Positions 1 to 64,000 of a stretch of 64,000 nt of DNA are shown here, piece after piece. The notes below the pieces were generated by a model, which saw only the letters and a program-made list of their open reading frames with translations, was not told the DNA's origin and made no database searches. The DNA is taken from positions 5,735,001-5,799,000 of the forward strand of contig NZ_CP027860.1 in the NCBI RefSeq assembly GCF_003015185.1. Reading direction: 5' to 3'. Every line of letters starts with the position of its first letter. Positions within the stretch are counted from its first letter, which is position 1. The translations under genes were made by a program, and so were the position numbers. The DNA is from Ahniella affigens (lineage in GTDB: Bacteria > Pseudomonadota > Gammaproteobacteria > Xanthomonadales > Ahniellaceae).

Positions 1-1286
1 AAATTGCCGAGGTGCGCTTCGAGAATTTGTCTGGTTAGGACCAGGCCAATCCCACTGCCGCCTGGCTTCGTTGTAAAGAACGGCACGAACAAATTGTCGC
101 TGGGCGGAAGCCCTGGGCCGCGATCGCGAACACAGACTCGCAGTCGATGGCCATCGCGCATGGCACTCAGCGTGATGGGTGCCGATTCGGGCGACGCTTC
201 CGCGGCATTCTTCAGCACATTGATGAGCGCCTGCTCGATTTGATCCGGATCCACCATGGCCGACAGTTCGGGATGACAGTCGATCTGGATTGGACGGCGT
301 GGTTCCAGCAGTGCCACGCGTTTCAGCAACTCGGCAAGCCGTGTTGGGCGACGTTTCGGAATCGGCAGCTTGGCGAGCGCGGTATAGCCAGCCATGAAGC
401 GATTCAGTGACGCGGCCCGATCCCCGATCAGGCGCAGACCGTCGACTACATCCTCGCGCCAATCCGAGGGCAGCGGGTCTCGCTGCACTACACTATCCAG
501 ACTCTGCGACAACGATTTGATCGGCGCTAACGAGTTGTTGAGTTCATGCCCCAGCACGCGGATCAGACGCTGCCACGCGAGGCGTTCCTCCTCGCGCAAT
601 GCTCGCGACAAATCCGAGATCACCAGTAGCACGTGCGGCACACCGCCTTGGCGAAACTGCACGGTCGACAGTTCGAAACGGCCGCTGCCGCCAGGGAATT
701 CCCGCCGCACGGTGCGTGACTCGCTGACGGTGAGGCAATCGGCCAAACCGAGCGCCGACGCCGGTTGCCCGATCACACTGGACTGATCCTTGGCGAGCAG
801 CCGCGCCGCCGCCGGGTTCAGCAGCCGGACGTGCTGATGATCGTCAAACGTCAGTACCGCAATGTCGATCTCCTGCACGACTTTGCTCAACAGCGCCAAT
901 GTTTCCTCGACGCGCAGGCGTTGCTCACGCAGTGTCTCGGACAGTGCGTTGACTTCCCAGACCACGTCGCCGATCGCGTCGCCGCGGCGGGCTCTCGAGC
1001 CACGCAGACTGAAATCGCCCTCGCGGAGCGCTTCCAGCAAGTTCGACAGGGTGTAGAGCGGAAACACGACCCGATGCCGAAGCCGGAACGCGAGCATCAG
1101 CGTGACCAGGCAAGCAGGGATCAGTATCCAGGACCACAACGTGACGGGCACAAAGAGCCACATCACGACGAACAGCGTCAGCAGCAACGGTAGTGTCAGC
1201 AGCAGGGCAGACCACAATACACTGGCCTCGAAGCTGAGCTTTGTCGCCTTGCGCGGACCTTCCTGCAAGCCTGGAACCAGGCGCAT
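1..1286 (-). CDS. Sensor histidine kinase, C-terminal end cut by window edge
   Basis: Membrane sensor kinase that should phosphorylate the NtrC-type regulator encoded just upstream. About 428 residues are visible. The N-terminus has two hydrophobic segments (about residues 20-63), then a HAMP-like linker and a PAS-like region (about 120-230). The H-box GHELNNSLAPIKS puts the phosphoacceptor at His247. An ATPase domain with the G-box DRGPGLPP and a later GSGIGL follows, and the frame runs off base 1 without a stop. The start ATG overlaps the regulator stop codon by one base (TGATG), which implies translational coupling. The signal it senses cannot be read from the sequence; the divergent efflux operon suggests an envelope or drug stress signal (inference). 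Confidence 0.9.
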   Translation of the reverse strand, partial: MRLVPGLQEGPRKATKLSFEASVLWSALLLTLPLLLTLFVVMWLFVPVTLWSWILIPACLVTLMLAFRLRHRVVFPLYTLSNLLEALREGDFSLRGSRARRGDAIGDVVWEVNALSETLREQRLRVEETLALLSKVVQEIDIAVLTFDDHQHVRLLNPAAARLLAKDQSSVIGQPASALGLADCLTVSESRTVRREFPGGSGRFELSTVQFRQGGVPHVLLVISDLSRALREEERLAWQRLIRVLGHELNNSLAPIKSLSQSLDSVVQRDPLPSDWREDVVDGLRLIGDRAASLNRFMAGYTALAKLPIPKRRPTRLAELLKRVALLEPRRPIQIDCHPELSAMVDPDQIEQALINVLKNAAEASPESAPITLSAMRDGHRLRVCVRDRGPGLPPSDNLFVPFFTTKPGGSGIGLVLTRQILEAHLGN

Positions 1287-2674
1287 CAGTCCTCTCCTCG
1301 GATCCCGAATTTCTCCAAGCGTCGATACAGTGCGGCCCGGCTCAGGCCGAGCGCCTCGGCGCTGCGTTGGATATTGCCTTGATGGCGCTTCAAGGCATCG
1401 CGGATGAGTGCCTCTTCCTGGTCGTCCAGTGTGGTCGGGCCGGCCGTCGGTGACGCGCCGGGAACGACGGGCTCGCCCGCCTGCGACAGATGCAGCGCAC
1501 TGATCTGATCGGTATGGCTGAGCAGCGCCGCACGCTCCAGAACATGGCTCAGTTCGCGCACATTGCCAGGCCAGTGATACTGCGCGAGTTCACGAAGCGC
1601 GCTCGGGGCTAGGGTCAGCTGGCCGCGTTGATACCGTTTCGCAAAGCGCTCCAGATACACCTCGGCAAGCAAGGGCAGATCGTCGAGCCGGTCGCGCAAG
1701 GGTGGTAACACCAGTTCCACCGTGTTCAGTCGAAACAGCAGGTCCTTCCGGAACCGGCCGTCTTGAACCTCCTTCCGCAAATCGGCATTGGTTGCCGAGA
1801 CCAAGCGCACATCTACACGTGCTGTTCTGGATGAGCCGACGCGCTCGAGTTCGCCGTCCTCCAAAACCCGAAGCAATTTGGGCTGCTGCGACGGCGGGAT
1901 ATTGCCGATTTCATCGAGGAACAGCGTGCCCCCGTCGGCGAGTTCAAACCGCCCGACACGGTCTTGCTTGGCGTCGGTAAATGCGCCTTTGACGTGGCCG
2001 AACATCTCGCTTTCGAACAATTGCTCCGGAATCCCGCCCATGTTGACCTTGATCAGCGAGCGCTCGGCGCGCGTGGATGCAGCGTGCAGCCGCTTCGCAA
2101 GCACACTCTTGCCCGTGCCATTTTCGCCCAAGATCAGCACATTGGCATCGGTCGGTGCGACGCGCTTCAGCATCTCCATCACTTGCAACATGGACTTGGA
2201 CGCTGCGACAAAGGCCTCATCCTGCTCCGAGCGCAGCAATGCATTCTCGGCGTGGAGTCGAGCATTGCGCCGGCGCTCCTCACCGAGCGCAATCTGCGTC
2301 CGGAGAATGCTGAGCAGGCGGTGATTGTCCCAGGGCTTTTCGATGAAATCGGCGGCCCCCGCCTGCATGGCCTGCACGGCGAGATGAATGCTGCCCCATG
2401 CCGTCATGACGACCACCGGTAAATCCGCATCCAGGGCCTTCAGCCGGCGCAGCAAGTCGATCCCTTCCTGGCCCGAGGTCGTATCGCGCGAGTAATTCAG
2501 GTCGATCAGTGCGCACGCGAACTGTTGGCGCCGGACCGCGCTGAGTGCGTTGTCGGGATCGCCTTGCATTTGTGCTTGCAGGCCCTCGGACTTGAGGAGG
2601 AAACGCAGCGCCTCCAACACATCGCGCTGGTCGTCGCAGATCAGGATCGGCAGTTTGCTGGAAATCGCGTTCAT
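1286..2674 (-). CDS. NtrC-family sigma-54-type response regulator
   Basis: A 462-residue DNA-binding response regulator. It has a receiver domain (acidic pair DD near residues 14-15, phosphoacceptor Asp58 in LIDLNY), an AAA+ domain (Walker A GENGTGKS at 183-190, Walker B LFLDE at 251-255) and a C-terminal Fis-type helix-turn-helix. The sigma-54 contact loop reads GAFTDA (230-235) in place of the canonical GAFTGA, a variant I recall from this regulator clade. The ATG at 2674 is preferred over in-frame starts further upstream because it leaves a promoter-sized gap before the divergent efflux operon. It is co-transcribed with the kinase gene downstream. Confidence 0.92.
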   Translation of the reverse strand: MNAISSKLPILICDDQRDVLEALRFLLKSEGLQAQMQGDPDNALSAVRRQQFACALIDLNYSRDTTSGQEGIDLLRRLKALDADLPVVVMTAWGSIHLAVQAMQAGAADFIEKPWDNHRLLSILRTQIALGEERRRNARLHAENALLRSEQDEAFVAASKSMLQVMEMLKRVAPTDANVLILGENGTGKSVLAKRLHAASTRAERSLIKVNMGGIPEQLFESEMFGHVKGAFTDAKQDRVGRFELADGGTLFLDEIGNIPPSQQPKLLRVLEDGELERVGSSRTARVDVRLVSATNADLRKEVQDGRFRKDLLFRLNTVELVLPPLRDRLDDLPLLAEVYLERFAKRYQRGQLTLAPSALRELAQYHWPGNVRELSHVLERAALLSHTDQISALHLSQAGEPVVPGASPTAGPTTLDDQEEALIRDALKRHQGNIQRSAEALGLSRAALYRRLEKFGIRGED

Positions 2675-2750
2675 CCCGCATTGTGACCGATGCCAGGGGG
2701 AGTCGGAAACCGTATCATCCGGCACATCTGACTGGCAGGCGAGGTTGCCG

Positions 2751-3743
2751 ATGCCGCTTTACCGTTATTCCGCGTTTCGTATGGGCCTCGCCGCACTGTG
2801 TGGCGGCGCACTGATGACGGGCTGCCATCAGGCGGTGCCCGATCCAACGCTGCTTGGCACCCTGGAGGCCGACCGGATCGAAATCGTTGCCGAGAGCGCG
2901 GAGCGCATTCTTGCCGAACCGGTACCCGAAGGCACGATGCTGGCGGCCGATACCGTGATTCTGAGCCAGGACCCGGCACGCCTGAATTGGCGGCTTGCTG
3001 CGGAAACTGCCGAGCTCCAGCGCATCCAGGCGCAACTGGCGGAATTGCTCGCGGGTACGAGATTGGAGGACCTCCAGCAAGCCGAGGCGCAATTGGCCTC
3101 GGTGCGGGCGCGCTTGGCGCTGGCTCGGGACGAGCGCGAACGCGCCGAGCAGATGCGCAGTCGTGGCCTCCTGAGCGAGCAGGACCTGGATCGCGCCCGC
3201 CGCAATGTGGAAACGCTGACGAGCGATCAGGCCGCGGCTTCTGCCGTTCTAAAGCGACTGCGGGCTGGCACGCGGACCGAGCAGGTCGATGCAATGCGGG
3301 CCGCAGAAGTCGCCCAGCGGGCGCGGCTTCAGGCCACCGAACTCGAGATCAGTCGCCTGCAACGCACCGCACCGCGTGCCGGCCTGCTCGAAACCCTGGT
3401 ACTGAAAACCGGTGATCAACCCAAGCCGGGCGACGTGCTGGCCGTGATGCTGGCCGCAGACAGTGTCTATGCGCGCGTGTTCGTGCCAGCGCCGTTGCGC
3501 GCTGATTTGCAGTTGGGTCAGGTGCTTGATGTGTCGGTCCAAGGCCTGGATCAGCCGCTGGCCGGGCGCGTCCGTCGGTTGGCCTCGGAGGCGAGCTTTA
3601 CGCCCTATTACGCGCTGCACGGAGACGATGCCGAGCGGCTCAGTTACCTGGCCGAAATTGCGCTGCCCACGGCCAAGCTCGGGGCCGTTCCGTTGGGCGC
3701 GCCGGTGGCCGTCGTGCTGCCCGCGGCCGGAAGCGAGCCATGA
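2751..3743 (+). CDS. HlyD-like periplasmic adaptor lipoprotein of ABC efflux pump
   Basis: A 330-residue membrane-fusion protein that should link the inner-membrane ABC transporter encoded downstream to an outer-membrane channel. The N-terminus is a lipoprotein signal with lipobox LMTGC (Cys25). A long alanine/glutamate/arginine-rich helical hairpin (about 80-200) is followed by a beta-barrel-like region (LVLKTGDQPKPGDVLA, then VYARVFVP). The start ATG at 2751 follows an AGGCGAGG ribosome-binding site. The stop overlaps the ATPase start as ATGA. The layout resembles YbhG/YbhF/YbhR efflux systems; the substrate is unknown. Confidence 0.88.
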   Translation: MPLYRYSAFRMGLAALCGGALMTGCHQAVPDPTLLGTLEADRIEIVAESAERILAEPVPEGTMLAADTVILSQDPARLNWRLAAETAELQRIQAQLAELLAGTRLEDLQQAEAQLASVRARLALARDERERAEQMRSRGLLSEQDLDRARRNVETLTSDQAAASAVLKRLRAGTRTEQVDAMRAAEVAQRARLQATELEISRLQRTAPRAGLLETLVLKTGDQPKPGDVLAVMLAADSVYARVFVPAPLRADLQLGQVLDVSVQGLDQPLAGRVRRLASEASFTPYYALHGDDAERLSYLAEIALPTAKLGAVPLGAPVAVVLPAAGSEP

Positions 3744-4663
3744 GCGATGCCATTACGGCGCGCCAGTTGAGTCGGCGTTTTGGCGACTTGCTGGCGGTGG
3801 ATGGGCTCAATCTGAATGTGGAACGAGGGAGTGTGCACGGATTTCTGGGCCCCAATGGCTCCGGCAAATCAACGACAATCCGGATGCTCGCCGGACTTTT
3901 GATGCCGAGCTCCGGTGATATCGAAGTGCTCGGTCAGAAGTTGCCAGCCGCGGCCGAAGCGGTGCGTCGGCGGATGGGTTACATGACGCAGAAGTTCTCG
4001 CTCTATGAAGACTTGAGCGTCCGCGAGAACCTCGAATTCCTGGCCCACATACACGGGCTCTATGGCGCCAAAGGCCGGCAGCGCGTCAACGAACTGCTTG
4101 GCCGCTATCACCTCGATAGCCGCCAGAAGCAATTGGCTGGCACGCTCTCCGGGGGTGAAAAACAGCGATTGGCGCTGGCGGGCGCGGTGCTGCACGAACC
4201 CGAGCTCCTGCTGCTCGATGAGCCAACGAGCCAAGTCGATCCGCAATCACGCCGCGACTTCTGGGACGCCTTGTTCGATTTGGCGGACGCTGGCACGAGT
4301 CTCTTGGTGTCGACGCACTACATGGACGAAGCCGAGCGTTGCCACCGCTTGGCGATTCTCGATCACGGTCGACTGGTGGCCGAGGGCACGCCGCAACATC
4401 TGATCGAGGCGTTGCCGTTTGTCGTGGTGCGCTTGCACGCCGAGCGGCCGCGGGCGATCCAGCAAGCCTTGAGCGGCGTCGATGGCGTCAGTGGCATTGC
4501 GCAATTGGGTGCCAGCCTTCGCGTGCTGCTGCGGCGCGATCTGGACCGCGATGCGTTAGTAAAGCGTCTGAATCAGCAAGGTTTTTCGGTGCAGATGGAG
4601 GTCATCGCCGGCAATCTGGAAGATGTCTTTGTCGCCGCAACGCATTCCGGAGGCCGTTCATGA
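3740..4663 (+). CDS. ABC transporter ATP-binding protein (ABC-2 efflux type)
   Basis: A 307-residue ATPase with Walker A GPNGSGKST (37-45), Q-loop region MGYMTQK, signature LSGGEKQRLALAGA and Walker B LLLLDEPTSQVDP, followed by the switch-histidine segment LLVSTHYMDEAERC. The C-terminal extension after about residue 215 is typical of the drug-export (CcmA/YbhF) branch. It overlaps the adaptor and the permease genes by four bases each, so the three form one translationally coupled operon. Confidence 0.93.
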   Translation: MSDAITARQLSRRFGDLLAVDGLNLNVERGSVHGFLGPNGSGKSTTIRMLAGLLMPSSGDIEVLGQKLPAAAEAVRRRMGYMTQKFSLYEDLSVRENLEFLAHIHGLYGAKGRQRVNELLGRYHLDSRQKQLAGTLSGGEKQRLALAGAVLHEPELLLLDEPTSQVDPQSRRDFWDALFDLADAGTSLLVSTHYMDEAERCHRLAILDHGRLVAEGTPQHLIEALPFVVVRLHAERPRAIQQALSGVDGVSGIAQLGASLRVLLRRDLDRDALVKRLNQQGFSVQMEVIAGNLEDVFVAATHSGGRS

Positions 4664-5739
4664 ATCTGCGGCGACTGCGTGCGGTGGTGATCAAAGAGCT
4701 GAAACAGCTCCTTCGCGATCGGCTGACCGCGGCGATGATTTTCGGTATTCCGACCTTGCAGTTATTGCTGTTTGGCTTTGCCATCAACACCGATGTGCGT
4801 GGCCTGCATGCGGCCGTCATTGATCAGGCCGACAGCACGGCGAGTCGCGAACTGGTCGCACGCCTCGAGCATTCGCAAGTGGTCACGCTGGTTCATGTCG
4901 GACGCGAGGTCAGCGTCGCCGATCGGCTCATGCAATCAGGCGATGCGAGCGTCATCCTGTTGATTCCCCGTGATTTTGAACGCCGCCTGCAGCGCCCGGG
5001 CGAGCCACCGGCACAGTTGATCGTCGATGCGTCAGATCCCTCGATCCAAGCGGCGGCCCGACAACTGACGGAGCTGCCGTTGCCCGGTGCGAGTCCGACG
5101 AATCGCCTGGCGCTCTTGAATCGTTACAACCCAGAACGGAAGTCTTCAGTCAACACCGTGCCGGGCTTGATCGGTGTGATTCTGACGATGACGATGACCT
5201 TATTCACGGCCGTCGCCATCGTGCGTGAGCGTGAGCGCGGGAATCTCGAAATGCTGATCGCAACGCCGTTGACACCAGGCGAGTTGATTCTCGGCAAAGT
5301 GCTGCCGTTCGTGCTGATTGGGTTGATTCAAGTCACCGTCGTACTGACGCTCGGCGTGTTGATCTTCAGTGTGCCAGTGCGTGGCGAGTTGTGGCAGGTG
5401 TATGTGTCAGCGCTCACTTACATTCTGGCCGCGCTGGGGCTCGGTGTATTCCTGTCGACGTTCGCGCGCACACAATTCCAGGCCATGCAAATGGCGTTCT
5501 TCACGTTTCTGCCGCAAATCCTGATGTCTGGCTTCATGTTTCCGTTTGCCGGCATGCCAAAGGCGGCGCAATGGATCGGCGAGTGCCTGCCGCTGACGCA
5601 TTTCATTCGCCTGGTGCGCGGCATCGTATTGCGTGGCGCAGACTTGCACGAGCTCGCGCGCGAGATCGGCATTCTGCTGCTGTTTTCTGCGATCACGTTG
5701 GGGGCAGCCACCTTGCGCTTCAGAAAGCGGTTGGATTGA
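4660..5739 (+). CDS. ABC-2 type permease
   Basis: A 359-residue inner-membrane permease. One membrane segment near the N-terminus (about residues 20-45, MIFGIPTLQLLLFGFAI) is followed by a large periplasmic loop and then five more hydrophobic segments in the second half (from VPGLIGVILTMTMTLF onward), the usual ABC2_membrane topology. The ATG at 4660 overlaps the ATPase stop (ATGA). A longer upstream reading in the same frame lies inside the ATPase gene and was discarded. It is the last gene of the efflux operon, and only one permease is present, so it presumably works as a homodimer. Confidence 0.92.
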   Translation: MNLRRLRAVVIKELKQLLRDRLTAAMIFGIPTLQLLLFGFAINTDVRGLHAAVIDQADSTASRELVARLEHSQVVTLVHVGREVSVADRLMQSGDASVILLIPRDFERRLQRPGEPPAQLIVDASDPSIQAAARQLTELPLPGASPTNRLALLNRYNPERKSSVNTVPGLIGVILTMTMTLFTAVAIVRERERGNLEMLIATPLTPGELILGKVLPFVLIGLIQVTVVLTLGVLIFSVPVRGELWQVYVSALTYILAALGLGVFLSTFARTQFQAMQMAFFTFLPQILMSGFMFPFAGMPKAAQWIGECLPLTHFIRLVRGIVLRGADLHELAREIGILLLFSAITLGAATLRFRKRLD

Positions 5740-5884
5740 ATTCGGTCTGATCGAAGCAACATCAGCATCCGTAGATTCCGTACGGAACTATTGGTGCCAG
5801 CTGGTGTGCTGATGACAACAAACCTTGAGGCGCTTTGGGGGATATCAAACGGCAACGCGTCAATCCAGTATTCCTGGAGTGATC

Positions 5885-7390
5885 ATGCGAATTCTTTGGT
5901 TAATGAGTCTGTTGTTGTGTGTATTCAGTGCGCCAGTGGAGGCCGTGCGGCGAAACTCTGACGGGCATGGCGAAGTCCTGATCGTGCCTTACTACTCTGT
6001 GCGAACCGGCCGGACCACACTGCTGGCCATTGCGAATCAGCGCGGGCAGGCGAAGGCCGTCAAGGTTCGTGTCCGTGAGTCGCATTTTGGCAAGCTGCTG
6101 ATGCAGTTCAATCTGTACCTCGCACCCCATGATCGATGGTCGGCCACGTTGTTTGAGCACGGTGGCCGAATGGTCATGGGTACCAGTGATCAAAGCTGTA
6201 CGGTCCCTGATCTCATTGGCGATGCCAATGCCCCGCGTGTAGGCGGGCTCGCCTATTGGCCTGCTTCGGATCAGGACTTTACTGGCGACCGTGCAGATGC
6301 CGCTGGCACCGACCTGACTCGGACCCACGAGGGCTCCATTGAAGTGTTTGAGATGGGTGAGGTGCTGCCCGGCGGCTATGGCAGTGCCAACGCACTTGCG
6401 TTTTCGGGGCCAGATCAGGCACAGCCAATGCCGAACGACTGTGCGCGATTGAACCAGGCATTCAGTGTTGGGAATGGCGACGCCGGATATTGGTCGGTAG
6501 ACCCAACTCGCGATTTGGGACCCGCCCAAGGTGGTCTGTCGGCTGAAGCGAGTGTGGTCTATGTTTCAGCCGGGTTCTCGTTGGAAATTCCAGTAGTTGG
6601 GTTGACTGAATTCCGGACACCGACAGCACCCTTGCTGCACACACCGCCGACGGCTTCAAGCCCGGATCTGGACGATGCAGTGAGCGACATCACTTCGGGT
6701 GAGGCGCATGCCTTTGTGAAAGACGAACTAGGCCAAGAGGTACAGCTCCGGTACCCCAGCGCGCAAGCGATTGATGCGGTGTCGGCTGTGCTCACGATGC
6801 CAGGACTGCACGCCGCGTATTCCAAGGCGCGCGCAATTGGTGCCTGGAATGACTGGATACTCGCGCAGCCGACACGTCGGTTTTATGGGTACACGGCACC
6901 ATTCACTGCAGAAACACGCCGCGCTCAATTCGCGAGCCTCCGCTGGCTTGGCAAGCAGGGCGGACCTGGTTTTGATCAGGGCGTGCCGAGCTGCGAGTTT
7001 AACGACGAATGCCCGTTTGGTTCGGTGGACTGGTGGGACATTGCGATCCCGGTCATGACGTTCAACCGAAGTTTGGATACGGTCGTTGGTGCAGTGACTT
7101 ACGGTCATAGAACGGCCTTTCTCGGCACGGAAGGCACTAACCCAGCACCGGATGAAGGTAGCCTGCTAATGGCGTTCGGCTGGCTCGACAGGGCCGCCGG
7201 CGGTGTACGTTACTTCGCGCTACGTCCCGACCTGAATGGTCGTCGGCTTGCTGGCCTGCCGGTGATCGCCTTTGCTGCGATGTCGTACGAGACTGCCTTC
7301 GCCAATTCGGGACGCCACGCCTTGTTTGCAGACACGCGCCTGTTGCCTGCCTACGGGCCGGTCTTTGTCAATGCGGGTGGCTCGCCATGA
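5885..7390 (+). CDS. Secreted protein of unknown function, first of a tandem pair
   Basis: A 501-residue protein with a clear signal peptide (MRILWLMSLLLCVFSAPVEA). It shares a conserved start to the mature part with the next gene: a V-x-P-x-Y/Y-H motif, 'TLLAIANQ' against 'TLFAIENR', and 'FNLYLAPHD' against 'FNLYLGSHD', followed by paired cysteines around SCTVP. I do not recognise a catalytic family; beta-rich predicted content would fit a surface or periplasmic binding module. The start at 5885 is chosen because it begins the signal peptide. It overlaps the next gene by four bases (ATGA), so both are likely made together. Confidence 0.8.
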   Translation: MRILWLMSLLLCVFSAPVEAVRRNSDGHGEVLIVPYYSVRTGRTTLLAIANQRGQAKAVKVRVRESHFGKLLMQFNLYLAPHDRWSATLFEHGGRMVMGTSDQSCTVPDLIGDANAPRVGGLAYWPASDQDFTGDRADAAGTDLTRTHEGSIEVFEMGEVLPGGYGSANALAFSGPDQAQPMPNDCARLNQAFSVGNGDAGYWSVDPTRDLGPAQGGLSAEASVVYVSAGFSLEIPVVGLTEFRTPTAPLLHTPPTASSPDLDDAVSDITSGEAHAFVKDELGQEVQLRYPSAQAIDAVSAVLTMPGLHAAYSKARAIGAWNDWILAQPTRRFYGYTAPFTAETRRAQFASLRWLGKQGGPGFDQGVPSCEFNDECPFGSVDWWDIAIPVMTFNRSLDTVVGAVTYGHRTAFLGTEGTNPAPDEGSLLMAFGWLDRAAGGVRYFALRPDLNGRRLAGLPVIAFAAMSYETAFANSGRHALFADTRLLPAYGPVFVNAGGSP

Positions 7391-8847
7391 TTGCGTTGAT
7401 GCGGTGTGTTCTGCTCGCGGTTCTGCTCGCTCTATTGGCCGGCCCATTGGCAGCGGTCGAGGTATCGGTGCAAGGCGCCCAGGTGCTGCTGTTTCCGCTG
7501 TATCACGCGTCATCGGAGCGCAGCACGCTGTTCGCGATCGAAAATCGCGACAGCGTGCCGAAAGCGGTGTTGATTCGTTTGCGAGAGCAGCGCAATGGTC
7601 GGCCGGTGCTGACGTTCAACCTCTATCTCGGCAGCCATGATCTGTGGACAGCAGCCATTGCCTCAGACCCGACTACGGAAGCACCATTACTGATTACAAC
7701 GGACGAATCCTGCACGGCTCCGGCACTCTACCGTTCCGAAACGTATCGCGGGCGCATTGGTTTGCGACCGTTCGAATACAGTGGCGCCAATCGTGACACC
7801 GGCCCGGAAGATTTGGCGCGCGCTCGAGTCGGCTTTATCGAGGCCATCGATCTCGGCGCTCTGGACCCCGCTGGCGAGCTGGCAACGCTGGTGAATCAGC
7901 AGTCTGCCGGCACTTGCGGTGCATTGGTGGCACGCTTTGCGCCTGGCGCGCCCTGGGCGGTTAATGCGTTGGCCGGATTCTTACCGCCGCGCGGTGGCTT
8001 GTCGGGATTTTCGACCCTGATCGACGTGGCTGCGGGCACCTCATGGGCCATTCCTGTCACGTCGCTCGCAGGGTTTCGCGATCGGCCTGGCCATGCCGAC
8101 CCAGCTCACGGCATTACCTTGGCCGATGCGACCGGGCCAGACCCGGATTGGCTCGATGCGTGGGTGCAAACCGCCCAAGGTCGCATGCGCTATCAATTTC
8201 CGAAAAGCCGCGCGATCGATGCGATCAGTGCAGTGCTGATGAGCGAATCGCTAACCACTCAATACACTATCGAATCGGAGCTCGGTGCGCAGTCCGAGCT
8301 GGTGCTGAGCTTTCCGACGAAATGGGCCTATACCGATCAAGTGTTGACACCGGCTGGTGCCATTCCGCCATTTCAGAGTCTGTTTCAGCAGAATGCCGCG
8401 CGATTCACCGTAAACGGCACCGTTGCCGACGATGATCGGATCTGGTCGCGCGCTTCCTGCCTGCTGTCGGTGAACTCGATCTGGTCCTGCGACGACGTCG
8501 GATTTTTGCCGCCACCGTCACCGCCGCTGCCAACCCTGAGTGGTTCGGTCACGTCAATCTCAATGAATGCGACCGGCGCTACACCCAGTGGACTCATTCC
8601 GGAATTCCGCGTTCAGGATCGAACCTCAATTCCAGTCCGTGGCCGAATCAGCATCGGTCTGCGCAGACCTTTGGACGAGGAGTCTGCGGGGCCGTTGGAA
8701 CTGCGCCCGGACCGCCAGGGGCGAATCCTGAAAGGCCTGCCGGTGCTCGGTGTGCATTTGCAGTCGGCGCGCTATGACAATGCCAGTTCGTATTGGCTCG
8801 GCAGCTACGGCATTGCGCGTGCGTTGCAACCGGCAGGTCAGGAGTGA
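7387..8847 (+). CDS. Secreted protein of unknown function, second of a tandem pair
   Basis: A 486-residue paralogue of the gene upstream. The signal peptide is MIALMRCVLLAVLLALLAGPLAA. Shared landmarks are the opening 'LLFPLYHASSERSTLFAIEN', the SCTAPALY cysteine segment, the 'RAIDAISAVLM' block (against 'QAIDAVSAVLT') and a similar C-terminal domain with 'LKGLPVLGVHLQSARYDNA' against 'LAGLPVIAFAAMSYETA'. The two proteins therefore align over their full length, indicating tandem duplication. Function unknown. Confidence 0.8.
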   Translation: MIALMRCVLLAVLLALLAGPLAAVEVSVQGAQVLLFPLYHASSERSTLFAIENRDSVPKAVLIRLREQRNGRPVLTFNLYLGSHDLWTAAIASDPTTEAPLLITTDESCTAPALYRSETYRGRIGLRPFEYSGANRDTGPEDLARARVGFIEAIDLGALDPAGELATLVNQQSAGTCGALVARFAPGAPWAVNALAGFLPPRGGLSGFSTLIDVAAGTSWAIPVTSLAGFRDRPGHADPAHGITLADATGPDPDWLDAWVQTAQGRMRYQFPKSRAIDAISAVLMSESLTTQYTIESELGAQSELVLSFPTKWAYTDQVLTPAGAIPPFQSLFQQNAARFTVNGTVADDDRIWSRASCLLSVNSIWSCDDVGFLPPPSPPLPTLSGSVTSISMNATGATPSGLIPEFRVQDRTSIPVRGRISIGLRRPLDEESAGPLELRPDRQGRILKGLPVLGVHLQSARYDNASSYWLGSYGIARALQPAGQE

Positions 8848-9072
8848 TGGCGTTGGCAAAGGTCGATCGATGTGATGTGACGCCGACCAATCTTGTTGCT
8901 CGCATGAGCACCGGTATTGCTCTCAGCGTTGCGCCGACCTGTCGACGGGACTCGCTTCAGCGCGAGAGCTCGGACCCATCGAAACAACCGGGCGCGCTCT
9001 GGATCACTCCCGAGCGCGCCGCGATATTGTGGTAGTGCGATGAATCGGAAACTTGCTCCGGGCCTCAGGTAC

Positions 9073-9549
9073 TTATTGACCGTTGCAGAACACTCGCGTC
9101 GTGTATGAGCCGCTCAAGTTGCTGACATTGTTGGTCACGGTCACGGTGACGAACACATATCCCGTGCAGGTCGCAGTAGCCTGGGGTGAAAACGCACTGT
9201 AACTGACCATCGGCTGCGAATTGCCGGTCACAGACCAGGAGTAGCTGAAATGATACGGGTCCTTGTATGGGTCCGCGGTCTGCGGATACGCGTCGCAGAA
9301 GATCTCGCCAGCCAAGCCGTCGCACTCCAACCAGGCACCGTCCAGATAGCTATAGGTGCGGCACGACTTGGCGCCGCTGTTGACCGGGCAATCCTTTTCA
9401 TAGGTGGCGACTTCACTGATCAAACAAGCCTTGTCGATATTGACATCACAGTTGCCGGTCGGCGGCGGATCAGCGAAGGCTGGATTGGAGGCAGTTGCAA
9501 TGAGCAGACAACAGAAGCTGAGCAGCGTGACGAATCGAGCGCGGAACAT
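9073..9549 (-). CDS. Small secreted cysteine-rich protein, unknown function
   Basis: A 158-residue protein with a signal peptide (MFRARFVTLLSFCCLLIATASNPAFA) and about eight cysteines in the mature part, suggesting disulfides and an extracytoplasmic location. The C-terminal third (FSYSWSVTGNSQP, then YVFVTVTVTNNVSNLSG) reads like an immunoglobulin-like or PKD-like beta sandwich. No family recognised. It stands alone, and its promoter would lie in the repeat-containing gap at 9550-9975. Confidence 0.7.
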   Translation of the reverse strand: MFRARFVTLLSFCCLLIATASNPAFADPPPTGNCDVNIDKACLISEVATYEKDCPVNSGAKSCRTYSYLDGAWLECDGLAGEIFCDAYPQTADPYKDPYHFSYSWSVTGNSQPMVSYSAFSPQATATCTGYVFVTVTVTNNVSNLSGSYTTRVFCNGQ

Positions 9550-9975
9550 GGTGGTTCTCCTGAAAAAGGGGTTGAAACAGTAGCGCAGATAGTTTGAATT
9601 CGTGACCGGTAGCTCGCCAGTAGCGAGGCTGGACTGAACAGAGCATTGCCAATGACGCGATGGCTCATGGCCGACGGAACGTCGCCACTGCTTGGTTCTA
9701 GGACACTGAGTCTGGATGTGTGCTAGCTCCAGTGCGGGTCTGAAAGTCCAGGATGGACTTATTCAGACCCTCCCAAGGCAGACCCGTTTGCACGTGCGAA
9801 CACTAGTGGCTGCCGTTCCGTATGAATCCACTCGGATTCCCGCGCGGAAAGCGATCAAAAAAGAATCTCGCGTCGCGGAATCGCGTTGCATTCCGTTCAG
9901 CTTTGCTCTGGCCTTCGGGAACTTGGGGCCATCAGCATCGGCGCCCGATCAGGTTCGAATCAAACCGCAAAGGGC
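9550..9975. other. Intergenic gap holding a decayed inverted-repeat element
   Basis: No gene is supported here. The stretch from about 9630 to 9774 matches the element seen intact at 38067-38220, in degenerate form, ending in a well-preserved hairpin. The rest (9775-9975) shows nothing I can interpret. It separates two minus-strand genes. Confidence 0.6.
9630..9774 (+). repeat. Degenerate copy of the ~150-bp TIR/hairpin element
   Basis: Bases 9736-9770 form a near-perfect hairpin: GGGTCTGAA pairs with TTCAGACCC and AGTCCA with TGGACT around GGA. The same sequence recurs at 38182-38216 with one or two changes. Upstream bases back to about 9630 align loosely with the left part of the 38 kb copy (for example the segment around CTTGGTTCTAGG). 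The right end closes with CCTCCC like the intact copy. Confidence 0.65.
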
Positions 9976-12471
9976 CTAATGTGACGGCGCCGGAGCCTCC
10001 TCGACCGCGCGGCAAGCGTTGACGAGGTCCGGATTCCCAGGTGATTCTGCACAAACTGCATTGGCAGCCGCATGGGATAGGTTCCTCAGTCGCTGTTGCT
10101 CTTTGGCGTCCAGTTTTGCCGCGCCCGCCCGTGTGCCAGGCCGCATCAGCAACAGCAATGCCGGGCCTGCTCGCTCGCGCCCGAGTAGATACTGGGCATA
10201 GAAAATGCGGTAGTAGGCGAGCAACTCGTTGTTTTCGCCCAGGCGTTTCTCCGACAATGCCAGCAACTCTTGGAACACAGCATCTGCCTCTGCGGCCCGG
10301 TCGGAATCCTGAGCCAACGCCAACGCAAAGTTGAACATGGCGCGCAACGTATTGGGATGATCGGCGCCCTGCACGGATTGCCAGATTCGGATCGCGCGCT
10401 CGGACGCCCGCAACGATTCGGCATTCCGGCCGGCTGCGCTCAGGGCATTGGCGAGGTTGGTGAGCGTTGAAGCGGTGGCCAAACCGTTCTCCCCGTACAG
10501 CACCACGACGCGCTCCAGAATGGCTTCGCTCTCAGCGATCGCTTCATCCAGACGCCCAAGTTTGCGCAGGGGGACGGTTCGGCGAATACGCGTTCGGAGC
10601 ATCAGCGGATGATCGGCAGGCAATCCCTGCTGCTGCCAGGACAAGACGTCGTCCAGAACGGCCAGGCAACGCGCATTATCGCCTTGCAGGCGGTAGCTCT
10701 CGGCCAGTTGCATCCAGGTCCGCCTGGCGCCGGCATCGGTCGGTTTGCGGAGGCCCAGGGTAGGGATCTTGGGCAGCAACAAGGCGATGGCCTGATCATA
10801 GTCGCCCTGCATATTGAGCAGACGTGCGCGCATCAAAGTGGCCATGGGTTCGGCCATCGGTCCGAGCCGCAAGGCCTCGTCGAACAGGTCCTTCGCATCC
10901 GACACATTCGCCAGATCCAGGTTGGCATCCGCATGCAGGATCAAGATCTGTTGCACAAGCTCTGTATCAACGTTGCTTCGGCGCGCAGCTTGTCGAGCGC
11001 GGGCAAGGACATCGACCATTTGGTTCGCCCGCCCCAGCTCACTATCAATTTCGGCAATCGTCAGCGCGATGTTGGCGTACAAGTCAGGCTGGGTGTCGTA
11101 GAGGTCGTCCAATTTGGTGCGCGCCGCATCGAGGATCGCCCCGGCATTGGTTTGCGCGCCAGCGGCGCGAATGGGATCGGCGCCAGCAAAGGCGTCTTTC
11201 ATCAAAAGCAGCGCCTGATCTGAGCGGTCACGCTGCAGTTCCAGCGCCTGGTTTTGCCGAACCAGAACAATGAACGCGAAGGCGATTACCGCGCAGACCA
11301 GTGCCGTCATGGCCACAGGCAACCGGTTCCGCAATACGAACTTGCGCGTGCGGTACCACCATTGCCCCCCACCAGCCTGGATGGGCCGGCCATGTTCAAA
11401 GTGATCCAACTCGTCGATCAGCAGCTGGACTGACCGATAGCGCTCAACCGGGTCCTTGCGCAGGCATTTCAGGACGATATTGTCCAGATCGTCGCGAAGT
11501 AGCTTCGGACTTACGGGTGGTGCTTGCCGAGACGACGACGCACTGCTTGGTGCGCGCACTGGCACCGACACAATCTGACGCTCGATCCCGGCAGCCGTCA
11601 GGCCCTGAAGCTGGAAGGCGGCTTCGCCGCTCAACAGTTCAAAGGCAATCAGACCCAGTGCATGAATGTCGCAGGCGACGGTGATCTTGTCGCCCGTCAG
11701 TTGCTCTGGCGCTGCATATTGCGGCGAGAAGAATCGCAAGGCAGTGGCAGTCTGTTCAAAGCGGTCATGCTCAGACAGCGACTTGGCAATGCCGAAGTCG
11801 AGCAGCTTCACCATCCCTTGGTCATCGACCAGAATGTTGCTGGGTTTCAGATCGCGGTGCACGATCAGATTCCGGTGCGCCTCCTCGACCGCAGCGCATA
11901 CCTGCGCAAACAGGCGCAGACGTTCAGGCAAGCCGAGCTGATGGCGCGCACAGAACTCGGTCAGCGGCACACCCGGGACATACTCCATGATCAGGCAAGG
12001 TATGCCGTCTTCAAGGATGCAGGCGTCAATCAAATGCGCAATATTGGGATGCCGGAGCGACGACAAGGTCTCGCATTCCATGCGAAAGCGGCGCAGACCA
12101 TCAGCATCCATATGCTCGCGATGCATCAGTTTGACGGCCACCTCCTGCTTGACTACTCCGTCAATGCGTTCAGCCCGATACACCGTGCCCATGCCGCCCT
12201 GGCCAAGACGCTCGCACAGTCGAAACGACTGAATGATGCGGCCCGTGAGCGAGTGTTCGGCGTCAATCAGGGCAGCGAGGGAGGCCAGCCCTTGTCCCGG
12301 CGCCACGGTCTGCCCACGGAGTTCCAAGTCCAGATCGAGGAGTTCGGCCAACTCGTTTGCTAGGGCAGGATCCGTCTTGGCGAGCGCCTGCAACGCGGCT
12401 TGTTGATCGGCACGATCCCAATCCACATAAGCGGCAAACAGCGCCTGCAACTGGCCGAATGAGTCGGTCAT
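9976..12471 (-). CDS. Membrane Ser/Thr protein kinase with C-terminal TPR-like region
   Basis: A protein of about 831 residues. The N-terminal kinase domain has the glycine loop GQGGMGTVYRAE, catalytic lysine in VAVKLM, HRDLKPSNILVDD and the DFG motif in LLDFGIAKS. A single transmembrane segment (PVAMTALVCAVIAFAFIVLV) separates the kinase from a helical repeat region with TPR-like alternation (for example ATASTLTNLANALSAAGR). This PknB-type architecture is usually paired with an ECF sigma factor, and the sigma gene lies 66 bases upstream on the same strand. ATG at 12471 or 12477 could be the start. Substrate unknown. Confidence 0.9.
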   Translation of the reverse strand: MTDSFGQLQALFAAYVDWDRADQQAALQALAKTDPALANELAELLDLDLELRGQTVAPGQGLASLAALIDAEHSLTGRIIQSFRLCERLGQGGMGTVYRAERIDGVVKQEVAVKLMHREHMDADGLRRFRMECETLSSLRHPNIAHLIDACILEDGIPCLIMEYVPGVPLTEFCARHQLGLPERLRLFAQVCAAVEEAHRNLIVHRDLKPSNILVDDQGMVKLLDFGIAKSLSEHDRFEQTATALRFFSPQYAAPEQLTGDKITVACDIHALGLIAFELLSGEAAFQLQGLTAAGIERQIVSVPVRAPSSASSSRQAPPVSPKLLRDDLDNIVLKCLRKDPVERYRSVQLLIDELDHFEHGRPIQAGGGQWWYRTRKFVLRNRLPVAMTALVCAVIAFAFIVLVRQNQALELQRDRSDQALLLMKDAFAGADPIRAAGAQTNAGAILDAARTKLDDLYDTQPDLYANIALTIAEIDSELGRANQMVDVLARARQAARRSNVDTELVQQILILHADANLDLANVSDAKDLFDEALRLGPMAEPMATLMRARLLNMQGDYDQAIALLLPKIPTLGLRKPTDAGARRTWMQLAESYRLQGDNARCLAVLDDVLSWQQQGLPADHPLMLRTRIRRTVPLRKLGRLDEAIAESEAILERVVVLYGENGLATASTLTNLANALSAAGRNAESLRASERAIRIWQSVQGADHPNTLRAMFNFALALAQDSDRAAEADAVFQELLALSEKRLGENNELLAYYRIFYAQYLLGRERAGPALLLLMRPGTRAGAAKLDAKEQQRLRNLSHAAANAVCAESPGNPDLVNACRAVEEAPAPSH

Positions 12472-12537
12472 GACCATGGCCTCGCGCTGCTATGGGGATT
12501 CATGGCTGATTCCAACCGGCAGCCTGGCTGCACGCGT

Positions 12538-13113
12538 TCACGCTCGGGAGCCGCCGAGCCGTCGGGCAAGCCACGTACGAGCAAAGCGCCATTGGCGGCC
12601 GACCGTAGCCACCGAACTGTTGCAGACCGTAGCGATCTGGTCTGCCGACAACCCGGAAAACAGTTTCAGTTCCACCACCCGGGCGACTTCTGGGTCGCGG
12701 CGTTCCAAGTCAACGAGTCCTTGGTCGACAGCGAGCCAGTCGACTGTGTCATCGAGCGTCGTCGCATGTTCGTCCAGGAGTTCGGACATGTCGACAAACT
12801 TCAGGCCGCCACCGCGCTTCTCGGCGCCGCGTTCGCGAATGTAGTCAATCAGAACACGCCGGATGACGGTAGCTGCCATCGCGAAGAAGTGATCCCGATC
12901 GCGGAGCTCAAGCGCTTGCAGGCCACGGATCTTTTCGAACGCCTCGTTTGCGAGCTCGGTGGCCTGCAGCGTCGCGAAGCCGGAATTTCGGCGGATCTGC
13001 GCATGGGCGATCTGGCGCAGAATCGGGTAGACCGCTTCGATCAATGCTGTTTCGGCGTCACGGTCCCCCGTTCGCCAGCGCGACAGTAGTTGGGTAATGG
13101 ACGTGTCGGTCAC
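12538..13113 (-). CDS. ECF sigma factor of the kinase-associated (Sig-70_X6-like) type
   Basis: A 191-residue sigma-70-family factor. Region 2 includes the segment ELANEAFEKI and the DHFFAMAATVIRRVLIDYIRER block, the latter typical of the TIGR02999-like group. Region 4 has LKLFSGLSADQIATVCNSS followed by a helix-turn-helix. Members of this group are commonly encoded beside Ser/Thr kinases, as here, and are thought to be controlled through them and not through a classical anti-sigma factor (family knowledge). No anti-sigma gene is adjacent. Confidence 0.88.
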   Translation of the reverse strand: MTDTSITQLLSRWRTGDRDAETALIEAVYPILRQIAHAQIRRNSGFATLQATELANEAFEKIRGLQALELRDRDHFFAMAATVIRRVLIDYIRERGAEKRGGGLKFVDMSELLDEHATTLDDTVDWLAVDQGLVDLERRDPEVARVVELKLFSGLSADQIATVCNSSVATVGRQWRFARTWLARRLGGSRA

Positions 13114-13478
13114 GAGTGTTCCACCTCATTGATTGCCATCAAGTCATTACCACAGTCAGCGCAAAGATGCGGCAGGTCCGGTTGCTGGGTTCGCCCATTG
13201 GCTTGGTGGCGGACCTGGTGCCGGCAACCTGCTGACTCGCGGTGTTCTGGTCAGGTATCAGCTGTTTCAACCATTCATATCCGGGCACGTCCCGTCGAAT
13301 CCAGCCGATCGGCGCGATCAGATGCCCCTGGTTTGCGCCTATTCTGCCTGAACCCGTGTCGTGTTCCGCAGATGGCTTGAAGAAAATTTGGACGTATTCT
13401 GGGCTGCAAGCGCGTCGGCATGACGGCGCCGTCGAATTGGCTGCAGCGTTGGGTGACGTACCGCGCACTCACTGCGGC
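13114..13478. other. Intergenic gap, no feature seen
   Basis: This 365-base gap separates two minus-strand genes. Several short open frames cross it in both directions, but none has a credible start or composition. It must hold the promoter of the sigma/kinase operon; I could not identify boxes with confidence. Confidence 0.5.
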
Positions 13479-14171
13479 TCATGGGTGGCGGTTGCGTTGC
13501 ATCAGACTCAGCAAACGCGCCACGACTATTGCCAGGAACAATACGCCGCAGAGTTGCTGCAGGATGACAATCGCTCGGGCAAACGAGGAGACCGGCGTGA
13601 TTTCGCCAAAGCCAACACTGGTGATCGTGGTGAAGCTGAAATAGAGCGTCTCGAAGTAGCTGAATATCCGGTCGGGATTGTTGGCGTCATTGATGTACAG
13701 CGCGCCCGGATCAAGAATCAGGATCACCGAGTAGACATGCGACCACAGGAATGCAAACAGCAGATACAGGCAGGCGCACGCAAACATCTCGTCGACCGAG
13801 GCCACGTCGTCGTAGTTGATGTAGGCAATAAACACGTAAACCGCATAGCCATAGAACAGCAACAAGCCCGCATGAGACAGAACCGCACTGAGCAAGCCCG
13901 GGAGAAACAGCCAGTAAACCTGCGCGCCGAGGCTGAGCAGGCCGAACACCCAGCCAAGCCTTGCCGACGCCCGGCTGTGGCTGACAGCACGGATCGCGAG
14001 TTGTACCAAGGCTTGATCGATCAGCATCAGCAGTACGCGTCCGCTTCCGTAATGCTCGGTCAGTGGATAAAGCGGAATCGATGCGCACATGGCCAGCAAA
14101 AGCAGCGCACAAGGCTGGCGCCAGTACGAGCGATCCTCGCGATGCGGGACGGCGGCTGGGGTTCGCAACAT
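13479..14171 (-). CDS. Two-pore-helix potassium channel family protein
   Basis: A 230-residue integral membrane protein. The C-terminal part carries an ion-channel module: an outer helix, pore helix and selectivity filter TITSVGFGE followed by an inner helix (IVILQQLCGVLFLAIVVARLL). Several extra hydrophobic segments precede it. The filter T-x-x-S-V-G-F-G fits potassium selectivity with Phe replacing the usual Tyr. No RCK/TrkA-N regulatory domain is present. It starts two bases after the S1/P1 nuclease stop, so the two are probably co-transcribed. Confidence 0.85.
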   Translation of the reverse strand: MLRTPAAVPHREDRSYWRQPCALLLLAMCASIPLYPLTEHYGSGRVLLMLIDQALVQLAIRAVSHSRASARLGWVFGLLSLGAQVYWLFLPGLLSAVLSHAGLLLFYGYAVYVFIAYINYDDVASVDEMFACACLYLLFAFLWSHVYSVILILDPGALYINDANNPDRIFSYFETLYFSFTTITSVGFGEITPVSSFARAIVILQQLCGVLFLAIVVARLLSLMQRNRHP

Positions 14172-14173
14172 AC

Positions 14174-14974
14174 TCAGAACGACAACACGTGATTCAGCAG
14201 ATTGCCGAGGCGGTAGCCGGCTGCAACGAGGCGCTGCTCGGCAATCGGTCGGAAGGTGCTGACGTAATCAGCAGGCAAATCCACGCCCTTGAAGTAGAAA
14301 TCGGGGCGCTTCACGATCTGGCAGGACTCCAGCGCCCAATCAGTTGCGGCCGCGGCATTCCAGGTGCGATCAAGCTTCGGCATCGGCGTGAGAATCTGAT
14401 CGGCGTGTTCGCGCACGCGGGTGTTCTCGCGTCGGATCAGGTCACCGTCCCAGAAGCCGTGCAGGTTGCCACCGTCGCGACGGCCGGCACGAATCTGCTT
14501 GTCATTGCCGCCGCGGTCGTCCTTCCAGCCCGCGTGCAGGGGCTGATGCACATCGCCGACGAAATGAATGACAAACCGCAGCGCTTCGGCACGGTCCGCA
14601 AGTTTCAACTTGCGATTTTGCAGGCGCTTGACTTGGGCTTCCAGCGCACCGTACACACAGTTGCCATCGCGGCACTGCGCGGTCCGATCGATCTGGCATT
14701 GGCCGCGCGGAAAATTCACATAGTGCCAACTGCCGGTATTCCTGAAGGCGGGCTCGTTGCGCGCCTCATCGGCCCAGGTTGCCGCTTCTCGCATAGCGAG
14801 ATCGGCGCGGTCACCGAGCAGACGTTCGACTTCTTTTTTGACGTCGGGGCGCAATTCCCGGGACGCAATCTCGGCCACGAGTTCATGGCCACGCGGGCCC
14901 CACGCCCGGGTGTCGGCCGAATGCGCGGCAATCGCAATGCACAAGCTGAGAATCAGTAGGGGTTTCAATGACAT
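14174..14974 (-). CDS. Secreted S1/P1-family nuclease
   Basis: A 266-residue secreted zinc-dependent nuclease (single-strand endonuclease/3'-nucleotidase family). The signal peptide ends before Trp25, so the mature protein would begin WGPRGH, the family hallmark in which the N-terminal Trp and a following His bind zinc. Further ligand motifs are visible: HYVNFP, FVIHFVGDVHQPLH and the GGNLHGFWD segment. Length matches the bacterial family. A likely role is scavenging of nucleotides or phosphate outside the cytoplasm. Confidence 0.92.
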   Translation of the reverse strand: MSLKPLLILSLCIAIAAHSADTRAWGPRGHELVAEIASRELRPDVKKEVERLLGDRADLAMREAATWADEARNEPAFRNTGSWHYVNFPRGQCQIDRTAQCRDGNCVYGALEAQVKRLQNRKLKLADRAEALRFVIHFVGDVHQPLHAGWKDDRGGNDKQIRAGRRDGGNLHGFWDGDLIRRENTRVREHADQILTPMPKLDRTWNAAAATDWALESCQIVKRPDFYFKGVDLPADYVSTFRPIAEQRLVAAGYRLGNLLNHVLSF

Positions 14975-15099
14975 GGCTCGCTCCGTCAGGTGATCAGTGT
15001 AGCGCTAAGACGCGTTTTGGCGTGGAACTGGCCGACCGGTCAACCAAACTGGCCCAGGCGCGTTGTTACGGGCAGCCGCCCAGCCAAAAACCGACTAGC

Positions 15100-15714
15100 A
15101 TGAATGCCCCTGCCACCCTGCAACTGCGCGAAATCGACTCGATGGAATGGACCCGGGCTGCGGACCAAGTCGCCGCAAAGCGCCAGCAACTCGATGCTTT
15201 CTTGAAGCAAGTCGAGCGGCGCGCGTTGCGCATGGCCGAACTCGCGACGCAGAGCCGGGACGACGCGCTGGACATCGTCCAGGACGCCATGCTCGTCTTT
15301 GTGCGCAACTACCAGGATAAGCCGAGCAATGACTGGGTGCCGCTGTTCTACCGGGTGCTCGATTCGCGTCTGACCGACTACCATCGTCGGCATCAGGTGC
15401 GCAGTCGCTGGTTGGCCTGGCTGCCAGTCGGGCGCGATCAGGATGATGATGGCGACGCGCTGGCGGAATTGCCCGATCCGGCCGACGTCGCACCGTGGCA
15501 GCGGATTGCCGACGGCGAAACCGGTCAGGCGCTGGACAGTGCCTTGAAGGCGCTTCCCGGCCGGCAACGCCAGGCGTTCCTGCTGCGCGTCTGGGAAGGC
15601 CTGGACGTAGCCGACACGGCGCGCGCCATGGGCTGTGGCGAGGGTAGTGTGAAAACGCATTTGTCGCGCGCGATGGCTGCACTGCGCACGCGTCTGGAGG
15701 CTTATCATGGCTGA
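15100..15714 (+). CDS. RNA polymerase sigma factor (xanthomonad DUF3106-operon type)
   Basis: A 204-residue sigma-70-like factor. Region 2 is seen around DALDIVQDAMLVFVRNY, and region 4 around ALPGRQRQAFLLRVWEGLDVADTARAMGCGEGSVKTHLSRA. Between them is an acidic linker. The ATG at 15100 is chosen from context; MEWTRAADQ at 15142 is an alternative. It heads an operon of four overlapping genes, an arrangement known from xanthomonads and pseudomonads. The second gene is probably its anti-sigma factor (inference). Confidence 0.87.
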   Translation: MNAPATLQLREIDSMEWTRAADQVAAKRQQLDAFLKQVERRALRMAELATQSRDDALDIVQDAMLVFVRNYQDKPSNDWVPLFYRVLDSRLTDYHRRHQVRSRWLAWLPVGRDQDDDGDALAELPDPADVAPWQRIADGETGQALDSALKALPGRQRQAFLLRVWEGLDVADTARAMGCGEGSVKTHLSRAMAALRTRLEAYHG

Positions 15715-16093
15715 CATGGACAAGGATCAGGCGTGGCTCAACTCGGTCAGACAAGAATTGGACGCCTCAGCCCGCGATCTCGACGCGGCAACGCTAAGCC
15801 GCCTGAATCGGGCTCGCCAGGCCGCGCTGGTCGAAGTTGGGCGAAAGCGGCGCCCCTGGTTGTTCTGGATGCCCGGACTCGTCGCGGCAATGGGGCTCAC
15901 GTTGGCGATTGGATTGTGGCTTCGCCCCGGCGTCGAAACCCCGTCGCCGGAACAAAGCGATCCCGCTCAGGATTTTGCGATGCTGGCGAATCCGGACGAT
16001 CTGAAGATGTACGACGATCTGGAGTTCTACGCCTGGCTCGACTCGCAGCAGTCCTCCTCGGATCCATGGTCGGATTGGGATCCGGGCACCTGA
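15707..16093 (+). CDS. Small membrane protein, probable anti-sigma factor (DUF3619-like)
   Basis: A 128-residue protein overlapping the sigma gene by eight bases. The N-terminal half is soluble and helical (SVRQELDASARDLDAATLSRLNRARQAAL). One transmembrane segment follows (LFWMPGLVAAMGLTLAIGLWL), and the C-terminal tail is acidic with the motif YDDLEFYAWLD. The N-in helix plus single membrane span next to an ECF-type sigma factor fits an anti-sigma factor. The DUF3619 label is from memory of the locus. Confidence 0.75.
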   Translation: MADMDKDQAWLNSVRQELDASARDLDAATLSRLNRARQAALVEVGRKRRPWLFWMPGLVAAMGLTLAIGLWLRPGVETPSPEQSDPAQDFAMLANPDDLKMYDDLEFYAWLDSQQSSSDPWSDWDPGT

Positions 16094-16350
16094 GTGCCGC
16101 CGAGACGCCGGCAGTAGAGCAGCCAAGCGTTGAGTTGCTCCTTTATCTGGCGGAATTTGGCGGTGAGCAGGGCGATCTGGACGACCCGATTGCGGTCGCC
16201 AAAGCGCTGGAGCGCAAGTCTGATTCCGGCCAGAATGACGGCACGTCGGCACACCAGCCTGAACCTGAGTCCTCTCGAAGTACCGCGAACCAAACACACG
16301 AAGCTACTGATTCCAACGTACCCAACGACGCTCCCCGGTTATTGCCATGA
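16066..16350 (+). CDS. Small conserved hypothetical protein nested between operon genes
   Basis: A 94-residue ORF that overlaps the gene before it by 28 bases and the DUF3106 gene by four. It contains VELLLYLAEFGGEQGDLDDP, which resembles the 'LEFLGE...D.DP' core of a small protein I recall at this position of the homologous operon in other gammaproteobacteria. The tail is hydrophilic. The start is uncertain: ATG at 16066, or a non-ATG start nearer the end of the upstream gene. No function known. Confidence 0.6.
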   Translation: MVGLGSGHLSAAETPAVEQPSVELLLYLAEFGGEQGDLDDPIAVAKALERKSDSGQNDGTSAHQPEPESSRSTANQTHEATDSNVPNDAPRLLP

Positions 16351-17033
16351 ACGCCCGTCTGATCCAACTTGCGCTGCTCCTGACCCTGCTGGTGTCGGGC
16401 TCAGTTTGGGCTGCGGGCGTAACCTGGGACGAGCTGAGTCGGGATCAGCAGCAGGTGTTGCTGCCGTTTGCGGACAGTTGGAACAGCCTTCCCGCTGAGA
16501 CTCAGGAAAAACTCCGCTTGGGTGCATCGCGCTGGAGCAAAATGAGTGTGGAGGAAAAGCAGGCGGCCAATCAGAAATTTGGTGCCTGGCGCGAGTTGCC
16601 GGATACCGAGCGACAGCGCATCCGGAACCAGTATGGCCAGTTCAAGCGCATGAGCCCGGAAGCGCAGCAACGCATTCGGCAGACTTTTGAGCGCTTTCAG
16701 AATCTGCCGGACGACGAGCGCACCAAGTTGCGCGCGAAGTTTGAGCGGATGTCGCCACGCGAGCGTCGGGCGTTTCTCGAAGGCATGCGTGCCACCGAGC
16801 GCGCGCGGGCGATGCAAGGGGCGATGCGGGGCTTGAGTGAGGCCGATGTCGGGCGCATGCGGGCGATGATGTCGGCGTTCACGCCAGCACAGCGCGAGCA
16901 AGTCAGACGTCTGGTGCAGCGGACGCCGCAGTCAGAGCATCAAGCGCTGCGCCAGAAATTGCTCGATATGACCGAGGCTGAGCGCGCGGCGTTTCTGGAT
17001 GAGCAAGTCGGGCCGGTGGGCTCGGGGTTCTGA
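16347..17033 (+). CDS. DUF3106 family secreted protein
   Basis: A 228-residue periplasmic protein with a signal peptide (MNARLIQLALLLTLLVSGSVWA). The mature part is charged and helical, made of repeats in which short 'LPxxxRxRIR' and 'MSPExRQ' units recur about every 20-25 residues. This is the DUF3106 pattern, somewhat like CpxP/Spy-type stress proteins (weak analogy). It is the last gene of the sigma operon, whose envelope-stress role would fit (inference). Confidence 0.85.
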   Translation: MNARLIQLALLLTLLVSGSVWAAGVTWDELSRDQQQVLLPFADSWNSLPAETQEKLRLGASRWSKMSVEEKQAANQKFGAWRELPDTERQRIRNQYGQFKRMSPEAQQRIRQTFERFQNLPDDERTKLRAKFERMSPRERRAFLEGMRATERARAMQGAMRGLSEADVGRMRAMMSAFTPAQREQVRRLVQRTPQSEHQALRQKLLDMTEAERAAFLDEQVGPVGSGF

Positions 17034-17622
17034 TTCATGCGGAGAACGCGGGTCTTGTTCTGACCGCGCCGTCGGGTTGACCGTTCGCGAGACTGAACCT
17101 CAGCCCGGATCAAGGCTGGGCTGACGAATCGTGGAGAGTGCCTGTCGCGCCGAAGGTGCGCTTATTCACGCATTAAACTGTCATTAACGATGCACGATTG
17201 TCACGACGGTGCACTGCGGCAAGTTGCCCTCTCCCCAGTCCTATCCCACTCGCGTGGGAGTCCAGCCGACCCTTTGGTGCGCTGATTCGCGCATCAAACT
17301 GTCAGCGACGGTGCGCAATTTTCACGACGGCACAGTGTGGCAAGTAGCCCTCTCCCCAGCCCTCTCCCACTCGCGTGGGAGAGGGAGCGCTCCCTCCCCC
17401 GCGATCGCGGGGGCGGGTCGGGGAGGGGGTTGCTTGCGATCAGGATGGGCATCAGTCGTAGATGTACTGAGTACATCAATCAACGGGTTATCGTGTGTTT
17501 GATGAGAGAGGGCGTCGGCTCGCTCACCCCGGACTTGATCCGGCTTGAGTTTGTGGTTGGTCGGCCTTTGCGGAACGATGCCTGGGTCCCCGCAGGCGGA
17601 GAATCGCGCCGAACCGACCTGC
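17034..17622. other. Intergenic gap filled largely by palindromic repeats
   Basis: No gene is supported. Bases from about 17150 to 17445 are the palindrome-rich repeat described separately. The remainder (17446-17622) shows only low-complexity fragments, including a short 'CCGGACTTGATCCGG' palindrome near 17528 that is related to the family at 31 kb. Confidence 0.6.
17150..17445 (+). repeat. Large palindrome-rich intergenic repeat, copy 1
   Basis: There are two tandem units. Each begins near 'ATTCRCGCAT', runs through a 'CACGACGG' segment and 'CCCTCTCCCCAG', and ends in perfect palindromes such as CTCCCACTCGCGTGGGAG and CCCCCGCGATCGCGGGGG. The same order of blocks is found near 25.0-25.37 kb (inverted) and 35.0-35.2 kb. 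The hairpins may act as terminators or REP-like sites (inference). Confidence 0.75.
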
Positions 17623-18030
17623 TTACCTTTCCCGACCCTTCCACCATTGCGGCCCACAATCAATGGCCAGCGCGCTAAGCACGCCCGCCGCGGCCAACAT
17701 CGGCCAACTGCCCAGCTTTGGCAGCTGCACGACAGCCAGCTCTTCTACCAAGCTCGGCCCCGCGAAAATCAAACAGCCGATCGCCATGACCAGCACCAAG
17801 GAGAGGGTCAGCATCCGCTCGGTGCGAGCCGACTCGGCCAGGTTTTCAACCTGGGTCAGGATTCTGGTCGCGAGATCGGCTGGTAGCGTCGGCATGGGCG
17901 CGACCGCGACCGCCGCATAAATACGCTGGTAGTCGCGGGCGCTCGGGTCGCGGGCGCGTGTTGCCTGCAGCGCCATGCTCTGGGCTGCTGCTTCACGTTG
18001 ACGCGACGATGGCTGGTTCGAATCGTTCAT
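17623..18030 (-). CDS. Membrane protein, probable anti-sigma factor
   Basis: A 135-residue protein with a soluble N-terminal half and two hydrophobic segments (about residues 75-95, LTLSLVLVMAIGCLIFAG, and 108-125). It overlaps the preceding sigma gene by four bases on the same strand. The order sigma factor then small membrane protein suggests an anti-sigma factor. No ZAS zinc motif (HxxxCxxC) is present, so assignment rests on context. Confidence 0.7.
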   Translation of the reverse strand: MNDSNQPSSRQREAAAQSMALQATRARDPSARDYQRIYAAVAVAPMPTLPADLATRILTQVENLAESARTERMLTLSLVLVMAIGCLIFAGPSLVEELAVVQLPKLGSWPMLAAAGVLSALAIDCGPQWWKGRER

Positions 18031-18590
18031 GCGATGGCTCCGGCGTGTTCCAGAAGCGACTGGCGCAGGCGCGCACGGGCCCGGAACAGGTAACTCTTGA
18101 CCGTGCCGATCGGGAGTTCGGTGATCTGCACGATCTCTTCCAAGGGTAATTCATCCAGGTGGAACAAAGTGAGCAGCGTGCGCTGAATCGGCGGTAGCTG
18201 ATCCATGGCCGCGGCAACATGCTGAAACAGCTCGGCATCTGAAAAGGCCTGTTCCAGATCAACGTCATCGGCAAGATGGGACAGGGCTTCATCCTCGTCA
18301 TGGCTGCCGGCATCGTCGATCGGCAGACGCTTCTTTTGCAGAAAGCGTCGGGCCACCGAGAACGCTACCTGGCCGACCCAGGTCGACAACGCGCTCTCAA
18401 AGCGAAAATTCGGCAGATTGCGATACACCTGCAAAAATGCCTCCTGGCTCAGTTCGTCGGCATCGTCCGCGTGGTGCACCATACGCACAATGACATGCCA
18501 GACCAGGCGCTGATAGCGCGCGAGCAGGCGCGCGAACGCCCCGTTCTTCTGGGCGAGCACGGCGCTGACAAGTTCCTGGTCGGTCTCCAT
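18027..18590 (-). CDS. ECF-family RNA polymerase sigma factor
   Basis: A 187-residue RpoE-like sigma factor. Region 2 contains HADDADELSQEAFLQVYRNL followed by STWVGQVAFSVARRFL. Region 4 contains LPPIQRTLLTLFHLDELPLEEIVQITELPIGTVKS with its helix-turn-helix. The ATG at 18590 is the natural start. It is co-transcribed with the membrane protein downstream and divergent from the small membrane protein gene at 18812, which may be one of its targets (inference). Confidence 0.92.
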   Translation of the reverse strand: METDQELVSAVLAQKNGAFARLLARYQRLVWHVIVRMVHHADDADELSQEAFLQVYRNLPNFRFESALSTWVGQVAFSVARRFLQKKRLPIDDAGSHDEDEALSHLADDVDLEQAFSDAELFQHVAAAMDQLPPIQRTLLTLFHLDELPLEEIVQITELPIGTVKSYLFRARARLRQSLLEHAGAIA

Positions 18591-18811
18591 GTCACGATAT
18601 GAGACCAGAAAGCGAGATCAGGTTGCAGTCGGATTTAGCCTCTTCCGCAGGACGCGATTGCTAGCGTTGGCTTGCTGGCATCAGCCTTCGAAAAGCCGAA
18701 AGAGGCCTGCAACCTTTTTCGAAACCGTTGCCTCAGATAGGCCAAGTCGGACTTCCGGCCCGCCAGGCAGGATCGCCTGGCCCCTCTTCAACCCAACATG
18801 GAGCCCTCAAG

Positions 18812-19135
18812 ATGGACTTTGGCAATCTCATCCCGATTTCGTTGTTTGTGTGTATTGTCGTGGCGATCAAGATCATCGCCGAATCCCGGCTGCGCCGGCG
18901 TCTGGCGGAAACGCATGCCAATGAGGAACTCATCAAGGCCATGCTGATGGCGGACGAAAAAGCTCGCCAAATGAGCGCCTTCAAATGGGGTACGGTGCTG
19001 GTGTCGCTGGGCGCCGCCTTCGGTCTGATCGAAGCATTCCGCTTGCGCTCGGATTCGCCGGGTACCTGGGGTTTGCTGCTCGCTGCTGCGGGTGCGGGCA
19101 TGCTGGGCTATCACTTCTTGGCCAGTCGGCGCTGA
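18812..19135 (+). CDS. Small inner-membrane protein (DUF6249-like)
   Basis: A 107-residue protein with three hydrophobic segments: an N-terminal one (LIPISLFVCIVVAIKIIA), then a charged stretch with two predicted helices, then a pair (WGTVLVSLGAAFGLIEAF and WGLLLAAAGAGMLGYHFL). The ATG at 18812 has a GGAG about eight bases upstream. It is divergent from an ECF sigma operon, an arrangement often seen for small membrane proteins of this type. Function unknown. Confidence 0.75.
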   Translation: MDFGNLIPISLFVCIVVAIKIIAESRLRRRLAETHANEELIKAMLMADEKARQMSAFKWGTVLVSLGAAFGLIEAFRLRSDSPGTWGLLLAAAGAGMLGYHFLASRR

Positions 19136-19230
19136 TTTCGCTGAGCTCCAGCCCGTGCGAGTCCAGGGCAGCCTGGACTCGTTTCGTGGCAAGCAATTTC
19201 GGGTCGCAGCGCTAGGCCAAAGGGCGTGCT

Positions 19231-19779
19231 CTAATTGAAGTACCACGCAATTGCGATCAAGATGGCGGTGCCGACAAGCAGTTGCCACCATGGCAGGGGC
19301 GGGTGCGGCAGGCTCGGGGCGAGGCACCTGATTGCTCGATAGTCCCAGGCCAATACACGACGTCCTGTGGACGACCATACGGCATAGAGCGTGTACAGAC
19401 CGAGTAACGTTCCAGGCCCGAGCAGCGGCAAGACCAGGATGGCCCCGATTGTGGCTGGCCAAGGGATCCAGGGTTTGAAGGTCTGTAGGCCGAAGCTGAG
19501 CACACCGCAGGCAAGGCTGGCCGGCAGACACCACGCGAGCACCCGCAGCCGAATGAAGTCACCTTCGGAATGCGAGCCAGAGAGCTGCTCGATCGACGAA
19601 TAGGCAGACAAGCACGTCAGCGCCGCGACCAGGGCGACGAGTCCGAACAGGCTGCCGGCTGAAGTCAAGTGCGCTTCTGCGCGCTGGTGTTCGAGGCGGA
19701 TTTGCAACGCCTGCTGCGCACTCATCGCTTCATGACTGAGTTCGGCTGCTGGGGTTTGAGATGGGTTGTTGTCTCTCAT
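19231..19779 (-). CDS. Multi-pass membrane protein of unknown function, paralogue of next gene
   Basis: A 182-residue protein with four to five hydrophobic segments. It shares a layout with the neighbour at 19832: an N-terminal polar region with a charged 'E-H-x3-E' stretch, 'GSLFGLVALVAAL' against 'GSLYGLGAVACIF', 'FGLQTFKPWIPWPATIGAILVLPLL' against 'YGFRKLKPWVKIPGTILAGIGLL', and 'TGRRVLAWDYRAI' against 'KGRRVLADDYQGI'. ATG at 19779 is preceded by a GAGGGCG site. The pair probably arose by tandem duplication. Confidence 0.75.
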   Translation of the reverse strand: MRDNNPSQTPAAELSHEAMSAQQALQIRLEHQRAEAHLTSAGSLFGLVALVAALTCLSAYSSIEQLSGSHSEGDFIRLRVLAWCLPASLACGVLSFGLQTFKPWIPWPATIGAILVLPLLGPGTLLGLYTLYAVWSSTGRRVLAWDYRAIRCLAPSLPHPPLPWWQLLVGTAILIAIAWYFN

Positions 19780-19831
19780 GCCAACGCCCTCATTCAGATA
19801 CGGGCCGAATCGGCGAACCAAGCATTACTGC

Positions 19832-20404
19832 CTATCGACCGGAAAGCATTCCGATCACGATCAAGCCAATCAGCACCAGCAACAGTCCGACCACGATGAT
19901 CAGCGCGATCCAATCGCCGACACTGCGTTTGTATTTCACCTGTGGGGTTTGCGCGATGATGCCTTGGTAGTCGTCGGCCAGAACGCGTCGTCCCTTCTGA
20001 CACCAGATCAGATACAGGATGTACACATTGACGATCGTGCCCACCGGAATTCCGAGCAGGCCAATGCCGGCGAGTATCGTGCCCGGAATCTTGACCCAGG
20101 GTTTGAGCTTTCTAAAACCGTAGGCAATGAAGGCGCTACCAAGGCCAATGCCGCCGTAGATCAGCGCCGAAAGGACCAGAAAGATCGTGCCATCTGAGGC
20201 CTCAGGAACGGAGCTGAGCGTCATCAAGGTGGCAACGAGCGCAAAGATGCAGGCCACCGCGCCAAGCCCATAAAGGCTACCAATCGATTTCAGCAGGACT
20301 TCGTGGCGTACGTGTTCTTCCCGAATCGCCACCAGATCGGAACGTGGATCGTTCCAGTCGCTCACCGTGGTTTTCGGGGCCAGATAGGGGTTCGACTCAG
20401 CCAT
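19832..20404 (-). CDS. Multi-pass membrane protein of unknown function
   Basis: A 190-residue protein. The N-terminus MAESNPYLAPKT resembles the short 'NPYxxP' start seen in many bacterial membrane proteins of unknown function. Four to five membrane helices follow, including a conserved GRRVLADDYQGII segment before the last span. It lies directly upstream of its paralogue, with about 50 bases between them. The longer in-frame start at 20431 lacks the NPY start and was not used. Confidence 0.78.
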   Translation of the reverse strand: MAESNPYLAPKTTVSDWNDPRSDLVAIREEHVRHEVLLKSIGSLYGLGAVACIFALVATLMTLSSVPEASDGTIFLVLSALIYGGIGLGSAFIAYGFRKLKPWVKIPGTILAGIGLLGIPVGTIVNVYILYLIWCQKGRRVLADDYQGIIAQTPQVKYKRSVGDWIALIIVVGLLLVLIGLIVIGMLSGR

Positions 20405-20542
20405 GTTGATCTCCCTGAGGCAGTGCGACACTGCGTGGATGGGGGCGAGGTTTGCGCGCGGTACTGCAAACCTGCCGGTGTCCGGAACCCCGAATCGTGC
20501 CAGGTCTGCCAGCTTCCACGCGCAAAACCGCCGCGCGATCGA

Positions 20543-21331
20543 TCATAGCGACTGCGTGCGCCCACCATCGACGGGCAAATTGATGCCATTGATGTAACCC
20601 GCGGCTGGCGAGGCCAGAAACGCGATGGCGGCCGCCACTTCAGCAGGCTCTGCAAAGCGCTGCGCGGGCACGGTGGCCAGCATGCCGCGCTCGATTTGCT
20701 CGCGCGCCTGACCCGTGGCCTCGATACGCTCGCGAATGATCTGCTCCAGCCGCTGTGTGCGCGTGAATCCGGGCAGCACGTTGTTGACAGTGATGCCATC
20801 GGCGCCGACTTCCGACGCCAGCGTCTTGGCCCACGACGCCACCGCGCCCCGAATCGTGTTCGACACGCCGAGGTTCTTGATCGGCTCTTTGACCGACGTC
20901 GAGATCACGTTGATGATGCGGCCATACTGCTGTGTCTTCATGCCCGGGAGCAGCGTCTGTGCGAGCAGATGATTGGCCAGCAAGTGGCGCTGAAACGTGT
21001 CCAGAAACTGCTCGGCGCTGGCGCCTTGCACCGTGCCCGGATTCGGGCCGGCCGTGTTGTTGACCAGCACTTCGATGGGCTGCTGATTCACGGCTGCCTG
21101 CACCTTGCGACGCAGGGTGTCGTGGTCGGCGACGTCCGCCGAAATGTACGCGTGGTTCTGCTCGGGATGCACTTTGGGCAGCGATCTGACCAGTGCGTCC
21201 AACGCCTCGACATTGCGCGCCAATACCCAGACTGAGGCGCCGCGCTCAGCCAACGCCACAGCAGCAGCGCGGCCAATGCCTTGCGACGCGCCGCAAACCA
21301 GGGCCTGACGTCCAAGTAGCTCTGGTTTCAT
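20543..21331 (-). CDS. SDR-family protein with altered catalytic residues
   Basis: A 262-residue short-chain dehydrogenase/reductase-like protein. The nucleotide-binding loop GASQGIGRAAAVALAERG and the LVNNTAG segment are present. At the active site, where Y-x3-K is expected, the sequence reads SNTIRG, so the catalytic Tyr and Lys appear to be replaced by Asn and Arg. This fits a 3-oxoacyl-ACP-reductase-like subgroup that lacks the perfect tetrad (family knowledge, cd05344-type). The stop overlaps the start region of the small gene before it, so it is in one operon with asnS. Confidence 0.85.
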   Translation of the reverse strand: MKPELLGRQALVCGASQGIGRAAAVALAERGASVWVLARNVEALDALVRSLPKVHPEQNHAYISADVADHDTLRRKVQAAVNQQPIEVLVNNTAGPNPGTVQGASAEQFLDTFQRHLLANHLLAQTLLPGMKTQQYGRIINVISTSVKEPIKNLGVSNTIRGAVASWAKTLASEVGADGITVNNVLPGFTRTQRLEQIIRERIEATGQAREQIERGMLATVPAQRFAEPAEVAAAIAFLASPAAGYINGINLPVDGGRTQSL

Positions 21332-21630
21332 CGCGGTTTCTCGATCAGTTGAATCAAGCTCTCGGCGATCTCGTCCTCATCCCCTTCGGGTGGAATCAAA
21401 TCATCGAGCGTGCTGCCCAGGGCGAGCGCATCGTCCTCGTCAAAGCCGTCAAGCTCGCGATACTCGGCGTCCAGCAATGCGGCGCGGGCGCTGTCCTCGT
21501 CCGGAAACGTCGTGTAGCCGTTCGAACTGAGCAGTTCGAACTGGCCCTCTTCAAGCTCGCGCAGCCGTGCCCAGATCAGGCGATCGCCCAGCGTTGCCAG
21601 CCACCATTGTGTAATCAGATCCTGGCTCAT
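21328..21630 (-). CDS. Small acidic protein of unknown function between asnS and SDR gene
   Basis: A 100-residue soluble and strongly acidic protein, with a tryptophan-rich N-terminus (LITQWWLATLGDRLIWARL) and an acidic C-terminal half (DEDSARAALLDAEY, then EGDEDEIAESL). The ATG at 21630 lies two bases after the asnS stop, and the gene overlaps the SDR gene by four bases. Tight packing supports it being real. No domain recognised. Confidence 0.7.
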   Translation of the reverse strand: MSQDLITQWWLATLGDRLIWARLRELEEGQFELLSSNGYTTFPDEDSARAALLDAEYRELDGFDEDDALALGSTLDDLIPPEGDEDEIAESLIQLIEKPR

Positions 21631-21632
21631 GG

Positions 21633-23033
21633 TCAAAACTCAGCGTGACCAGGCGTGCGCGGATACGGAATGGCGTCGCGGATATTCGTCAGGCCACACA
21701 CGTAAACGACCAGGCGTTCGAAGCCCAGGCCGAACCCGGCATGCGGCACCGTGCCGTAGCGACGGAAATCGCGATACCACTGATAGCTGTCTGGATTCAG
21801 GCCGAATTGCTGGATGCGTCGATCCAAGTAGTCCAGGCGCTCCTCACGCTGTGAGCCGCCAATGATCTCGCCAATGCCGGGCGCCAACACGTCCATTGCC
21901 GCGACCGTCTTCTCATCGTCGTTCAGGCGCATATAAAAGGACTTGATCTGCTCCGGGTAATTCATCACGACGACCGGACGCCCGATGTGCTCCTCGGCGA
22001 GATAGCGCTCGTGCTCCGTCTGCAGGTCGTTGCCCCATTCCACCGGGTAGTCGAACTTCTTCGGGGCCTTCTTCAGGATATCGATGGCCTGCGTGTAGTC
22101 GATCCGCTCGAATGGTGCCGAGATGAATTTCTCCAGGCGGGTGATCGCCGATTTCTCGACACGGTCGGCAATGAACTTCATGTCGTCGCCACGCTCGTTC
22201 AGCACGGCGTTGAAGATGTACTTCAAGAAGTCTTCCGCCAAATTCGCATCGTCATTCAAGTCAGCGAATGCAATCTCCGGCTCGATCATCCAAAACTCGG
22301 CGAGATGCCGGGTGGTGTTCGAGTTCTCGGCTCGGAACGTCGGGCCGAACGTGTAGACCTTGCTGAGTGCGAGGCAGTACCCCTCGACCGCGAGTTGGCC
22401 CGACACCGTCAGGTAGGCCTCCTTGCCGAAGAAGTCCTTGCTCCAGTCAATGCCGCCCTTGTCGGTGCGCGGCAGGTTCAGCATGTCGAGCGTCGAGACG
22501 CGGAACATCTGGCCCGCGCCTTCGCAGTCGCTCGCCGTGACGATTGGCGTGTTCACCCAGAAGAACTCGCGTTCATGGAAATAGCGATGAATCGCCTGCG
22601 CAATCGTGTGCCGAATGCGCGCTACCGCGCCGAAGGTGTTGGTACGCGGACGCAGATGCGCGACTTCGCGCAGGAACTCCATCGTGTGCGGCTTCGGTTG
22701 GATCGGGTAGGTCTCCGGATCATCAACCCAGCCCACCACTTCGACCTTGGCGCCTTCGATCTCCATGCCCTGGCCCTTGCCTTGCGAGGCCACCAGCTTG
22801 CCGGAACAGCGCACCGCGCAGCCCGAGGTGAGTTTCAACACTTCGGTGTCGTAATTGTCGAGCGTGTTCGGCGCGACGACCTGGATGTTGTCCTGGCAGG
22901 AGCCATCGCTCACGGCGAGGAACGACAGGCCGGCCTTCGAATCGCGACGAGTCTTGATCCAGCCCTGCACCGTCACCGCGGTGCCGGCGGCAACACGGCC
23001 CGAAAGAATTTCGCGAACACTTGCTGAACTCAT
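21633..23033 (-). CDS. asnS: Asparaginyl-tRNA synthetase
   Basis: A 466-residue class IIb synthetase, the same length as the E. coli enzyme. The N-terminal OB-fold anticodon-binding domain ([14 protein letters not shown]) is followed by the class II catalytic core: motif 2 in [21 protein letters not shown] and motif 3 in [16 protein letters not shown]. The ATG at 23033 has an AGGAG about eight bases upstream, so more upstream in-frame starts were rejected. It charges tRNA-Asn in the cytoplasm. Confidence 0.97.
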
Positions 23034-23143
23034 ACTTGAAACTCCTGAACGCACACGCATCTGGTGTGGCATGATGAAAGTGCGCGATGATAGCGAATCG
23101 CGCCGACCTGCTGTTTTGCAAACGCCGAAGGACCTGCCCTGCC

Positions 23144-23470
23144 ATGTCGATCCAATTGACTCCGGAAGCCCTGGAACGCGTCAAGAGCTTTCTTGGCGAA
23201 CAGCCCGAAAAGGTGGGGCTCCGCTTTGCCGTGCGCAAGACCGGCTGCTCTGGTTGGGCCTACGAAATCGACCTGAGCAATGCGATCGGCGCGGACGATG
23301 AAGTGTTCGAGCAGGGCGGTATCAAGGTCATCGTGCCAAGGGCCAGTTTGGCGCTTTTGGATGGCACGGAGATCGATTTTGTTCGGGAGGGACTAGGCTC
23401 CCGATTCGCGTTCAGGAACCCGAACGTCAAGGGCGAGTGCGGCTGCGGGGAAAGTTTCACGACTCAGTGA
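23144..23470 (+). CDS. A-type iron-sulfur cluster carrier protein, IscA-like
   Basis: A 108-residue member of the HesB/IscA/SufA/ErpA family that carries and hands over Fe-S clusters. The three ligand cysteines are in place: Cys35 (TGCSGWAY) and Cys99/Cys101 (GECGCGESF). The run '[14 protein letters not shown]' is closest to IscA. It lies alone and divergent from asnS, with no isc or suf operon visible, so it is a stand-alone copy. The gene symbol is left open between iscA and sufA types. Confidence 0.9.
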
Positions 23471-23637
23471 GACAACCCGGGGGTTCGGCCGGTCCTTTAC
23501 CGGTCAAGGACTTAGGTTCAAACGCTTGATTGCGCCAGCTTGGTGCACGGATTTTCTTTCCTTGTGGATAGCCGCCCCAAGTCTTTGTTTATCCGAAGTT
23601 TCGTTGTTAATGCCCTGATTTGACAAGAGTTTTTGCG

Positions 23638-23666
23638 TTGCGATCAGGGCGCCCGGCGGCTAAGAT
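23638..23666 (+). promoter_or_regulatory. Probable sigma-70 promoter of the rpsF operon
   Basis: TTGCGA at 23638-23643 and TAAGAT at 23661-23666 are separated by exactly 17 bases. Transcription would begin near 23673, giving a leader of about 74 bases before rpsF. This is a visual match only. Confidence 0.5.
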
Positions 23667-23675
23667 TCGCGCCCG

Positions 23676-23723
23676 CTGGGACTCATTCCCAGTCCTTGCC
23701 TCACCGAAATCGCTCGGGAGGCC
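23676..23723 (+). promoter_or_regulatory. Structured rpsF leader, candidate S6:S18 autoregulatory site
   Basis: Two hairpins lie between the predicted start site and the rpsF ribosome-binding site: CTGGG/CCCAG (23676-23692), and a 9-bp stem GCCTC-A-CCGA paired with TCGG-GAGGC (23698-23723) with one unpaired A next to CCG. A conserved CCG beside a stem is the feature I recall from the known S6:S18-binding rpsF leader motif. Sequestration of the AAGGAG site just downstream would give feedback control (inference). Confidence 0.5.
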
Positions 23724-23746
23724 TTTCAATGTCCGTAAGGAGTTTT

Positions 23747-24133
23747 ATGCGTCATTACGAAATCGTGTTCCTGGTCCATCCGGACCAAAGCGAACAAGTA
23801 CCGGCGATGGTCGAGCGTTACCGCGCTCTGATCGAAGCCGACAAAGGGGCGATCCATCGTCTCGAAGACTGGGGTCGTCGCCCCTTGGCCTTCCCGATCC
23901 AAGATCTGGCGAAGGCTCACTATGTGTTGATGAACATCGAGTGCAGCCAGAACGTGGTCAATGAACTCGCATCGTCGTTCCGCTTCAACGACGCAGTCAT
24001 CCGGCACCTGATCCTGCAGCAGGACAAGGCCATGACCGAACAGTCGCCGATCATGAAGGCGAAGGACGAAAAACCGAAACGCCGTGACGATGAGCTCGGC
24101 TTTAGCGATGCGGAGTTTGAAGATGCAGCCTAA
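23747..24133 (+). CDS. rpsF: 30S ribosomal protein S6
   Basis: A 128-residue S6 protein opening with [19 protein letters not shown], containing the family core [14 protein letters not shown] and '[11 protein letters not shown]', and ending in a charged acidic tail ([15 protein letters not shown]). The ATG at 23747 is preceded by AAGGAG. It heads the rpsF-rpsR-rplI operon and binds 16S rRNA together with S18. Confidence 0.97.
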
Positions 24134-24398
24134 GAAAAAGAACACCAAGCGTCCTGGTTCGCCGATGTCGAAGTTCTTCCGTCGGAAGAAGTTCTGCAAA
24201 TTCACGGCAGAGAAGATCGAACAGATCGACTACAAGGACCTGAACACCCTGCGTCAGTACCTGACCGAGACCGGCAAGATTGTGCCGAGCCGCATCACGG
24301 GTACCAAGGCTCGTTATCAGCGTCAGCTGACCGCCGCCGTCAAGCGCGCGCGTTTCCTGGCCCTGCTGCCGTACGCCAGCGGCCATGCCAAGGCCTAA
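24123..24398 (+). CDS. rpsR: 30S ribosomal protein S18
   Basis: S18 core [20 protein letters not shown], followed by [21 protein letters not shown] and ending in [15 protein letters not shown]. Two starts are possible. ATG at 24123 gives 91 residues, overlaps rpsF by 11 bases and has a GGAG site. ATG at 24165 gives 77 residues, the usual S18 length, but has no clear ribosome-binding site. I chose the longer form on the ribosome-binding site; the extra 14 residues are lysine-rich ([14 protein letters not shown]). Confidence 0.93.
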
Positions 24399-24411
24399 GG
24401 AGTAATCGATC

Positions 24412-24861
24412 ATGGAACTGATTCTGACTCAGAAAGTTGCCAACCTCGGCGCCCTCGGCGACCGAGTGAAGGTCAAGCCCGGCTACGGCCGGAACTATCT
24501 CGTGCCGATGGGCAAGGCCGTTTCGGCCACCCCGGCCAACGTCGCCGAATTCGAGAAGCGTCGTGCGGATTATGAAGCCAAGGCAGCGTCGCAGTTCAAC
24601 GATGCCGAATCTCGCAAATCGCGTCTCGCCGAAGCGACGGTCACCATTCGCGCCAATGCCAGCACGGAAGGCAAGCTCTACGGATCTGTTGGTCCTCGTG
24701 ACATCGCCGATGCACTCACGGCTGCGGGCTACCCGCTGTCGAAGAGCGAGATCGTGATGGGCGAAGGCCCGATCCGTCGTACCGGCGAGTTCGATGTCCT
24801 TGTCCACCTGCACGCCGATGTGGAGTGCACGGTCAAGGTCACCGTTCTGCCGGAAGAGTGA
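24412..24861 (+). CDS. rplI: 50S ribosomal protein L9
   Basis: A 149-residue L9, the same length as in E. coli. The N-terminal rRNA-binding domain begins [17 protein letters not shown] with the signature [10 protein letters not shown] long connecting helix rich in Ala, Glu and Lys leads to the C-terminal domain ([14 protein letters not shown]). An AAGGAG site stands 7 bases before the ATG. Last gene of the operon, followed by a Rho-independent terminator. Confidence 0.97.
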
Positions 24862-24928
24862 ATGGGCGAATAAAACCATCGGCTCTGTCGCAAGGCATCC
24901 GATAGTTGCTGCTTCAGGGAAATTCAAA

Positions 24929-24960
24929 GGGCACCGCTGACCCCGGTGCCCTCTTTTTTT
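24929..24960 (+). terminator. Rho-independent terminator of the rpsF-rpsR-rplI operon
   Basis: GGGCACCG pairs with CGGTGCCC around a short loop and is followed by TCTTTTTTT. It lies about 70 bases after the rplI stop. Confidence 0.85.
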
Positions 24961-25017
24961 GCCTGCGATTTGGGCTTGCGGAATCTGCGCGCGAACGCAA
25001 TCCGATCGGGACGAGCC

Positions 25018-25370
25018 CTAATCGCCAGTAACCCCCTCTCCAGCCCTTCCCCGCGATCGCGGGGGAGGGAGAAATGCTCCCTCTCCCACGCGAGTGGGAG
25101 AGGGCCGGGGAGAGGGCTACTTGCCGCACTGCGCCGTCGCGAAAATCGTGCATTGTCGCCGACAGTTTGATGCGCGAATAAGCGCACCAAAGGGGCGGCT
25201 GGACTCCCACGCGAGTGGGAGCGGGTTTGGGGAGAGGGCTACTTGCCACACTGCATCGTTGTGAACATCGTGCGTCGTCGCGGACGGTTTGATGCGCGAA
25301 TAAGCGCACCTCTGGTGCGACGTGCACTCTCACTTGACTGGAAGCGGGTTGGGAAGCGGGCTACTTGAGA
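25018..25370 (-). repeat. Large palindrome-rich intergenic repeat, copy 2 (inverted)
   Basis: The same blocks as at 17.2 and 35.1 kb, in reverse order: GTTACTGGCG-like end, CCCCGCGATCGCGGGG, CTCCCACGCGAGTGGGAG twice, then two or three units with 'ACTTGCCRCACTGC' and 'TGATGCGCGAATAAGCGCACC'. It fills the space between rplI and the dioxygenase gene. Confidence 0.75.
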
Positions 25371-25492
25371 AGCCGTCGCGCCACGGCATGTCGACGCATC
25401 ACCCATGCAAACCAAATTTGCAGGAATGCGGCGCAACCAGTGTGGTCGCCGCGATAGTGTTTGCCCTTGGCAATTCTCGGGTGCTACGCGCC
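25371..25492. other. Short gap after the repeat, no feature seen
   Basis: With the repeat before it, this completes a 530-base gene-free stretch (24962-25492). It presumably carries the promoter of the dioxygenase gene; no clear boxes found. Confidence 0.4.
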
Positions 25493-26278
25493 ATGATTCG
25501 ATCCGTCTTTCTTTCCCACGGTGCGCCGCTACTGGCGCTAAATCCTGGCGCCTATGCCGATGCCTTCAAACAGCTCGGCGCGCAAATCAAAGATGCGCCG
25601 TGTTTGATCGTGGTGTCGCCGCATTGGATGCAGCGGGGCGTGGTGATCGGGCAGGGCGGCCGCTATCACGCGATCCATGACTTCGGCGGCTTTCCCGAGG
25701 CGCTCTACCAGCTGCGCCACGAAATCGCTGGCGATCCGGCGCGCTCAGAAGCCTTTCAGCAGGCGCTGGTGAAGCTTGGTGTACCGGCAAGACTGGAATT
25801 GCGCACAGGGGTAGATCACGGCGTCTGGATGCCACACCGCATGATGCAGCTGCCGAGAGACCAGGTCATCGTGCCCGTTGCGATGCCGGCTGGGCTGGAT
25901 GCGGCGACCGCGTGGCAATTTGGTGAGGTGCTGGCAACCGCGATGCCGGATGCGGTGGTGCTCGGTAGCGGCGGTTTTACCCACAACCTGTACGCGTTTC
26001 GGGGGCAACCACAGGCGTCGCCGATCGATCCCCGTGTGCAGACGTTTGCTGACTGGCTGGACGCGGCGGTCCTCGCAGGGCATGGCGAGTCGCTCATACA
26101 CTATCGGCGCCGCGCGCCGGAGGCCGAATACTGTCACCCAACGGATGAGCATTTGCTGCCGTTGCAAATCGCCGCCGGGGCCGCGCACGCGGCGCGTGCC
26201 GAAAAAATTACCCGTGAGATTGACGGCATCACGCACGGCATTCTGAGCATGCGCGCCTACAGTTTTGCGAATGCGTGA
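25493..26278 (+). CDS. ygiD: Class III extradiol ring-cleavage dioxygenase (DODA/YgiD type)
   Basis: A 261-residue LigB-superfamily enzyme, close in length to E. coli YgiD (4,5-DOPA-extradiol dioxygenase). Histidines in the expected places are visible: FLSHGAPLL near the start, VSPHWM, GVDHGVWMP, FTHNLYAF and HPTDEHLLPL. These supply the metal site and catalytic His. The physiological substrate in bacteria is unclear; catechol-type compounds are likely. The ATG at 25493 was chosen because the family begins with this segment. It converges on the OsmC gene. Confidence 0.85.
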   Translation: MIRSVFLSHGAPLLALNPGAYADAFKQLGAQIKDAPCLIVVSPHWMQRGVVIGQGGRYHAIHDFGGFPEALYQLRHEIAGDPARSEAFQQALVKLGVPARLELRTGVDHGVWMPHRMMQLPRDQVIVPVAMPAGLDAATAWQFGEVLATAMPDAVVLGSGGFTHNLYAFRGQPQASPIDPRVQTFADWLDAAVLAGHGESLIHYRRRAPEAEYCHPTDEHLLPLQIAAGAAHAARAEKITREIDGITHGILSMRAYSFANA

Positions 26279-26285
26279 GCCGATC

Positions 26286-26311
26286 CAGGAACGCCTGAAA
26301 CGGCGTTCCTG
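26286..26311. terminator. Hairpin between convergent genes, probable bidirectional terminator
   Basis: CAGGAACGCC (26286-26295) pairs perfectly with GGCGTTCCTG (26302-26311) around a six-base loop. It stands between the stops of the dioxygenase and OsmC genes. No T-run follows, so strength is uncertain. Confidence 0.55.
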
Positions 26312-26327
26312 AACGTGCGGCGTGGGG

Positions 26328-26756
26328 CTACTTCAGCGCCGCGTCGAGCGTAATCTCGCAACCGGCGAGCGCCTTCGACACCGGGCAATTCTCTTTCGCG
26401 AACAAGGCCAGTTCGGCGAACTTTTCGGGCGTGATGCCTGGCACTTCAGCGCGCATGATCAAATCGATCTTCGGAATCGTGAAGCCAGCGCCGCCAGGCA
26501 CCAGATGCACGCGGGCTTCGGTATCGATCCGCGTCGCGGTAAAGCCGTTCTTGCCGAGCGTCGCCGAGAACGCCATCGAAAAACAGCCTGCATGGGCGCC
26601 GGCAATCATTTCCTCTGGATTGGTGCCGCCGGTGCCGTCCTGCGAGCGGCCGCGAAAGTCATACGGGCCTTTGAACGCGCCGCTTTCAAAAGCAATCTCA
26701 CCCTTACCTTCCATCACATTGCCTTGCCAAACCGCATTCGCCTTGCGAACAGCCAT
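26328..26756 (-). CDS. OsmC-family peroxiredoxin
   Basis: A 142-residue thiol peroxidase of the OsmC/Ohr superfamily that reduces organic hydroperoxides. The two redox cysteines are Cys58 (AHAGCFSMAFS) and Cys124 (ENCPVSKAL). The opening 'MAVRKANAVWQGN' and the block GTGGTNPEEMIAGAHAG match the OsmC branch more than Ohr. The ATG at 26756 has a GGGAG site. It is divergent from the M16 peptidase gene. Confidence 0.92.
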   Translation of the reverse strand: MAVRKANAVWQGNVMEGKGEIAFESGAFKGPYDFRGRSQDGTGGTNPEEMIAGAHAGCFSMAFSATLGKNGFTATRIDTEARVHLVPGGAGFTIPKIDLIMRAEVPGITPEKFAELALFAKENCPVSKALAGCEITLDAALK

Positions 26757-27072
26757 GGTCGTCTCCCAGGTTGGTGGAACCCGGAGTGTGCGCAAAATTG
26801 GCCGAGCTGCCAAGTTGCCCGGCGACAGAATTGGGATGCCCGAGGGGCATTTCCGTGGGGAACTCGTGACTTTCGCATGCTGTCAACGACCCTGGACTCT
26901 GCGTAAGATGGCGCCCTTGCCTCGGGCGATGCGCCGGACCGGCAGGGCAATCGGCAGGTGTCACCGGGATGTGAACGGCCGATCAGTCACGCTTCATCTC
27001 CAACATTCCATCGCCAGGAAACGGCCGGACTGCCGCTCTGGCGACCACCAATCGCTCACCATTTGGATCGAC
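26757..27072. other. Divergent intergenic gap, no feature seen
   Basis: 316 bases between the OsmC and M16 peptidase starts. It must contain both promoters. An open frame continuing upstream of the peptidase start crosses it, but a signal peptide begins only at 27073, so I treat this as non-coding. Confidence 0.5.
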
Positions 27073-29823
27073 ATGAAACCACTGCCGTTACTTGCCGGCC
27101 TGTTGCTGGCCCTGCCGTTCGCTGCCGTCGCCAAGGCACCTTCCAATCCGTCGGCTCCGATCGACATTCCGGCCGAGACCTTCAAGCTCGACAACGGCCT
27201 GACCGTGATCGTGCACACCGATCGCAAAGCGCCGATCGTGGCGGTGAACCTCTGGTATCACGTCGGCTCGAAGAACGAGCGTCCCGGCCGCACCGGCTTT
27301 GCCCACTTGTTCGAACACCTGATGTTCCAAGGCAGTGAGCACAACAAAGGCGAGTTCATTTCGCCACTCGAAGCGCTTGGTGCAACAGACTTGAACGGCA
27401 CGACCGATTTTGATCGCACCAACTACTTCGAAAATATCCCAACCACCGCGCTCGATACGACGCTGTGGCTGGAATCCGACCGCATGGGCCATCTGCTCGG
27501 CGCGATCGACCAGAAAGTGCTCGACGAGCAACGCGGCGTCGTGCAGAACGAAAAGCGCGAGGGCGACAACTCGCCCTATGGCAAGACGTTCGAAAGCATG
27601 CTGATGGGCTTGTTCCCTGAAGGCCACCCCTATCGCTGGGAAATCATCGGCTCGATGGATGACTTGAATGCTGCGACGCTTACCGACGTCAAGCATTGGT
27701 TCGAAACGTGGTACGGCCCCGCGAATACCGTACTGGTGCTTGCTGGCGACATCGATGTGCCCACCGCCAAAGAAAAGGTCACAAAGTACTTTGGCGATAT
27801 TCCGCCAGGCCCTGCGCACACGCGCCTGAAGTCCTACGTGCCAGAGCTTGCTGCAAACAAGCGCGAACTGATGCACGACCGCGTGGGCTTGGCGCGCGTG
27901 ATGCGCGCCTGGACGGTGCCGGGCGTCGGCGGCAAGACGGCCGAGGAGCTCGGGCTTGCGGCACGCATCTTGGGCGGCAGCAAGACCTCCCGTTTGAACA
28001 AGCGACTCGTGCTCGATGAGCAGGTGGCCGCCAGTGTCGCCGTGTATTACTACCCGCTCGAAATTGCCGGATTGTTTGTGGTGCAAGCCGATGCCAAGCC
28101 GGGCGTAGAAATCGCGCAACTCGAAGCCATGATCGATGCCGAACTCGCCCGCTTCCTGAAAGACGGCCCGACCGCCGAAGAAGTGAAGCGCTCGCAGTCG
28201 GTGATCCAAGCTTCGGTGATCCGCGGCGCTGAGCGCATTGGCGGATTTGGTGGCAAGGCCGACATTCTGGCGGAATGCTTCACTTACACCGGCAACCCGC
28301 ACTGCTATCGCGAGTCGCTGTCCAACCTCGCCACCGCAACGCCGGCGTCTATTGCCGCGCAGGCAAGACAATGGCTCAGCCGTCCGAACTACACGTTGGA
28401 AGTGCAACCGTTCCCGGACTACAAGCCCACCGCGTCCACGGTCGATCGCAAAGCCGGAGTCCCGGCCACTACGGCGTTCCCGGATCTCGCCTTCCCGAAT
28501 ATTCAACGCGGGCAACTGGCCAATGGCGTGCCCGTGGTGCTCGCCGAACGTCACGAAACGCCGGTCGTGCAAGTGCGCTTCATGTTTGACGCTGGTTATG
28601 CGGCCGACTTCGGGCGCAAGCTTGGCACTGCCGGGTTCACGCTCGGCATGCTGGATGAAGGAACCGGCAAGCGCAATGCCGTGCAGATTGCCGAAGAGGC
28701 CGAGCTGCTCGGTGCGCAATTTGGTACCTACTCGTCGCTCGATGCATCGGGCCTTGGTCTGTCGGCGCTGAGTCAAAATCTGCAGCCGTCGTTGAATCTC
28801 GTTGCCGACTTGCTGATGAATCCGAGCTTTCCGAGCAAGGAGATGGAACGGGTCCGCGGGCAATGGCTCGCCAATCTGGAGCAGGAAAAGAAGGAGCCGA
28901 ATTCGCAGGCCATGCGCGTGCTGCCGCCGCTGATCTATGGCGATCAGCATCCCTACGGCATTCCGTTGACGGGCAGTGGCACCGAAGCCTCGATCAAGAG
29001 CATCTCGGCCGACGATATGCGCGCGTTCCATCGCGACTTCGTCCGCCCCGACAATCTGACGATTGTGGTCGTTGGTGATACCGACATGGCGGCGATCACG
29101 GCGGCGTTGAACGAGGCAGTCGGGAGCTGGAAGCCGGCAGCATCGGCACGTCCGACCAAGTCCCTGCCCACTGTCGAGCGGCCAAAAGCTGCGCGTGTGT
29201 TTCTGATCGATAAACCGAATGCCGAGCAAAGCCTGATCCTGGCCGGTGAGACCTTGCCGCCGGCGTCGGCTCCGGATTACTTGCAAACAAACACGGCGAT
29301 CTCTGCGTTTGGGGGCCTGTTCAGTGCACGCCTGAACATGAACCTGCGCGAAGACAAACATTGGGCTTACGGCGCCTATGCCTGGGCCGGCCCCGCTCGC
29401 GGCCAACGCCTGATGTCAGCCAGCGCCGGGGTGCAATCCGACAAGACGATTGAGTCGCTGCAGGAAATGCAACGTGAGTTTGTCGAACTCGTCAGCACGC
29501 GCGAAATCACCGCCGACGAGTTGCAGTCGGTCATCAATAACGACGTGCGCAGTCTGCCGGGTTACTACGAAACATCAGGCGCCGTGACGGCTGAAATCTC
29601 CAACATGGTGTTGTTCGGTCGCCCGGACGATTACGTCCGCACGATGAAGGCGCGGACCGAAGCGCAAACGCTGGAGCAGGTGCGCCAAGCGGCCAAGCAG
29701 CACATTGATCCGAATGCCCTGACCTGGGTCATCGTTGGCGATCTCAAAAAGATTGAGGCCGGGATTCGCGCCCTGAAACTCGGTGAGGTTCAGGTGATCG
29801 ATCCGGACGCCAGCACGCACTGA
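27073..29823 (+). CDS. Secreted M16-family zinc metallopeptidase (two-domain)
   Basis: A 916-residue periplasmic or exported pitrilysin-like peptidase. Signal peptide MKPLPLLAGLLLALPFAAVA. The inverted zinc motif HLFEH (His78, Glu81, His82) lies in the first M16 half, with the downstream glutamate in NEKREGDN. The second half (from about residue 470, QLANGVPVVLAERHETPVVQV) repeats the fold without the zinc motif, as usual in this family. Likely role: degradation of peptides in the envelope. The ATG at 27073 begins the signal peptide. A perfect hairpin terminator follows. Confidence 0.93.
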   Translation: MKPLPLLAGLLLALPFAAVAKAPSNPSAPIDIPAETFKLDNGLTVIVHTDRKAPIVAVNLWYHVGSKNERPGRTGFAHLFEHLMFQGSEHNKGEFISPLEALGATDLNGTTDFDRTNYFENIPTTALDTTLWLESDRMGHLLGAIDQKVLDEQRGVVQNEKREGDNSPYGKTFESMLMGLFPEGHPYRWEIIGSMDDLNAATLTDVKHWFETWYGPANTVLVLAGDIDVPTAKEKVTKYFGDIPPGPAHTRLKSYVPELAANKRELMHDRVGLARVMRAWTVPGVGGKTAEELGLAARILGGSKTSRLNKRLVLDEQVAASVAVYYYPLEIAGLFVVQADAKPGVEIAQLEAMIDAELARFLKDGPTAEEVKRSQSVIQASVIRGAERIGGFGGKADILAECFTYTGNPHCYRESLSNLATATPASIAAQARQWLSRPNYTLEVQPFPDYKPTASTVDRKAGVPATTAFPDLAFPNIQRGQLANGVPVVLAERHETPVVQVRFMFDAGYAADFGRKLGTAGFTLGMLDEGTGKRNAVQIAEEAELLGAQFGTYSSLDASGLGLSALSQNLQPSLNLVADLLMNPSFPSKEMERVRGQWLANLEQEKKEPNSQAMRVLPPLIYGDQHPYGIPLTGSGTEASIKSISADDMRAFHRDFVRPDNLTIVVVGDTDMAAITAALNEAVGSWKPAASARPTKSLPTVERPKAARVFLIDKPNAEQSLILAGETLPPASAPDYLQTNTAISAFGGLFSARLNMNLREDKHWAYGAYAWAGPARGQRLMSASAGVQSDKTIESLQEMQREFVELVSTREITADELQSVINNDVRSLPGYYETSGAVTAEISNMVLFGRPDDYVRTMKARTEAQTLEQVRQAAKQHIDPNALTWVIVGDLKKIEAGIRALKLGEVQVIDPDASTH

Positions 29824-29850
29824 TTCCGCGCGTTCCAAACCATGCACCAA

Positions 29851-29885
29851 GACATCGCCGCCGCTCAGGCGGCGATGTCATTTTG
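29851..29885 (+). terminator. Rho-independent terminator after the M16 peptidase
   Basis: A perfect 12-bp stem, GACATCGCCGCC with GGCGGCGATGTC around GCTCA, followed by ATTTTG. It is 28 bases after the peptidase stop. Confidence 0.75.
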
Positions 29886-29978
29886 GGCGTGCGGCACCGA
29901 CGCGTCCGCCATGCCCCGATCGGCGGTCCGAAGCCCGATCCCGGCAACGTGCCATCGTTGCAAGCCTGATGCCGACAC

Positions 29979-30794
29979 TCAGGCGCCGTCCGATTGCCCG
30001 GCCCGCAGCTGATCATGCAAGGCCGCGCCTTCGGAATCCGATAGCCGAATCAACGTCTGCGAGTCTTCACTGCCGGTGGCCAGATAGTCGTAGTCGACTT
30101 TGTACCAATAGTAGCGACCGCACTCCGGACACTGGTCCAACTCCGGGCCCCGCGTTTGGCCCGGTTGCAGGTCACCCAAATTGGTCAGCTTGCCCGCGGC
30201 AGCTGGAAGGTGTGTGTCCTCGGACTCTCGACCGATCTTTTGCATCGCCGTCTGATGATCAAGGAGCTGGCTGCAGATCGAACACGCGCTGACTGGTTTC
30301 CGCACCGGCTCTGGTGCCACCAGTTGCACGCGCGGCGCGGCTTTGGGCGGCGGCGCCGCGGCGCTGCCCGCAGGCCGCGCTGCGGCGGCGCGCTCGCGTG
30401 CGTAGCGCATCAGCTCGGTATAGTTCTTCAGGGTCAACGGATACAGCCGGACTCGGCCGCTGCGAAACTTCAGGTCGATGTGGTTTAGTACCTGCCCGCC
30501 GGTCTTCGAGAAATAGTAGCCCTCGACCTCTTGCTCAAACTCTGACCACGGCAATTGCCGGCCGTCACGTCTCACGGCGCCGACCAGGTTCAGTTCGCGG
30601 ATGGACTCAGAGAGGCTCCACCAGATCAGCGCTGCCCAAATCGAAATGAAACCAAGACCGCCAGCGATGATCATCCATTCGAATCGCTGCAGGCCAATCA
30701 CGACGAATGTGCCGCCGAAGAATACGAACAGCGCCCCGACACAGCCATGGCGCACATAGAAGTCTTTCTGAAGCTCCGCCCGCAGAATATTCAT
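29979..30794 (-). CDS. Membrane-anchored protein with two CxxC motifs, unknown function
   Basis: A 271-residue protein. Two hydrophobic segments lie near the N-terminus (about residues 20-65), then a region with LPWSEFEQEVEGYYF that looks like a PH-like or DUF3592-style beta domain. A proline/alanine linker leads to a C-terminal part with CSICSQ and CPECGRYYWY, a plausible zinc ribbon. The ATG at 30794 was chosen over 30815 because it directly precedes the MNILRAEL start. No partner gene is adjacent. Confidence 0.7.
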   Translation of the reverse strand: MNILRAELQKDFYVRHGCVGALFVFFGGTFVVIGLQRFEWMIIAGGLGFISIWAALIWWSLSESIRELNLVGAVRRDGRQLPWSEFEQEVEGYYFSKTGGQVLNHIDLKFRSGRVRLYPLTLKNYTELMRYARERAAAARPAGSAAAPPPKAAPRVQLVAPEPVRKPVSACSICSQLLDHQTAMQKIGRESEDTHLPAAAGKLTNLGDLQPGQTRGPELDQCPECGRYYWYKVDYDYLATGSEDSQTLIRLSDSEGAALHDQLRAGQSDGA

Positions 30795-32042
30795 GTCGTC
30801 TGCTCCTGGTTCCACATCGCGATTTCAGCCGGTTGCAGCGTGCCGAGCAAGTCTCGGTGCAAGTCCTGGCGGAGCCGGGCGCGGCACTTGCACCGAGCAC
30901 GCTGCACATTGGGGCCGTGAGTATTGCTGGCGGCAGCGCTCCCATTGAGCGTGGTATGGCCTCGGCTTCTGCTGCGCAGCGGAGCGAAGCCCAGAGCGCT
31001 CGGAGTTGCTCGCCGCACATCCGATCCCCCTATTGTCGTCACCTCGGACTTGATCCGGGGTCTACACAAACGTCCCGTTGTCAAAGCGAGGGCAGCGGGG
31101 TGATGAGCGCCGCTTTATCGACGAATCACGAATGCCGGCACCAATTCGCAAGACTTGCCGGGATTCCGGCCTGCCCGACTGTGTGGAAGTGTTCCACAAT
31201 AGAAGACTCAATTTGAATTTAGCGCTATCGCAAGCAGTCTCAAGCCTTTACAAGCATTGCGTATCCCCGGACGGCGTCAGCCGCGCCTCGCGGTAACAGA
31301 CCCTATTGTCGTCATCCTGGCGCAGCCGGGATCCAGGGCAATCTTGCGTCAAACGATCGATCTTGCTCGCAGTGCGCCAGTGTTGCGAGCACGCCGCAAG
31401 ATCGCACTGGATCCCGGAATCCGCTGCGCGGATTCCAGGATGACGACAATACAGAGCGGGATTGCTCGCCGCACAACCGATGCCCCAATTGTCGTCACCC
31501 CGGCGCAGGCCGGGGGCGAGGCAAACTTGCTGCTGAGCACGCTCCGGAGCGACGCCCATGGCGGTCGGAATTGCTCGCCGCACAACCGATGCCCCTATTG
31601 TCGTCACCCCGGACTTGATCCGGGGTGAGGTTCGAAGTTCCCCCCAAGGGAATGGAGCGCGCCGCAAAACGATGCCGATGCAACAGCACGAACGACGCCA
31701 CGCTCTTTGTCGAAGCCACCAAATAGGCGGGTTCCAACCACGAGTCCAGCACGCAATCCTCAGACACGTCCATTTCGTCGGAATGTCACCCGCCCCGAGT
31801 TCAGATCGATCGCTTGACCCAGTGGACCGTTCGCGCTTCCATCCATATCCCGGAGCCAAGTAAGCGCGTCTGCTCCCGCATTCGGCCCATCGGTTTCAAT
31901 CAGATCGACGCGTTTGGCGGAGTGAACGCATGGCAAAATTCGATCAACACAGCATCTTGCAAACCCGCTACTTGCGTCATTCGCCGGCCTCATCGAGCAA
32001 TGCGCCGCTCCCGATGGGCGCCAAACCCTAGGGCTGATCCAG
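30795..32042. other. Long gap with dispersed palindromic repeats
   Basis: About 1.25 kb without a supported gene. Short repeats are spread from 31003 to 31660 (separate entry). A minus-strand frame at 31760-31993 with readable amino-acid composition has no credible start or neighbour, and may be the remains of a gene. The rest shows nothing clear. The region looks like an accumulation site for small repeats. Confidence 0.55.
31003..31660. repeat. Cluster of short palindromic dispersed repeats
   Basis: At least five units are seen. Three carry 'TTGCTCGCCGCACA' followed by 'CGATSCCCC' and 'ATTGTCGTCACC', then a palindrome such as CCCCGGACTTGATCCGGGG. Two others carry 'GGATCCCGGAATCCGCTGCGCG' in part, or its counterpart CCTGGCGCAGCCGGGATCCAGG. 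Similar palindromes recur at 17.53 and 38.4 kb. This class is widespread in proteobacterial intergenic DNA. Confidence 0.75.
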
Positions 32043-32627
32043 ATGCCAGCGAATCAACATGCATGCCAGCTCCTTGCCCTCGACCGTCCCGCCGCAAGAT
32101 GGTGGGAGACCCTTTCTGCCGAGGCCAAGCGCGAGCTCGAATTGCTTTGGTCCGACCGTGCCGAGAGTTGCCGATTCGCATGCGACGATGGCGAGTGGAA
32201 GGAATTGCCGATCGTTGTTGGCGCCGTGTATTTCCCGGACGAAGATGAAGATGCTGCTGTCGAAGGCGAAGACTGGAATCGGGATCTCTATGAGTATCTG
32301 ATCAATCACCCCGAACTCGCGCTGATCGAACATGGCATCGTTCATCATATTTGCACGCGCCACCCAGAGGCGAGGCGGGTTCTGCGGCAAGGCGTCATAC
32401 CTAAAGACTTCAAGTGCCAGCTTGATCACGATGCGTGCCCCATGCGGACGCTGCTTGCAGTCAAGCCCGGCTTTGACCTTCGCCTAGTTCCGATAGTGGT
32501 TGAAACGAAGGCTGACCCCTCCGTCACGATGCATGTCAACAGAGCTCGCCCCGACACGCCGGCGGGGGTCGCTAATCTCGAAACGTCGTGTTTTCCTTGG
32601 CCTCGCCTTCACGCACTGGAACCCTGA
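32043..32627 (+). CDS. Hypothetical protein, unknown function
   Basis: A 194-residue soluble protein. The first 140 residues look like a folded domain: a helical start (RWWETLSAEAKRELELLWSDR), an acidic stretch (FPDEDEDAAVEGEDW) and a histidine/cysteine-containing part (HHICTRHPEARRVLR, then DHDACPMR). The last 50 residues have less protein-like composition and could reflect frame drift. It stands 93 bases before the cupin gene. No family recognised. Confidence 0.55.
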   Translation: MPANQHACQLLALDRPAARWWETLSAEAKRELELLWSDRAESCRFACDDGEWKELPIVVGAVYFPDEDEDAAVEGEDWNRDLYEYLINHPELALIEHGIVHHICTRHPEARRVLRQGVIPKDFKCQLDHDACPMRTLLAVKPGFDLRLVPIVVETKADPSVTMHVNRARPDTPAGVANLETSCFPWPRLHALEP

Positions 32628-32720
32628 TCGCGCTGGCGCCACCATGAATCGACCTTCCGTAGCGAGCAAGAAACGAATGTCCCGCCCCAGTGCACCAACA
32701 ACTATTCCGAGAAACCAATC

Positions 32721-33050
32721 ATGAAGATGGAAGGCATACCCTTTGGGACGACCGACTGGACGTCGATTCCTCGCACCGAGCACCAAGGAATCACCGGAGT
32801 TGCCTATTGGCGCACGGCGCACTTCGGGAGCATTCGAGTCCGCATGATCGAGTACTCAGCGGGCTACGACGCCGACCACTGGTGTTCCAAAGGCCACATT
32901 CTGCTGTGCTTGAGCGGCGAACTGGAAACGGAACTCGAAGACGGCCGCAGATTCATTCTCAAGCCGGGCATGAGCTACCAAGTCGCGGACGGCGCGGAAC
33001 CGCACCGTTCCCGAACCGAAATCGGCGCCACACTGTTCATTGTCGATTGA
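32721..33050 (+). CDS. DHCW-motif cupin-fold protein
   Basis: A 109-residue single-domain cupin. The two cupin motifs are represented by YDADHWCSKGHILLCLSGELETEL and ILKPGMSYQVADGAEPH. The D-H-W-C run matches the small family I know as 'DHCW motif cupin fold protein', which begins with 'EGIPFGTTDW' as here. Conserved His residues could bind a metal; no activity is established. Length is typical of the family. ATG at 32721 or 32727 may serve. Confidence 0.85.
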   Translation: MKMEGIPFGTTDWTSIPRTEHQGITGVAYWRTAHFGSIRVRMIEYSAGYDADHWCSKGHILLCLSGELETELEDGRRFILKPGMSYQVADGAEPHRSRTEIGATLFIVD

Positions 33051-33410
33051 CGGCAATGCGTGTGAGCCTGTGAGGGCACTGCTACCTAACACCGCCTTCA
33101 AGCGAACTCGCAACAGCGCTCGCCAGCTCGCCTCGAGTTGGTCGATCACTAGCAACCTTCAACGCGAGCATCGAAGTTCCACGGCGCTTACAAGCGGCAG
33201 CGCAGCCCCCATCTTGAATACGACATCACTGGGCATTCGATCGGCGCGAATCACCACCCGTCGCACGTCTCTGGCGGCGTTGCCTACCCTGCGTGATCGT
33301 CAGCCAACAAAGTGGGCCTTCAATGCGGCACGAGGCCGAGGAACCTACCGCGCTGACCTAACAGGTTCGCTCGCTGCGCCCCATCGTCGGAGCGAGTGTC
33401 CTTCGGCCCC
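33051..33410. other. Intergenic gap with possible cassette-site remnants
   Basis: 360 bases without a supported gene. 'ACCTAAC' occurs twice (near 33079 and 33355), the first followed by 'CGCCTTCAAGCG', which recalls the left half of integron attC sites. No matching right half (GTTRRRY) was found, so this remains weak. Confidence 0.35.
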
Positions 33411-33839
33411 TCACTTCCGCACCACCAAATCAAACACCAGCCCAGCCAACACGCCAATAAACGCCGCCATCAGCAATCCGCCGGCAAACGTGCTGTAGGC
33501 AATGCCGACCATCAGGCCGGCACTGACGCCGGCGACAAAACGGACTTTGTGCACGGTGCGGTGCTCGCGACGCCAGGCGGATTCTTTGAACACGGCGAAG
33601 GCGAGCAGGATGGCGACGACGGTGAAGAGGTGGCGCCAGAACACGCCGGGTTGGAACCACGCGAAGTCGCCGAGTGCGAGTCGGAGTAAGCCGCCGATCA
33701 GGGTGACGGCGACCAAGGCGACGACAATCCAACCCGAGACCCAAGGCAGGTTCAATCGGACGCCGCGAGCTTCGGGTGCCTGGGGTGCCAGATGGCGGCG
33801 CCGTTCAGCGCGGTTGTCTCGGGTTCGAATGCGGCGCAT
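33411..33839 (-). CDS. Small integral membrane protein, unknown function
   Basis: A 142-residue protein with a basic N-terminus and about four hydrophobic segments (WIVVALVAVTLIGGLLRLAL; LFTVVAILLAFAVF; VAGVSAGLMVGIAYSTF; AAFIGVLAGLVFDLVV). It begins 12 bases after the PfkB-family kinase stop on the same strand and is likely co-transcribed with it. No family recognised. Confidence 0.7.
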   Translation of the reverse strand: MRRIRTRDNRAERRRHLAPQAPEARGVRLNLPWVSGWIVVALVAVTLIGGLLRLALGDFAWFQPGVFWRHLFTVVAILLAFAVFKESAWRREHRTVHKVRFVAGVSAGLMVGIAYSTFAGGLLMAAFIGVLAGLVFDLVVRK

Positions 33840-33851
33840 GACGTCGTCGGT

Positions 33852-34790
33852 CTACAGCGCGAGCGCGTAGCCGAACTGCTGGCGGAACTGGTCGGCAAAC
33901 TGCTCGTAGTTGAAGCGCTGGTTCTGGGTGCCGTGATGTTCGATCTTCAGGGCGCCCATCAGGCTCGCAATGCGGCCCGTGGTGGCGAAGTCGCAGCCGT
34001 GCATCAGGCCGAAGATCAGGCCAGCGCGGAAGGCATCGCCGCAGCCAGTTGGGTCGACGACGCGGACTGGGTTCGCGGCAGGAATCTCGAACGTCTGTTC
34101 CTTTGTGTGAATCTGCGCGCCTTTCGGGCCGCGCGTCACGATGTACGCCTTCACGCGGCTCGCGATCTCGGCCTCGGTCCAGCCGGTGCGTTCGGCGAGC
34201 AGGTTTGACTCGTAGTCGTTCACGGTCACGTAATCGGCGAGTTCGATGAACGCGCGGAATTCGTCCCCATTGAACAGCGGCATGGCCTGGCCCGGGTCAA
34301 AGATGAATGGAATGCCGAGGTCGGCGAAGTCGCGGGCATGATTCAACATGGCGTCGCGGCCATCGGGTGCGACGATGCCGAATTTCACGCCGGCCACATC
34401 GCGCACGCTGGCCTCATGCGAGCGCATCATCGCGCCCGGATGAAACGCGGTGATCTGGTTGTCGTCCAGGTCGGTCGTGATGAACGCCTGGGCGGTGTAC
34501 AGGTCTTTGATCTCGCGGACTTGGTCCAGGCGAATGCCGCAGGATTCGAAATACTCGCGGTACGGGCCAAAGTCCTGGCCGACGGCGGCCATCGGAATGG
34601 GTTCGCCACCGAGCAGCTTCAGGTTGTAGGCAATATTGCCAGCGCAGCCGCCGAATTCGCGACGCATCCGCGGCACCAGGAAGGCCACATTGAGGATGTG
34701 CACCTTGTCCGGCAGGATGTGGTTCTTGAACTGGTCCTGGAAGACCATGATGGTGTCGTAGGCGAGCGAGCCGCAAATCAGCGCTGACAT
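33852..34790 (-). CDS. PfkB-family carbohydrate/nucleoside kinase (adenosine-kinase-like)
   Basis: A 312-residue ribokinase-fold kinase. The N-terminus MSALICGSLAYDTIMVF and the block EFGGCAGNIAYNLKLLGG form PfkB signature 1, and DPTGCGDAFRAGLIFGL is signature 2 with the catalytic Asp. The opening resembles adenosine-kinase-like members common in xanthomonads. Substrate (adenosine or a sugar) cannot be decided here. Upstream is a repeat-filled gap. Confidence 0.9.
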   Translation of the reverse strand: MSALICGSLAYDTIMVFQDQFKNHILPDKVHILNVAFLVPRMRREFGGCAGNIAYNLKLLGGEPIPMAAVGQDFGPYREYFESCGIRLDQVREIKDLYTAQAFITTDLDDNQITAFHPGAMMRSHEASVRDVAGVKFGIVAPDGRDAMLNHARDFADLGIPFIFDPGQAMPLFNGDEFRAFIELADYVTVNDYESNLLAERTGWTEAEIASRVKAYIVTRGPKGAQIHTKEQTFEIPAANPVRVVDPTGCGDAFRAGLIFGLMHGCDFATTGRIASLMGALKIEHHGTQNQRFNYEQFADQFRQQFGYALAL

Positions 34791-35345
34791 GCTTATTCCT
34801 TGCTTTCTTTGGTCAAAACGGCGGCATGTTGGCGAGGTACGCCGCTAAAGGCAAGGAATTTGCGCGGTGGGTGGGCTGAAGTGGGTCGCTATTGCGGTCG
34901 GTAGGCCTTGTGGATGTACTCAAGTGGCGCTGATGCGTGCGTCAGACCGTTGGCGGCAATGCTTGATTTTGGCGATGGTGCGCTGTCGCAAGGAACCCTC
35001 TCCCCAGCCCTCTCCCACTCGCGTGGAGGGGCGGGTCGTCCCTGTGGCGCGCTTATTCGCGCATCAAACTATCAGTGACGATGCGCGATTTTCACGACGG
35101 TGCAGTGCGGCAAGTAGCCCTCTCCCCAGCCCTCTCCCACTCGCGTGGGAGAGGGAGCGCTCCCTCCCCCGCGATCGCGGGGGAGGGTCGGGGAGGGGGT
35201 TACTTGCGATCAGATAGGCCATTTCGCATGGATTGCGGCAATTCAACAGAACCTTGGTTTGCGGCTTGTTCCATAAGCCGGCCTTCCGGCAAGAGCGCGG
35301 TCTGCATCGCACTTCGGCGGCGCAGACAACGAGTAGACTCCGAGG
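34791..35345. other. Intergenic gap dominated by repeat copy 3
   Basis: About 555 bases between divergent genes. Bases 34978-35215 are a palindrome-rich repeat; the flanks should hold the two promoters, which I could not pinpoint. Confidence 0.55.
34978..35215 (+). repeat. Large palindrome-rich intergenic repeat, copy 3
   Basis: Same orientation and block order as at 17.15-17.45 kb: partial first unit, then 'CTTATTCGCGCATCAAACT', 'ATTTTCACGACGGTGCAGTG', 'AGCCCTCTCCCCAGCCCTC', and the perfect palindromes CTCCCACTCGCGTGGGAG and CCCTCCCCCGCGATCGCGGG with its complement. It ends in TTACTTGCGATCAG. Confidence 0.78.
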
Positions 35346-35858
35346 ATGTCGACGCTCCGCCCTTACTTGCTGGCCCTTCTGATCCTGTGCAGCGTATTGC
35401 TGCCGGGCGCGCAGACCTTGGCGGGGCCAGTCAATTGCGACGACCTGAGTGCCGTCCCGATCGATTTTTCGGTGGACTTCGAAACCGAGGTCCAGCCCAT
35501 TTTCACGGGTGGCTGCGCGAACTGCCACGTGGAGTCCACCTTTCCGCTCGGTGGCCTCAGGCTCGACGCGGGAAAATCGTGGTTTGAATTGGTCAACCAG
35601 CCCAGCTCGCAGTTCGCGAACATTCTGCGTGTGCAGCCGGGATCGGCCGCACAGAGCCTCCTGTTTCGGAAGATCAACTGTGCTGACCCGGCGTTGCCGC
35701 CGACCTATCCGAATCTCGGCGATCGCATGCCGCAGAGCCGCGAGCCGCTCACACTGGAGAATCAGGCACGGATTTACGACTGGATCCAGCAAGGTGCCTT
35801 GGCGACCCCGGCGGTGCCCGATTTAATCAGCAAAGCAGAGTTTGAAACGCGCGGCTGA
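35346..35858 (+). CDS. Secreted cytochrome-c-like protein
   Basis: A 170-residue exported protein with signal peptide (MSTLRPYLLALLILCSVLLPGAQTLA). The heme-binding motif CANCH (Cys57, Cys60, His61) sits in the segment FETEVQPIFTGGCANCH, typical of the small cytochrome-c-like domains found in planctomycete-type and related proteins. A later methionine in GDRMPQ could be the distal ligand. No electron-transfer partner is encoded nearby. Function unknown. Confidence 0.82.
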   Translation: MSTLRPYLLALLILCSVLLPGAQTLAGPVNCDDLSAVPIDFSVDFETEVQPIFTGGCANCHVESTFPLGGLRLDAGKSWFELVNQPSSQFANILRVQPGSAAQSLLFRKINCADPALPPTYPNLGDRMPQSREPLTLENQARIYDWIQQGALATPAVPDLISKAEFETRG

Positions 35859-36141
35859 GCGCCGGGCGCAGTCGTAAGCTACTGATTTTATGAACACTCG
35901 GGGGGCCGCATCGCATGAATCCGGGATTCAAACGAACGTTTGTTGCCGTGCAGCGTGCAATTTGTTTGTGACTTAGTTCACAATGTCACCGCGCTTGACA
36001 CTGTGTGCCGCCAGCGATGGGAATCGCGAGGCCGGCGCGCCGTGCCGAACCAGGCAAGCAGGCGCCAAAAACCACGCTCGTCATACGGTCTGGTCGCGTA
36101 TGGCTCAAATTTGTCTACCAACGTGACCTGGGAGGGTTTTC

Positions 36142-38067
36142 GTGCGTACCAATCGTCTTCGTTTTGCGGTGGCTGCCGCGCTTGTGATCGGATCTCCGCT
36201 GGCTCTGGCTGACGGCATTGTTGCCAAGCAGCTGGCTGGTCCTGCCAGTGAATTCGCCACCATGGCGCCGATTGACCCGATCGCTGCTGCCGTGCATTCA
36301 AAGACCGCACTGATTCCGGTCACGCTCGATAAGCGCGGTGGTGCGTTCGGCACCAGCCTCCGTCTGCCCATCGAAGGCGACGATGTGCAAGTGCTGGTGT
36401 TCGACGGTCAGCGCAATTGGTCGGTGCAGATGCAGGATCAGCTCGGCAAGCGCGCTGACTTGGCGTCCCGCCTCGCCACCGAAACCGAAAACGAGAGCTA
36501 CGGTCTGGCCGGCGATGAGTTCAAAGCCAAGCGCTATCGCCTGCAGGGTTTGGAGCAGGGGCAGTGGAATCTGAACATCCAGTCGAACTCGGGTCAGCCT
36601 GGCTTCGTGCTGCTGTCGGGTGGCGGTTCTGAGCGCCTGATGGCTTATCCGACGAGTAACACGGCGAAGCGCCTTGGCAATGTCGGCTTGGTTGCCGCTA
36701 TGTACGATGAGCAGCAAGAAGCCTTTGCCGGCCAGGTCACGAGCGCGAAACTCCGCGTCACTGATCCAAAGGGCCAGATCAGCGAATTCGGCATGTTCGA
36801 CGATGGCCTGCACCAAGATGGCATCGCTGGTGACGGTATTTTTGGCGCCGATTTCCAAGCGAAGCTCGGCGGCGAATACAAAGCCCAGGTCATGATGGGC
36901 GGCATCAACGCTGCTGGTCGCGAATTCATGCGCACCACTGAACATCTGCTGCCGGTGCTCAACGATGCGATGCGCATCACGTCTCTGAACACAGTCAGCG
37001 CGAAAGCAGCGGGTAATGATCGGCTGGCGTTCTCACTGCAACTCGCCGATGCGGTGGAAGGCAGCCACTACCGCGCTTACGCGCAGGTCTGGGGTCGCGG
37101 CCTCGATGGCAAGTCGATGGTGCCGGTGTCTTGGATCGGCGGCATGGTCGACGTCAAGAACAGTGCGCTCGATCTGAACTTCGATTCGCGCTGGGCCAGC
37201 TATGCGAAGGCCAAGGCACCGTTCGAACTGCGCGATGTCCGCCTGGAGAACCCGGATTACTTCATGACGGTGGCCGAAGCCAAGCGTTTGGAAGTCGTCG
37301 GCGCGCAGAATTTGATGAAGGCTCGCCCAGCACCGGTCACGTCGATCACCGACGAGATGCGCATGGGTCCGAAGCCGGCCAGCCTCGCAACTCAGGGCAA
37401 GGGCGTTGGCACCAAGCTCCTGCTCGTGCACGGCTATTGCTCCGGCAACGCCTGGGGCCCGGTTGCTGGTCAGTTCGCAAACTCGGCGGTGTTCCAGGAC
37501 TTCAACCAGAACCGCTCGCATGATGCGTTTGCGCGCCTGATTCAGTCTTTCGGCGCAACGTGGAATTCGTTCGGTGTGGTGGCCCATAGCCAAGGCGGCG
37601 CAGCGTCACTGCACCTGTACCACTACTACTGGAGCGGTCTCGACAATGCGACTGGCGCGCGCCTGATCCAGTCGGTCGGCACGCCGTACCAAGGCACCGC
37701 GCTGGCTGGCAATGCCGCCGTGCTCGGCAGCATCTTCGGCGTCGGCTGCGGCACGAATGCCAACCTGACGTACAGCGGCGCCAGCTCCTGGCTCGCCGGT
37801 ATCAGCAACGCTTCGCGTGCCAAGGTCTACTATCACACGACCTCGTTCACCGACCGGTCCTGGGTTTATGACTACTGCAACATTGCGACCGACGTGCTGC
37901 TCAGCGATCCGGAAGATGGCACGACCGAGCGGGCGTACGGCCAACTGCCAGGCGCCAACAACCTTGGCCACAAGACGGGCTGGTGCCATACGAGCGGCAT
38001 GCGTGACCCGGCTCAGGTCACCGACTCGGCACGCAATAGCAATATGAACGGCAACGCAGCGCGCTAA
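36142..38067 (+). CDS. Secreted two-domain alpha/beta hydrolase (choice-of-anchor X-like plus lipase-like)
   Basis: A 641-residue exported protein with a GTG start preceded by GGAGGG, and signal peptide ending ALADG. The first half has the calcium-binding-like stretch DDGLHQDGIAGDGIFGADF found in 'choice-of-anchor X' domains. The C-terminal half is an alpha/beta hydrolase: oxyanion region LLLVHGYCSG, nucleophile elbow AHSQGG (Ser483), and several cysteines that may form disulfides. Similar xanthomonad proteins are sometimes named 'conditioned medium factor' (recollection). Esterase or lipase activity is likely; the substrate is not known. Confidence 0.82.
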   Translation: MRTNRLRFAVAAALVIGSPLALADGIVAKQLAGPASEFATMAPIDPIAAAVHSKTALIPVTLDKRGGAFGTSLRLPIEGDDVQVLVFDGQRNWSVQMQDQLGKRADLASRLATETENESYGLAGDEFKAKRYRLQGLEQGQWNLNIQSNSGQPGFVLLSGGGSERLMAYPTSNTAKRLGNVGLVAAMYDEQQEAFAGQVTSAKLRVTDPKGQISEFGMFDDGLHQDGIAGDGIFGADFQAKLGGEYKAQVMMGGINAAGREFMRTTEHLLPVLNDAMRITSLNTVSAKAAGNDRLAFSLQLADAVEGSHYRAYAQVWGRGLDGKSMVPVSWIGGMVDVKNSALDLNFDSRWASYAKAKAPFELRDVRLENPDYFMTVAEAKRLEVVGAQNLMKARPAPVTSITDEMRMGPKPASLATQGKGVGTKLLLVHGYCSGNAWGPVAGQFANSAVFQDFNQNRSHDAFARLIQSFGATWNSFGVVAHSQGGAASLHLYHYYWSGLDNATGARLIQSVGTPYQGTALAGNAAVLGSIFGVGCGTNANLTYSGASSWLAGISNASRAKVYYHTTSFTDRSWVYDYCNIATDVLLSDPEDGTTERAYGQLPGANNLGHKTGWCHTSGMRDPAQVTDSARNSNMNGNAAR

Positions 38068-38220
38068 GGAGCCTCTGAACAAGTTCACAGGCGATGCGGG
38101 ACATGGATGGCCCGCCCAGAATCCAGCACGCAAGTGCTGGATTCTGGGGCACCGAGTCCGGACATGTGCCGGACTCGGTGCGGGTCTGAAAGTCCAGGAT
38201 GTACTTATTCAGACCCTCCC
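38067..38220 (+). repeat. Most complete copy of a ~150-bp TIR/hairpin element (MITE-like)
   Basis: The left end AGGAGCCTCTGAACAAG and the right end CTTATTCAGACCCTCCC are imperfect inverted repeats of each other. Inside are successive hairpins: GAATCCAGCAC/GTGCTGGATTC (38119-38144), CACCGAGTCCGG/CCGGACTCGGTG (38150-38180) and GGGTCTGAA/TTCAGACCC (38182-38216). No coding capacity. It abuts the hydrolase stop codon. Other copies: 43815-43909, 9630-9774, 62140-62219. Confidence 0.8.
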
Positions 38221-38570
38221 TAACGCGAACTGCTACGATCGAACCAAATGGGGAGATGGACGCCAACGCCGCCTTCGGGTGGCGTTGTCGTTTCTTGGAC
38301 TGTGACGAATCGGAAGGCGTAAGAGCGCCGTTCGATGGCGAACTTGCTGAACGCCCGTTTCGGTCGCTGCGAACGCGCTGCAAGATTGCCCTGGATCCCG
38401 GAATCCGCTGCGCGGCTTCCAGGATGACGACAGTTGTGGCCCCTTCATGCGCGCCCATTCGAGTCATTCGGACCGGAACGTCCTCGGCTGGCGTTGTCGT
38501 TGTTGAATTCGTTGAACGACTGCATTCAACCAACAATCAGCAAGCAGCGCTAAACTGCTCGTTTACCTAA
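38221..38570. other. Intergenic gap, palindromes only
   Basis: 350 bases before arfB. It contains a GCCAACGCC/GGCGTTG hairpin (about 38261-38290) and a CTGGATCCCGGAATCC-type palindrome (38390-38425) of the family seen at 31.4 kb. No gene supported. Confidence 0.5.
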
Positions 38571-39008
38571 ATGCCTGCTGCCATGCTCGACATTCATCCC
38601 CGCTGCCAGATTCCCGACGAGGCGCTCACTGAGCGCTTTGTGCGCGCGGCCGGGCCGGGCGGGCAAAACGTCAACAAAGTCTCGACCGCGGTGGAATTGC
38701 GCTTTCAGCTTCGCGATTCGCCGCATGTGCCGGACGATGCCAAAGAGCGGCTCCTGGCCAAGTCTGATCGCCGGATCACGAAAGAGGGTGAGATCGTCAT
38801 CGAGGCCAATCGCTTCCGTACGCAGGACCGCAACCGGCAGGATGCACGCGAACGCTTGATCGGATTCCTGCAATCGGGCTTTGTGGTGGCCAAGGCGCGG
38901 ATCGCGACGAAACCGTCCAAAGCGGCCAAAGCGCGCCGATTGACCGCCAAGAAGCAGCGTGGCGACGTCAAGAAAACCCGCAGCGACAAGAGCTGGCGCA
39001 ACGATTGA
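38571..39008 (+). CDS. arfB: Peptidyl-tRNA hydrolase ArfB (ribosome rescue factor)
   Basis: A 145-residue release-factor-like hydrolase that frees stalled ribosomes lacking a stop codon. The catalytic GGQ (residues 30-32) lies in AAGPGGQNVNKVSTAVELRF. The basic, disordered C-terminal tail (ARRLTAKKQRGDVKKTRSDK) is the part that enters the empty mRNA channel in the E. coli protein. Length matches the family. ATG at 38571 or 38583 may be the start. Confidence 0.95.
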   Translation: MPAAMLDIHPRCQIPDEALTERFVRAAGPGGQNVNKVSTAVELRFQLRDSPHVPDDAKERLLAKSDRRITKEGEIVIEANRFRTQDRNRQDARERLIGFLQSGFVVAKARIATKPSKAAKARRLTAKKQRGDVKKTRSDKSWRND

Positions 39009-39163
39009 CTCGGTTCAGTCAAACCCCGTCCCAGCGGCTCGCCACCTTGATGAAGCGTGCCGAGACGGCCACGCACGCCGTCGTGTAATGGCTGCAATTT
39101 GGCGCAAATTGGCGCGTCTGGCGCGGATTTGCTCAAATAGGCGGATTCCGGAACCGGTTGCAC

Positions 39164-39754
39164 ATGTCCAGCAAACCCTTTTTTGAACTGCCACCCAAAG
39201 CGCCTCGTGCCCACGGCCGCTTCATTCAGTCTGTGGCGCAGTGGCTGCTTCGGCTTGGCGGCTGGAAGATCGTCGGCAACTTTCCGGATCACTCGCACCT
39301 GCTGGTCATCGCTGCGCCGCATTCATCGGCTTGGGATGGCTACTGGGGGTTGGTGATCAAGGTCGCCATTGGTTTGCGGATTCGGTTCATGGCCAAGCGC
39401 GAGACGTTCTGGTTTCCGCTTGGCCCGTTGCTGCATTGGCTTGGCGGCATGCCGATTAACCGGGCGAATGCGAACGGCGTGGTCGAGCAAGTCGTCGAGG
39501 CGTTTCAGAAACGTCCCACATTCTGGCTCGTGCTCGCGCCCGAGGGCACGCGCCGGCATGTTGAGCGATGGCGAAGCGGCTTCTGGCATATCGCCAAGCG
39601 CGCCAACGTGCCGCTTTGTCCGATCTACTTTCACTATCCGGACCGCATTGTTGGCATTGGCGACGTGATTCCGCTGACCGACGATCTGGACGCCGATCTC
39701 GAGCGAATCCGTGCCTGGTATCAGCCCTTTCAAGGCAAGAACCGTGGCGTTTGA
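39164..39754 (+). CDS. Lysophospholipid acyltransferase family protein
   Basis: A 196-residue PlsC-like acyltransferase. The H-x4-D catalytic motif is His53 to Asp58 in APHSSAWD, and the phosphate-binding motif is APEGTRR near residue 125. The protein is shorter than PlsC and belongs to the small-acyltransferase branch common in proteobacteria. It lies 37 bases upstream of thiL. Acceptor unknown. Confidence 0.87.
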   Translation: MSSKPFFELPPKAPRAHGRFIQSVAQWLLRLGGWKIVGNFPDHSHLLVIAAPHSSAWDGYWGLVIKVAIGLRIRFMAKRETFWFPLGPLLHWLGGMPINRANANGVVEQVVEAFQKRPTFWLVLAPEGTRRHVERWRSGFWHIAKRANVPLCPIYFHYPDRIVGIGDVIPLTDDLDADLERIRAWYQPFQGKNRGV

Positions 39755-39791
39755 CGACGACACCCAGACCATCCGGCCACTACGCGCTGCC

Positions 39792-40772
39792 ATGCGTGAG
39801 TTCGAACTGATCGACTGGATTCGGCAATTGCCTGGGCCATCGCGACCGGACGTGCTGACAGGCATAGGCGATGACGCCGCCGTTCTCTCCGTGCCAGCGG
39901 GGTTTGACCTGATCGTCAGCACCGACACGTCGGTGGCCGGCGTGCATTTTCCCCATGGCACCGCGGCCTACGATGTCGGTTGGAAATCGCTCGCCGTGAA
40001 TCTGTCGGATCTTGCGGCGATGGGTGCGACGCCGGCGTGGGTGAGCCTTGCGCTGACGCTGCCGAAGCTCGACGCCGATTGGCTTAAAGGGTTCTTTGCG
40101 GGATTCCAGGCGTTGGCATTGCCGCATCGACTCGCGCTCATTGGCGGCGACACGACGCGTGGCCCTTTGGCGATCACCATCACTATTCACGGCTTCTGTC
40201 CGAACGGGCAGGCGGTGCGCCGCCGCGGCGCGCGCGCTGGCGATGCCTTGATCCGCATTGGCCGCCTCGGGCTTGCGGCCGCTGGCCTCCGCTGGCAACT
40301 GGCGCGACCGGAGTCTGAGCGCGCGTCGCCGCTCTTGGATCCGTTCGAGCAACAATGCTTGCAAGCGTTGAATCGCCCCGAACCCAAGATCGGCATGGAC
40401 GCGGTGCTCCGCACTCACGCCAGCGCGCTGATCGATGTGAGTGACGGCTTGCTGGCCGATCTCATGCACGTCGCGCGTAGCAGTGGCGTTGGTGCCAAGG
40501 TCGATCTCGATGCGATCGAGGAATTTGGGTGGTTGAGCGAGCACTTTGGCAGTAGTGAGGCTCGCGACATGGTGACGCGCGGTGGCGATGACTACGCGCT
40601 GCTGGCCGCGTGCGCACCTGCGCAAGTGGACTTACTCTTAGTCGCTGCCAAGGCGTTGGGCCACGCGGCGTCGGTGATTGGTTGTTTCGAGGCCGAGCCC
40701 GGGTGCCGGATTCACCATCATGGCCAAATCGATACCGTCGGCGGCCCCTCTGGATACGAGCACTTCACATGA
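39792..40772 (+). CDS. thiL: Thiamine-monophosphate kinase
   Basis: A 326-residue enzyme that phosphorylates thiamine phosphate to thiamine diphosphate. It opens MREFELIDWI with the N-terminal GIGDDAAVL motif, and also shows STDTSVAGVHF, SLAVNLSDLAAMGA, GGDTTRGPL and SALIDVSDGLLADL, all family hallmarks. The ATG at 39792 fits the family start. The stop overlaps pgpA as ATGA; thiL-pgpA is a conserved pair in gammaproteobacteria. Confidence 0.96.
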   Translation: MREFELIDWIRQLPGPSRPDVLTGIGDDAAVLSVPAGFDLIVSTDTSVAGVHFPHGTAAYDVGWKSLAVNLSDLAAMGATPAWVSLALTLPKLDADWLKGFFAGFQALALPHRLALIGGDTTRGPLAITITIHGFCPNGQAVRRRGARAGDALIRIGRLGLAAAGLRWQLARPESERASPLLDPFEQQCLQALNRPEPKIGMDAVLRTHASALIDVSDGLLADLMHVARSSGVGAKVDLDAIEEFGWLSEHFGSSEARDMVTRGGDDYALLAACAPAQVDLLLVAAKALGHAASVIGCFEAEPGCRIHHHGQIDTVGGPSGYEHFT

Positions 40773-41284
40773 ACACACTGCCCAAGGGCGCCTATCGAAA
40801 TCCCTGGATCTGGATTGCCAGTGGCCTGGGTTCCGGTCTTAGCCCCAAGGCACCGGGCACCTTCGGCTCGCTTGCCGCTTTGATTCCGTATTTCTGGTTG
40901 CGCCAGCACCCGGTCTGGCTGGCCATCGCGATGCCGATAGTGTTCCTGATCGGCATGCTGGCCGCACGCAAGATTCGCGACGTGATCCCGCGCGAAGACC
41001 CGGGTTTGCTGGTGCTGGACGAGTGGGTCGGACAATGGCTGACGCTCGCGCCTGCCGTGTGGTTGTGGCCGATGCTTGGGCTATCAGCGTGGCCGCTCTG
41101 GTGTGAAATGCTGGTCGGTTTCGTGTTATTCCGCACGTTTGACATCTTGAAACCCTGGCCCGTGTCCTGGGCTGATCGCGAGCTCAGTGGCGGCTTTGGC
41201 GCGATGTTCGATGATGCGCTGGCGGGAGTTTATGCGGCGGCGAGCCTGACTACGGTAGCCCTGCTCGCGCAGCGCTGGCTCTGA
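40769..41284 (+). CDS. pgpA: Phosphatidylglycerophosphatase A
   Basis: A 171-residue inner-membrane phosphatase of phosphatidylglycerol synthesis. Family motifs are in order: GLSPKAPGTFGSLAAL, the acidic LVLDEWVGQWL, FRTFDILKPWPVSWAD and GGFGAMFDDALAGVYA. Three to four hydrophobic segments lie between. It overlaps thiL by four bases. Confidence 0.95.
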   Translation: MNTLPKGAYRNPWIWIASGLGSGLSPKAPGTFGSLAALIPYFWLRQHPVWLAIAMPIVFLIGMLAARKIRDVIPREDPGLLVLDEWVGQWLTLAPAVWLWPMLGLSAWPLWCEMLVGFVLFRTFDILKPWPVSWADRELSGGFGAMFDDALAGVYAAASLTTVALLAQRWL

Positions 41285-41294
41285 TTCTGGCGCG

Positions 41295-42554
41295 TCACTC
41301 GGGGCGCTTTGAGCGCTTGGGCCTGGTTTCCTTCGCCAAGCTTGCCAGGGTCTTGCACTCAGCACCCTTGATCGGCAATGCATCCACAGGCAAAGCGGAA
41401 AAGTGGTTGTCCTGATCGATGCAGAGCAACGTATCTCTCATGCCGGCGAACAGAGCGCTCAACGTCTGAATCGAGAGGCCATCATCACAGAAGTTCACGC
41501 GCTCGTTCTTGAAATCGGCGACACCCATATGAAACGTCCCATCAAAAAGGGCCGCTGCACGATTCAAGACATCGAGGGCTGGCACGTTCTGAACACAGAC
41601 GGATAACGGCTTCAATCGCAGATCTGAAGCCGGCTCCTTGGCCGCACCAAGTGTGATGTAAGCGCTCGGCATGTCACCGTCAGCAAGCGCAAGCGACAAC
41701 TTGACCTCTTCGCCAGACACGGCAAAACCCTGGTAAATGGCGACTGGCAATGCACCGATTGGATAATCCACATCGTGATGCTCCAACTGGACAGTATAGG
41801 ACTGGTTGGCGGCCAGGCCGATCCGCAGCAAATTTCCGGAACCGGCAGACTGCGGACGTCCAAGGGCGCAGGTTGTGCTTGTCACTGATGCGCCTTTGGA
41901 ACTTCGGACGGTAAAGGGAACTACCCGCTCGCACAGCGAAATCTGTGAACGCCCGAAGTAATGGCCGACGTTCGCAATATCGGTCCGGCCGTGCAGCGAT
42001 TCCAACTCCGTAAACTCGATTAGCGGTTGAAGTCGCCGGGCGCGTTGCATCAGCCTTGAGCGCGTCCACTCAAGGGAGCCATTGCTCACCAGGACCGTAA
42101 GCAATTTTCTGCCAGCCTCAGAATCGAGCGCTTCCTCCAGCGTGTGCACCTCGTCCGGGCTTAATTGCTCGTCCAGCAGTTCTTGCACCGCCAATTGCCA
42201 GCCTTTCGGACCGTACTGGATGGTCATGGCGACGTTGACGGTATGTTCATCGATCGCACGACGAACACCGTCGTCCAATTTATCGGGATAGCGCCGGTTT
42301 GTCTCGCCAATTTCGGTCGCTCGAACATAAGCCTCAAACTTCGGCGCCCAAGATTCATGGAGTGCCGATGCGATCATTTTCGCCAATAGGGTTGGCTCGG
42401 CATCCGTTTCCGTGTCCAACGACGCTTCATCCGCGTCCGAATTCAATGATTCATCAGTCGCAGCCTGCGCGGTAAAACCAGCAAACAACAAGCCAAACGC
42501 GAGCAAGCCGGTGAGCGCAATCGCAATTGGGCGACTGCCAAGATTCGTGCGCAT
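41295..42554 (-). CDS. Secreted protein of unknown function with DUF2059-like N-terminal region
   Basis: A 419-residue exported protein with signal peptide ending TAQA. After an acidic stretch (SDADEASLDTETDAEP) comes a helical part with LSPDEVHTLEEALDSEAGRKLL, which resembles the DUF2059 core ('...EEL..L..FY.S..GRKL'). The C-terminal 230 residues are beta-rich with six or more cysteines and no recognised family. It converges on pgpA with ten bases between stops. Confidence 0.72.
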   Translation of the reverse strand: MRTNLGSRPIAIALTGLLAFGLLFAGFTAQAATDESLNSDADEASLDTETDAEPTLLAKMIASALHESWAPKFEAYVRATEIGETNRRYPDKLDDGVRRAIDEHTVNVAMTIQYGPKGWQLAVQELLDEQLSPDEVHTLEEALDSEAGRKLLTVLVSNGSLEWTRSRLMQRARRLQPLIEFTELESLHGRTDIANVGHYFGRSQISLCERVVPFTVRSSKGASVTSTTCALGRPQSAGSGNLLRIGLAANQSYTVQLEHHDVDYPIGALPVAIYQGFAVSGEEVKLSLALADGDMPSAYITLGAAKEPASDLRLKPLSVCVQNVPALDVLNRAAALFDGTFHMGVADFKNERVNFCDDGLSIQTLSALFAGMRDTLLCIDQDNHFSALPVDALPIKGAECKTLASLAKETRPKRSKRPE

Positions 42555-42800
42555 TCTGATAGTCCTCTTCTGGTGGCATTGGTGCTCGCAAATCTCGGTA
42601 TCGGCTACGAGGCAAGTCGGCCGCTGTCGGCGAGAACTTGCAACGTCGCACTAAGTCGAGATTCGACAGCCTGTGGCGCGGTGGATCGATCCAAATGGGC
42701 CCAAAGCGTGGGTGTATCTGACAATGGATACAAGATACATCGTGCGCGGAATTTCCCACCCCGGAACCACTCGAGCCGGTACCAGGTTAACGGCGCTCAA

Positions 42801-42832
42801 ACAAAAACGCCCCGCACATGGCGGGGCGTTTC
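42801..42832 (-). terminator. Rho-independent terminator of dsbC
   Basis: Read on the minus strand: AAACGCCCCGC, a short loop, GCGGGGCGTTTTTGT. Perfect stem with a T-run, 28 bases after the dsbC stop. Confidence 0.88.
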
Positions 42833-42860
42833 TAATGCAACACAAACACGTGCACAGCAA

Positions 42861-43589
42861 TTATTTGCCGAGTGCGACCTTCGTGTTGCTCAGCCGCTCG
42901 AACAGGTTCGCGGCCGGGACATACCCGCCAACTTGCGTGCCATCAGCCGTGAACATGGCTGGGGTGCCATTGACGCCGACCTTCTGGCCCAGTTGGTAAT
43001 CATCGGCAACCGGATTCGCGCAGGTCTTGGTCGGAACTTCCTTGCCGGCCTTGGCATCGGTCATGGCAGCGGCCTTGTCTGCCGCGCACCACACCGAAAC
43101 CGCCTTGTTGTACGACTCGGAGTTCAGGCCCGCACGCGGGAAGAACAAGTAATCGATCGTGATGCCGAGATCGTTGTACTGCGCGATTTCCTGGTGCAGC
43201 TTGCGGCAGTAGCCGCAATCGATGTCGGTGAAGACCGTCACGCGATACTTCTCGTCCTTGGCCTTGAAGCGGATCATCTTGTCAGCCGGAACCTTGGCCA
43301 ATTCGACCTTGCGCGCATCGGCGCGGCGCTTTTCGGTCAGGTCGGTCTTGTTTGCGATATCAAACACCGAGCCTTGAATCAGATACTTGCCGTCGTCACT
43401 GACGTAAATCACCGTGCCGCCGAGCGACACTTCGGTAAAACCAGGCATTGGGGCGTCGGCCAGCGAATCGATCGTGGCATTCGGCACCAGCGACTTGATG
43501 GCCGCACGGACCTGCTGTTCGTCGGCGTGGGCGCTGGTGGCGGAAAGGGCGCCAGCGAACGCCAGCGTCAGAGCAACAGTACGGAGCAT
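42861..43589 (-). CDS. dsbC: Periplasmic thiol:disulfide isomerase DsbC
   Basis: A 242-residue periplasmic isomerase/chaperone that corrects wrong disulfides. Signal peptide MLRTVALTLAFAGALSATSAHA, an N-terminal dimerisation domain (residues 24-80), then a thioredoxin-fold domain with active site CGYC (Cys125, Cys128) in TDIDCGYCRKLH. The structural pair Cys168/Cys190 and the cis-proline in GVNGTPAMF are present. Length is close to E. coli DsbC. Transcribed alone, with its own terminator. Confidence 0.95.
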   Translation of the reverse strand: MLRTVALTLAFAGALSATSAHADEQQVRAAIKSLVPNATIDSLADAPMPGFTEVSLGGTVIYVSDDGKYLIQGSVFDIANKTDLTEKRRADARKVELAKVPADKMIRFKAKDEKYRVTVFTDIDCGYCRKLHQEIAQYNDLGITIDYLFFPRAGLNSESYNKAVSVWCAADKAAAMTDAKAGKEVPTKTCANPVADDYQLGQKVGVNGTPAMFTADGTQVGGYVPAANLFERLSNTKVALGK

Positions 43590-43999
43590 GAATCACCTTG
43601 ATCGTAAGAATCGGGAGCGAGCCATCCTTGGCTCTGAGGGGGCGAGAGTCCAGCTCGACAATGCGCTCTGGTAAACACCGGCAGGCCTCAGACCCGGGAC
43701 GGGCGGAAAAGTTCCGAAAGTGTCGCATCCGACGCCACCGGCCGGCAAGCTTGGTCGACTGGCATCCCACGATCCGCGCAAATCAAGCGAGCTTGCCAAG
43801 CGAATCAGTTGCTTAGGGAGCCTCTGAACAAGTTCAGAGGCGATGCGGGCCATGGATGGCCCGCCCGGAACCAAGCACGCAAGTGCTTGATTCTGGGGCA
43901 ATGAGTCCCGACTCGAAACCCGCGCCCTCCTTGGCCCGCCTCATTGCCGCCGCAGCAACTTGCTGCTGAAGCCGTGCCGAGTCAATGACGGGCTCGGAA
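43590..43999. other. Intergenic gap with one partial TIR element
   Basis: 410 bases between two minus-strand genes. Bases 43815-43909 belong to the MITE-like element. The part next to dsbC should carry its promoter. No gene supported. Confidence 0.55.
43815..43909 (+). repeat. Left half of the ~150-bp TIR/hairpin element
   Basis: It begins GGGAGCCTCTGAACAAG and matches the left 90 bases of the 38 kb copy closely, including GCGGGCCATGGATGGCCCGC and the CAAGCAC/GTGCTTG hairpin. The sequence diverges after ATGAGTCC, so the right half is missing. Confidence 0.78.
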
Positions 44000-45601
44000 T
44001 TACAGATTCTGGTAATTCGGCCCCGAGCCACCTTCGGGGGTGACCCAGTTGATGATCTGGTACGGATCCTTGATGTCGCAGGTCTTGCAGTGCACGCAAT
44101 TTGCGGCATTGATCTGCAAGCGCTTGCCGTTTTCATCCTGGGCGATCTCATAGACGCCGGCCGGGCAGAAACGGGTGCAAGGGTTCTGATACTCCTCCGC
44201 ACAGCGGGTGATGCAAATGTTGGTGTCGGCCACCTTCAGATGCACCGGCTGATCTTCTTCGTGCGCGGTGCTGGCGTAAAACACCGAGGCCAGGCGATCA
44301 CGTGGCGGCAGCGTTTTTTCGCTGACAAAATCGCGCTCTGGGGGCGTGTAAGTTGCGACCTTTTTCAGCTGCTCCGCGTCGGCATGGTTGTGCAGCGTCC
44401 ACGGCAGCAGGCCAGCGGTCGCCGTTTCGAGCCCCGAGTTGATCATCCCGAACCATAGGCCTTTGTGGAAACCGGGCTTGAAGTTCCGCACCTTCTTGAG
44501 CTCGGCGACAACGGCAGATTGCCGCAGGCGCTGGTCGAATCCGGCGGCGGTCTGCAATTCGTGCCAGTGTTCGGCCGCGAGCATGCCACTGCGCAGGGCT
44601 TGGTGGGTGCCCTTGATCTTTGGCACGTTGAGGAGGCCCGCGGTATCGCCGACGAGCATCGCGCCCGGCATCTCGCACTTCGGCAGGCTCTGGTAGCCCC
44701 CGGCGGCAATGGCGCGGGCGCCGTAAGACACGACCGTCCCGCCTTCGAGTAGCGGCTTCACATGCGGATGGTGTTTGTACTGTTGGAACAATTCGAACGG
44801 CGACAGCTGCGCGTCCTGATAGTCAAGGCCGGTCACGTAGCCGATCGCGACGCGGTCCTTGTCGAGGTGATACAGGAAGCTGCCGCCATAAGTCGCGGTA
44901 TCCGCCGGCCACCCGAACGTATGCACGATGCGGCCCGCATCCACGCGGCCCGGCGGCAGTTGCCAGAGTTCCTTGATCCCGATCGAGTACGTCTGCGGAT
45001 CGCAATCGGCGTCGAGCTTGAAGCGCTTGACGAGTTGCTTGGTCAGATGCCCGCGAGCGCCTTCCGAAAAGACCGTCAGCTTGGCGCGAATATCGATGCC
45101 GAGCGTGTAACCGTCCTTGTGGCTGCCGTCTTTCGCAATGCCCATGTCGCCGATGCGGACGCCGACGACCTCGCCTTGGTCGCCAAACAGGGTCTCTGCT
45201 GCCGCAAAGCCTGGATAGATCTCCACGCCCAGCGCTTCCGCCTGGGTCGCCAGCCAGGCGCACGTGGCGCCGAGCGACACGATGAAATTACCGTGGTTGT
45301 TGAGCTGAGGTGGGGTTGGCAGCTTGCGTCCGCCGGTTTTGTTCAGCCACCAGAACTCGTCTTCCTTGGCCGGCACGCAGATCGATGGCGGGTTGTCGCG
45401 CCAACCGGGTAGCAAGGCATCCAAAGGACTCGGGTCAATGACCGCACCTGACAAAATGTGCGCGCCGACCGTGGACCCTTTCTCGATCACGCAAACGCTG
45501 ATTTCGGGGTTCAGCTGCTTGAGGCGGATCGCGGCGGCGAGGCCCGAAGGGCCAGCACCGACGACGACGACCTCATACTCCATCACATCGCGTTCGCTCA
45601 T
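44000..45601 (-). CDS. Electron transfer flavoprotein-ubiquinone oxidoreductase
   Basis: A 533-residue membrane-associated enzyme passing electrons from ETF to ubiquinone. The FAD-binding loop VVVVGAGPSGLAAAIRLKQL is at the N-terminus; GSTVGAHILSGAVIDP and the quinone-binding region follow. The C-terminal ferredoxin-like domain has the 4Fe-4S cysteines in CTRFCPAGVY and ANCVHCKTCDIKDP. Length is slightly below the mitochondrial enzyme, as usual in bacteria. The etfAB genes are not in the window. Confidence 0.95.
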   Translation of the reverse strand: MSERDVMEYEVVVVGAGPSGLAAAIRLKQLNPEISVCVIEKGSTVGAHILSGAVIDPSPLDALLPGWRDNPPSICVPAKEDEFWWLNKTGGRKLPTPPQLNNHGNFIVSLGATCAWLATQAEALGVEIYPGFAAAETLFGDQGEVVGVRIGDMGIAKDGSHKDGYTLGIDIRAKLTVFSEGARGHLTKQLVKRFKLDADCDPQTYSIGIKELWQLPPGRVDAGRIVHTFGWPADTATYGGSFLYHLDKDRVAIGYVTGLDYQDAQLSPFELFQQYKHHPHVKPLLEGGTVVSYGARAIAAGGYQSLPKCEMPGAMLVGDTAGLLNVPKIKGTHQALRSGMLAAEHWHELQTAAGFDQRLRQSAVVAELKKVRNFKPGFHKGLWFGMINSGLETATAGLLPWTLHNHADAEQLKKVATYTPPERDFVSEKTLPPRDRLASVFYASTAHEEDQPVHLKVADTNICITRCAEEYQNPCTRFCPAGVYEIAQDENGKRLQINAANCVHCKTCDIKDPYQIINWVTPEGGSGPNYQNL

Positions 45602-45684
45602 GAGCGGGGTCCTGAAGGATTACGGTTGACGATTATCCCACAGGCCCCTTCTTTCGAAACGGGTGCTTGCTGCATCATGTCGAA

Positions 45685-47370
45685 ATGTCCGCTTTTCTGC
45701 TCTTGTGCCTCCCCCCATCCGATGCCCGCGCGGACGCCGTTCGCCGGGCCCGACTGTGGTGGCACGCGTATGGCCAGCGCCCGGGTGGGCCGGCCGATCG
45801 CAACCCTTGCCGCCAGTACGAGTATCCCGAGGCCGCATTGCTGGTTTGGTCGGGCCATGCATCGTGGTTGCATGAGGTCGATGCAAAGCGCGTGCGCATG
45901 CGCGTCTCCAGCCAGCCGTTGGCCGCCGACAATGGCCAAACCAGCGCCCATGCACTCGAACTGACGCGCGACGAGGCCGGCGCGTGGACGCTCGGCCGCG
46001 GCTGGCATGCTGAGCGGAACGTCTATTTTCAGGGCCAGGCTGGCCGGTTTGCGGCGGGCAGTTCGCCACGCCTGCTGCTGGCGGGGTTGGGCTTGCCCAT
46101 TGCTGAGAACCCGGATGCCGTTGCCGCGTTTTTTGCCCATCGTCCCCTCGGTCCGCCGGCATGTTTCTTTCAAGGCGTCCAATGCCTGCGTCCAGGGACC
46201 CGCCTCAGCGCCGATCCGACTGGCGCATTTCGGATCAGCGAGCCGGCGCCCATCAACGTTGAGCCAATTGCCGCCCGGACCGACCGGGACTGGTTGCAGG
46301 CCTTGGATCAGGCGCTTCGCCGTGCGTTGGGGGACGAGCATCGGCCGGGGTCGCTCGGTCTGATGCTAAGTGGCGGCATCGACTCCAGCTCGCTGGCCGC
46401 AGGCCTTGCCGCGACCCGGCAACGCGCGCAATTGTTCACTTGGCAACTGCCACTCGCGCGTTCGGACGAATCCGCATTCGCCGCCAAGACGGCCGCTGCG
46501 CTTGGACTGCCATTGACCGTCGTGCCGGCCCATACCACCCCATTCGCGAATCTGGACACGCTACCGATCAATCCGGATGCACCGCTGGCGAATCCCTATC
46601 GGGCTTTGAACGACGCGTTGATGCAAGCCGCCACCGATTCGGGGGTAACCACGCTTTTGTCCGGCAATTTTGGTGATCATTTATACCCGGAGCCCCAACT
46701 CGCCTGGACCTCCGCTTGGCGCGGGTCCCGCTACGGACTCGCTGCGAGCGCAGGTTGGCACAAGCTGTCCAGGCGTCTCAGGGCCGGGCCCTGGTGGCCG
46801 CGTTCGTGGCAGTCCCAACCGCTCGAATCAAGTCCGTTGACACCTTTTGCTGCTGAACTGCTGACGCCGCTGCCGCCGATCGATGTGCCGGATTGGCCGA
46901 TCGAGGATCACAGTCGGTTGGTCGATATTTTTGCTGCGGCCCCGCGCTTGGATGCTGAAGGGGCCTGGTACTTCGGCTCGGCGTACCCCCTGGAACTGCG
47001 TTTCCCATATCGACACCAGGCGCTCCTGGATTTGGCCTTGCAGTGGCCGGTGCATGTTTCTGAGCGACATGGCCAGCGCAAGTGGCTGACGCGCCGATGG
47101 CTGAACCAAAAATTGCCCGATGCGATTCGGCTGCGCCCCAAGTCGGGCAGCCTGGCGCCTTGGTTTTGGCACGGTCTGGCTGTGCATCGCGACGCGGTGT
47201 TGGCGCGCCTGAACCAACCCAATGCCCGCTGGAGCCGGTATCTTCAGCCCGAAACAGTGCTAGCCTCTATCGATCGGGCGGGATCGGAAGCCGCCGGTCT
47301 CCACGTCTGGCAAGCACTTTGCTACGAAATTTGGCATGAGACCGCAATTCGTGACGGAACATTGCGGTAA
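45685..47370 (+). CDS. Asparagine-synthetase-like lasso peptide cyclase candidate
   Basis: A 561-residue protein. The C-terminal half is an asparagine-synthetase domain with PP-loop LSGGIDSSSLAAG (229-236), LLSGNFGDHLYPEP and the late RHGQRKWLTRRWL segment. The N-terminal half resembles a class II amidotransferase remnant, but no catalytic Cys follows the start Met, so glutamine hydrolysis is unlikely. This is the pattern of lasso-peptide C proteins, which adenylate an Asp/Glu side chain and close an isopeptide ring (family knowledge). The candidate precursor gene begins 31 bases downstream. A TTG at 45667 is an alternative start. Confidence 0.82.
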   Translation: MSAFLLLCLPPSDARADAVRRARLWWHAYGQRPGGPADRNPCRQYEYPEAALLVWSGHASWLHEVDAKRVRMRVSSQPLAADNGQTSAHALELTRDEAGAWTLGRGWHAERNVYFQGQAGRFAAGSSPRLLLAGLGLPIAENPDAVAAFFAHRPLGPPACFFQGVQCLRPGTRLSADPTGAFRISEPAPINVEPIAARTDRDWLQALDQALRRALGDEHRPGSLGLMLSGGIDSSSLAAGLAATRQRAQLFTWQLPLARSDESAFAAKTAAALGLPLTVVPAHTTPFANLDTLPINPDAPLANPYRALNDALMQAATDSGVTTLLSGNFGDHLYPEPQLAWTSAWRGSRYGLAASAGWHKLSRRLRAGPWWPRSWQSQPLESSPLTPFAAELLTPLPPIDVPDWPIEDHSRLVDIFAAAPRLDAEGAWYFGSAYPLELRFPYRHQALLDLALQWPVHVSERHGQRKWLTRRWLNQKLPDAIRLRPKSGSLAPWFWHGLAVHRDAVLARLNQPNARWSRYLQPETVLASIDRAGSEAAGLHVWQALCYEIWHETAIRDGTLR

Positions 47371-47401
47371 GATCTCAGGCTGATCCGGGAATCCCTTCAC
47401 C

Positions 47402-47575
47402 ATGACCAAGTTGAGCCAAATCGCAGCTGATCCTCAGGTGACGCCTGAGCGTCAGGCCTATGTCTCCCCTTGCATGACCGACCTTGGCACGCTGCGCGAC
47501 CTGACATTGGGCGCCTCCCCTGGCGTGGGCGACTCTGGCGGCGCCGGCACGTTCAAGTGCCCAGGTTGCCCCTGA
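47402..47575 (+). CDS. Putative lasso-peptide precursor (57 residues)
   Basis: A short ORF between the cyclase and the kinase genes. Residues 1-36 form a leader with Tyr20-x2-Pro23, then Leu29-Gly30 and a Thr two positions before the predicted cut (motif DLTLG), matching the Y-x2-P ... G ... T-x recognition pattern of lasso leaders. The predicted core starts at Gly37 and has 21 residues: Gly1, Asp8 for an eight-membered Gly1-Asp8 lactam ring, a flexible Gly-rich tail, and CPGC near the C-terminus (Cys17, Cys20). No similarity search was possible. Ring size and cut site are inferred. Confidence 0.72.
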   Translation: MTKLSQIAADPQVTPERQAYVSPCMTDLGTLRDLTLGASPGVGDSGGAGTFKCPGCP

Positions 47576-47674
47576 TCCATCGTTTGGACCGCGCGCATCG
47601 CGCCGGGCGCGTCGCTCGCAGCAGCGCGATCTCAACCACTGTTTTCGCTAATCCTGGCTCTGAGCGTTGCCGGC

Positions 47675-48532
47675 ATGTTCTGGCTGATTGACCGCGGACG
47701 CTCAGGCAGCAGCCTGTTCGTCCATGATATCGCCGGACAACCCGTCGCCTGCCCCTGGCCGCTCTGGGCCAGCGCCCAGCCGATCGCGGCGCCCAACATC
47801 CCATTCGAATTTGCTGAGCCGACGCGCTATCTCCGCTGCGACGCCCAACTCGGCGGCCGCACGCGCGCACTGACGTTTGGCGAAAACGGGGGCGGCCAAA
47901 CCGTCGTGCGCTTTGATCATGGGCTCGAGCTCTGGATCAGCGACGCGATCGTCGTGGCACAAGTGAGCCAAACCACCGCCCAGGGCGACGTGCAAGAAGC
48001 GTTGTTAGGGCCGGGATTGCTCAGTCTGCTCGCGACCAAAGGTCTGTTTGCGCTGCACGCGAGCGCGATCTCCGGGCCGTTCGGGCTCGATCTGCTGTTG
48101 GGCCCCTCAGGACAAGGCAAATCGACGCTCGCGCGCGTCGCCAGCCAGCAGGGTTGGGCGCGATACGCCGACGATCTGGTCGTGCTGAATTCGGCTGGTG
48201 AATTTGCCGGGCCGTTTCCGCAGCTCAAGCTGAATCCGCCGTTCCTGCAAGGCCCAAACCAGCCGACGCTTGGTCGATTGCTGTGGCCGGAGTATCACGC
48301 GGGCCCACCCGGATTGGTCGCGCTCCCGCCTGCCGAAGTGCGCAAACGCCTGATTCGCGACAGCGTTGCTGCGTTGATCTTCGCGCCCGCGCAGTTGTCA
48401 CTGCATCTGAACTGGGTCAGTCGTTTGAGCCAGACCGTGCCTGGGTTCCGACTTTGCCGCCCGCACGTCGACATCGACACGATGCCGTTGGCCACGGCCG
48501 ATGCCTTGAGCGTGCTGCGCACCGAGCGTTGA
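47675..48532 (+). CDS. HPr kinase/phosphorylase-like protein of the lasso locus
   Basis: A 285-residue protein. The C-terminal half has a P-loop LLLGPSGQGKST (Walker A 143-151) preceded by FALHASAI, with an RYADDLVVL acidic motif, as in HprK-like proteins. Such homologues occur in lasso clusters where they phosphorylate the peptide (paeninodin-type, family knowledge). Here the core ends in Pro instead of Ser, so an internal Ser/Thr would be the target, if any. No regulatory HprK N-terminal domain is seen. Start uncertain; the frame is open back to the precursor stop. Confidence 0.75.
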   Translation: MFWLIDRGRSGSSLFVHDIAGQPVACPWPLWASAQPIAAPNIPFEFAEPTRYLRCDAQLGGRTRALTFGENGGGQTVVRFDHGLELWISDAIVVAQVSQTTAQGDVQEALLGPGLLSLLATKGLFALHASAISGPFGLDLLLGPSGQGKSTLARVASQQGWARYADDLVVLNSAGEFAGPFPQLKLNPPFLQGPNQPTLGRLLWPEYHAGPPGLVALPPAEVRKRLIRDSVAALIFAPAQLSLHLNWVSRLSQTVPGFRLCRPHVDIDTMPLATADALSVLRTER

Positions 48533-48558
48533 GGTCTTGGCCGCTTCTGGGCCTTTTG

Positions 48559-49554
48559 CTACTGGTGCAAACCGTCGATCTCGATCAGCAAGTCGGCTCG
48601 GCAGATGTCGCCACCGACAATGATCCAGGGCGTGTTCGGCAGTGCCGACATTAGCCGCGTCACGCGGTCGAGATGCTCCCGGTGCCGCAAATACACCTTC
48701 AGCACGCTCTGTGCGCCGAAACGCACGGGCAGGCGGTCGTGAAATCGCCGTGCATTCTGAATCAGCGAGTTCAGATTGCTCAGCGTTTCATGGAACTGTG
48801 CATCGAGATCGCCGACGTGATGGCTTTCGTGGCCGACCACACTGGCGGTGCCAGAGATCAGCAAAGGGCCCTGGCTCAGCAGATGGGCACGCGAGAAACT
48901 CGGGCTTGTGGGCCCGTAGCAACGTGGATAGCGATAGGCCGACACTTGCCTGGGATTCTCGATATGGCGGCCGGCTGCGCTCGCAGCGAGCCAATACACC
49001 TGGAGGCACGGCGTGTCGTCCTGACGCCCGATGGCAGTCGCTGCGGGTAGCTGCTCGACGCGAAAATCGCCGAGGCCGCTGGCTCGGCCCGTGCAGAAGT
49101 GGCGATATCGCTCGGCATCGCCCTGGCCTTCATTGATGCGCGAAAAATAATTCCAGTAACGCAGAATTTGGCTGCCCGGACGTTTTGCCATGAAATCGAT
49201 AATGCGCTGATAAGCGATCTCGGCCGCCCGCTCGATTGAGCCGGCTTCGCCCTCGTCAATTTCGATGACGCCAAACAGAAACCGCCCATCATCGGCAAAA
49301 CGCAACGCGCCGTCTTGATGATGTGCCACCGGGCAATCGGTGACCCACAGCTCACAGAGACCAGGCTTTTGGGCGAGTTCCGGCGAGCGCGCCCAAATCG
49401 AAAACCCACTATCGATTGTCAGCGCGCCGGTGGCCGGACTCGACTCGTGATAGCGCACCGCCGCGAGCAGCGAATGCGCCGGCACGTCGGCAGGATCGCC
49501 GTAGCGCACCAGAAGGGACGGTGCGGGAAACAAGCGCTCGGCGGCCTCAGACAT
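48559..49554 (-). CDS. xanB2: XanB2-type chorismatase (FkbO/Hyg5 family)
   Basis: A 331-residue enzyme that splits chorismate to 3- or 4-hydroxybenzoate, precursors of xanthomonadin and of ubiquinone (known for Xanthomonas XanB2). Family features are the RidA/YjgF-like two-domain fold with ILRYWNYFSRINEG, the GDAERYRHFCTGRA block and the C-terminal PWIIVGGDICRADLLIEIDG. Length is about the same as XanB2. It overlaps the halogenase gene upstream by eight bases, so the two are one operon. Confidence 0.88.
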   Translation of the reverse strand: MSEAAERLFPAPSLLVRYGDPADVPAHSLLAAVRYHESSPATGALTIDSGFSIWARSPELAQKPGLCELWVTDCPVAHHQDGALRFADDGRFLFGVIEIDEGEAGSIERAAEIAYQRIIDFMAKRPGSQILRYWNYFSRINEGQGDAERYRHFCTGRASGLGDFRVEQLPAATAIGRQDDTPCLQVYWLAASAAGRHIENPRQVSAYRYPRCYGPTSPSFSRAHLLSQGPLLISGTASVVGHESHHVGDLDAQFHETLSNLNSLIQNARRFHDRLPVRFGAQSVLKVYLRHREHLDRVTRLMSALPNTPWIIVGGDICRADLLIEIDGLHQ

Positions 49555-50947
49555 GGTCTTGACTCGTCGTGCCGCCCAAAAACGCCACCTTGGTCTGGCG
49601 CTTCAGAAAGCGCAGATGCGGCCATTGCTCTTTCCACATCGCCAACGCGTGCAGATAGTAAATGACCTTGAACAACAGCAGGCGCTTGCGCACGCCGCCA
49701 TCGCGAAACACGTCGCCAGCCAGCATCGAAATCAGGCCTTCTTCCAGACGCCAGATGTTGCGCGGATTCGCGAACAAGTGGCGCATGGCGGGTGACGTGA
49801 AGCGTTCGATAAACCACGAAAACGTTTTGATGCCATGTTGCAGGGTTCGCCAATAGTGCTTTTGCAAGGCTGGCTCGCGGCTTGGTTCTCGCAACACCTG
49901 ATCGACGAGTTCGGCGCCCAGCTCGGCGCTGTTCATGGCGAGGAACACGCCGCTGGAAAAAATCGGGTCGACGAACGCCGAAGCGTCGCCCACGCTGATC
50001 CAGCGCGGCCCGGCGACCGCGCTCAGGGTGTAGCTGTAGTTGCCGGTGGCGTGATGGTTGCCGACAATTTCAGCGGCCTCAAGTCGAGACCAGACATCCG
50101 GAATGCTGCGCAGCGTGTCGAGCAAGAATTCGGTGCCGCGCGTCGTCCTTTGCTTCAGGTACTCCGGGTAACACACCGCCCCAACACTCATCAGGTCGTC
50201 TGGCAGCGGAATCAGCCAGACCCAGCCGTTCGGAAATCGATAAATGCTGATGTTGCCCGCATCGTCTCCTGGTCGCCTGACGGCGCCACGGAAATGTGCG
50301 AATAGCGCTGCGCTCTGGTGCTTCTTGTTCTTCTGCTTGAGCTTCAGTTGGTCGCCCATCAGGGTATCGCGACCGGTGGCATCGACTAAATATCGTGCCC
50401 GGATCGCCTCGACACGACCATCGGCGAACCGGACCTGGGCCCGAACGCCGTCCAAGTCGAACGCATCCGGCTGCACCCGGCCACCGATTTGCACCGCCAC
50501 GCCCGCGCGCCTTGCGTTGTCGAGTAGCACCGCGTCGAACTGATCCCGGCGCACCTGCAGGGCATGGGGCCACGTGGGATTCAGTGAGCGGGCAAAATGA
50601 AACACGTTGTAGCCGCGTTCGTTGGCAGCCGGAAAATCGGCGCCGCGTTTGATCACGCCAATCGCCTCGACCGCTTCCAGCACGCCCAGACGCTCCAGAA
50701 TGGGCATCCCCATCGGCAGCAGCGATTCACCAATGTGAAAACGCGGAAACGCGTCCTTTTCGCAAAGGCACACCCGCCAACCCTTTCGGGCCAATAACGT
50801 GGCGATCGTGCTGCCAGCCGGTCCGCCCCCTGCAATCAGGACATCAAATGCGGTCTCGGCGGCGATTGCAGCGGCGGTATCGGCACGGGTTCTGGCAGTA
50901 TTTTCAGCGGCGGGCACAGGATCAAAATCGGGGCAAATAATGCCCAT
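49547..50947 (-). CDS. Flavin-dependent halogenase-like oxidoreductase of the pigment block
   Basis: A 466-residue FAD-binding protein. The dinucleotide loop DVLIAGGGPAGSTIATLLARKG is followed by FPRFHIGESLLP, as in CmlS-type halogenases, and by GWVWLIPLP, which matches the W-x-W-x-I-P halogenase motif. Homologues sit in xanthomonadin clusters, whose pigments are brominated (family knowledge). The ATG at 50947 is chosen; a longer start overlaps the divergent promoter region. It is divergent from the ACP gene. Confidence 0.85.
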   Translation of the reverse strand: MGIICPDFDPVPAAENTARTRADTAAAIAAETAFDVLIAGGGPAGSTIATLLARKGWRVCLCEKDAFPRFHIGESLLPMGMPILERLGVLEAVEAIGVIKRGADFPAANERGYNVFHFARSLNPTWPHALQVRRDQFDAVLLDNARRAGVAVQIGGRVQPDAFDLDGVRAQVRFADGRVEAIRARYLVDATGRDTLMGDQLKLKQKNKKHQSAALFAHFRGAVRRPGDDAGNISIYRFPNGWVWLIPLPDDLMSVGAVCYPEYLKQRTTRGTEFLLDTLRSIPDVWSRLEAAEIVGNHHATGNYSYTLSAVAGPRWISVGDASAFVDPIFSSGVFLAMNSAELGAELVDQVLREPSREPALQKHYWRTLQHGIKTFSWFIERFTSPAMRHLFANPRNIWRLEEGLISMLAGDVFRDGGVRKRLLLFKVIYYLHALAMWKEQWPHLRFLKRQTKVAFLGGTTSQDHV

Positions 50948-51132
50948 GATACACTTCACGCACTGAATGCGCGCCGCGGCACCCCGGGCTGACTTGATTG
51001 TTGGAGCTTGCTCCACGACAAATCGGTACGAGGCCCAGTCGGGCGGGCGCCGAATGCGAGCCCGGCAGACCCATCTGCGTGCTGTGTCGGTGCTGCCCCT
51101 ACGGCGCCAAAACTCGAATCGCTTTTAGGTGC

Positions 51133-51405
51133 ATGATGCAAACACAATCCCCAGCCGAGCGCGAGCTGGCTGAGCTCCTGGTTTCCGCCCTGAATCTGGA
51201 ATCCATCCAGCCCGAACAAATCGATCCTGAGCAGGCGCTGTTTGGCGCCGATCTGGGTCTCGACTCCATCGACGCGCTGGAGCTGGCGTTGGCCGTGTCC
51301 AAGAAATATGGCTTTCAGCTGCGTTCCGATAACGAAGATAATCGTCGCATCTTTGCCTCGCTGCGGGCGCTGTCAGCGCACATCGAAGCCAATCGCGCAA
51401 TGTGA
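51133..51405 (+). CDS. Acyl carrier protein of the aryl-polyene/xanthomonadin block
   Basis: A 90-residue ACP. The phosphopantetheine site is Ser45 in GLDSIDALELA; the D-S-I-D form is the one seen in aryl-polyene ACPs rather than fatty-acid AcpP (D-S-L-D). Two adjacent ATGs (51133, 51136) could be the start. It heads a run of seven plus-strand genes with overlapping ends. It would hold the growing polyene chain. Confidence 0.88.
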   Translation: MMQTQSPAERELAELLVSALNLESIQPEQIDPEQALFGADLGLDSIDALELALAVSKKYGFQLRSDNEDNRRIFASLRALSAHIEANRAM

Positions 51406-52088
51406 AGATTCTCACTGCTGGCTTGCTGATCGCCTATGTGCTGCTGGCACCACTGGCGCTATGGCACGGGGATCGCGGTTATTCGCCCTGGGTATTGGTG
51501 CTGCTGCCGTTGGCGCTGACCCTGATGGCCTGGCAGCGTCGCAGCATGTGGATCTTGGGTTTGGCACTCACGCTCTCGGTCCTGACGCTCTGGCTTTGGC
51601 AGCACGGCAATCCCAAGTTGCTGCTGTTCCTACCGCCCATGCTGATTCATGGTTTTCTTGCCTACCTGTTCGGCAGCACCCTGCGCGCCGGACATGAGCC
51701 GCTGATCGTGCGCTTTATTCGAATCGTTCACGGACCTGAGCATCCGCCCACCGAACTCATGGTCGGCTATGCGCGCACGGTCACGCTGTTATGGGCGTTG
51801 CTATTCTCCAGCCTGCTGCTCATCGAAACAGCCTTGTTCGCGCTGGTGGTGCCGGAAGGGTTGTTGGCGCAATTGGGCTTAGTCTGGTCGACATCACCGC
51901 TGCAGGCTGGCCATTTTGCATTCGTCGCGCATGGGCTGAGTTGGTTCGCCATGGCGGCGCTCATGGTGCTCGAATGGCAAGTCCGAAAGCAGCGCTTTCA
52001 CAATATGCCCTATACAAATTTCGTCGATTTCATCAAACGCGTGATTGAGCATAGCCCGCGCCTGGTCAAGGAGTGGCGTCATGGCTGA
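51402..52088 (+). CDS. Membrane protein of the xanthomonadin block (COG4648-like)
   Basis: A 228-residue integral membrane protein with a GTG start that overlaps the ACP stop by four bases. It has five to six hydrophobic segments, including ILTAGLLIAYVLLAPLALW and PWVLVLLPLALTLMAW, and a soluble loop with FIRIVHGPEHPPTELMVGYAR. This segment is conserved in the COG4648 family members of aryl-polyene clusters (recollection). Biochemical role unknown. Confidence 0.8.
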   Translation: MKILTAGLLIAYVLLAPLALWHGDRGYSPWVLVLLPLALTLMAWQRRSMWILGLALTLSVLTLWLWQHGNPKLLLFLPPMLIHGFLAYLFGSTLRAGHEPLIVRFIRIVHGPEHPPTELMVGYARTVTLLWALLFSSLLLIETALFALVVPEGLLAQLGLVWSTSPLQAGHFAFVAHGLSWFAMAALMVLEWQVRKQRFHNMPYTNFVDFIKRVIEHSPRLVKEWRHG

Positions 52089-52395
52089 TCTGCCCGCGTC
52101 AACCGCAACCAGTCGCACGCGCTTCGTGGTGCATGCGTGCCATCCTTGTCTGCCGGGGCATTTCCCGGAGCAGCCGTTGGTGCCCGGCGTGGTGATTCTT
52201 GAAGAAGTACAACTCGCGCTGCTCGCGCATTGGCCTGGGGCCGCGCCAACGCGCTGGCCGCAAGTCAAGTTTCTGACGCCGCTGCTGCCTGAGCAATGGG
52301 CCGACATCGAGCTCACGACTCACGATGCGCTGACGTTCAGCTTCAAAGTACAACGTGATCGCGATGTGATTGCCAGCGGCAAGGTGCAGCGATGA
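52081..52395 (+). CDS. Hotdog-fold dehydratase-like protein (FabA/FabZ-like)
   Basis: A 104-residue single-hotdog protein. The segment HACHPCLPGHFPEQPLVPGVVILEEV matches the FabZ/FabA 'H-x8-P-G' catalytic region. It should dehydrate or bind 3-hydroxyacyl-ACP intermediates of polyene synthesis. It overlaps the gene before by eight bases and the next by four. It is shorter than FabZ, as in pigment clusters. Confidence 0.8.
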   Translation: MADLPASTATSRTRFVVHACHPCLPGHFPEQPLVPGVVILEEVQLALLAHWPGAAPTRWPQVKFLTPLLPEQWADIELTTHDALTFSFKVQRDRDVIASGKVQR

Positions 52396-53336
52396 GCGCG
52401 GCAGCCGATCCCAAAGTGGACTGGCGGCAGCGCCCGGAGGGCGGTGGGCGATTTGCGCTGTGGCTGATCCGCACCTACGCGCAGTATTGCGGTCGGTCGC
52501 TTGCTCGCATCCTGCTGTTGCCGATCACGCTGTACTTCTTCTTCAAACGAGTGCCCGAGCGGCGTGCGTCCCTGGCGTTCTTGAGTCGCGTCCTTGGTCG
52601 CCCGGCGGGCTGGCGGGACTGCGCCCGGCATATCCATGCCTTTGCCAGCACCATTCTTGATCGCGTGTTCTTGCTCAGTGGTCAATTCCGTGGTTTTGAT
52701 ATCGATGTGCAAGGACTCGAAGGTCTGCATGCGCATTTGGACATGGGCCGCGGCGTCCTGATGCTCGGCTCGCACCTGGGCAGCTTCGAGGTGCTGCGGG
52801 TGCTGAGCCTGCGTCGACCCGATGTGACCGTCCGCGTCGTGCTCGATGTCAAACACAATCCGGCCATCACGAGTTTATTGGCCGAACTGAACCCTGCGGT
52901 GGCAGCCACCGTGATCGATGCGGGCCAGGACGGCATGAGCATCGTCATGCAGATCAAGGAAGCGCTCGAGCAAGGCGCGTTGGTTACGCTACTGGCCGAT
53001 CGCGCAGCGCCGAACGAACCGCAACTCCGACTGCCGTTTCTCGGCGAGCCGGCGCCGTTTCCGCGGGCACCCTGGCAAATTGCGGCAACGCTCGGGGTGC
53101 CGATCAGTCTGTGCTTCGGGCTCTATCTCGGTGGCAATCGCTATCGCCTCGTGTTCGAGCGCTTCAGCGATGGCCTCCATTTTGCGCGTAAAGATCGCGA
53201 TGCCGGCCTGAGGGACATCATGGCCCGCTACGCGGCCTACCTTGAGCAGATGGCGCGCGCGTATCCTTACAACTGGTTCAACTTCTATGATTTCTGGCAA
53301 GCGCCTCGTCCTGATTCTGCTCGCACTGAGCCTTGA
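52392..53336 (+). CDS. LpxL/HtrB-like acyltransferase of the xanthomonadin block
   Basis: A 314-residue membrane-associated acyltransferase. The H-x4-E motif is in GSHLGSFEVLRVL, with LLADRAAPNEPQ, PFPRAPWQIAATLGVP and NWFNFYDFW typical of LpxL-type enzymes. In aryl-polyene clusters such enzymes may move the polyene to a glycerolipid or glycan anchor (inference from family context). Confidence 0.85.
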   Translation: MSAAADPKVDWRQRPEGGGRFALWLIRTYAQYCGRSLARILLLPITLYFFFKRVPERRASLAFLSRVLGRPAGWRDCARHIHAFASTILDRVFLLSGQFRGFDIDVQGLEGLHAHLDMGRGVLMLGSHLGSFEVLRVLSLRRPDVTVRVVLDVKHNPAITSLLAELNPAVAATVIDAGQDGMSIVMQIKEALEQGALVTLLADRAAPNEPQLRLPFLGEPAPFPRAPWQIAATLGVPISLCFGLYLGGNRYRLVFERFSDGLHFARKDRDAGLRDIMARYAAYLEQMARAYPYNWFNFYDFWQAPRPDSARTEP

Positions 53337-53925
53337 GTGGCCAAGTGGCGCCGCGTCGGCAACAACGATCGAGTCGCTCGTCGCCGGGCTGAAGCGCGAG
53401 CCGCCCGTGCATGAGCCGTTCGCCGAGTTTCGATTCTCGCGCTTCACCAAAAAGCCGGCGCAAAGCCGCGGCGAACTCCAATATCTTGGGCCCACACACT
53501 TGGTCCGCGCGGTACAAACGCCGCGACCGGAGCAGAGCACGATCGCCAATGGCATGATTACGATCGAACGTCCGGGGCAAAGCAAACGCCAATACGCCCT
53601 CAAACGCGTGCCTGCCCTGGCCGCGCTGTTGGATAGCGTCACCGGTCTGCTGGGCGGCGACCTGGCGCGATTGCAGGCTGGGTTTGCGATCGAATCGAGC
53701 GACCTCGAAAGCGGGTTTCGCCTGAGTCTGATCCCGAAACAAGCCGCCATGCAAAAGCGGCTCAGCCGCATCGATGTGCTGGGCCAAGGCCCGCATGTGC
53801 ATTGCCTTGCTTTTGTCGAGCCGGATCATGAGCAAAGTCTCTTGGTGCTCGGTGACCGCGTGGCCACGTTGCCGGCGGATGTCACCACCGTCGATGCCCT
53901 CACGCAGTTCTGTCAGAAACCGTGA
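53287..53925 (+). CDS. LolA-like outer-membrane carrier protein of the xanthomonadin block
   Basis: A 212-residue exported protein (signal peptide MISGKRLVLILLALSLEWPSGAASA). The mature part, with PFAEFRFSRFTKKPAQSRGELQYLGPTH, resembles the LolA-related proteins of aryl-polyene clusters, thought to escort the product across the periplasm. It overlaps the acyltransferase gene by 50 bases. The start is set by the signal peptide. Confidence 0.78.
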   Translation: MISGKRLVLILLALSLEWPSGAASATTIESLVAGLKREPPVHEPFAEFRFSRFTKKPAQSRGELQYLGPTHLVRAVQTPRPEQSTIANGMITIERPGQSKRQYALKRVPALAALLDSVTGLLGGDLARLQAGFAIESSDLESGFRLSLIPKQAAMQKRLSRIDVLGQGPHVHCLAFVEPDHEQSLLVLGDRVATLPADVTTVDALTQFCQKP

Positions 53926-56270
53926 GCCATCGGCCTTCGACGTCGCGCTGGCTACGCCTGCTCGGGGCGATTGCAGCGATGGTGCTCCTGGCGCTGATCA
54001 GCCTGCCGCGGCTCAAGATCAGTGCTGATCTGCGTGCCTTCATGCCGGCGCCCGAAACCGCGGACGAGCATCTGCTGTTGGATCAGATCGCCGAGGGTCC
54101 GGGGTCGCGTCTGCTGTTTCTGAGTATCCAGGGCGCCGATTCCGAAACGCTGGCCGGGCAATCTTTGGCGCTCAAGGACTTGCTGAGTCAACGCGACGAC
54201 ATTCGCTTGGTCGCTAATGGCAGTGAGACGCTGGACGATCTGCCGGAAACGCTGCTTGCTGCGCGCTATCTGCTGACCGATCGCTTCGACGCCGAGCCAC
54301 TCAACGCAACGCAACTGCACGAGGCGTTATTGGATCGCGCTGCCGAGCTGGCGTCACCTGCTGGCATGTTGCTCGAAGATTGGCTCGGTCGCGACCCCAC
54401 GCTCGAAGTACTACATCTGGCCGAATCGCTGAGCCCGGATGCGGAGCCGCAGAAAGCGTTCGATGTGTGGTTCGAAACGAAGCCACTTGGCGCCTTGCTG
54501 GTGGTGGAGCCGGCGGCTGCAGCATTCGACCCGAACGCGAATCGCCAGTTGCTCGCGGGCATCGAACAGGGCTTTGCGAGCATCGCCACTGGCAGCGCGA
54601 CCACGTTGACGATCAATGGTCCGGGCGCCTATTCGGTACGGATGGAATCGCGCATTCGCAACGAGGCCAACTTGCTGGGCCTGATTGCGACGATCCTGAT
54701 GGTGGTCCTGATGTGGCTCTCGTATCGCCGTTGGCGCTACTTGCTGCTTGGTGGCTTGCCTCTGGTCTTAGCAGGCCTTGCTGGTATTTCTGCGGTCAGC
54801 CTTGTTTTTGGCACCGTGCACGGCGTGACCCTGGCGTTTGGCTTTACGCTGATTGGCGTCGCGCAGGACTATCCGATTCACCTGCTCTCGCACCTCAAGG
54901 GCGATGAGCCCGCGACGGTCTCTGCCGCACGCATCTGGCCGACGTTGCTGACCGGCGTCGCGAGCACGTCGATTGCTTACGTCGCGTTCTATCTGTCGGG
55001 TGTGCCGGGGCTCGCCCAGCTTGCGGTGTTCACGGTTACCGGCCTCGTCGTTGCCGCTGTCTGTACGCGCTGGTGGCTGCCGGATTGGGTCGGCGTGCCG
55101 AGCGCCGCGAGCCGCGCGCCATGGCTTTCGCGCCTGAGCCGGCACCTGTTGCATTGGCGACGCCTGCGCATCCTCGCGACCGCGGTCAGCGGGCTCGCAT
55201 TGATCTGGTTGTGGACACAGGGTGGGCCCAGTTGGGAGAACAATCTCGCCCGCCTGTCGCCGTTGCCACAGGCTTGGCTCGATCGCGAAATCGAACTGCG
55301 GCGTGCACTGGCGGCACCCGACATGCGGTATTTGCTCGTGCTGCGCGGACCAAATTCGGAATCCGTCCTGCAGTCGCTGGAAGCGCTGTCGCCGGAGCTC
55401 CAGCGTGCAGTCGCCGAGGGCAAACTGGGCGGATTTGATCACGCCGCCGAACTGCTGCCGTCAACCGCGTTGCAACTGCAGCGGCAGGCCGCGTTGCCGA
55501 CGCCGGAACGAGCCCAAGCCTTGTTGGACGCGGCCATCGCCGATACCGATTTCGATCCAGCCGCGTTCTCCGATTTCGTGGCGGACTTGGCCGTAGCAAA
55601 AAGCCGCGCGCTGCTTCGACCAGATGCTCTGGCGAACACGCCTCTGGGGCTGCGATTGGCGAGCCTCCTGTGGACGCGCGATGGCGAAACGGTCGCGCTG
55701 ATCACGTTTCGCGGTCAGGTGGACGCCGACGCGGTGGCCGCGCTCGCGGGCCGTCATGCTGATCTGCATTTCCTGGACCTAAAGCAAGCGTCAGAGGCGA
55801 TGGTGACGCGCTATCGCCATGCGATTCTGAACAGTCTTCTCTGGGCGGCGCTGGCGTTGGTGCTCGTAATCGGTCTCGCATTGCGCTCCTGGCGCCGCAG
55901 CCTTCGCGTCATACAGCCAATGGTGTTCAGCACGATCCTGGTGCTCGCGGTGCTGACCGGGCTTGGGGTGTCGTTGTCGCTGTTTCATCTCATCGCGCTG
56001 GTATTGGCTGCCGGTCTTGGCATTGACTACGCATTGTTCTTTGAGGCGGCGCAATCCGAGCCCGATGCTGACCCGTTGGCCAGCTTGCACGGGCTGTTGG
56101 TGTGCGCGGTGTCCACGCTGATGGTGTTTGTGCTGCTCGCGAGTTCCAGCCTGCCCGTGTTGCGCGCGCTAGGATTGACGGTCAGCCTTGGCGTGCTGTG
56201 CAATTTCGCCCTTGCGCTGATGTTGCTGCAAGACCGATCCGACGCATCGCCCACACCGGAGGCCGCATGA
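53922..56270 (+). CDS. MMPL/RND-type exporter of the xanthomonadin block
   Basis: A 782-residue membrane transporter with GTG start. It has one span at the N-terminus, a large periplasmic domain, a group of five spans from about residue 245, a second periplasmic domain and a final group of five (two MMPL repeats). Motif GFTLIGVAQDYPIHLLS in the first half and GLGIDYALFFEAAQ in the second carry the conserved Asp-Tyr pairs of the family. It probably exports the pigment or its lipid form. Confidence 0.9.
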   Translation: MSHRPSTSRWLRLLGAIAAMVLLALISLPRLKISADLRAFMPAPETADEHLLLDQIAEGPGSRLLFLSIQGADSETLAGQSLALKDLLSQRDDIRLVANGSETLDDLPETLLAARYLLTDRFDAEPLNATQLHEALLDRAAELASPAGMLLEDWLGRDPTLEVLHLAESLSPDAEPQKAFDVWFETKPLGALLVVEPAAAAFDPNANRQLLAGIEQGFASIATGSATTLTINGPGAYSVRMESRIRNEANLLGLIATILMVVLMWLSYRRWRYLLLGGLPLVLAGLAGISAVSLVFGTVHGVTLAFGFTLIGVAQDYPIHLLSHLKGDEPATVSAARIWPTLLTGVASTSIAYVAFYLSGVPGLAQLAVFTVTGLVVAAVCTRWWLPDWVGVPSAASRAPWLSRLSRHLLHWRRLRILATAVSGLALIWLWTQGGPSWENNLARLSPLPQAWLDREIELRRALAAPDMRYLLVLRGPNSESVLQSLEALSPELQRAVAEGKLGGFDHAAELLPSTALQLQRQAALPTPERAQALLDAAIADTDFDPAAFSDFVADLAVAKSRALLRPDALANTPLGLRLASLLWTRDGETVALITFRGQVDADAVAALAGRHADLHFLDLKQASEAMVTRYRHAILNSLLWAALALVLVIGLALRSWRRSLRVIQPMVFSTILVLAVLTGLGVSLSLFHLIALVLAAGLGIDYALFFEAAQSEPDADPLASLHGLLVCAVSTLMVFVLLASSSLPVLRALGLTVSLGVLCNFALALMLLQDRSDASPTPEAA

Positions 56271-56704
56271 ATCTGCCGCAAACCAAGGAAGCCATTGCAG
56301 CCCTGATTCCGCATCAAGGCAGCATGTGCCTGCACGATCGCGTGCTCGATCACTCGGCTGAGCGTATTCTTTTGGAAGCCGACGCGCCGCACCCGAGCGC
56401 GCATCCGCTGGCGCGCAGTGTCGGCGTCGCAGCGGTGCATCTGGCCGAGTTCGGTGCGCAGGCAATGGCCGTTCATGGCGGGTTGCTGGCCGCGGCCCAG
56501 GGTGGCCGGGCGAACCCGGGCTTGCTGGTATCGCTGCGTGATCTGGTGCTCGCCTCCGATCGGATTGAGGTGGTCCAGGGCGCGCTACAGACGGAGGCAT
56601 CCGTGTTGGCCGTTGGTCCGGGCAGTTGGCAGTACCAGTTCCAGGTCTGCCAGTCCGGCCAGCTTCTCGCCAGCGGCCGGGCCATGGTCATGTTGAAAAC
56701 CTGA
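56267..56704 (+). CDS. ApeP-like 3-hydroxyacyl-ACP dehydratase
   Basis: A 145-residue hotdog-fold protein. It begins NLPQTKEAIAALIPHQGSMCLHDRV, the start typical of the COG4706 dehydratases in aryl-polyene clusters. The start overlaps the exporter stop as ATGA. With the shorter protein at 52081 it may form the dehydratase pair of the pathway. recB begins only six bases after its stop. Confidence 0.82.
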   Translation: MNLPQTKEAIAALIPHQGSMCLHDRVLDHSAERILLEADAPHPSAHPLARSVGVAAVHLAEFGAQAMAVHGGLLAAAQGGRANPGLLVSLRDLVLASDRIEVVQGALQTEASVLAVGPGSWQYQFQVCQSGQLLASGRAMVMLKT

Positions 56705-56710
56705 GCGCCC

Positions 56711-59700
56711 GTGAACCCGCCTTCAGACCAGACCGCAGCCACGCCCGATCTGGGGGGCGCACCGACGTTTTCCCGCTGGCAAGATTTTCCGTTGATCGGG
56801 GCGGTGCTGCTGGAGGCAAATGCCGGTACTGGCAAAACGCACGCGCTCGTGCACTGGGTCTTAAGGTTGCTAATCGAGCAAGCCACGCCGATCGAGCAAA
56901 TCCTGGTCGTCACGTTCACCGAGCGCGCCTGCCAAGAGTTGCGCGACCGTCTGACGCGATTGCTTGAGCAAGCCGAAACCCTGCTTGATCTGAGCGCTGC
57001 GGAGTGCCCCGAATCGCATCGCGAGCTCGCCGAGTACTTGGCCGAGCGCGGTGCCGAGCTTGGTGGCACAACACTCCGGCTCCGGTTGCAACTGGCGCGC
57101 CAATCGGCCGACCTCGCGCAGGTCAGAACAATTCATGGATTCTGCCAGCAAGCCTTGGCAACGTTTGCCGATCTACGTCCGGAGCGGCTGCAGAGCTTGC
57201 CGAGCCTGCTGCTCGAATCGGTCCGCCACACCTGGCGGCAGCTCCTGATCAGCGAGCAGCACAAGCCGTTGCCCCTGCACGCGCTGTATCAAATGCCGGA
57301 AGCATTGGCAGCAGAGCTGGCCCCGCTCGCGGAACAGATGTTGCAGCCACCCGCGGCAATCGCTGATCTGGACGGCGAGATCGACCAGCTACTCGCGCAT
57401 GCGGAGGCGATCAATGCGCATCGTGAATGGCTCGAAACCAACGCCCTGAATGCAAAAGGCGCGATCATCAAATCGGGCGCGCGAAACGCGATTGCAGATC
57501 TGCTGCAGATATTCGGCATGGGCGAATGGCACCGCCTGCTGACGCTGAAACCGATCGATCGCGACGACTTCTTCATACAAAAAGCCAAGCCTGAAGTGCA
57601 GCAGTCGACCGCGTTATTGGCGGTACTGCGCTTCGATGCCGAGCGCATCGCGCTGATCGAGCGACTGCGCGCGGCATTGCTGCAACGGGCGTTGACAGCT
57701 TTTTTTGCCGAGCGCGAGCAATCGCGCGACCGGGATCGAGTTTACTGTTTCGCCGATTTCATCAATCTGATGTGTTTGCGGGTGCAGCAGGATGCGCGGT
57801 TCCGCGGGGCCGTTGCGGCGCAGTATCGGCATTGCCTGATCGACGAATTTCAGGATACGGATCAGCGGCAGCTCGACATTTTCCAGTCCTTGTTCGGTTC
57901 GCCTAGTGATGCCACACCGACCCGGCTGCTCGGCATGATTGGTGACCCGAAGCAGTCCATCTACCGCTTCCGCGGTGCCGATCTCGATGTGTATCTGCGC
58001 CAGCGGGATCAAGCTGGATTGCGCCGGGGCCAGTTATCGAAAAACCATCGGTCGCGACGCGCCGTCGTGCAAGCGGTCAATCGGGTATTTGGTCACGAGC
58101 AAGCGTTTTTGGCGGCGACGCTGCGGCTGAAGCCCAGCGACGCGGCACGAAACCCGGCCTGGCACGATCGGCAACACCCGGACGCCGAAGCAGCGCTGGT
58201 GCAAGTTGAGATCGATCGTGGTGATCCGCTTGAGGCAGCGGCCGAGTGGCTCAGCCAGACCTTGCAACAGCAGCGCTTTGTTGGCCAGCAGCCGTTGCGT
58301 GCGCTGGACTGTGCGATTCTCGTTCGCCGCAATGAGGATGCCGAGGCGATCGTCCGGGCACTGGCCGCCCGCGGTCTCGCCGCCAATGTACGCAAGCGGA
58401 GCAGTGTGCTCGAATCTCCGGCGGCCGCCGATTTGGAGTGTTTACTGCAAGGCTTGGACGCCAAGACCGAGCCCGCACGCCGGCGTGCCGCCTGGACAAC
58501 GCCCTGGCTCGGTTTGGATGCGGCGCAGTGTTTCAATGTGCCCGAGCCGCTTGCGCAAGCGATGTTGCAGCGCATGCGCACCTGGCAAGAACGGATCGCC
58601 CGCGACGGACTGTGTTCGGCCCTGGCCGAAGCGCTGCCGCTGGCCAGTGCCGAAGCGTTGCGCATGGGTATGGGTGCGCAGTGGCAGGTCGATAGCGAGC
58701 ATCTGCTGGGCTTGCTGGCGACGTCTTCCGCATCCGCAGCCGCTGGGCTGCAGGCCTTGGCGTTGCTGCGCTTGGATGGTGTCGAAGATCAGTTTTCGGA
58801 AGCGCTGGCGAGTCGGCCCGCGAGTCTGCCAGATGCCGTGACGGTATCGACCATCCACGCCGCCAAGGGCTTGGAGTTTCCCGTCGTGTTGCTGCCAGCC
58901 ATGGGAAAAGAGACGGGGCAGCGTCGGGATGTCTGGCAGCTCAGCGCACAGGTGCCGCCGCGGCTGCAGCTTGCAGAAGAAGCCGACACCACGTTTGCGA
59001 TGCGTGCCGAGACGCGCCGTATGGCCTACGTGGCGTTGACCCGAGCGAGCATGATGAACGTGCTGTTTCAGTCCACCGGGTCGCCGTCGACCCTGCTTGA
59101 TGCGGTCGTTGAAGGTCAGGCAACGAATTGGCAGCATTTCCTGGAACTCGCGGAGCAGGAAACCGCTGGCCTGTTTGTGCGGGAGACTTTTTCGCCGCAG
59201 CAGTTGACCCGGCAGGTGGCAACGTTGGGCGACTTGCAGGCACGGGATCGGCAGCCGCCGATGCCACCGTGGCAGATCGCGAGTTTCTCCAGTCTGCTTG
59301 GACGCCACCGCGCGAATTCACTTACGGGGCCGCAAGTCGAAGGGCCTGCCGACGACGAACGGGATGAGCCGACACTGCAGGCCGCTGACGACGAGCCGAT
59401 TGTCGACATCGAGGCTGACGATCCCGTCCTCGCCGAGTTGGCGGGCGCCCGCGGCACGGCGTTCGGCGACGTGGTGCATCGCTTGCTGGAGGCAGCCTTG
59501 TTGCGGCCAGAGCGCTGGCCGAGCGAGCGCCAGTTTCGCGAAGCGGAAGCGCGTCTCGACGGCATCGACCCATTGCTCGCGCTACCACGTGCGGCGTTGC
59601 ATGGGCTACTGCAGCGCGTGCTGCAGACGCCGTTGGCTGGCTTGCCAGCGTTGGCGGCGCTGCGCGCCGACCAGTTTGCGGTCGAGTTCGGGTTTGATTT

Positions 59701-60172
59701 GCGTGTCGCCGGGTTTCGCGCTGGAGCTTTGGCCGATCTCCTTCGCCAGCATGGTTATCCGGATGCTGCCGAGGTCCTGCACAGTACCGGGACGTGGCAA
59801 GGTTTTTTGACCGGCAGCGCGGATTTGCTGATCGAGCACGATGGCCGGTATTACGTCTGCGACTACAAGACAAACTGGCTCGGCCCCAAACTGTTGGACT
59901 ATCGGAGTGAGTCGCTCGCTGACGCGATGCGCGCGGGGCACTATCGCCTGCAATACGTGTTGTATGCCCTAGCGCTGCATCGGCACCTCGAACAACGGCT
60001 CGGCGCACATTATCGACCGCATGAGCAGATTGGCGGGGCGCTGTATCTGTTCGTTCGGGCGCTGGGCCTTGGCACTGACCCGCTACTCGGGCAGTTCATG
60101 GCCCCGGTTTCGGCGGATCTGCTGATTGCCTTGTCGGCGCTCTTGGATGCGGAGACTCCGGATGATCGCTAA
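56711..60172 (+). CDS. recB: Exodeoxyribonuclease V beta subunit
   Basis: A 1153-residue UvrD-type helicase/nuclease with GTG start. Walker A is ANAGTGKT (36-43), and helicase motifs VRTIHGFCQQAL, CLIDEFQDTDQRQ, MIGDPKQSIYRFRGAD and STIHAAKGLEFPVV follow in order. The C-terminal nuclease domain has DYKTN (Asp1051, Lys1053). RecB needs RecC and RecD to act on double-strand breaks; recD follows directly, but recC is not beside it. Length is close to E. coli RecB. Confidence 0.95.
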   Translation: MNPPSDQTAATPDLGGAPTFSRWQDFPLIGAVLLEANAGTGKTHALVHWVLRLLIEQATPIEQILVVTFTERACQELRDRLTRLLEQAETLLDLSAAECPESHRELAEYLAERGAELGGTTLRLRLQLARQSADLAQVRTIHGFCQQALATFADLRPERLQSLPSLLLESVRHTWRQLLISEQHKPLPLHALYQMPEALAAELAPLAEQMLQPPAAIADLDGEIDQLLAHAEAINAHREWLETNALNAKGAIIKSGARNAIADLLQIFGMGEWHRLLTLKPIDRDDFFIQKAKPEVQQSTALLAVLRFDAERIALIERLRAALLQRALTAFFAEREQSRDRDRVYCFADFINLMCLRVQQDARFRGAVAAQYRHCLIDEFQDTDQRQLDIFQSLFGSPSDATPTRLLGMIGDPKQSIYRFRGADLDVYLRQRDQAGLRRGQLSKNHRSRRAVVQAVNRVFGHEQAFLAATLRLKPSDAARNPAWHDRQHPDAEAALVQVEIDRGDPLEAAAEWLSQTLQQQRFVGQQPLRALDCAILVRRNEDAEAIVRALAARGLAANVRKRSSVLESPAAADLECLLQGLDAKTEPARRRAAWTTPWLGLDAAQCFNVPEPLAQAMLQRMRTWQERIARDGLCSALAEALPLASAEALRMGMGAQWQVDSEHLLGLLATSSASAAAGLQALALLRLDGVEDQFSEALASRPASLPDAVTVSTIHAAKGLEFPVVLLPAMGKETGQRRDVWQLSAQVPPRLQLAEEADTTFAMRAETRRMAYVALTRASMMNVLFQSTGSPSTLLDAVVEGQATNWQHFLELAEQETAGLFVRETFSPQQLTRQVATLGDLQARDRQPPMPPWQIASFSSLLGRHRANSLTGPQVEGPADDERDEPTLQAADDEPIVDIEADDPVLAELAGARGTAFGDVVHRLLEAALLRPERWPSERQFREAEARLDGIDPLLALPRAALHGLLQRVLQTPLAGLPALAALRADQFAVEFGFDLRVAGFRAGALADLLRQHGYPDAAEVLHSTGTWQGFLTGSADLLIEHDGRYYVCDYKTNWLGPKLLDYRSESLADAMRAGHYRLQYVLYALALHRHLEQRLGAHYRPHEQIGGALYLFVRALGLGTDPLLGQFMAPVSADLLIALSALLDAETPDDR

Positions 60173-61781
60173 GCGCCCGTTTTTGCAATCTGCTGATCAG
60201 GACGACGCCGTGGCCTTGGCGTTTGCAGCATTCGTGCAGGCAACGAATCCAGACCCCGGGCTGGTTGGCGCTGCATTCCTCGCGGCCCGCGCCGAGCAGC
60301 AGGGCGATATTGGCGTCGATGTGGGCGCATTGGAAGGCGAACAGGTTCATCTGCCGTCGCTTGGGCAAGATCTCGATTTGCGTGCTTGCCTTGATGCAGT
60401 TCCGGCTGACCACCCGTGGTTGGTCCGCGACCTGGGCGATCGCCTCTATCTCAGGCGCCAGCATGCTCAGGAAACGCGCGTGGCCAGCGCCCTGGCAGCG
60501 CGCCTTTCAGCACCGCCCACGCCGCTAGCACCTGCCGCTGACACGTGGTTGCAGCAAACCGCGGCGTCGTTGGACGCATTCAGTCGGGTGCAACTGGACG
60601 CCGCGCGCGCAGCCGCGCAATCGTCCTTGTTTGTGCTGGCTGGTGGACCGGGCACGGGCAAGACGCGGAGCATCGCGCGAATTCGTATGACGCTATTGCG
60701 CCTGGGGCCAAACCAGCGGGTGTTGTTGGCGGCGCCAACGGGAAAGGCGGCACAACGTCTGCGCGACTCGCTTAAGCAGCTGGCGCCTTTGGACCCAGAC
60801 ACTGCCGCGCTACCGATTCAGGCGACGACCGTGCATCGGTTACTACAGCAGACGTCGACCCTGGAGTTGGCTGACGCGCTGATCATCGACGAGGCGTCGA
60901 TGCTCGACTTGGCGCTACTCGATCGTCTCCTCTGTCTGCTGCCGATGCATACGCGCCTGATCCTCGTTGGTGATCCCGACCAATTGGCGTCTGTCGAAGC
61001 GGGACGTGTGCTGGCAGACCTGATTGAGCACCTGGCCGAATACGATCCCGGGCAGCATCAACACCGGCGGCTTCGGCACAACTTTCGTGCTGAGGCCAGT
61101 CTGCAGCCCCTGGCAAACGCGGTCCTTGAGGGTGACGTTCAAGCGTTTCGCGATGCGCTCGAGGTGCCCTTGAGCCCGGCGACTTGTGTCGAAATGGCGG
61201 ACGCGGAGGCGCTGCAGCAATGGCTGGGTAGATCGTTAGCAGCCAGGCTGCAGTCGGGTGCCGTTTGGAATCGCGATCTAGGATTGCTCTGCGCGCTTCG
61301 GCGCGGTCGCTTCGGCGCCGAAGGGCTCAACGCTTGGTTGTCTTCATCCTGGCCAAGCTGGCCAAGTGCGGACGCAGGCGAGCCGATTCTACTGACCGAG
61401 CACGCGGACGAAATGGATCTGTGGAATGGCGATCTGGGTTGGCTGCGAAGCGAGGCCGGGGTTCAATACTTCGAGATCGGCAATCGACGCCTACCCGCGT
61501 CGCTGCTGCCGCGGCATGAGCCCGGGTTCGCGTTGACCGTACACAAAGCCCAGGGCAGCGAGTTCGATACCGTCGTGCTGGTGTTGCCGAACCGGGTGAG
61601 TCCGATTCTGAGCCGGGAGTTGCTCTATACCGGCATCACCCGCGCCCGGAAGCAGGTGGTGCTGGTTGGCAGCGCTGCGGTGCTGGAGGCGGCGCTTGGC
61701 AAGCCCAGAGTCCGGAGCAGCGGCCTCTACGCGCGTTTGCGCTTGAATGCCCAGGTTCCAGGGGCTAAGGTGGCACCATGA
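60162..61781 (+). CDS. recD: Exodeoxyribonuclease V alpha subunit
   Basis: A 539-residue SF1B helicase. Walker A GGPGTGKT (161-168) is followed by [51 protein letters not shown] and the late [16 protein letters not shown], all RecD motifs. It overlaps recB by 11 bases. It is shorter than E. coli RecD (608). Coupled to queD by a four-base overlap. Confidence 0.95.
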
Positions 61782-62137
61782 ACCTGTTCAAATCCTTCCG
61801 CATCGAGGCGGCGCATCGCTTGCCCAATGTTCCGGCCGGGCACAAATGTGCGCGCCTGCATGGGCATTCCTTCGAGATCGAAATCCACGTCGACGGACCG
61901 GTAGATCCCCATACCGGCTGGGTCATCGATTTTGCCGAGATCAAAGCCGCGTTCAAGCCTTACTATGAGCAACTCGATCACCACTACTTGAACGATATCG
62001 ATGGCCTCGAGAACCCGACCAGCGAAAACCTCGCGCGCTGGATTTTTGACAAGTTGAAGCCGGTGTTGCCGTTGCTATCGGAAGTCGTCGTTTACGAAAC
62101 GTGTACCTCCGGCTGCCGGTATCGCGGCGACGGTTGA
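61778..62137 (+). CDS. queD: 6-carboxytetrahydropterin synthase
   Basis: A 119-residue enzyme of queuosine (7-deazaguanine) synthesis. The zinc ligands are His13, His28 and His30 (EAAHRLP, RLHGHSF), and the catalytic Cys is Cys24. [10 protein letters not shown] and [18 protein letters not shown] and [10 protein letters not shown] complete the family set. The start overlaps recD as ATGA. Confidence 0.95.
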
Positions 62138-62139
62138 TG

Positions 62140-62219
62140 GTTGCGCCGCCAGGAACCAAACGCGAAAGTGCGTGACTCGGCGTACGCCTGAAGGTCCAGG
62201 ATGGGCCGATTCAGACCCG
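62140..62219 (+). repeat. Decayed copy of the ~150-bp TIR/hairpin element
   Basis: AGGAACCAAACGCGAAAGTGCGTGACTC corresponds in part to the middle of the element, and 62187-62219 keeps CCTGAAGGTCCAGGATG and the ending ATTCAGACCCG. It lies between the convergent queD and folA genes and may serve as their terminator (inference). Confidence 0.55.
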
Positions 62220-62222
62220 TTT

Positions 62223-62729
62223 TCAGGGTTCGACACGCCGATAATCGGCAAACTGAAATCCAAACGCGTGGTGGTCATCAGCGGCGTGCTCGGTGGATCG
62301 TTCGAGTTGCCAATCTGACGCCGAAAAGGCGGGGAAGTAAGTGTCCGCCTGCGTCAACGTGGTGTGCACATGGGTCAACGCCATGAAGCGGGCGAGCGGC
62401 AGGCACAGCGCATAAATCTCGCCCCCGCCTATCACCCAAAGCCGCTCAGAATCGCAATGCGCCAGCGCCGTTGCGAGATCCGGTACCCGGGTCATGCCGG
62501 CAAAGGGCACTGCGTCATGGCGTGACAGCACCAAGTTCTGCCGCTTGGGCAACGAACGCCCCAACGACTCTGCGGTGCGCCGGCCCATGAGGATGGTTTG
62601 CCCCTGAGTCAGCGCTTTGAAGCGTTTCAGATCGTCCGGCAGGTGCCAGGGCAGCTGGTTGTCAAATCCGATGGCGCGCGCCGAGTCGAGCGCGGCGATC
62701 AGGGCGATTTCTGGGGGTCTTTGCATCAT
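62223..62729 (-). CDS. folA: Dihydrofolate reductase
   Basis: A 168-residue enzyme reducing dihydrofolate with NADPH. It shows ALIAALDSARAIGFDNQLPWHLPDDLKRFKALT (substrate and catalytic Asp region), ILMGRRTAESLGRSLP, and LWVIGGGEIYALCLPLARFM (cofactor site). The start is one of two adjacent ATGs (62729 or 62726). Length is typical. It converges on queD. Confidence 0.96.
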   Translation of the reverse strand: MMQRPPEIALIAALDSARAIGFDNQLPWHLPDDLKRFKALTQGQTILMGRRTAESLGRSLPKRQNLVLSRHDAVPFAGMTRVPDLATALAHCDSERLWVIGGGEIYALCLPLARFMALTHVHTTLTQADTYFPAFSASDWQLERSTEHAADDHHAFGFQFADYRRVEP

Positions 62730-62857
62730 CCGCGCATTGAAGCACACGCCAGAAAACAAGAATACTGGCAAACTCAGAGTCGTTGAAATCCCTTGCGCCG
62801 GTGGCCTGAAACACCCTGTGCGCCGTTTGTTCTGATCACTTTTTGCACCTATCCAAC

Positions 62858-63829
62858 ATGGACCGTTACGAACGAATTCTCAAACTGCACCGCATCCTCA
62901 AAGTGGCCCGACTGCCGGTATCGCAGCAAAGGCTGATGGATGAGCTCGAGTGTTCGCGCGCAACGCTGTATCGCGACATCGCGTTTCTGCGCGATGGCCT
63001 GGGCGCGCCGATCGACTCGCACGACAACACCAGTTCCATCTTCTACAACCAAGACGAGGCCGAGACATTCGAGTTGCCTGGTCTGTGGCTGTCCAGTAGC
63101 GAACTCGAATCATTGATGGCCATGCATCAACTCTTGGCGCGCTCCAGCGGCGAAGTGCTGAGTGGTGCGCTGGCGCCGTTGCGAAGCCGGATCGAGCGAT
63201 TGCTCGATGAGCAGTACCAGGGCAAACGTTTTCCCATCGAACGGGTGCGCGTGACCCGGGCGCTGTCCCGGCAGATCGATGAAACCGTGTTCCGACGTGT
63301 CGCGAGCTCGGTGTTGGAGCGGCACCAGTTGAAGTTCCGCTACCGCGCCCGCAGTACCGGGTCGGAGACCGAACGAACCGTGTCGCCGCAGCGGCTCACC
63401 CACTATCGCGAGAATTGGTATCTCGATGCGTTCGATCCTGACCGCGACGCGCTACGCAGCTTTTCACTCGATCGGATTGTCGACCCGACGGTACTCGACA
63501 AAACCGCGATCGACGTGGCCGATGCCGAGCTCGATAAGCAGCTGGCATCGAGTTACGGCATTTTTTCCGGTCCGCCCAAGGCTTGGGCGACGATCCACTT
63601 CTCAGCCAAGGCGGCGCGTTGGGTGGCCGAGGAGCACTGGCATTCCAAGCAAGAGGGCCACTTCTTGCCCGACGGTCAGTATGAGCTCCGCGTGCCTTAC
63701 TCAAACGCGCGCGAACTGTTGATGGACGTGCTTCGGTACGGGCCCGACGCCCAGATCATTGCACCCGTGGCGCTGCGCGAAGAAGCCAAAATCCAACTGC
63801 GTCTGGCACTCAGCGAGTACGAGGCCTGA
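62858..63829 (+). CDS. WYL-domain transcriptional regulator (YafY type)
   Basis: A 323-residue DNA-binding protein. An N-terminal winged helix (RILKLHRILKVARLPVSQQRLMDELECSRATLYRDI) is followed by a WYL domain containing ENWYLDAFD and RSFSLDRI, then a C-terminal WCX-like extension ending LRLALSEYEA. WYL proteins sense nucleic-acid or nucleotide ligands and often act in DNA-damage or phage-defence control (family knowledge). Target genes are not evident. The ATG at 62858 is chosen over a TTG at 62843. Confidence 0.9.
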   Translation: MDRYERILKLHRILKVARLPVSQQRLMDELECSRATLYRDIAFLRDGLGAPIDSHDNTSSIFYNQDEAETFELPGLWLSSSELESLMAMHQLLARSSGEVLSGALAPLRSRIERLLDEQYQGKRFPIERVRVTRALSRQIDETVFRRVASSVLERHQLKFRYRARSTGSETERTVSPQRLTHYRENWYLDAFDPDRDALRSFSLDRIVDPTVLDKTAIDVADAELDKQLASSYGIFSGPPKAWATIHFSAKAARWVAEEHWHSKQEGHFLPDGQYELRVPYSNARELLMDVLRYGPDAQIIAPVALREEAKIQLRLALSEYEA

Positions 63830-63920
63830 TGCGACGGTAAGCGCTGCACGTGTCTGATCGGGGCGGGACGTTGTTCACGTGGACAGGCGCCAATCGGCAA
63901 CCTGCCCACGCGTCGCGCGC

Positions 63921-64000
63921 TTACTCAAAACTGTTGGCAAACAGAGTATCCGGCAACACGGCTTGAAGGCAGTTTGAAAACTCGGACGTGCCGTCGCTGC
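63921..64000 (-). CDS. C-terminal end of a probable secreted protein, cut by window edge
   Basis: The last 25 codons of a minus-strand frame that enters from beyond base 64000 and stops with TAA at 63921. The end reads LPDTLFANSFE, which resembles the 'DxxFxxGFE' C-terminal tail I recall from many secreted proteins of this bacterial group. Too short for a firm call. Confidence 0.5.
   Translation of the reverse strand, partial: SDGTSEFSNCLQAVLPDTLFANSFE

Follow-up and report, generated by a model that had tools for sequence, protein, structure and literature searches.

On the plus strand of a 64-kb stretch of DNA (the whole sequence analysed, here called the window), we identified what we judge, with a probability of about 0.82, to be the C-A-K part of a lasso-peptide pathway, the other two required genes of which, B1 and B2, have left the cluster and would act in trans. 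The genes, their conservation and co-occurrence, and the catalytic motifs were read directly from the sequences compared. Within positions 45685-48532, genes for a cyclase (C), a precursor of 57 aa (A) and an HprK-like kinase (K) follow one another in that order, with a minus-strand gene on either side (Table 1). These are the three ORFs that a preliminary description of this DNA had listed, and all were recovered at the same positions, in the same order and on the same strand. It had also reported that the locus lacks B1 and B2, an absence that was upheld and that we extend to the whole 64-kb window, in which profile searches for the two genes returned nothing convincing (best E=0.06). No exporter gene was found at the C-A-K locus. 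On the minus strand, window 48559-51016 holds two genes, one chorismatase-like (FkbO/Hyg5 family) and the other resembling FAD-dependent halogenases/oxygenases, with which the pigment block named in the preliminary description starts.

Table 1. Coordinates of the C-A-K genes, the unlinked B genes and the C25 peptidase genes near C-A modules (window positions unless a locus or contig is named)
Feature	Position	Strand	Basis
C: macrolactam cyclase of lasso type, asparagine-synthetase homologue lacking the nucleophile Cys2, 561 aa	45685..47370	+	Pfam, alignment, tree
A: putative lasso precursor, 57 aa	47402..47575	+	other-family profile, NF033521 near-match, conservation in relatives
A leader, 36 aa	47402..47509	+	Tyr-17, Pro-14, hydrophobic residue (Met) at -12, LG, Thr-2
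A predicted core GASPGVGDSGGAGTFKCPGCP, 21 aa	47510..47572	+	predicted ring Gly1-Asp8, Ser3 predicted phosphosite, Cys17/Cys20 in tail
K: HprK-like kinase, 285 aa	47675..48532	+	motif residues, AF2 model; start possibly slightly upstream
Putative B2, 132 aa	C1:4,563,011-4,563,301		PF13471
Putative B1	C1:2,011,510-2,011,704		PqqD family
C25 genes near C-A	L020:1106-7576, L019:1572-5936, L021:1699-5892, L024:2323-7101, L025:9404-14092, L106:5959-9999, L098:484-4890, L103:6428-12664 and 15288-19001, L134, L119:7061-11386, L139:5527-7998

The cyclase, precursor and kinase of the locus

The C protein matched the Pfam family Asn_synthase (E=3.5e-31). When C was aligned with its relatives, the SGG/SSG-x-DS loop and the GxxKW region were invariant, and Cys2 was absent from all aligned rows. 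By tree analysis, C was placed within a cyclase clade of 30 rows, together with the proteins of genomes G002, G003 and G005 (98/95), and most cyclases of this clade are found with precursors of the type described below. E. coli AsnB and the AsnB-type protein of the window's own genome formed a separate clade of seven rows (100/98). The deep split between cyclases and AsnB proteins had a support of 93/98, slightly under the strict mark, and the window's C sits on a long branch. Judged by alignment and tree together, C is a lasso-type cyclase distinct from AsnB; assignment to the ordinary AsnB enzymes was rejected on the absent Cys2 and the tree position.

The A protein scored 16.5 bits against the NCBIfam lasso leader domain NF033521, just under the 19-bit cut-off. 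A profile trained solely on precursors from other GTDB families was run against the 1363 stop-to-stop segments of the window, and found window 47384-47572 at E=1.5e-18, with the runner-up in the window at 0.33; a chance ORF was ruled out on this result. Such precursors were present in 36 of 399 genomes in an order-wide search, and the named relatives carry the taxon labels Lysobacterales, Lysobacteraceae, Rhodanobacteraceae or Xanthomonadales. The signature of the family consists of Y..P, a stretch of Gly-[DE], the cleavage-site motif T-[LMI]-G and then G-x-[ST]-x(4)-[DE]-S. The leader of A reads YVSPCM, LG and T-2, with both the RRE-binding leader motif and the Thr at -2 present, and the spacing of its Tyr-17, Pro-14 and -12 residues equals that of the known RRE-binding motif, Tyr(-17)/Pro(-14)/Leu(-12) (PMC10368454). 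Core position 8 is Asp or Glu, and core position 3 Ser or Thr, in 21/21 listed family precursors; the window core has Gly1, Ser3 and Asp8. By these sequence features, A is a member of a conserved Lysobacterales precursor family, with a predicted cleavage site and a predicted Gly1-Asp8 ring.

The C-terminal Ser of paeninodin-type cores is absent here, the window core ending in Pro, and none of the listed family cores ends in Ser. The core ending CPGCP (window 47558-47572; L020:9616-9630) was seen here and in G002 only, and such a tail could carry a Cys17-Cys20 disulfide.

The preliminary description had read the locus as lasso-like, and this reading gains support from the leader motif, the Thr at -2, Gly1 and Asp8, the cyclase clade and the C-A-K order kept in relatives. 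It had made that reading depend on the 57-codon ORF being conserved in relatives that keep the cyclase, and on the cyclase not falling among ordinary AsnB enzymes. When the three-gene set was compared across relatives, the C-A-K order was conserved and the ORF was kept alongside the cyclase, which itself lay outside the AsnB clade.

Sequence matches of K were weak (HprK_rel_A, E=0.01), and a PDB sequence search with K yielded nothing useful. Its AF2 model (pLDDT 84.6) resembles structures of the PEPCK/HprK superfamily in the PDB. The full BsfK catalytic motif is present in K with identical spacing (H128, G143, G146, G148, K149, S150, D166 and D167, the BsfK counterparts being H148, G163, G166, G168, K169, S170, D186 and D187; PMC10368454). 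The residue that BsfK phosphorylates is Ser3, in a core of 21 aa for which a Gly1-Asp8 ring is predicted (PMC10368454). Given the complete motif, the PEPCK/HprK fold and a 21-aa core with Ser3 and Asp8, phosphorylation of Ser3 is predicted here too, at somewhat better than even odds. Since homology begins ~30 bases 5' of the first ATG, the true start of K may lie slightly upstream.

Unlinked B genes and gene order across genomes

The window's own genome (G000) comprises two contigs and is estimated to be 100% complete. A genome-wide search for PF13471 and PqqD-like proteins returned one standalone B2 and one B1, both candidates being identified by homology and as the only ones in the genome. 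The putative B2 is the sole standalone PF13471 protein (E=9.8e-19), scores 58.2 bits against the NCBIfam model NF033537, 'lasso peptide biosynthesis B2 protein', the cut-off of which is 33 bits, and retains the Cys and His that are invariant across aligned B2s; a PDB sequence search with B2 gave nothing useful, and no structure convincingly matched the B2 model in Foldseek. The putative B1 is the sole PqqD-family protein above the Pfam cut-off (43.1 vs 23.4 bits), and among the NCBIfam models it matches the lasso PqqD chaperone best, with a score below that model's cut-off. Both genes are on the same chromosome as C, B2 at a distance of 1.22 Mb and B1 of 3.77 Mb, unlike the gene clustering that is usual, though not strictly defining, for lasso systems. 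No other precursor or lasso-type cyclase was found elsewhere in G000.

The B1 of G000 was sister to the cluster-borne B1 of G002 (85/85), followed by those of G005 and G007, and in the B2 tree G000 was not resolved with G002. The C, B1 and B2 proteins of G000 are all on long branches, by which relaxed selection is possible. B1 adjoins a sulfotransferase-like gene, and the neighbourhoods of B1 and B2 are both free of lasso genes. No PQQ genes were recognised among the neighbours of B1; a PqqC search gave no match in G000, but none in any control genome either. At L016:8542-10338 (G000:C1 about 4.5615-4.5633 Mb), an S41-peptidase-like gene ends ~24 bases before the start of B2, on the same strand, and the two may be co-transcribed.

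In G002, a close relative from the window's family, the whole set is contiguous as C-A-K-B2-B1 within about 3.5 kb, and seven genomes outside the window's family (G012, G018, G019, G023, G028, G032 and G039) are clustered likewise. The simplest history would be an ancestral C-A-K-B2-B1 cluster from which B2 and B1 moved out in the window's lineage, where C-A-K, B2 and B1 now occupy three places. In G042, a single contig, C-A-B2 are together and a divergent B1 lies 258 kb off, while in genus g13 A-K-B2 form one locus, C a second and B1 a third. G008 carries three cyclases along with four precursors, spread over three contigs, and a single K-B1-B2 locus on a fourth; G067 carries two C-A pairs and a single copy each of B1 and B2, which lie on contigs other than those of C. 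Because draft assemblies can mimic separation, weight was placed on two near-complete genomes, G000 and G042, as well as on cases distant from contig ends (G003, G067, G147 and G008-C35). C-A-K-B1 are together in G004 and G005 (L019:10401-10892, L018:2815-3306); no standalone B2 was found in these two genomes, which are incomplete (86% and 67%). At L089:3192-5185 and L092:4988-6883, the unlinked B1 of g13 is preceded by two small genes and an ECF sigma factor gene. B1 stands behind the ECF sigma factor gene in G147 and in the same order in G016, an arrangement shared by two g13 genomes that suggests shared regulation.

Of 39 genomes with a lasso-clade cyclase, 30 carry both B1 and a standalone B2, as against 0/26 genomes without such a cyclase (Fisher p=7.5e-11, which overstates independence, as the compared genomes are related). 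The group of 26 is a convenience set made up of the first genomes listed without a match and of genomes with AsnB-clade hits. This co-occurrence supports a functional link of B1 and B2 with the lasso-clade cyclase. Within the window's family, B1 was found in 8/8 genomes with C, and the two genomes without C have neither B1 nor a standalone B2. Other PqqD-like genes of the order, some with a PF13471 gene, adjoin members of a different asparagine-synthetase-like clade (L099, L123, L124 and L116) and probably represent separate RiPP systems.

Genes for large proteins with a C25 (gingipain-type) peptidase domain at the C-terminus lie beside or a few kb from C-A modules in four GTDB families; the linked modules are those of G002, G003, G004, G005, G007, G036, G126, G148, G162 and G172. 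In G008, three of four C25 genes are beside C-A modules, and both modules of G067 are C25-linked. G000 has four C25 genes, none of them within 100 kb of C. The peptidase could be the peptide's target, its activator or its degrader, all of which are possible. We tentatively put forward, at a little less than even odds, that the Lysobacterales phosphorylated lasso family ('LGGSxGxGDSG' precursors) is a distributed one, in which a single B1-B2 set would serve several unlinked C-A modules in trans and many modules would be built with a secreted C25 peptidase as functional partner.

Alternative readings and the proposed pathway

The preliminary description had offered two alternatives, namely that B functions are supplied elsewhere in the genome, or that the locus represents a new, minimal arrangement with a different way of removing the leader. 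The distant B2 and B1 argue for the former, and the latter did not hold up. A minimal lasso system, in which C, K or a general protease would remove the leader, accords with a window that has neither B1 nor B2, but both genes are present in the same genome, on which ground B-independent maturation was rejected; moreover, relatives of both adjoin C-A-K in the intact clusters, and both track the cyclase across genomes. We regard such a system as very improbable. It is also improbable, to a slightly smaller degree, that the distant B1 and B2 serve other pathways and coincide with the locus by chance. B2 does lie directly behind the S41 peptidase gene and B1 beside the sulfotransferase-like gene, in neighbourhoods that have no lasso gene; however, no other B1, standalone B2, precursor or lasso-type cyclase was found in the genome, and the co-occurrence of B1 and B2 with the cyclase is strong.

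Two further readings concern the product and are each unlikely, though somewhat less so than a chance coincidence of the B genes. None of the five ORFs is disrupted, B2 and K retain their catalytic residues and C its ATP-loop, A is as conserved as the precursors of relatives, and dispersed gene sets are stable throughout genus g13, all of which speaks against a decaying remnant whose cluster broke up and whose peptide is no longer made; such decay would fit the long branches of C, B1 and B2 in G000, and single-copy, dispersed genes with no exporter at the locus. Alternatively, the product might be an unthreaded (branched-cyclic) macrolactam or mainly a phosphorylated linear peptide. Sequence cannot reveal threading, HprK-type kinases with separate RREs also modify non-lasso linear polyphosphorylated peptides (PMC13381572), and the cores of relatives are short (17 aa) with few bulky tail residues, whereas the conserved lasso-clade cyclase, Gly1, the constant acid at position 8 and the lasso-family B2 make up a lasso signature.

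For the preferred reading, a lasso pathway completed in trans, we infer each enzymatic step, the threading and the service of this B1 and B2 to this precursor from established lasso biochemistry, in which B1 binds the leader, K phosphorylates the precursor with the aid of B1, B2 cuts after the residue following Thr-2 and C closes the ring (PMC10885120, PMC9266682, PMC10368454). The unlinked, PqqD-like B1 (about C1:2.0115 Mb) would bind the YxxPx(M/L) leader, and K, aided by B1, would phosphorylate core Ser3. The unlinked B2, a transglutaminase-like cysteine protease (C1:4.563 Mb), would cleave after Thr-Leu, and C would then activate Asp8 with ATP and join Gly1 to Asp8 around the tail. The end product would be a 21-residue lasso, possibly with a Cys17-Cys20 disulfide in its tail. 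Its predicted mass is 1802.77 Da, or 1800.76 Da with the disulfide; the corresponding phosphorylated forms would have 1882.74 and 1880.72 Da.

Comparison with known systems

Genome mining detects lasso peptides through clustered A, B and C genes. Pathways with their essential genes in two or three places may therefore be overlooked, or miscalled as incomplete or B-independent. Among the genomes compared here are natural examples of a single leader-processing set that apparently serves several precursors in trans, and they point to a connection between lasso peptides and C25 peptidases that can be tested. In the open-licence literature, no published lasso case with unclustered B1/B2 was found, subscription papers being outside the scope of that search.

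The phosphorylated lasso cluster bsf of Bradymonas sediminis FA350 likewise has separate B1 and B2, an HprK-type kinase with the same motif and spacing, a YxxPxL-type leader at -17 to -12 and a 21-aa core with Ser3 and a predicted Gly1-Asp8 ring (PMC10368454). It differs in being clustered and in having Ile at -2, whereas here position -2 is Thr and the distances to B1 and B2 are 3.8 and 1.2 Mb; phosphorylation and cleavage were shown there and are predicted from sequence here. Paeninodin-type systems (PadeK, ThcoK, SyanK; PMC9266682) share A, separate B1 and B2, C and an HprK-like kinase, but their genes are clustered and the kinase targets a C-terminal Ser, whereas the core described here ends in Pro and has Ser3 and Ser9. 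Unclustered lanthipeptide proteases (PMC8960859) are also RiPP leader-removal enzymes encoded away from their cluster; they belong to another RiPP class and protease family, and here the leader-binding protein is unlinked too. As in pandonodin, a class IV lasso peptide with a tail-tail disulfide (PMC13352647), the two tail Cys residues could pair. In components and chemistry, these pathways correspond to known phosphorylated lasso systems; their unusual aspects are that essential genes have dispersed repeatedly and that a single B1-B2 set is apparently shared.
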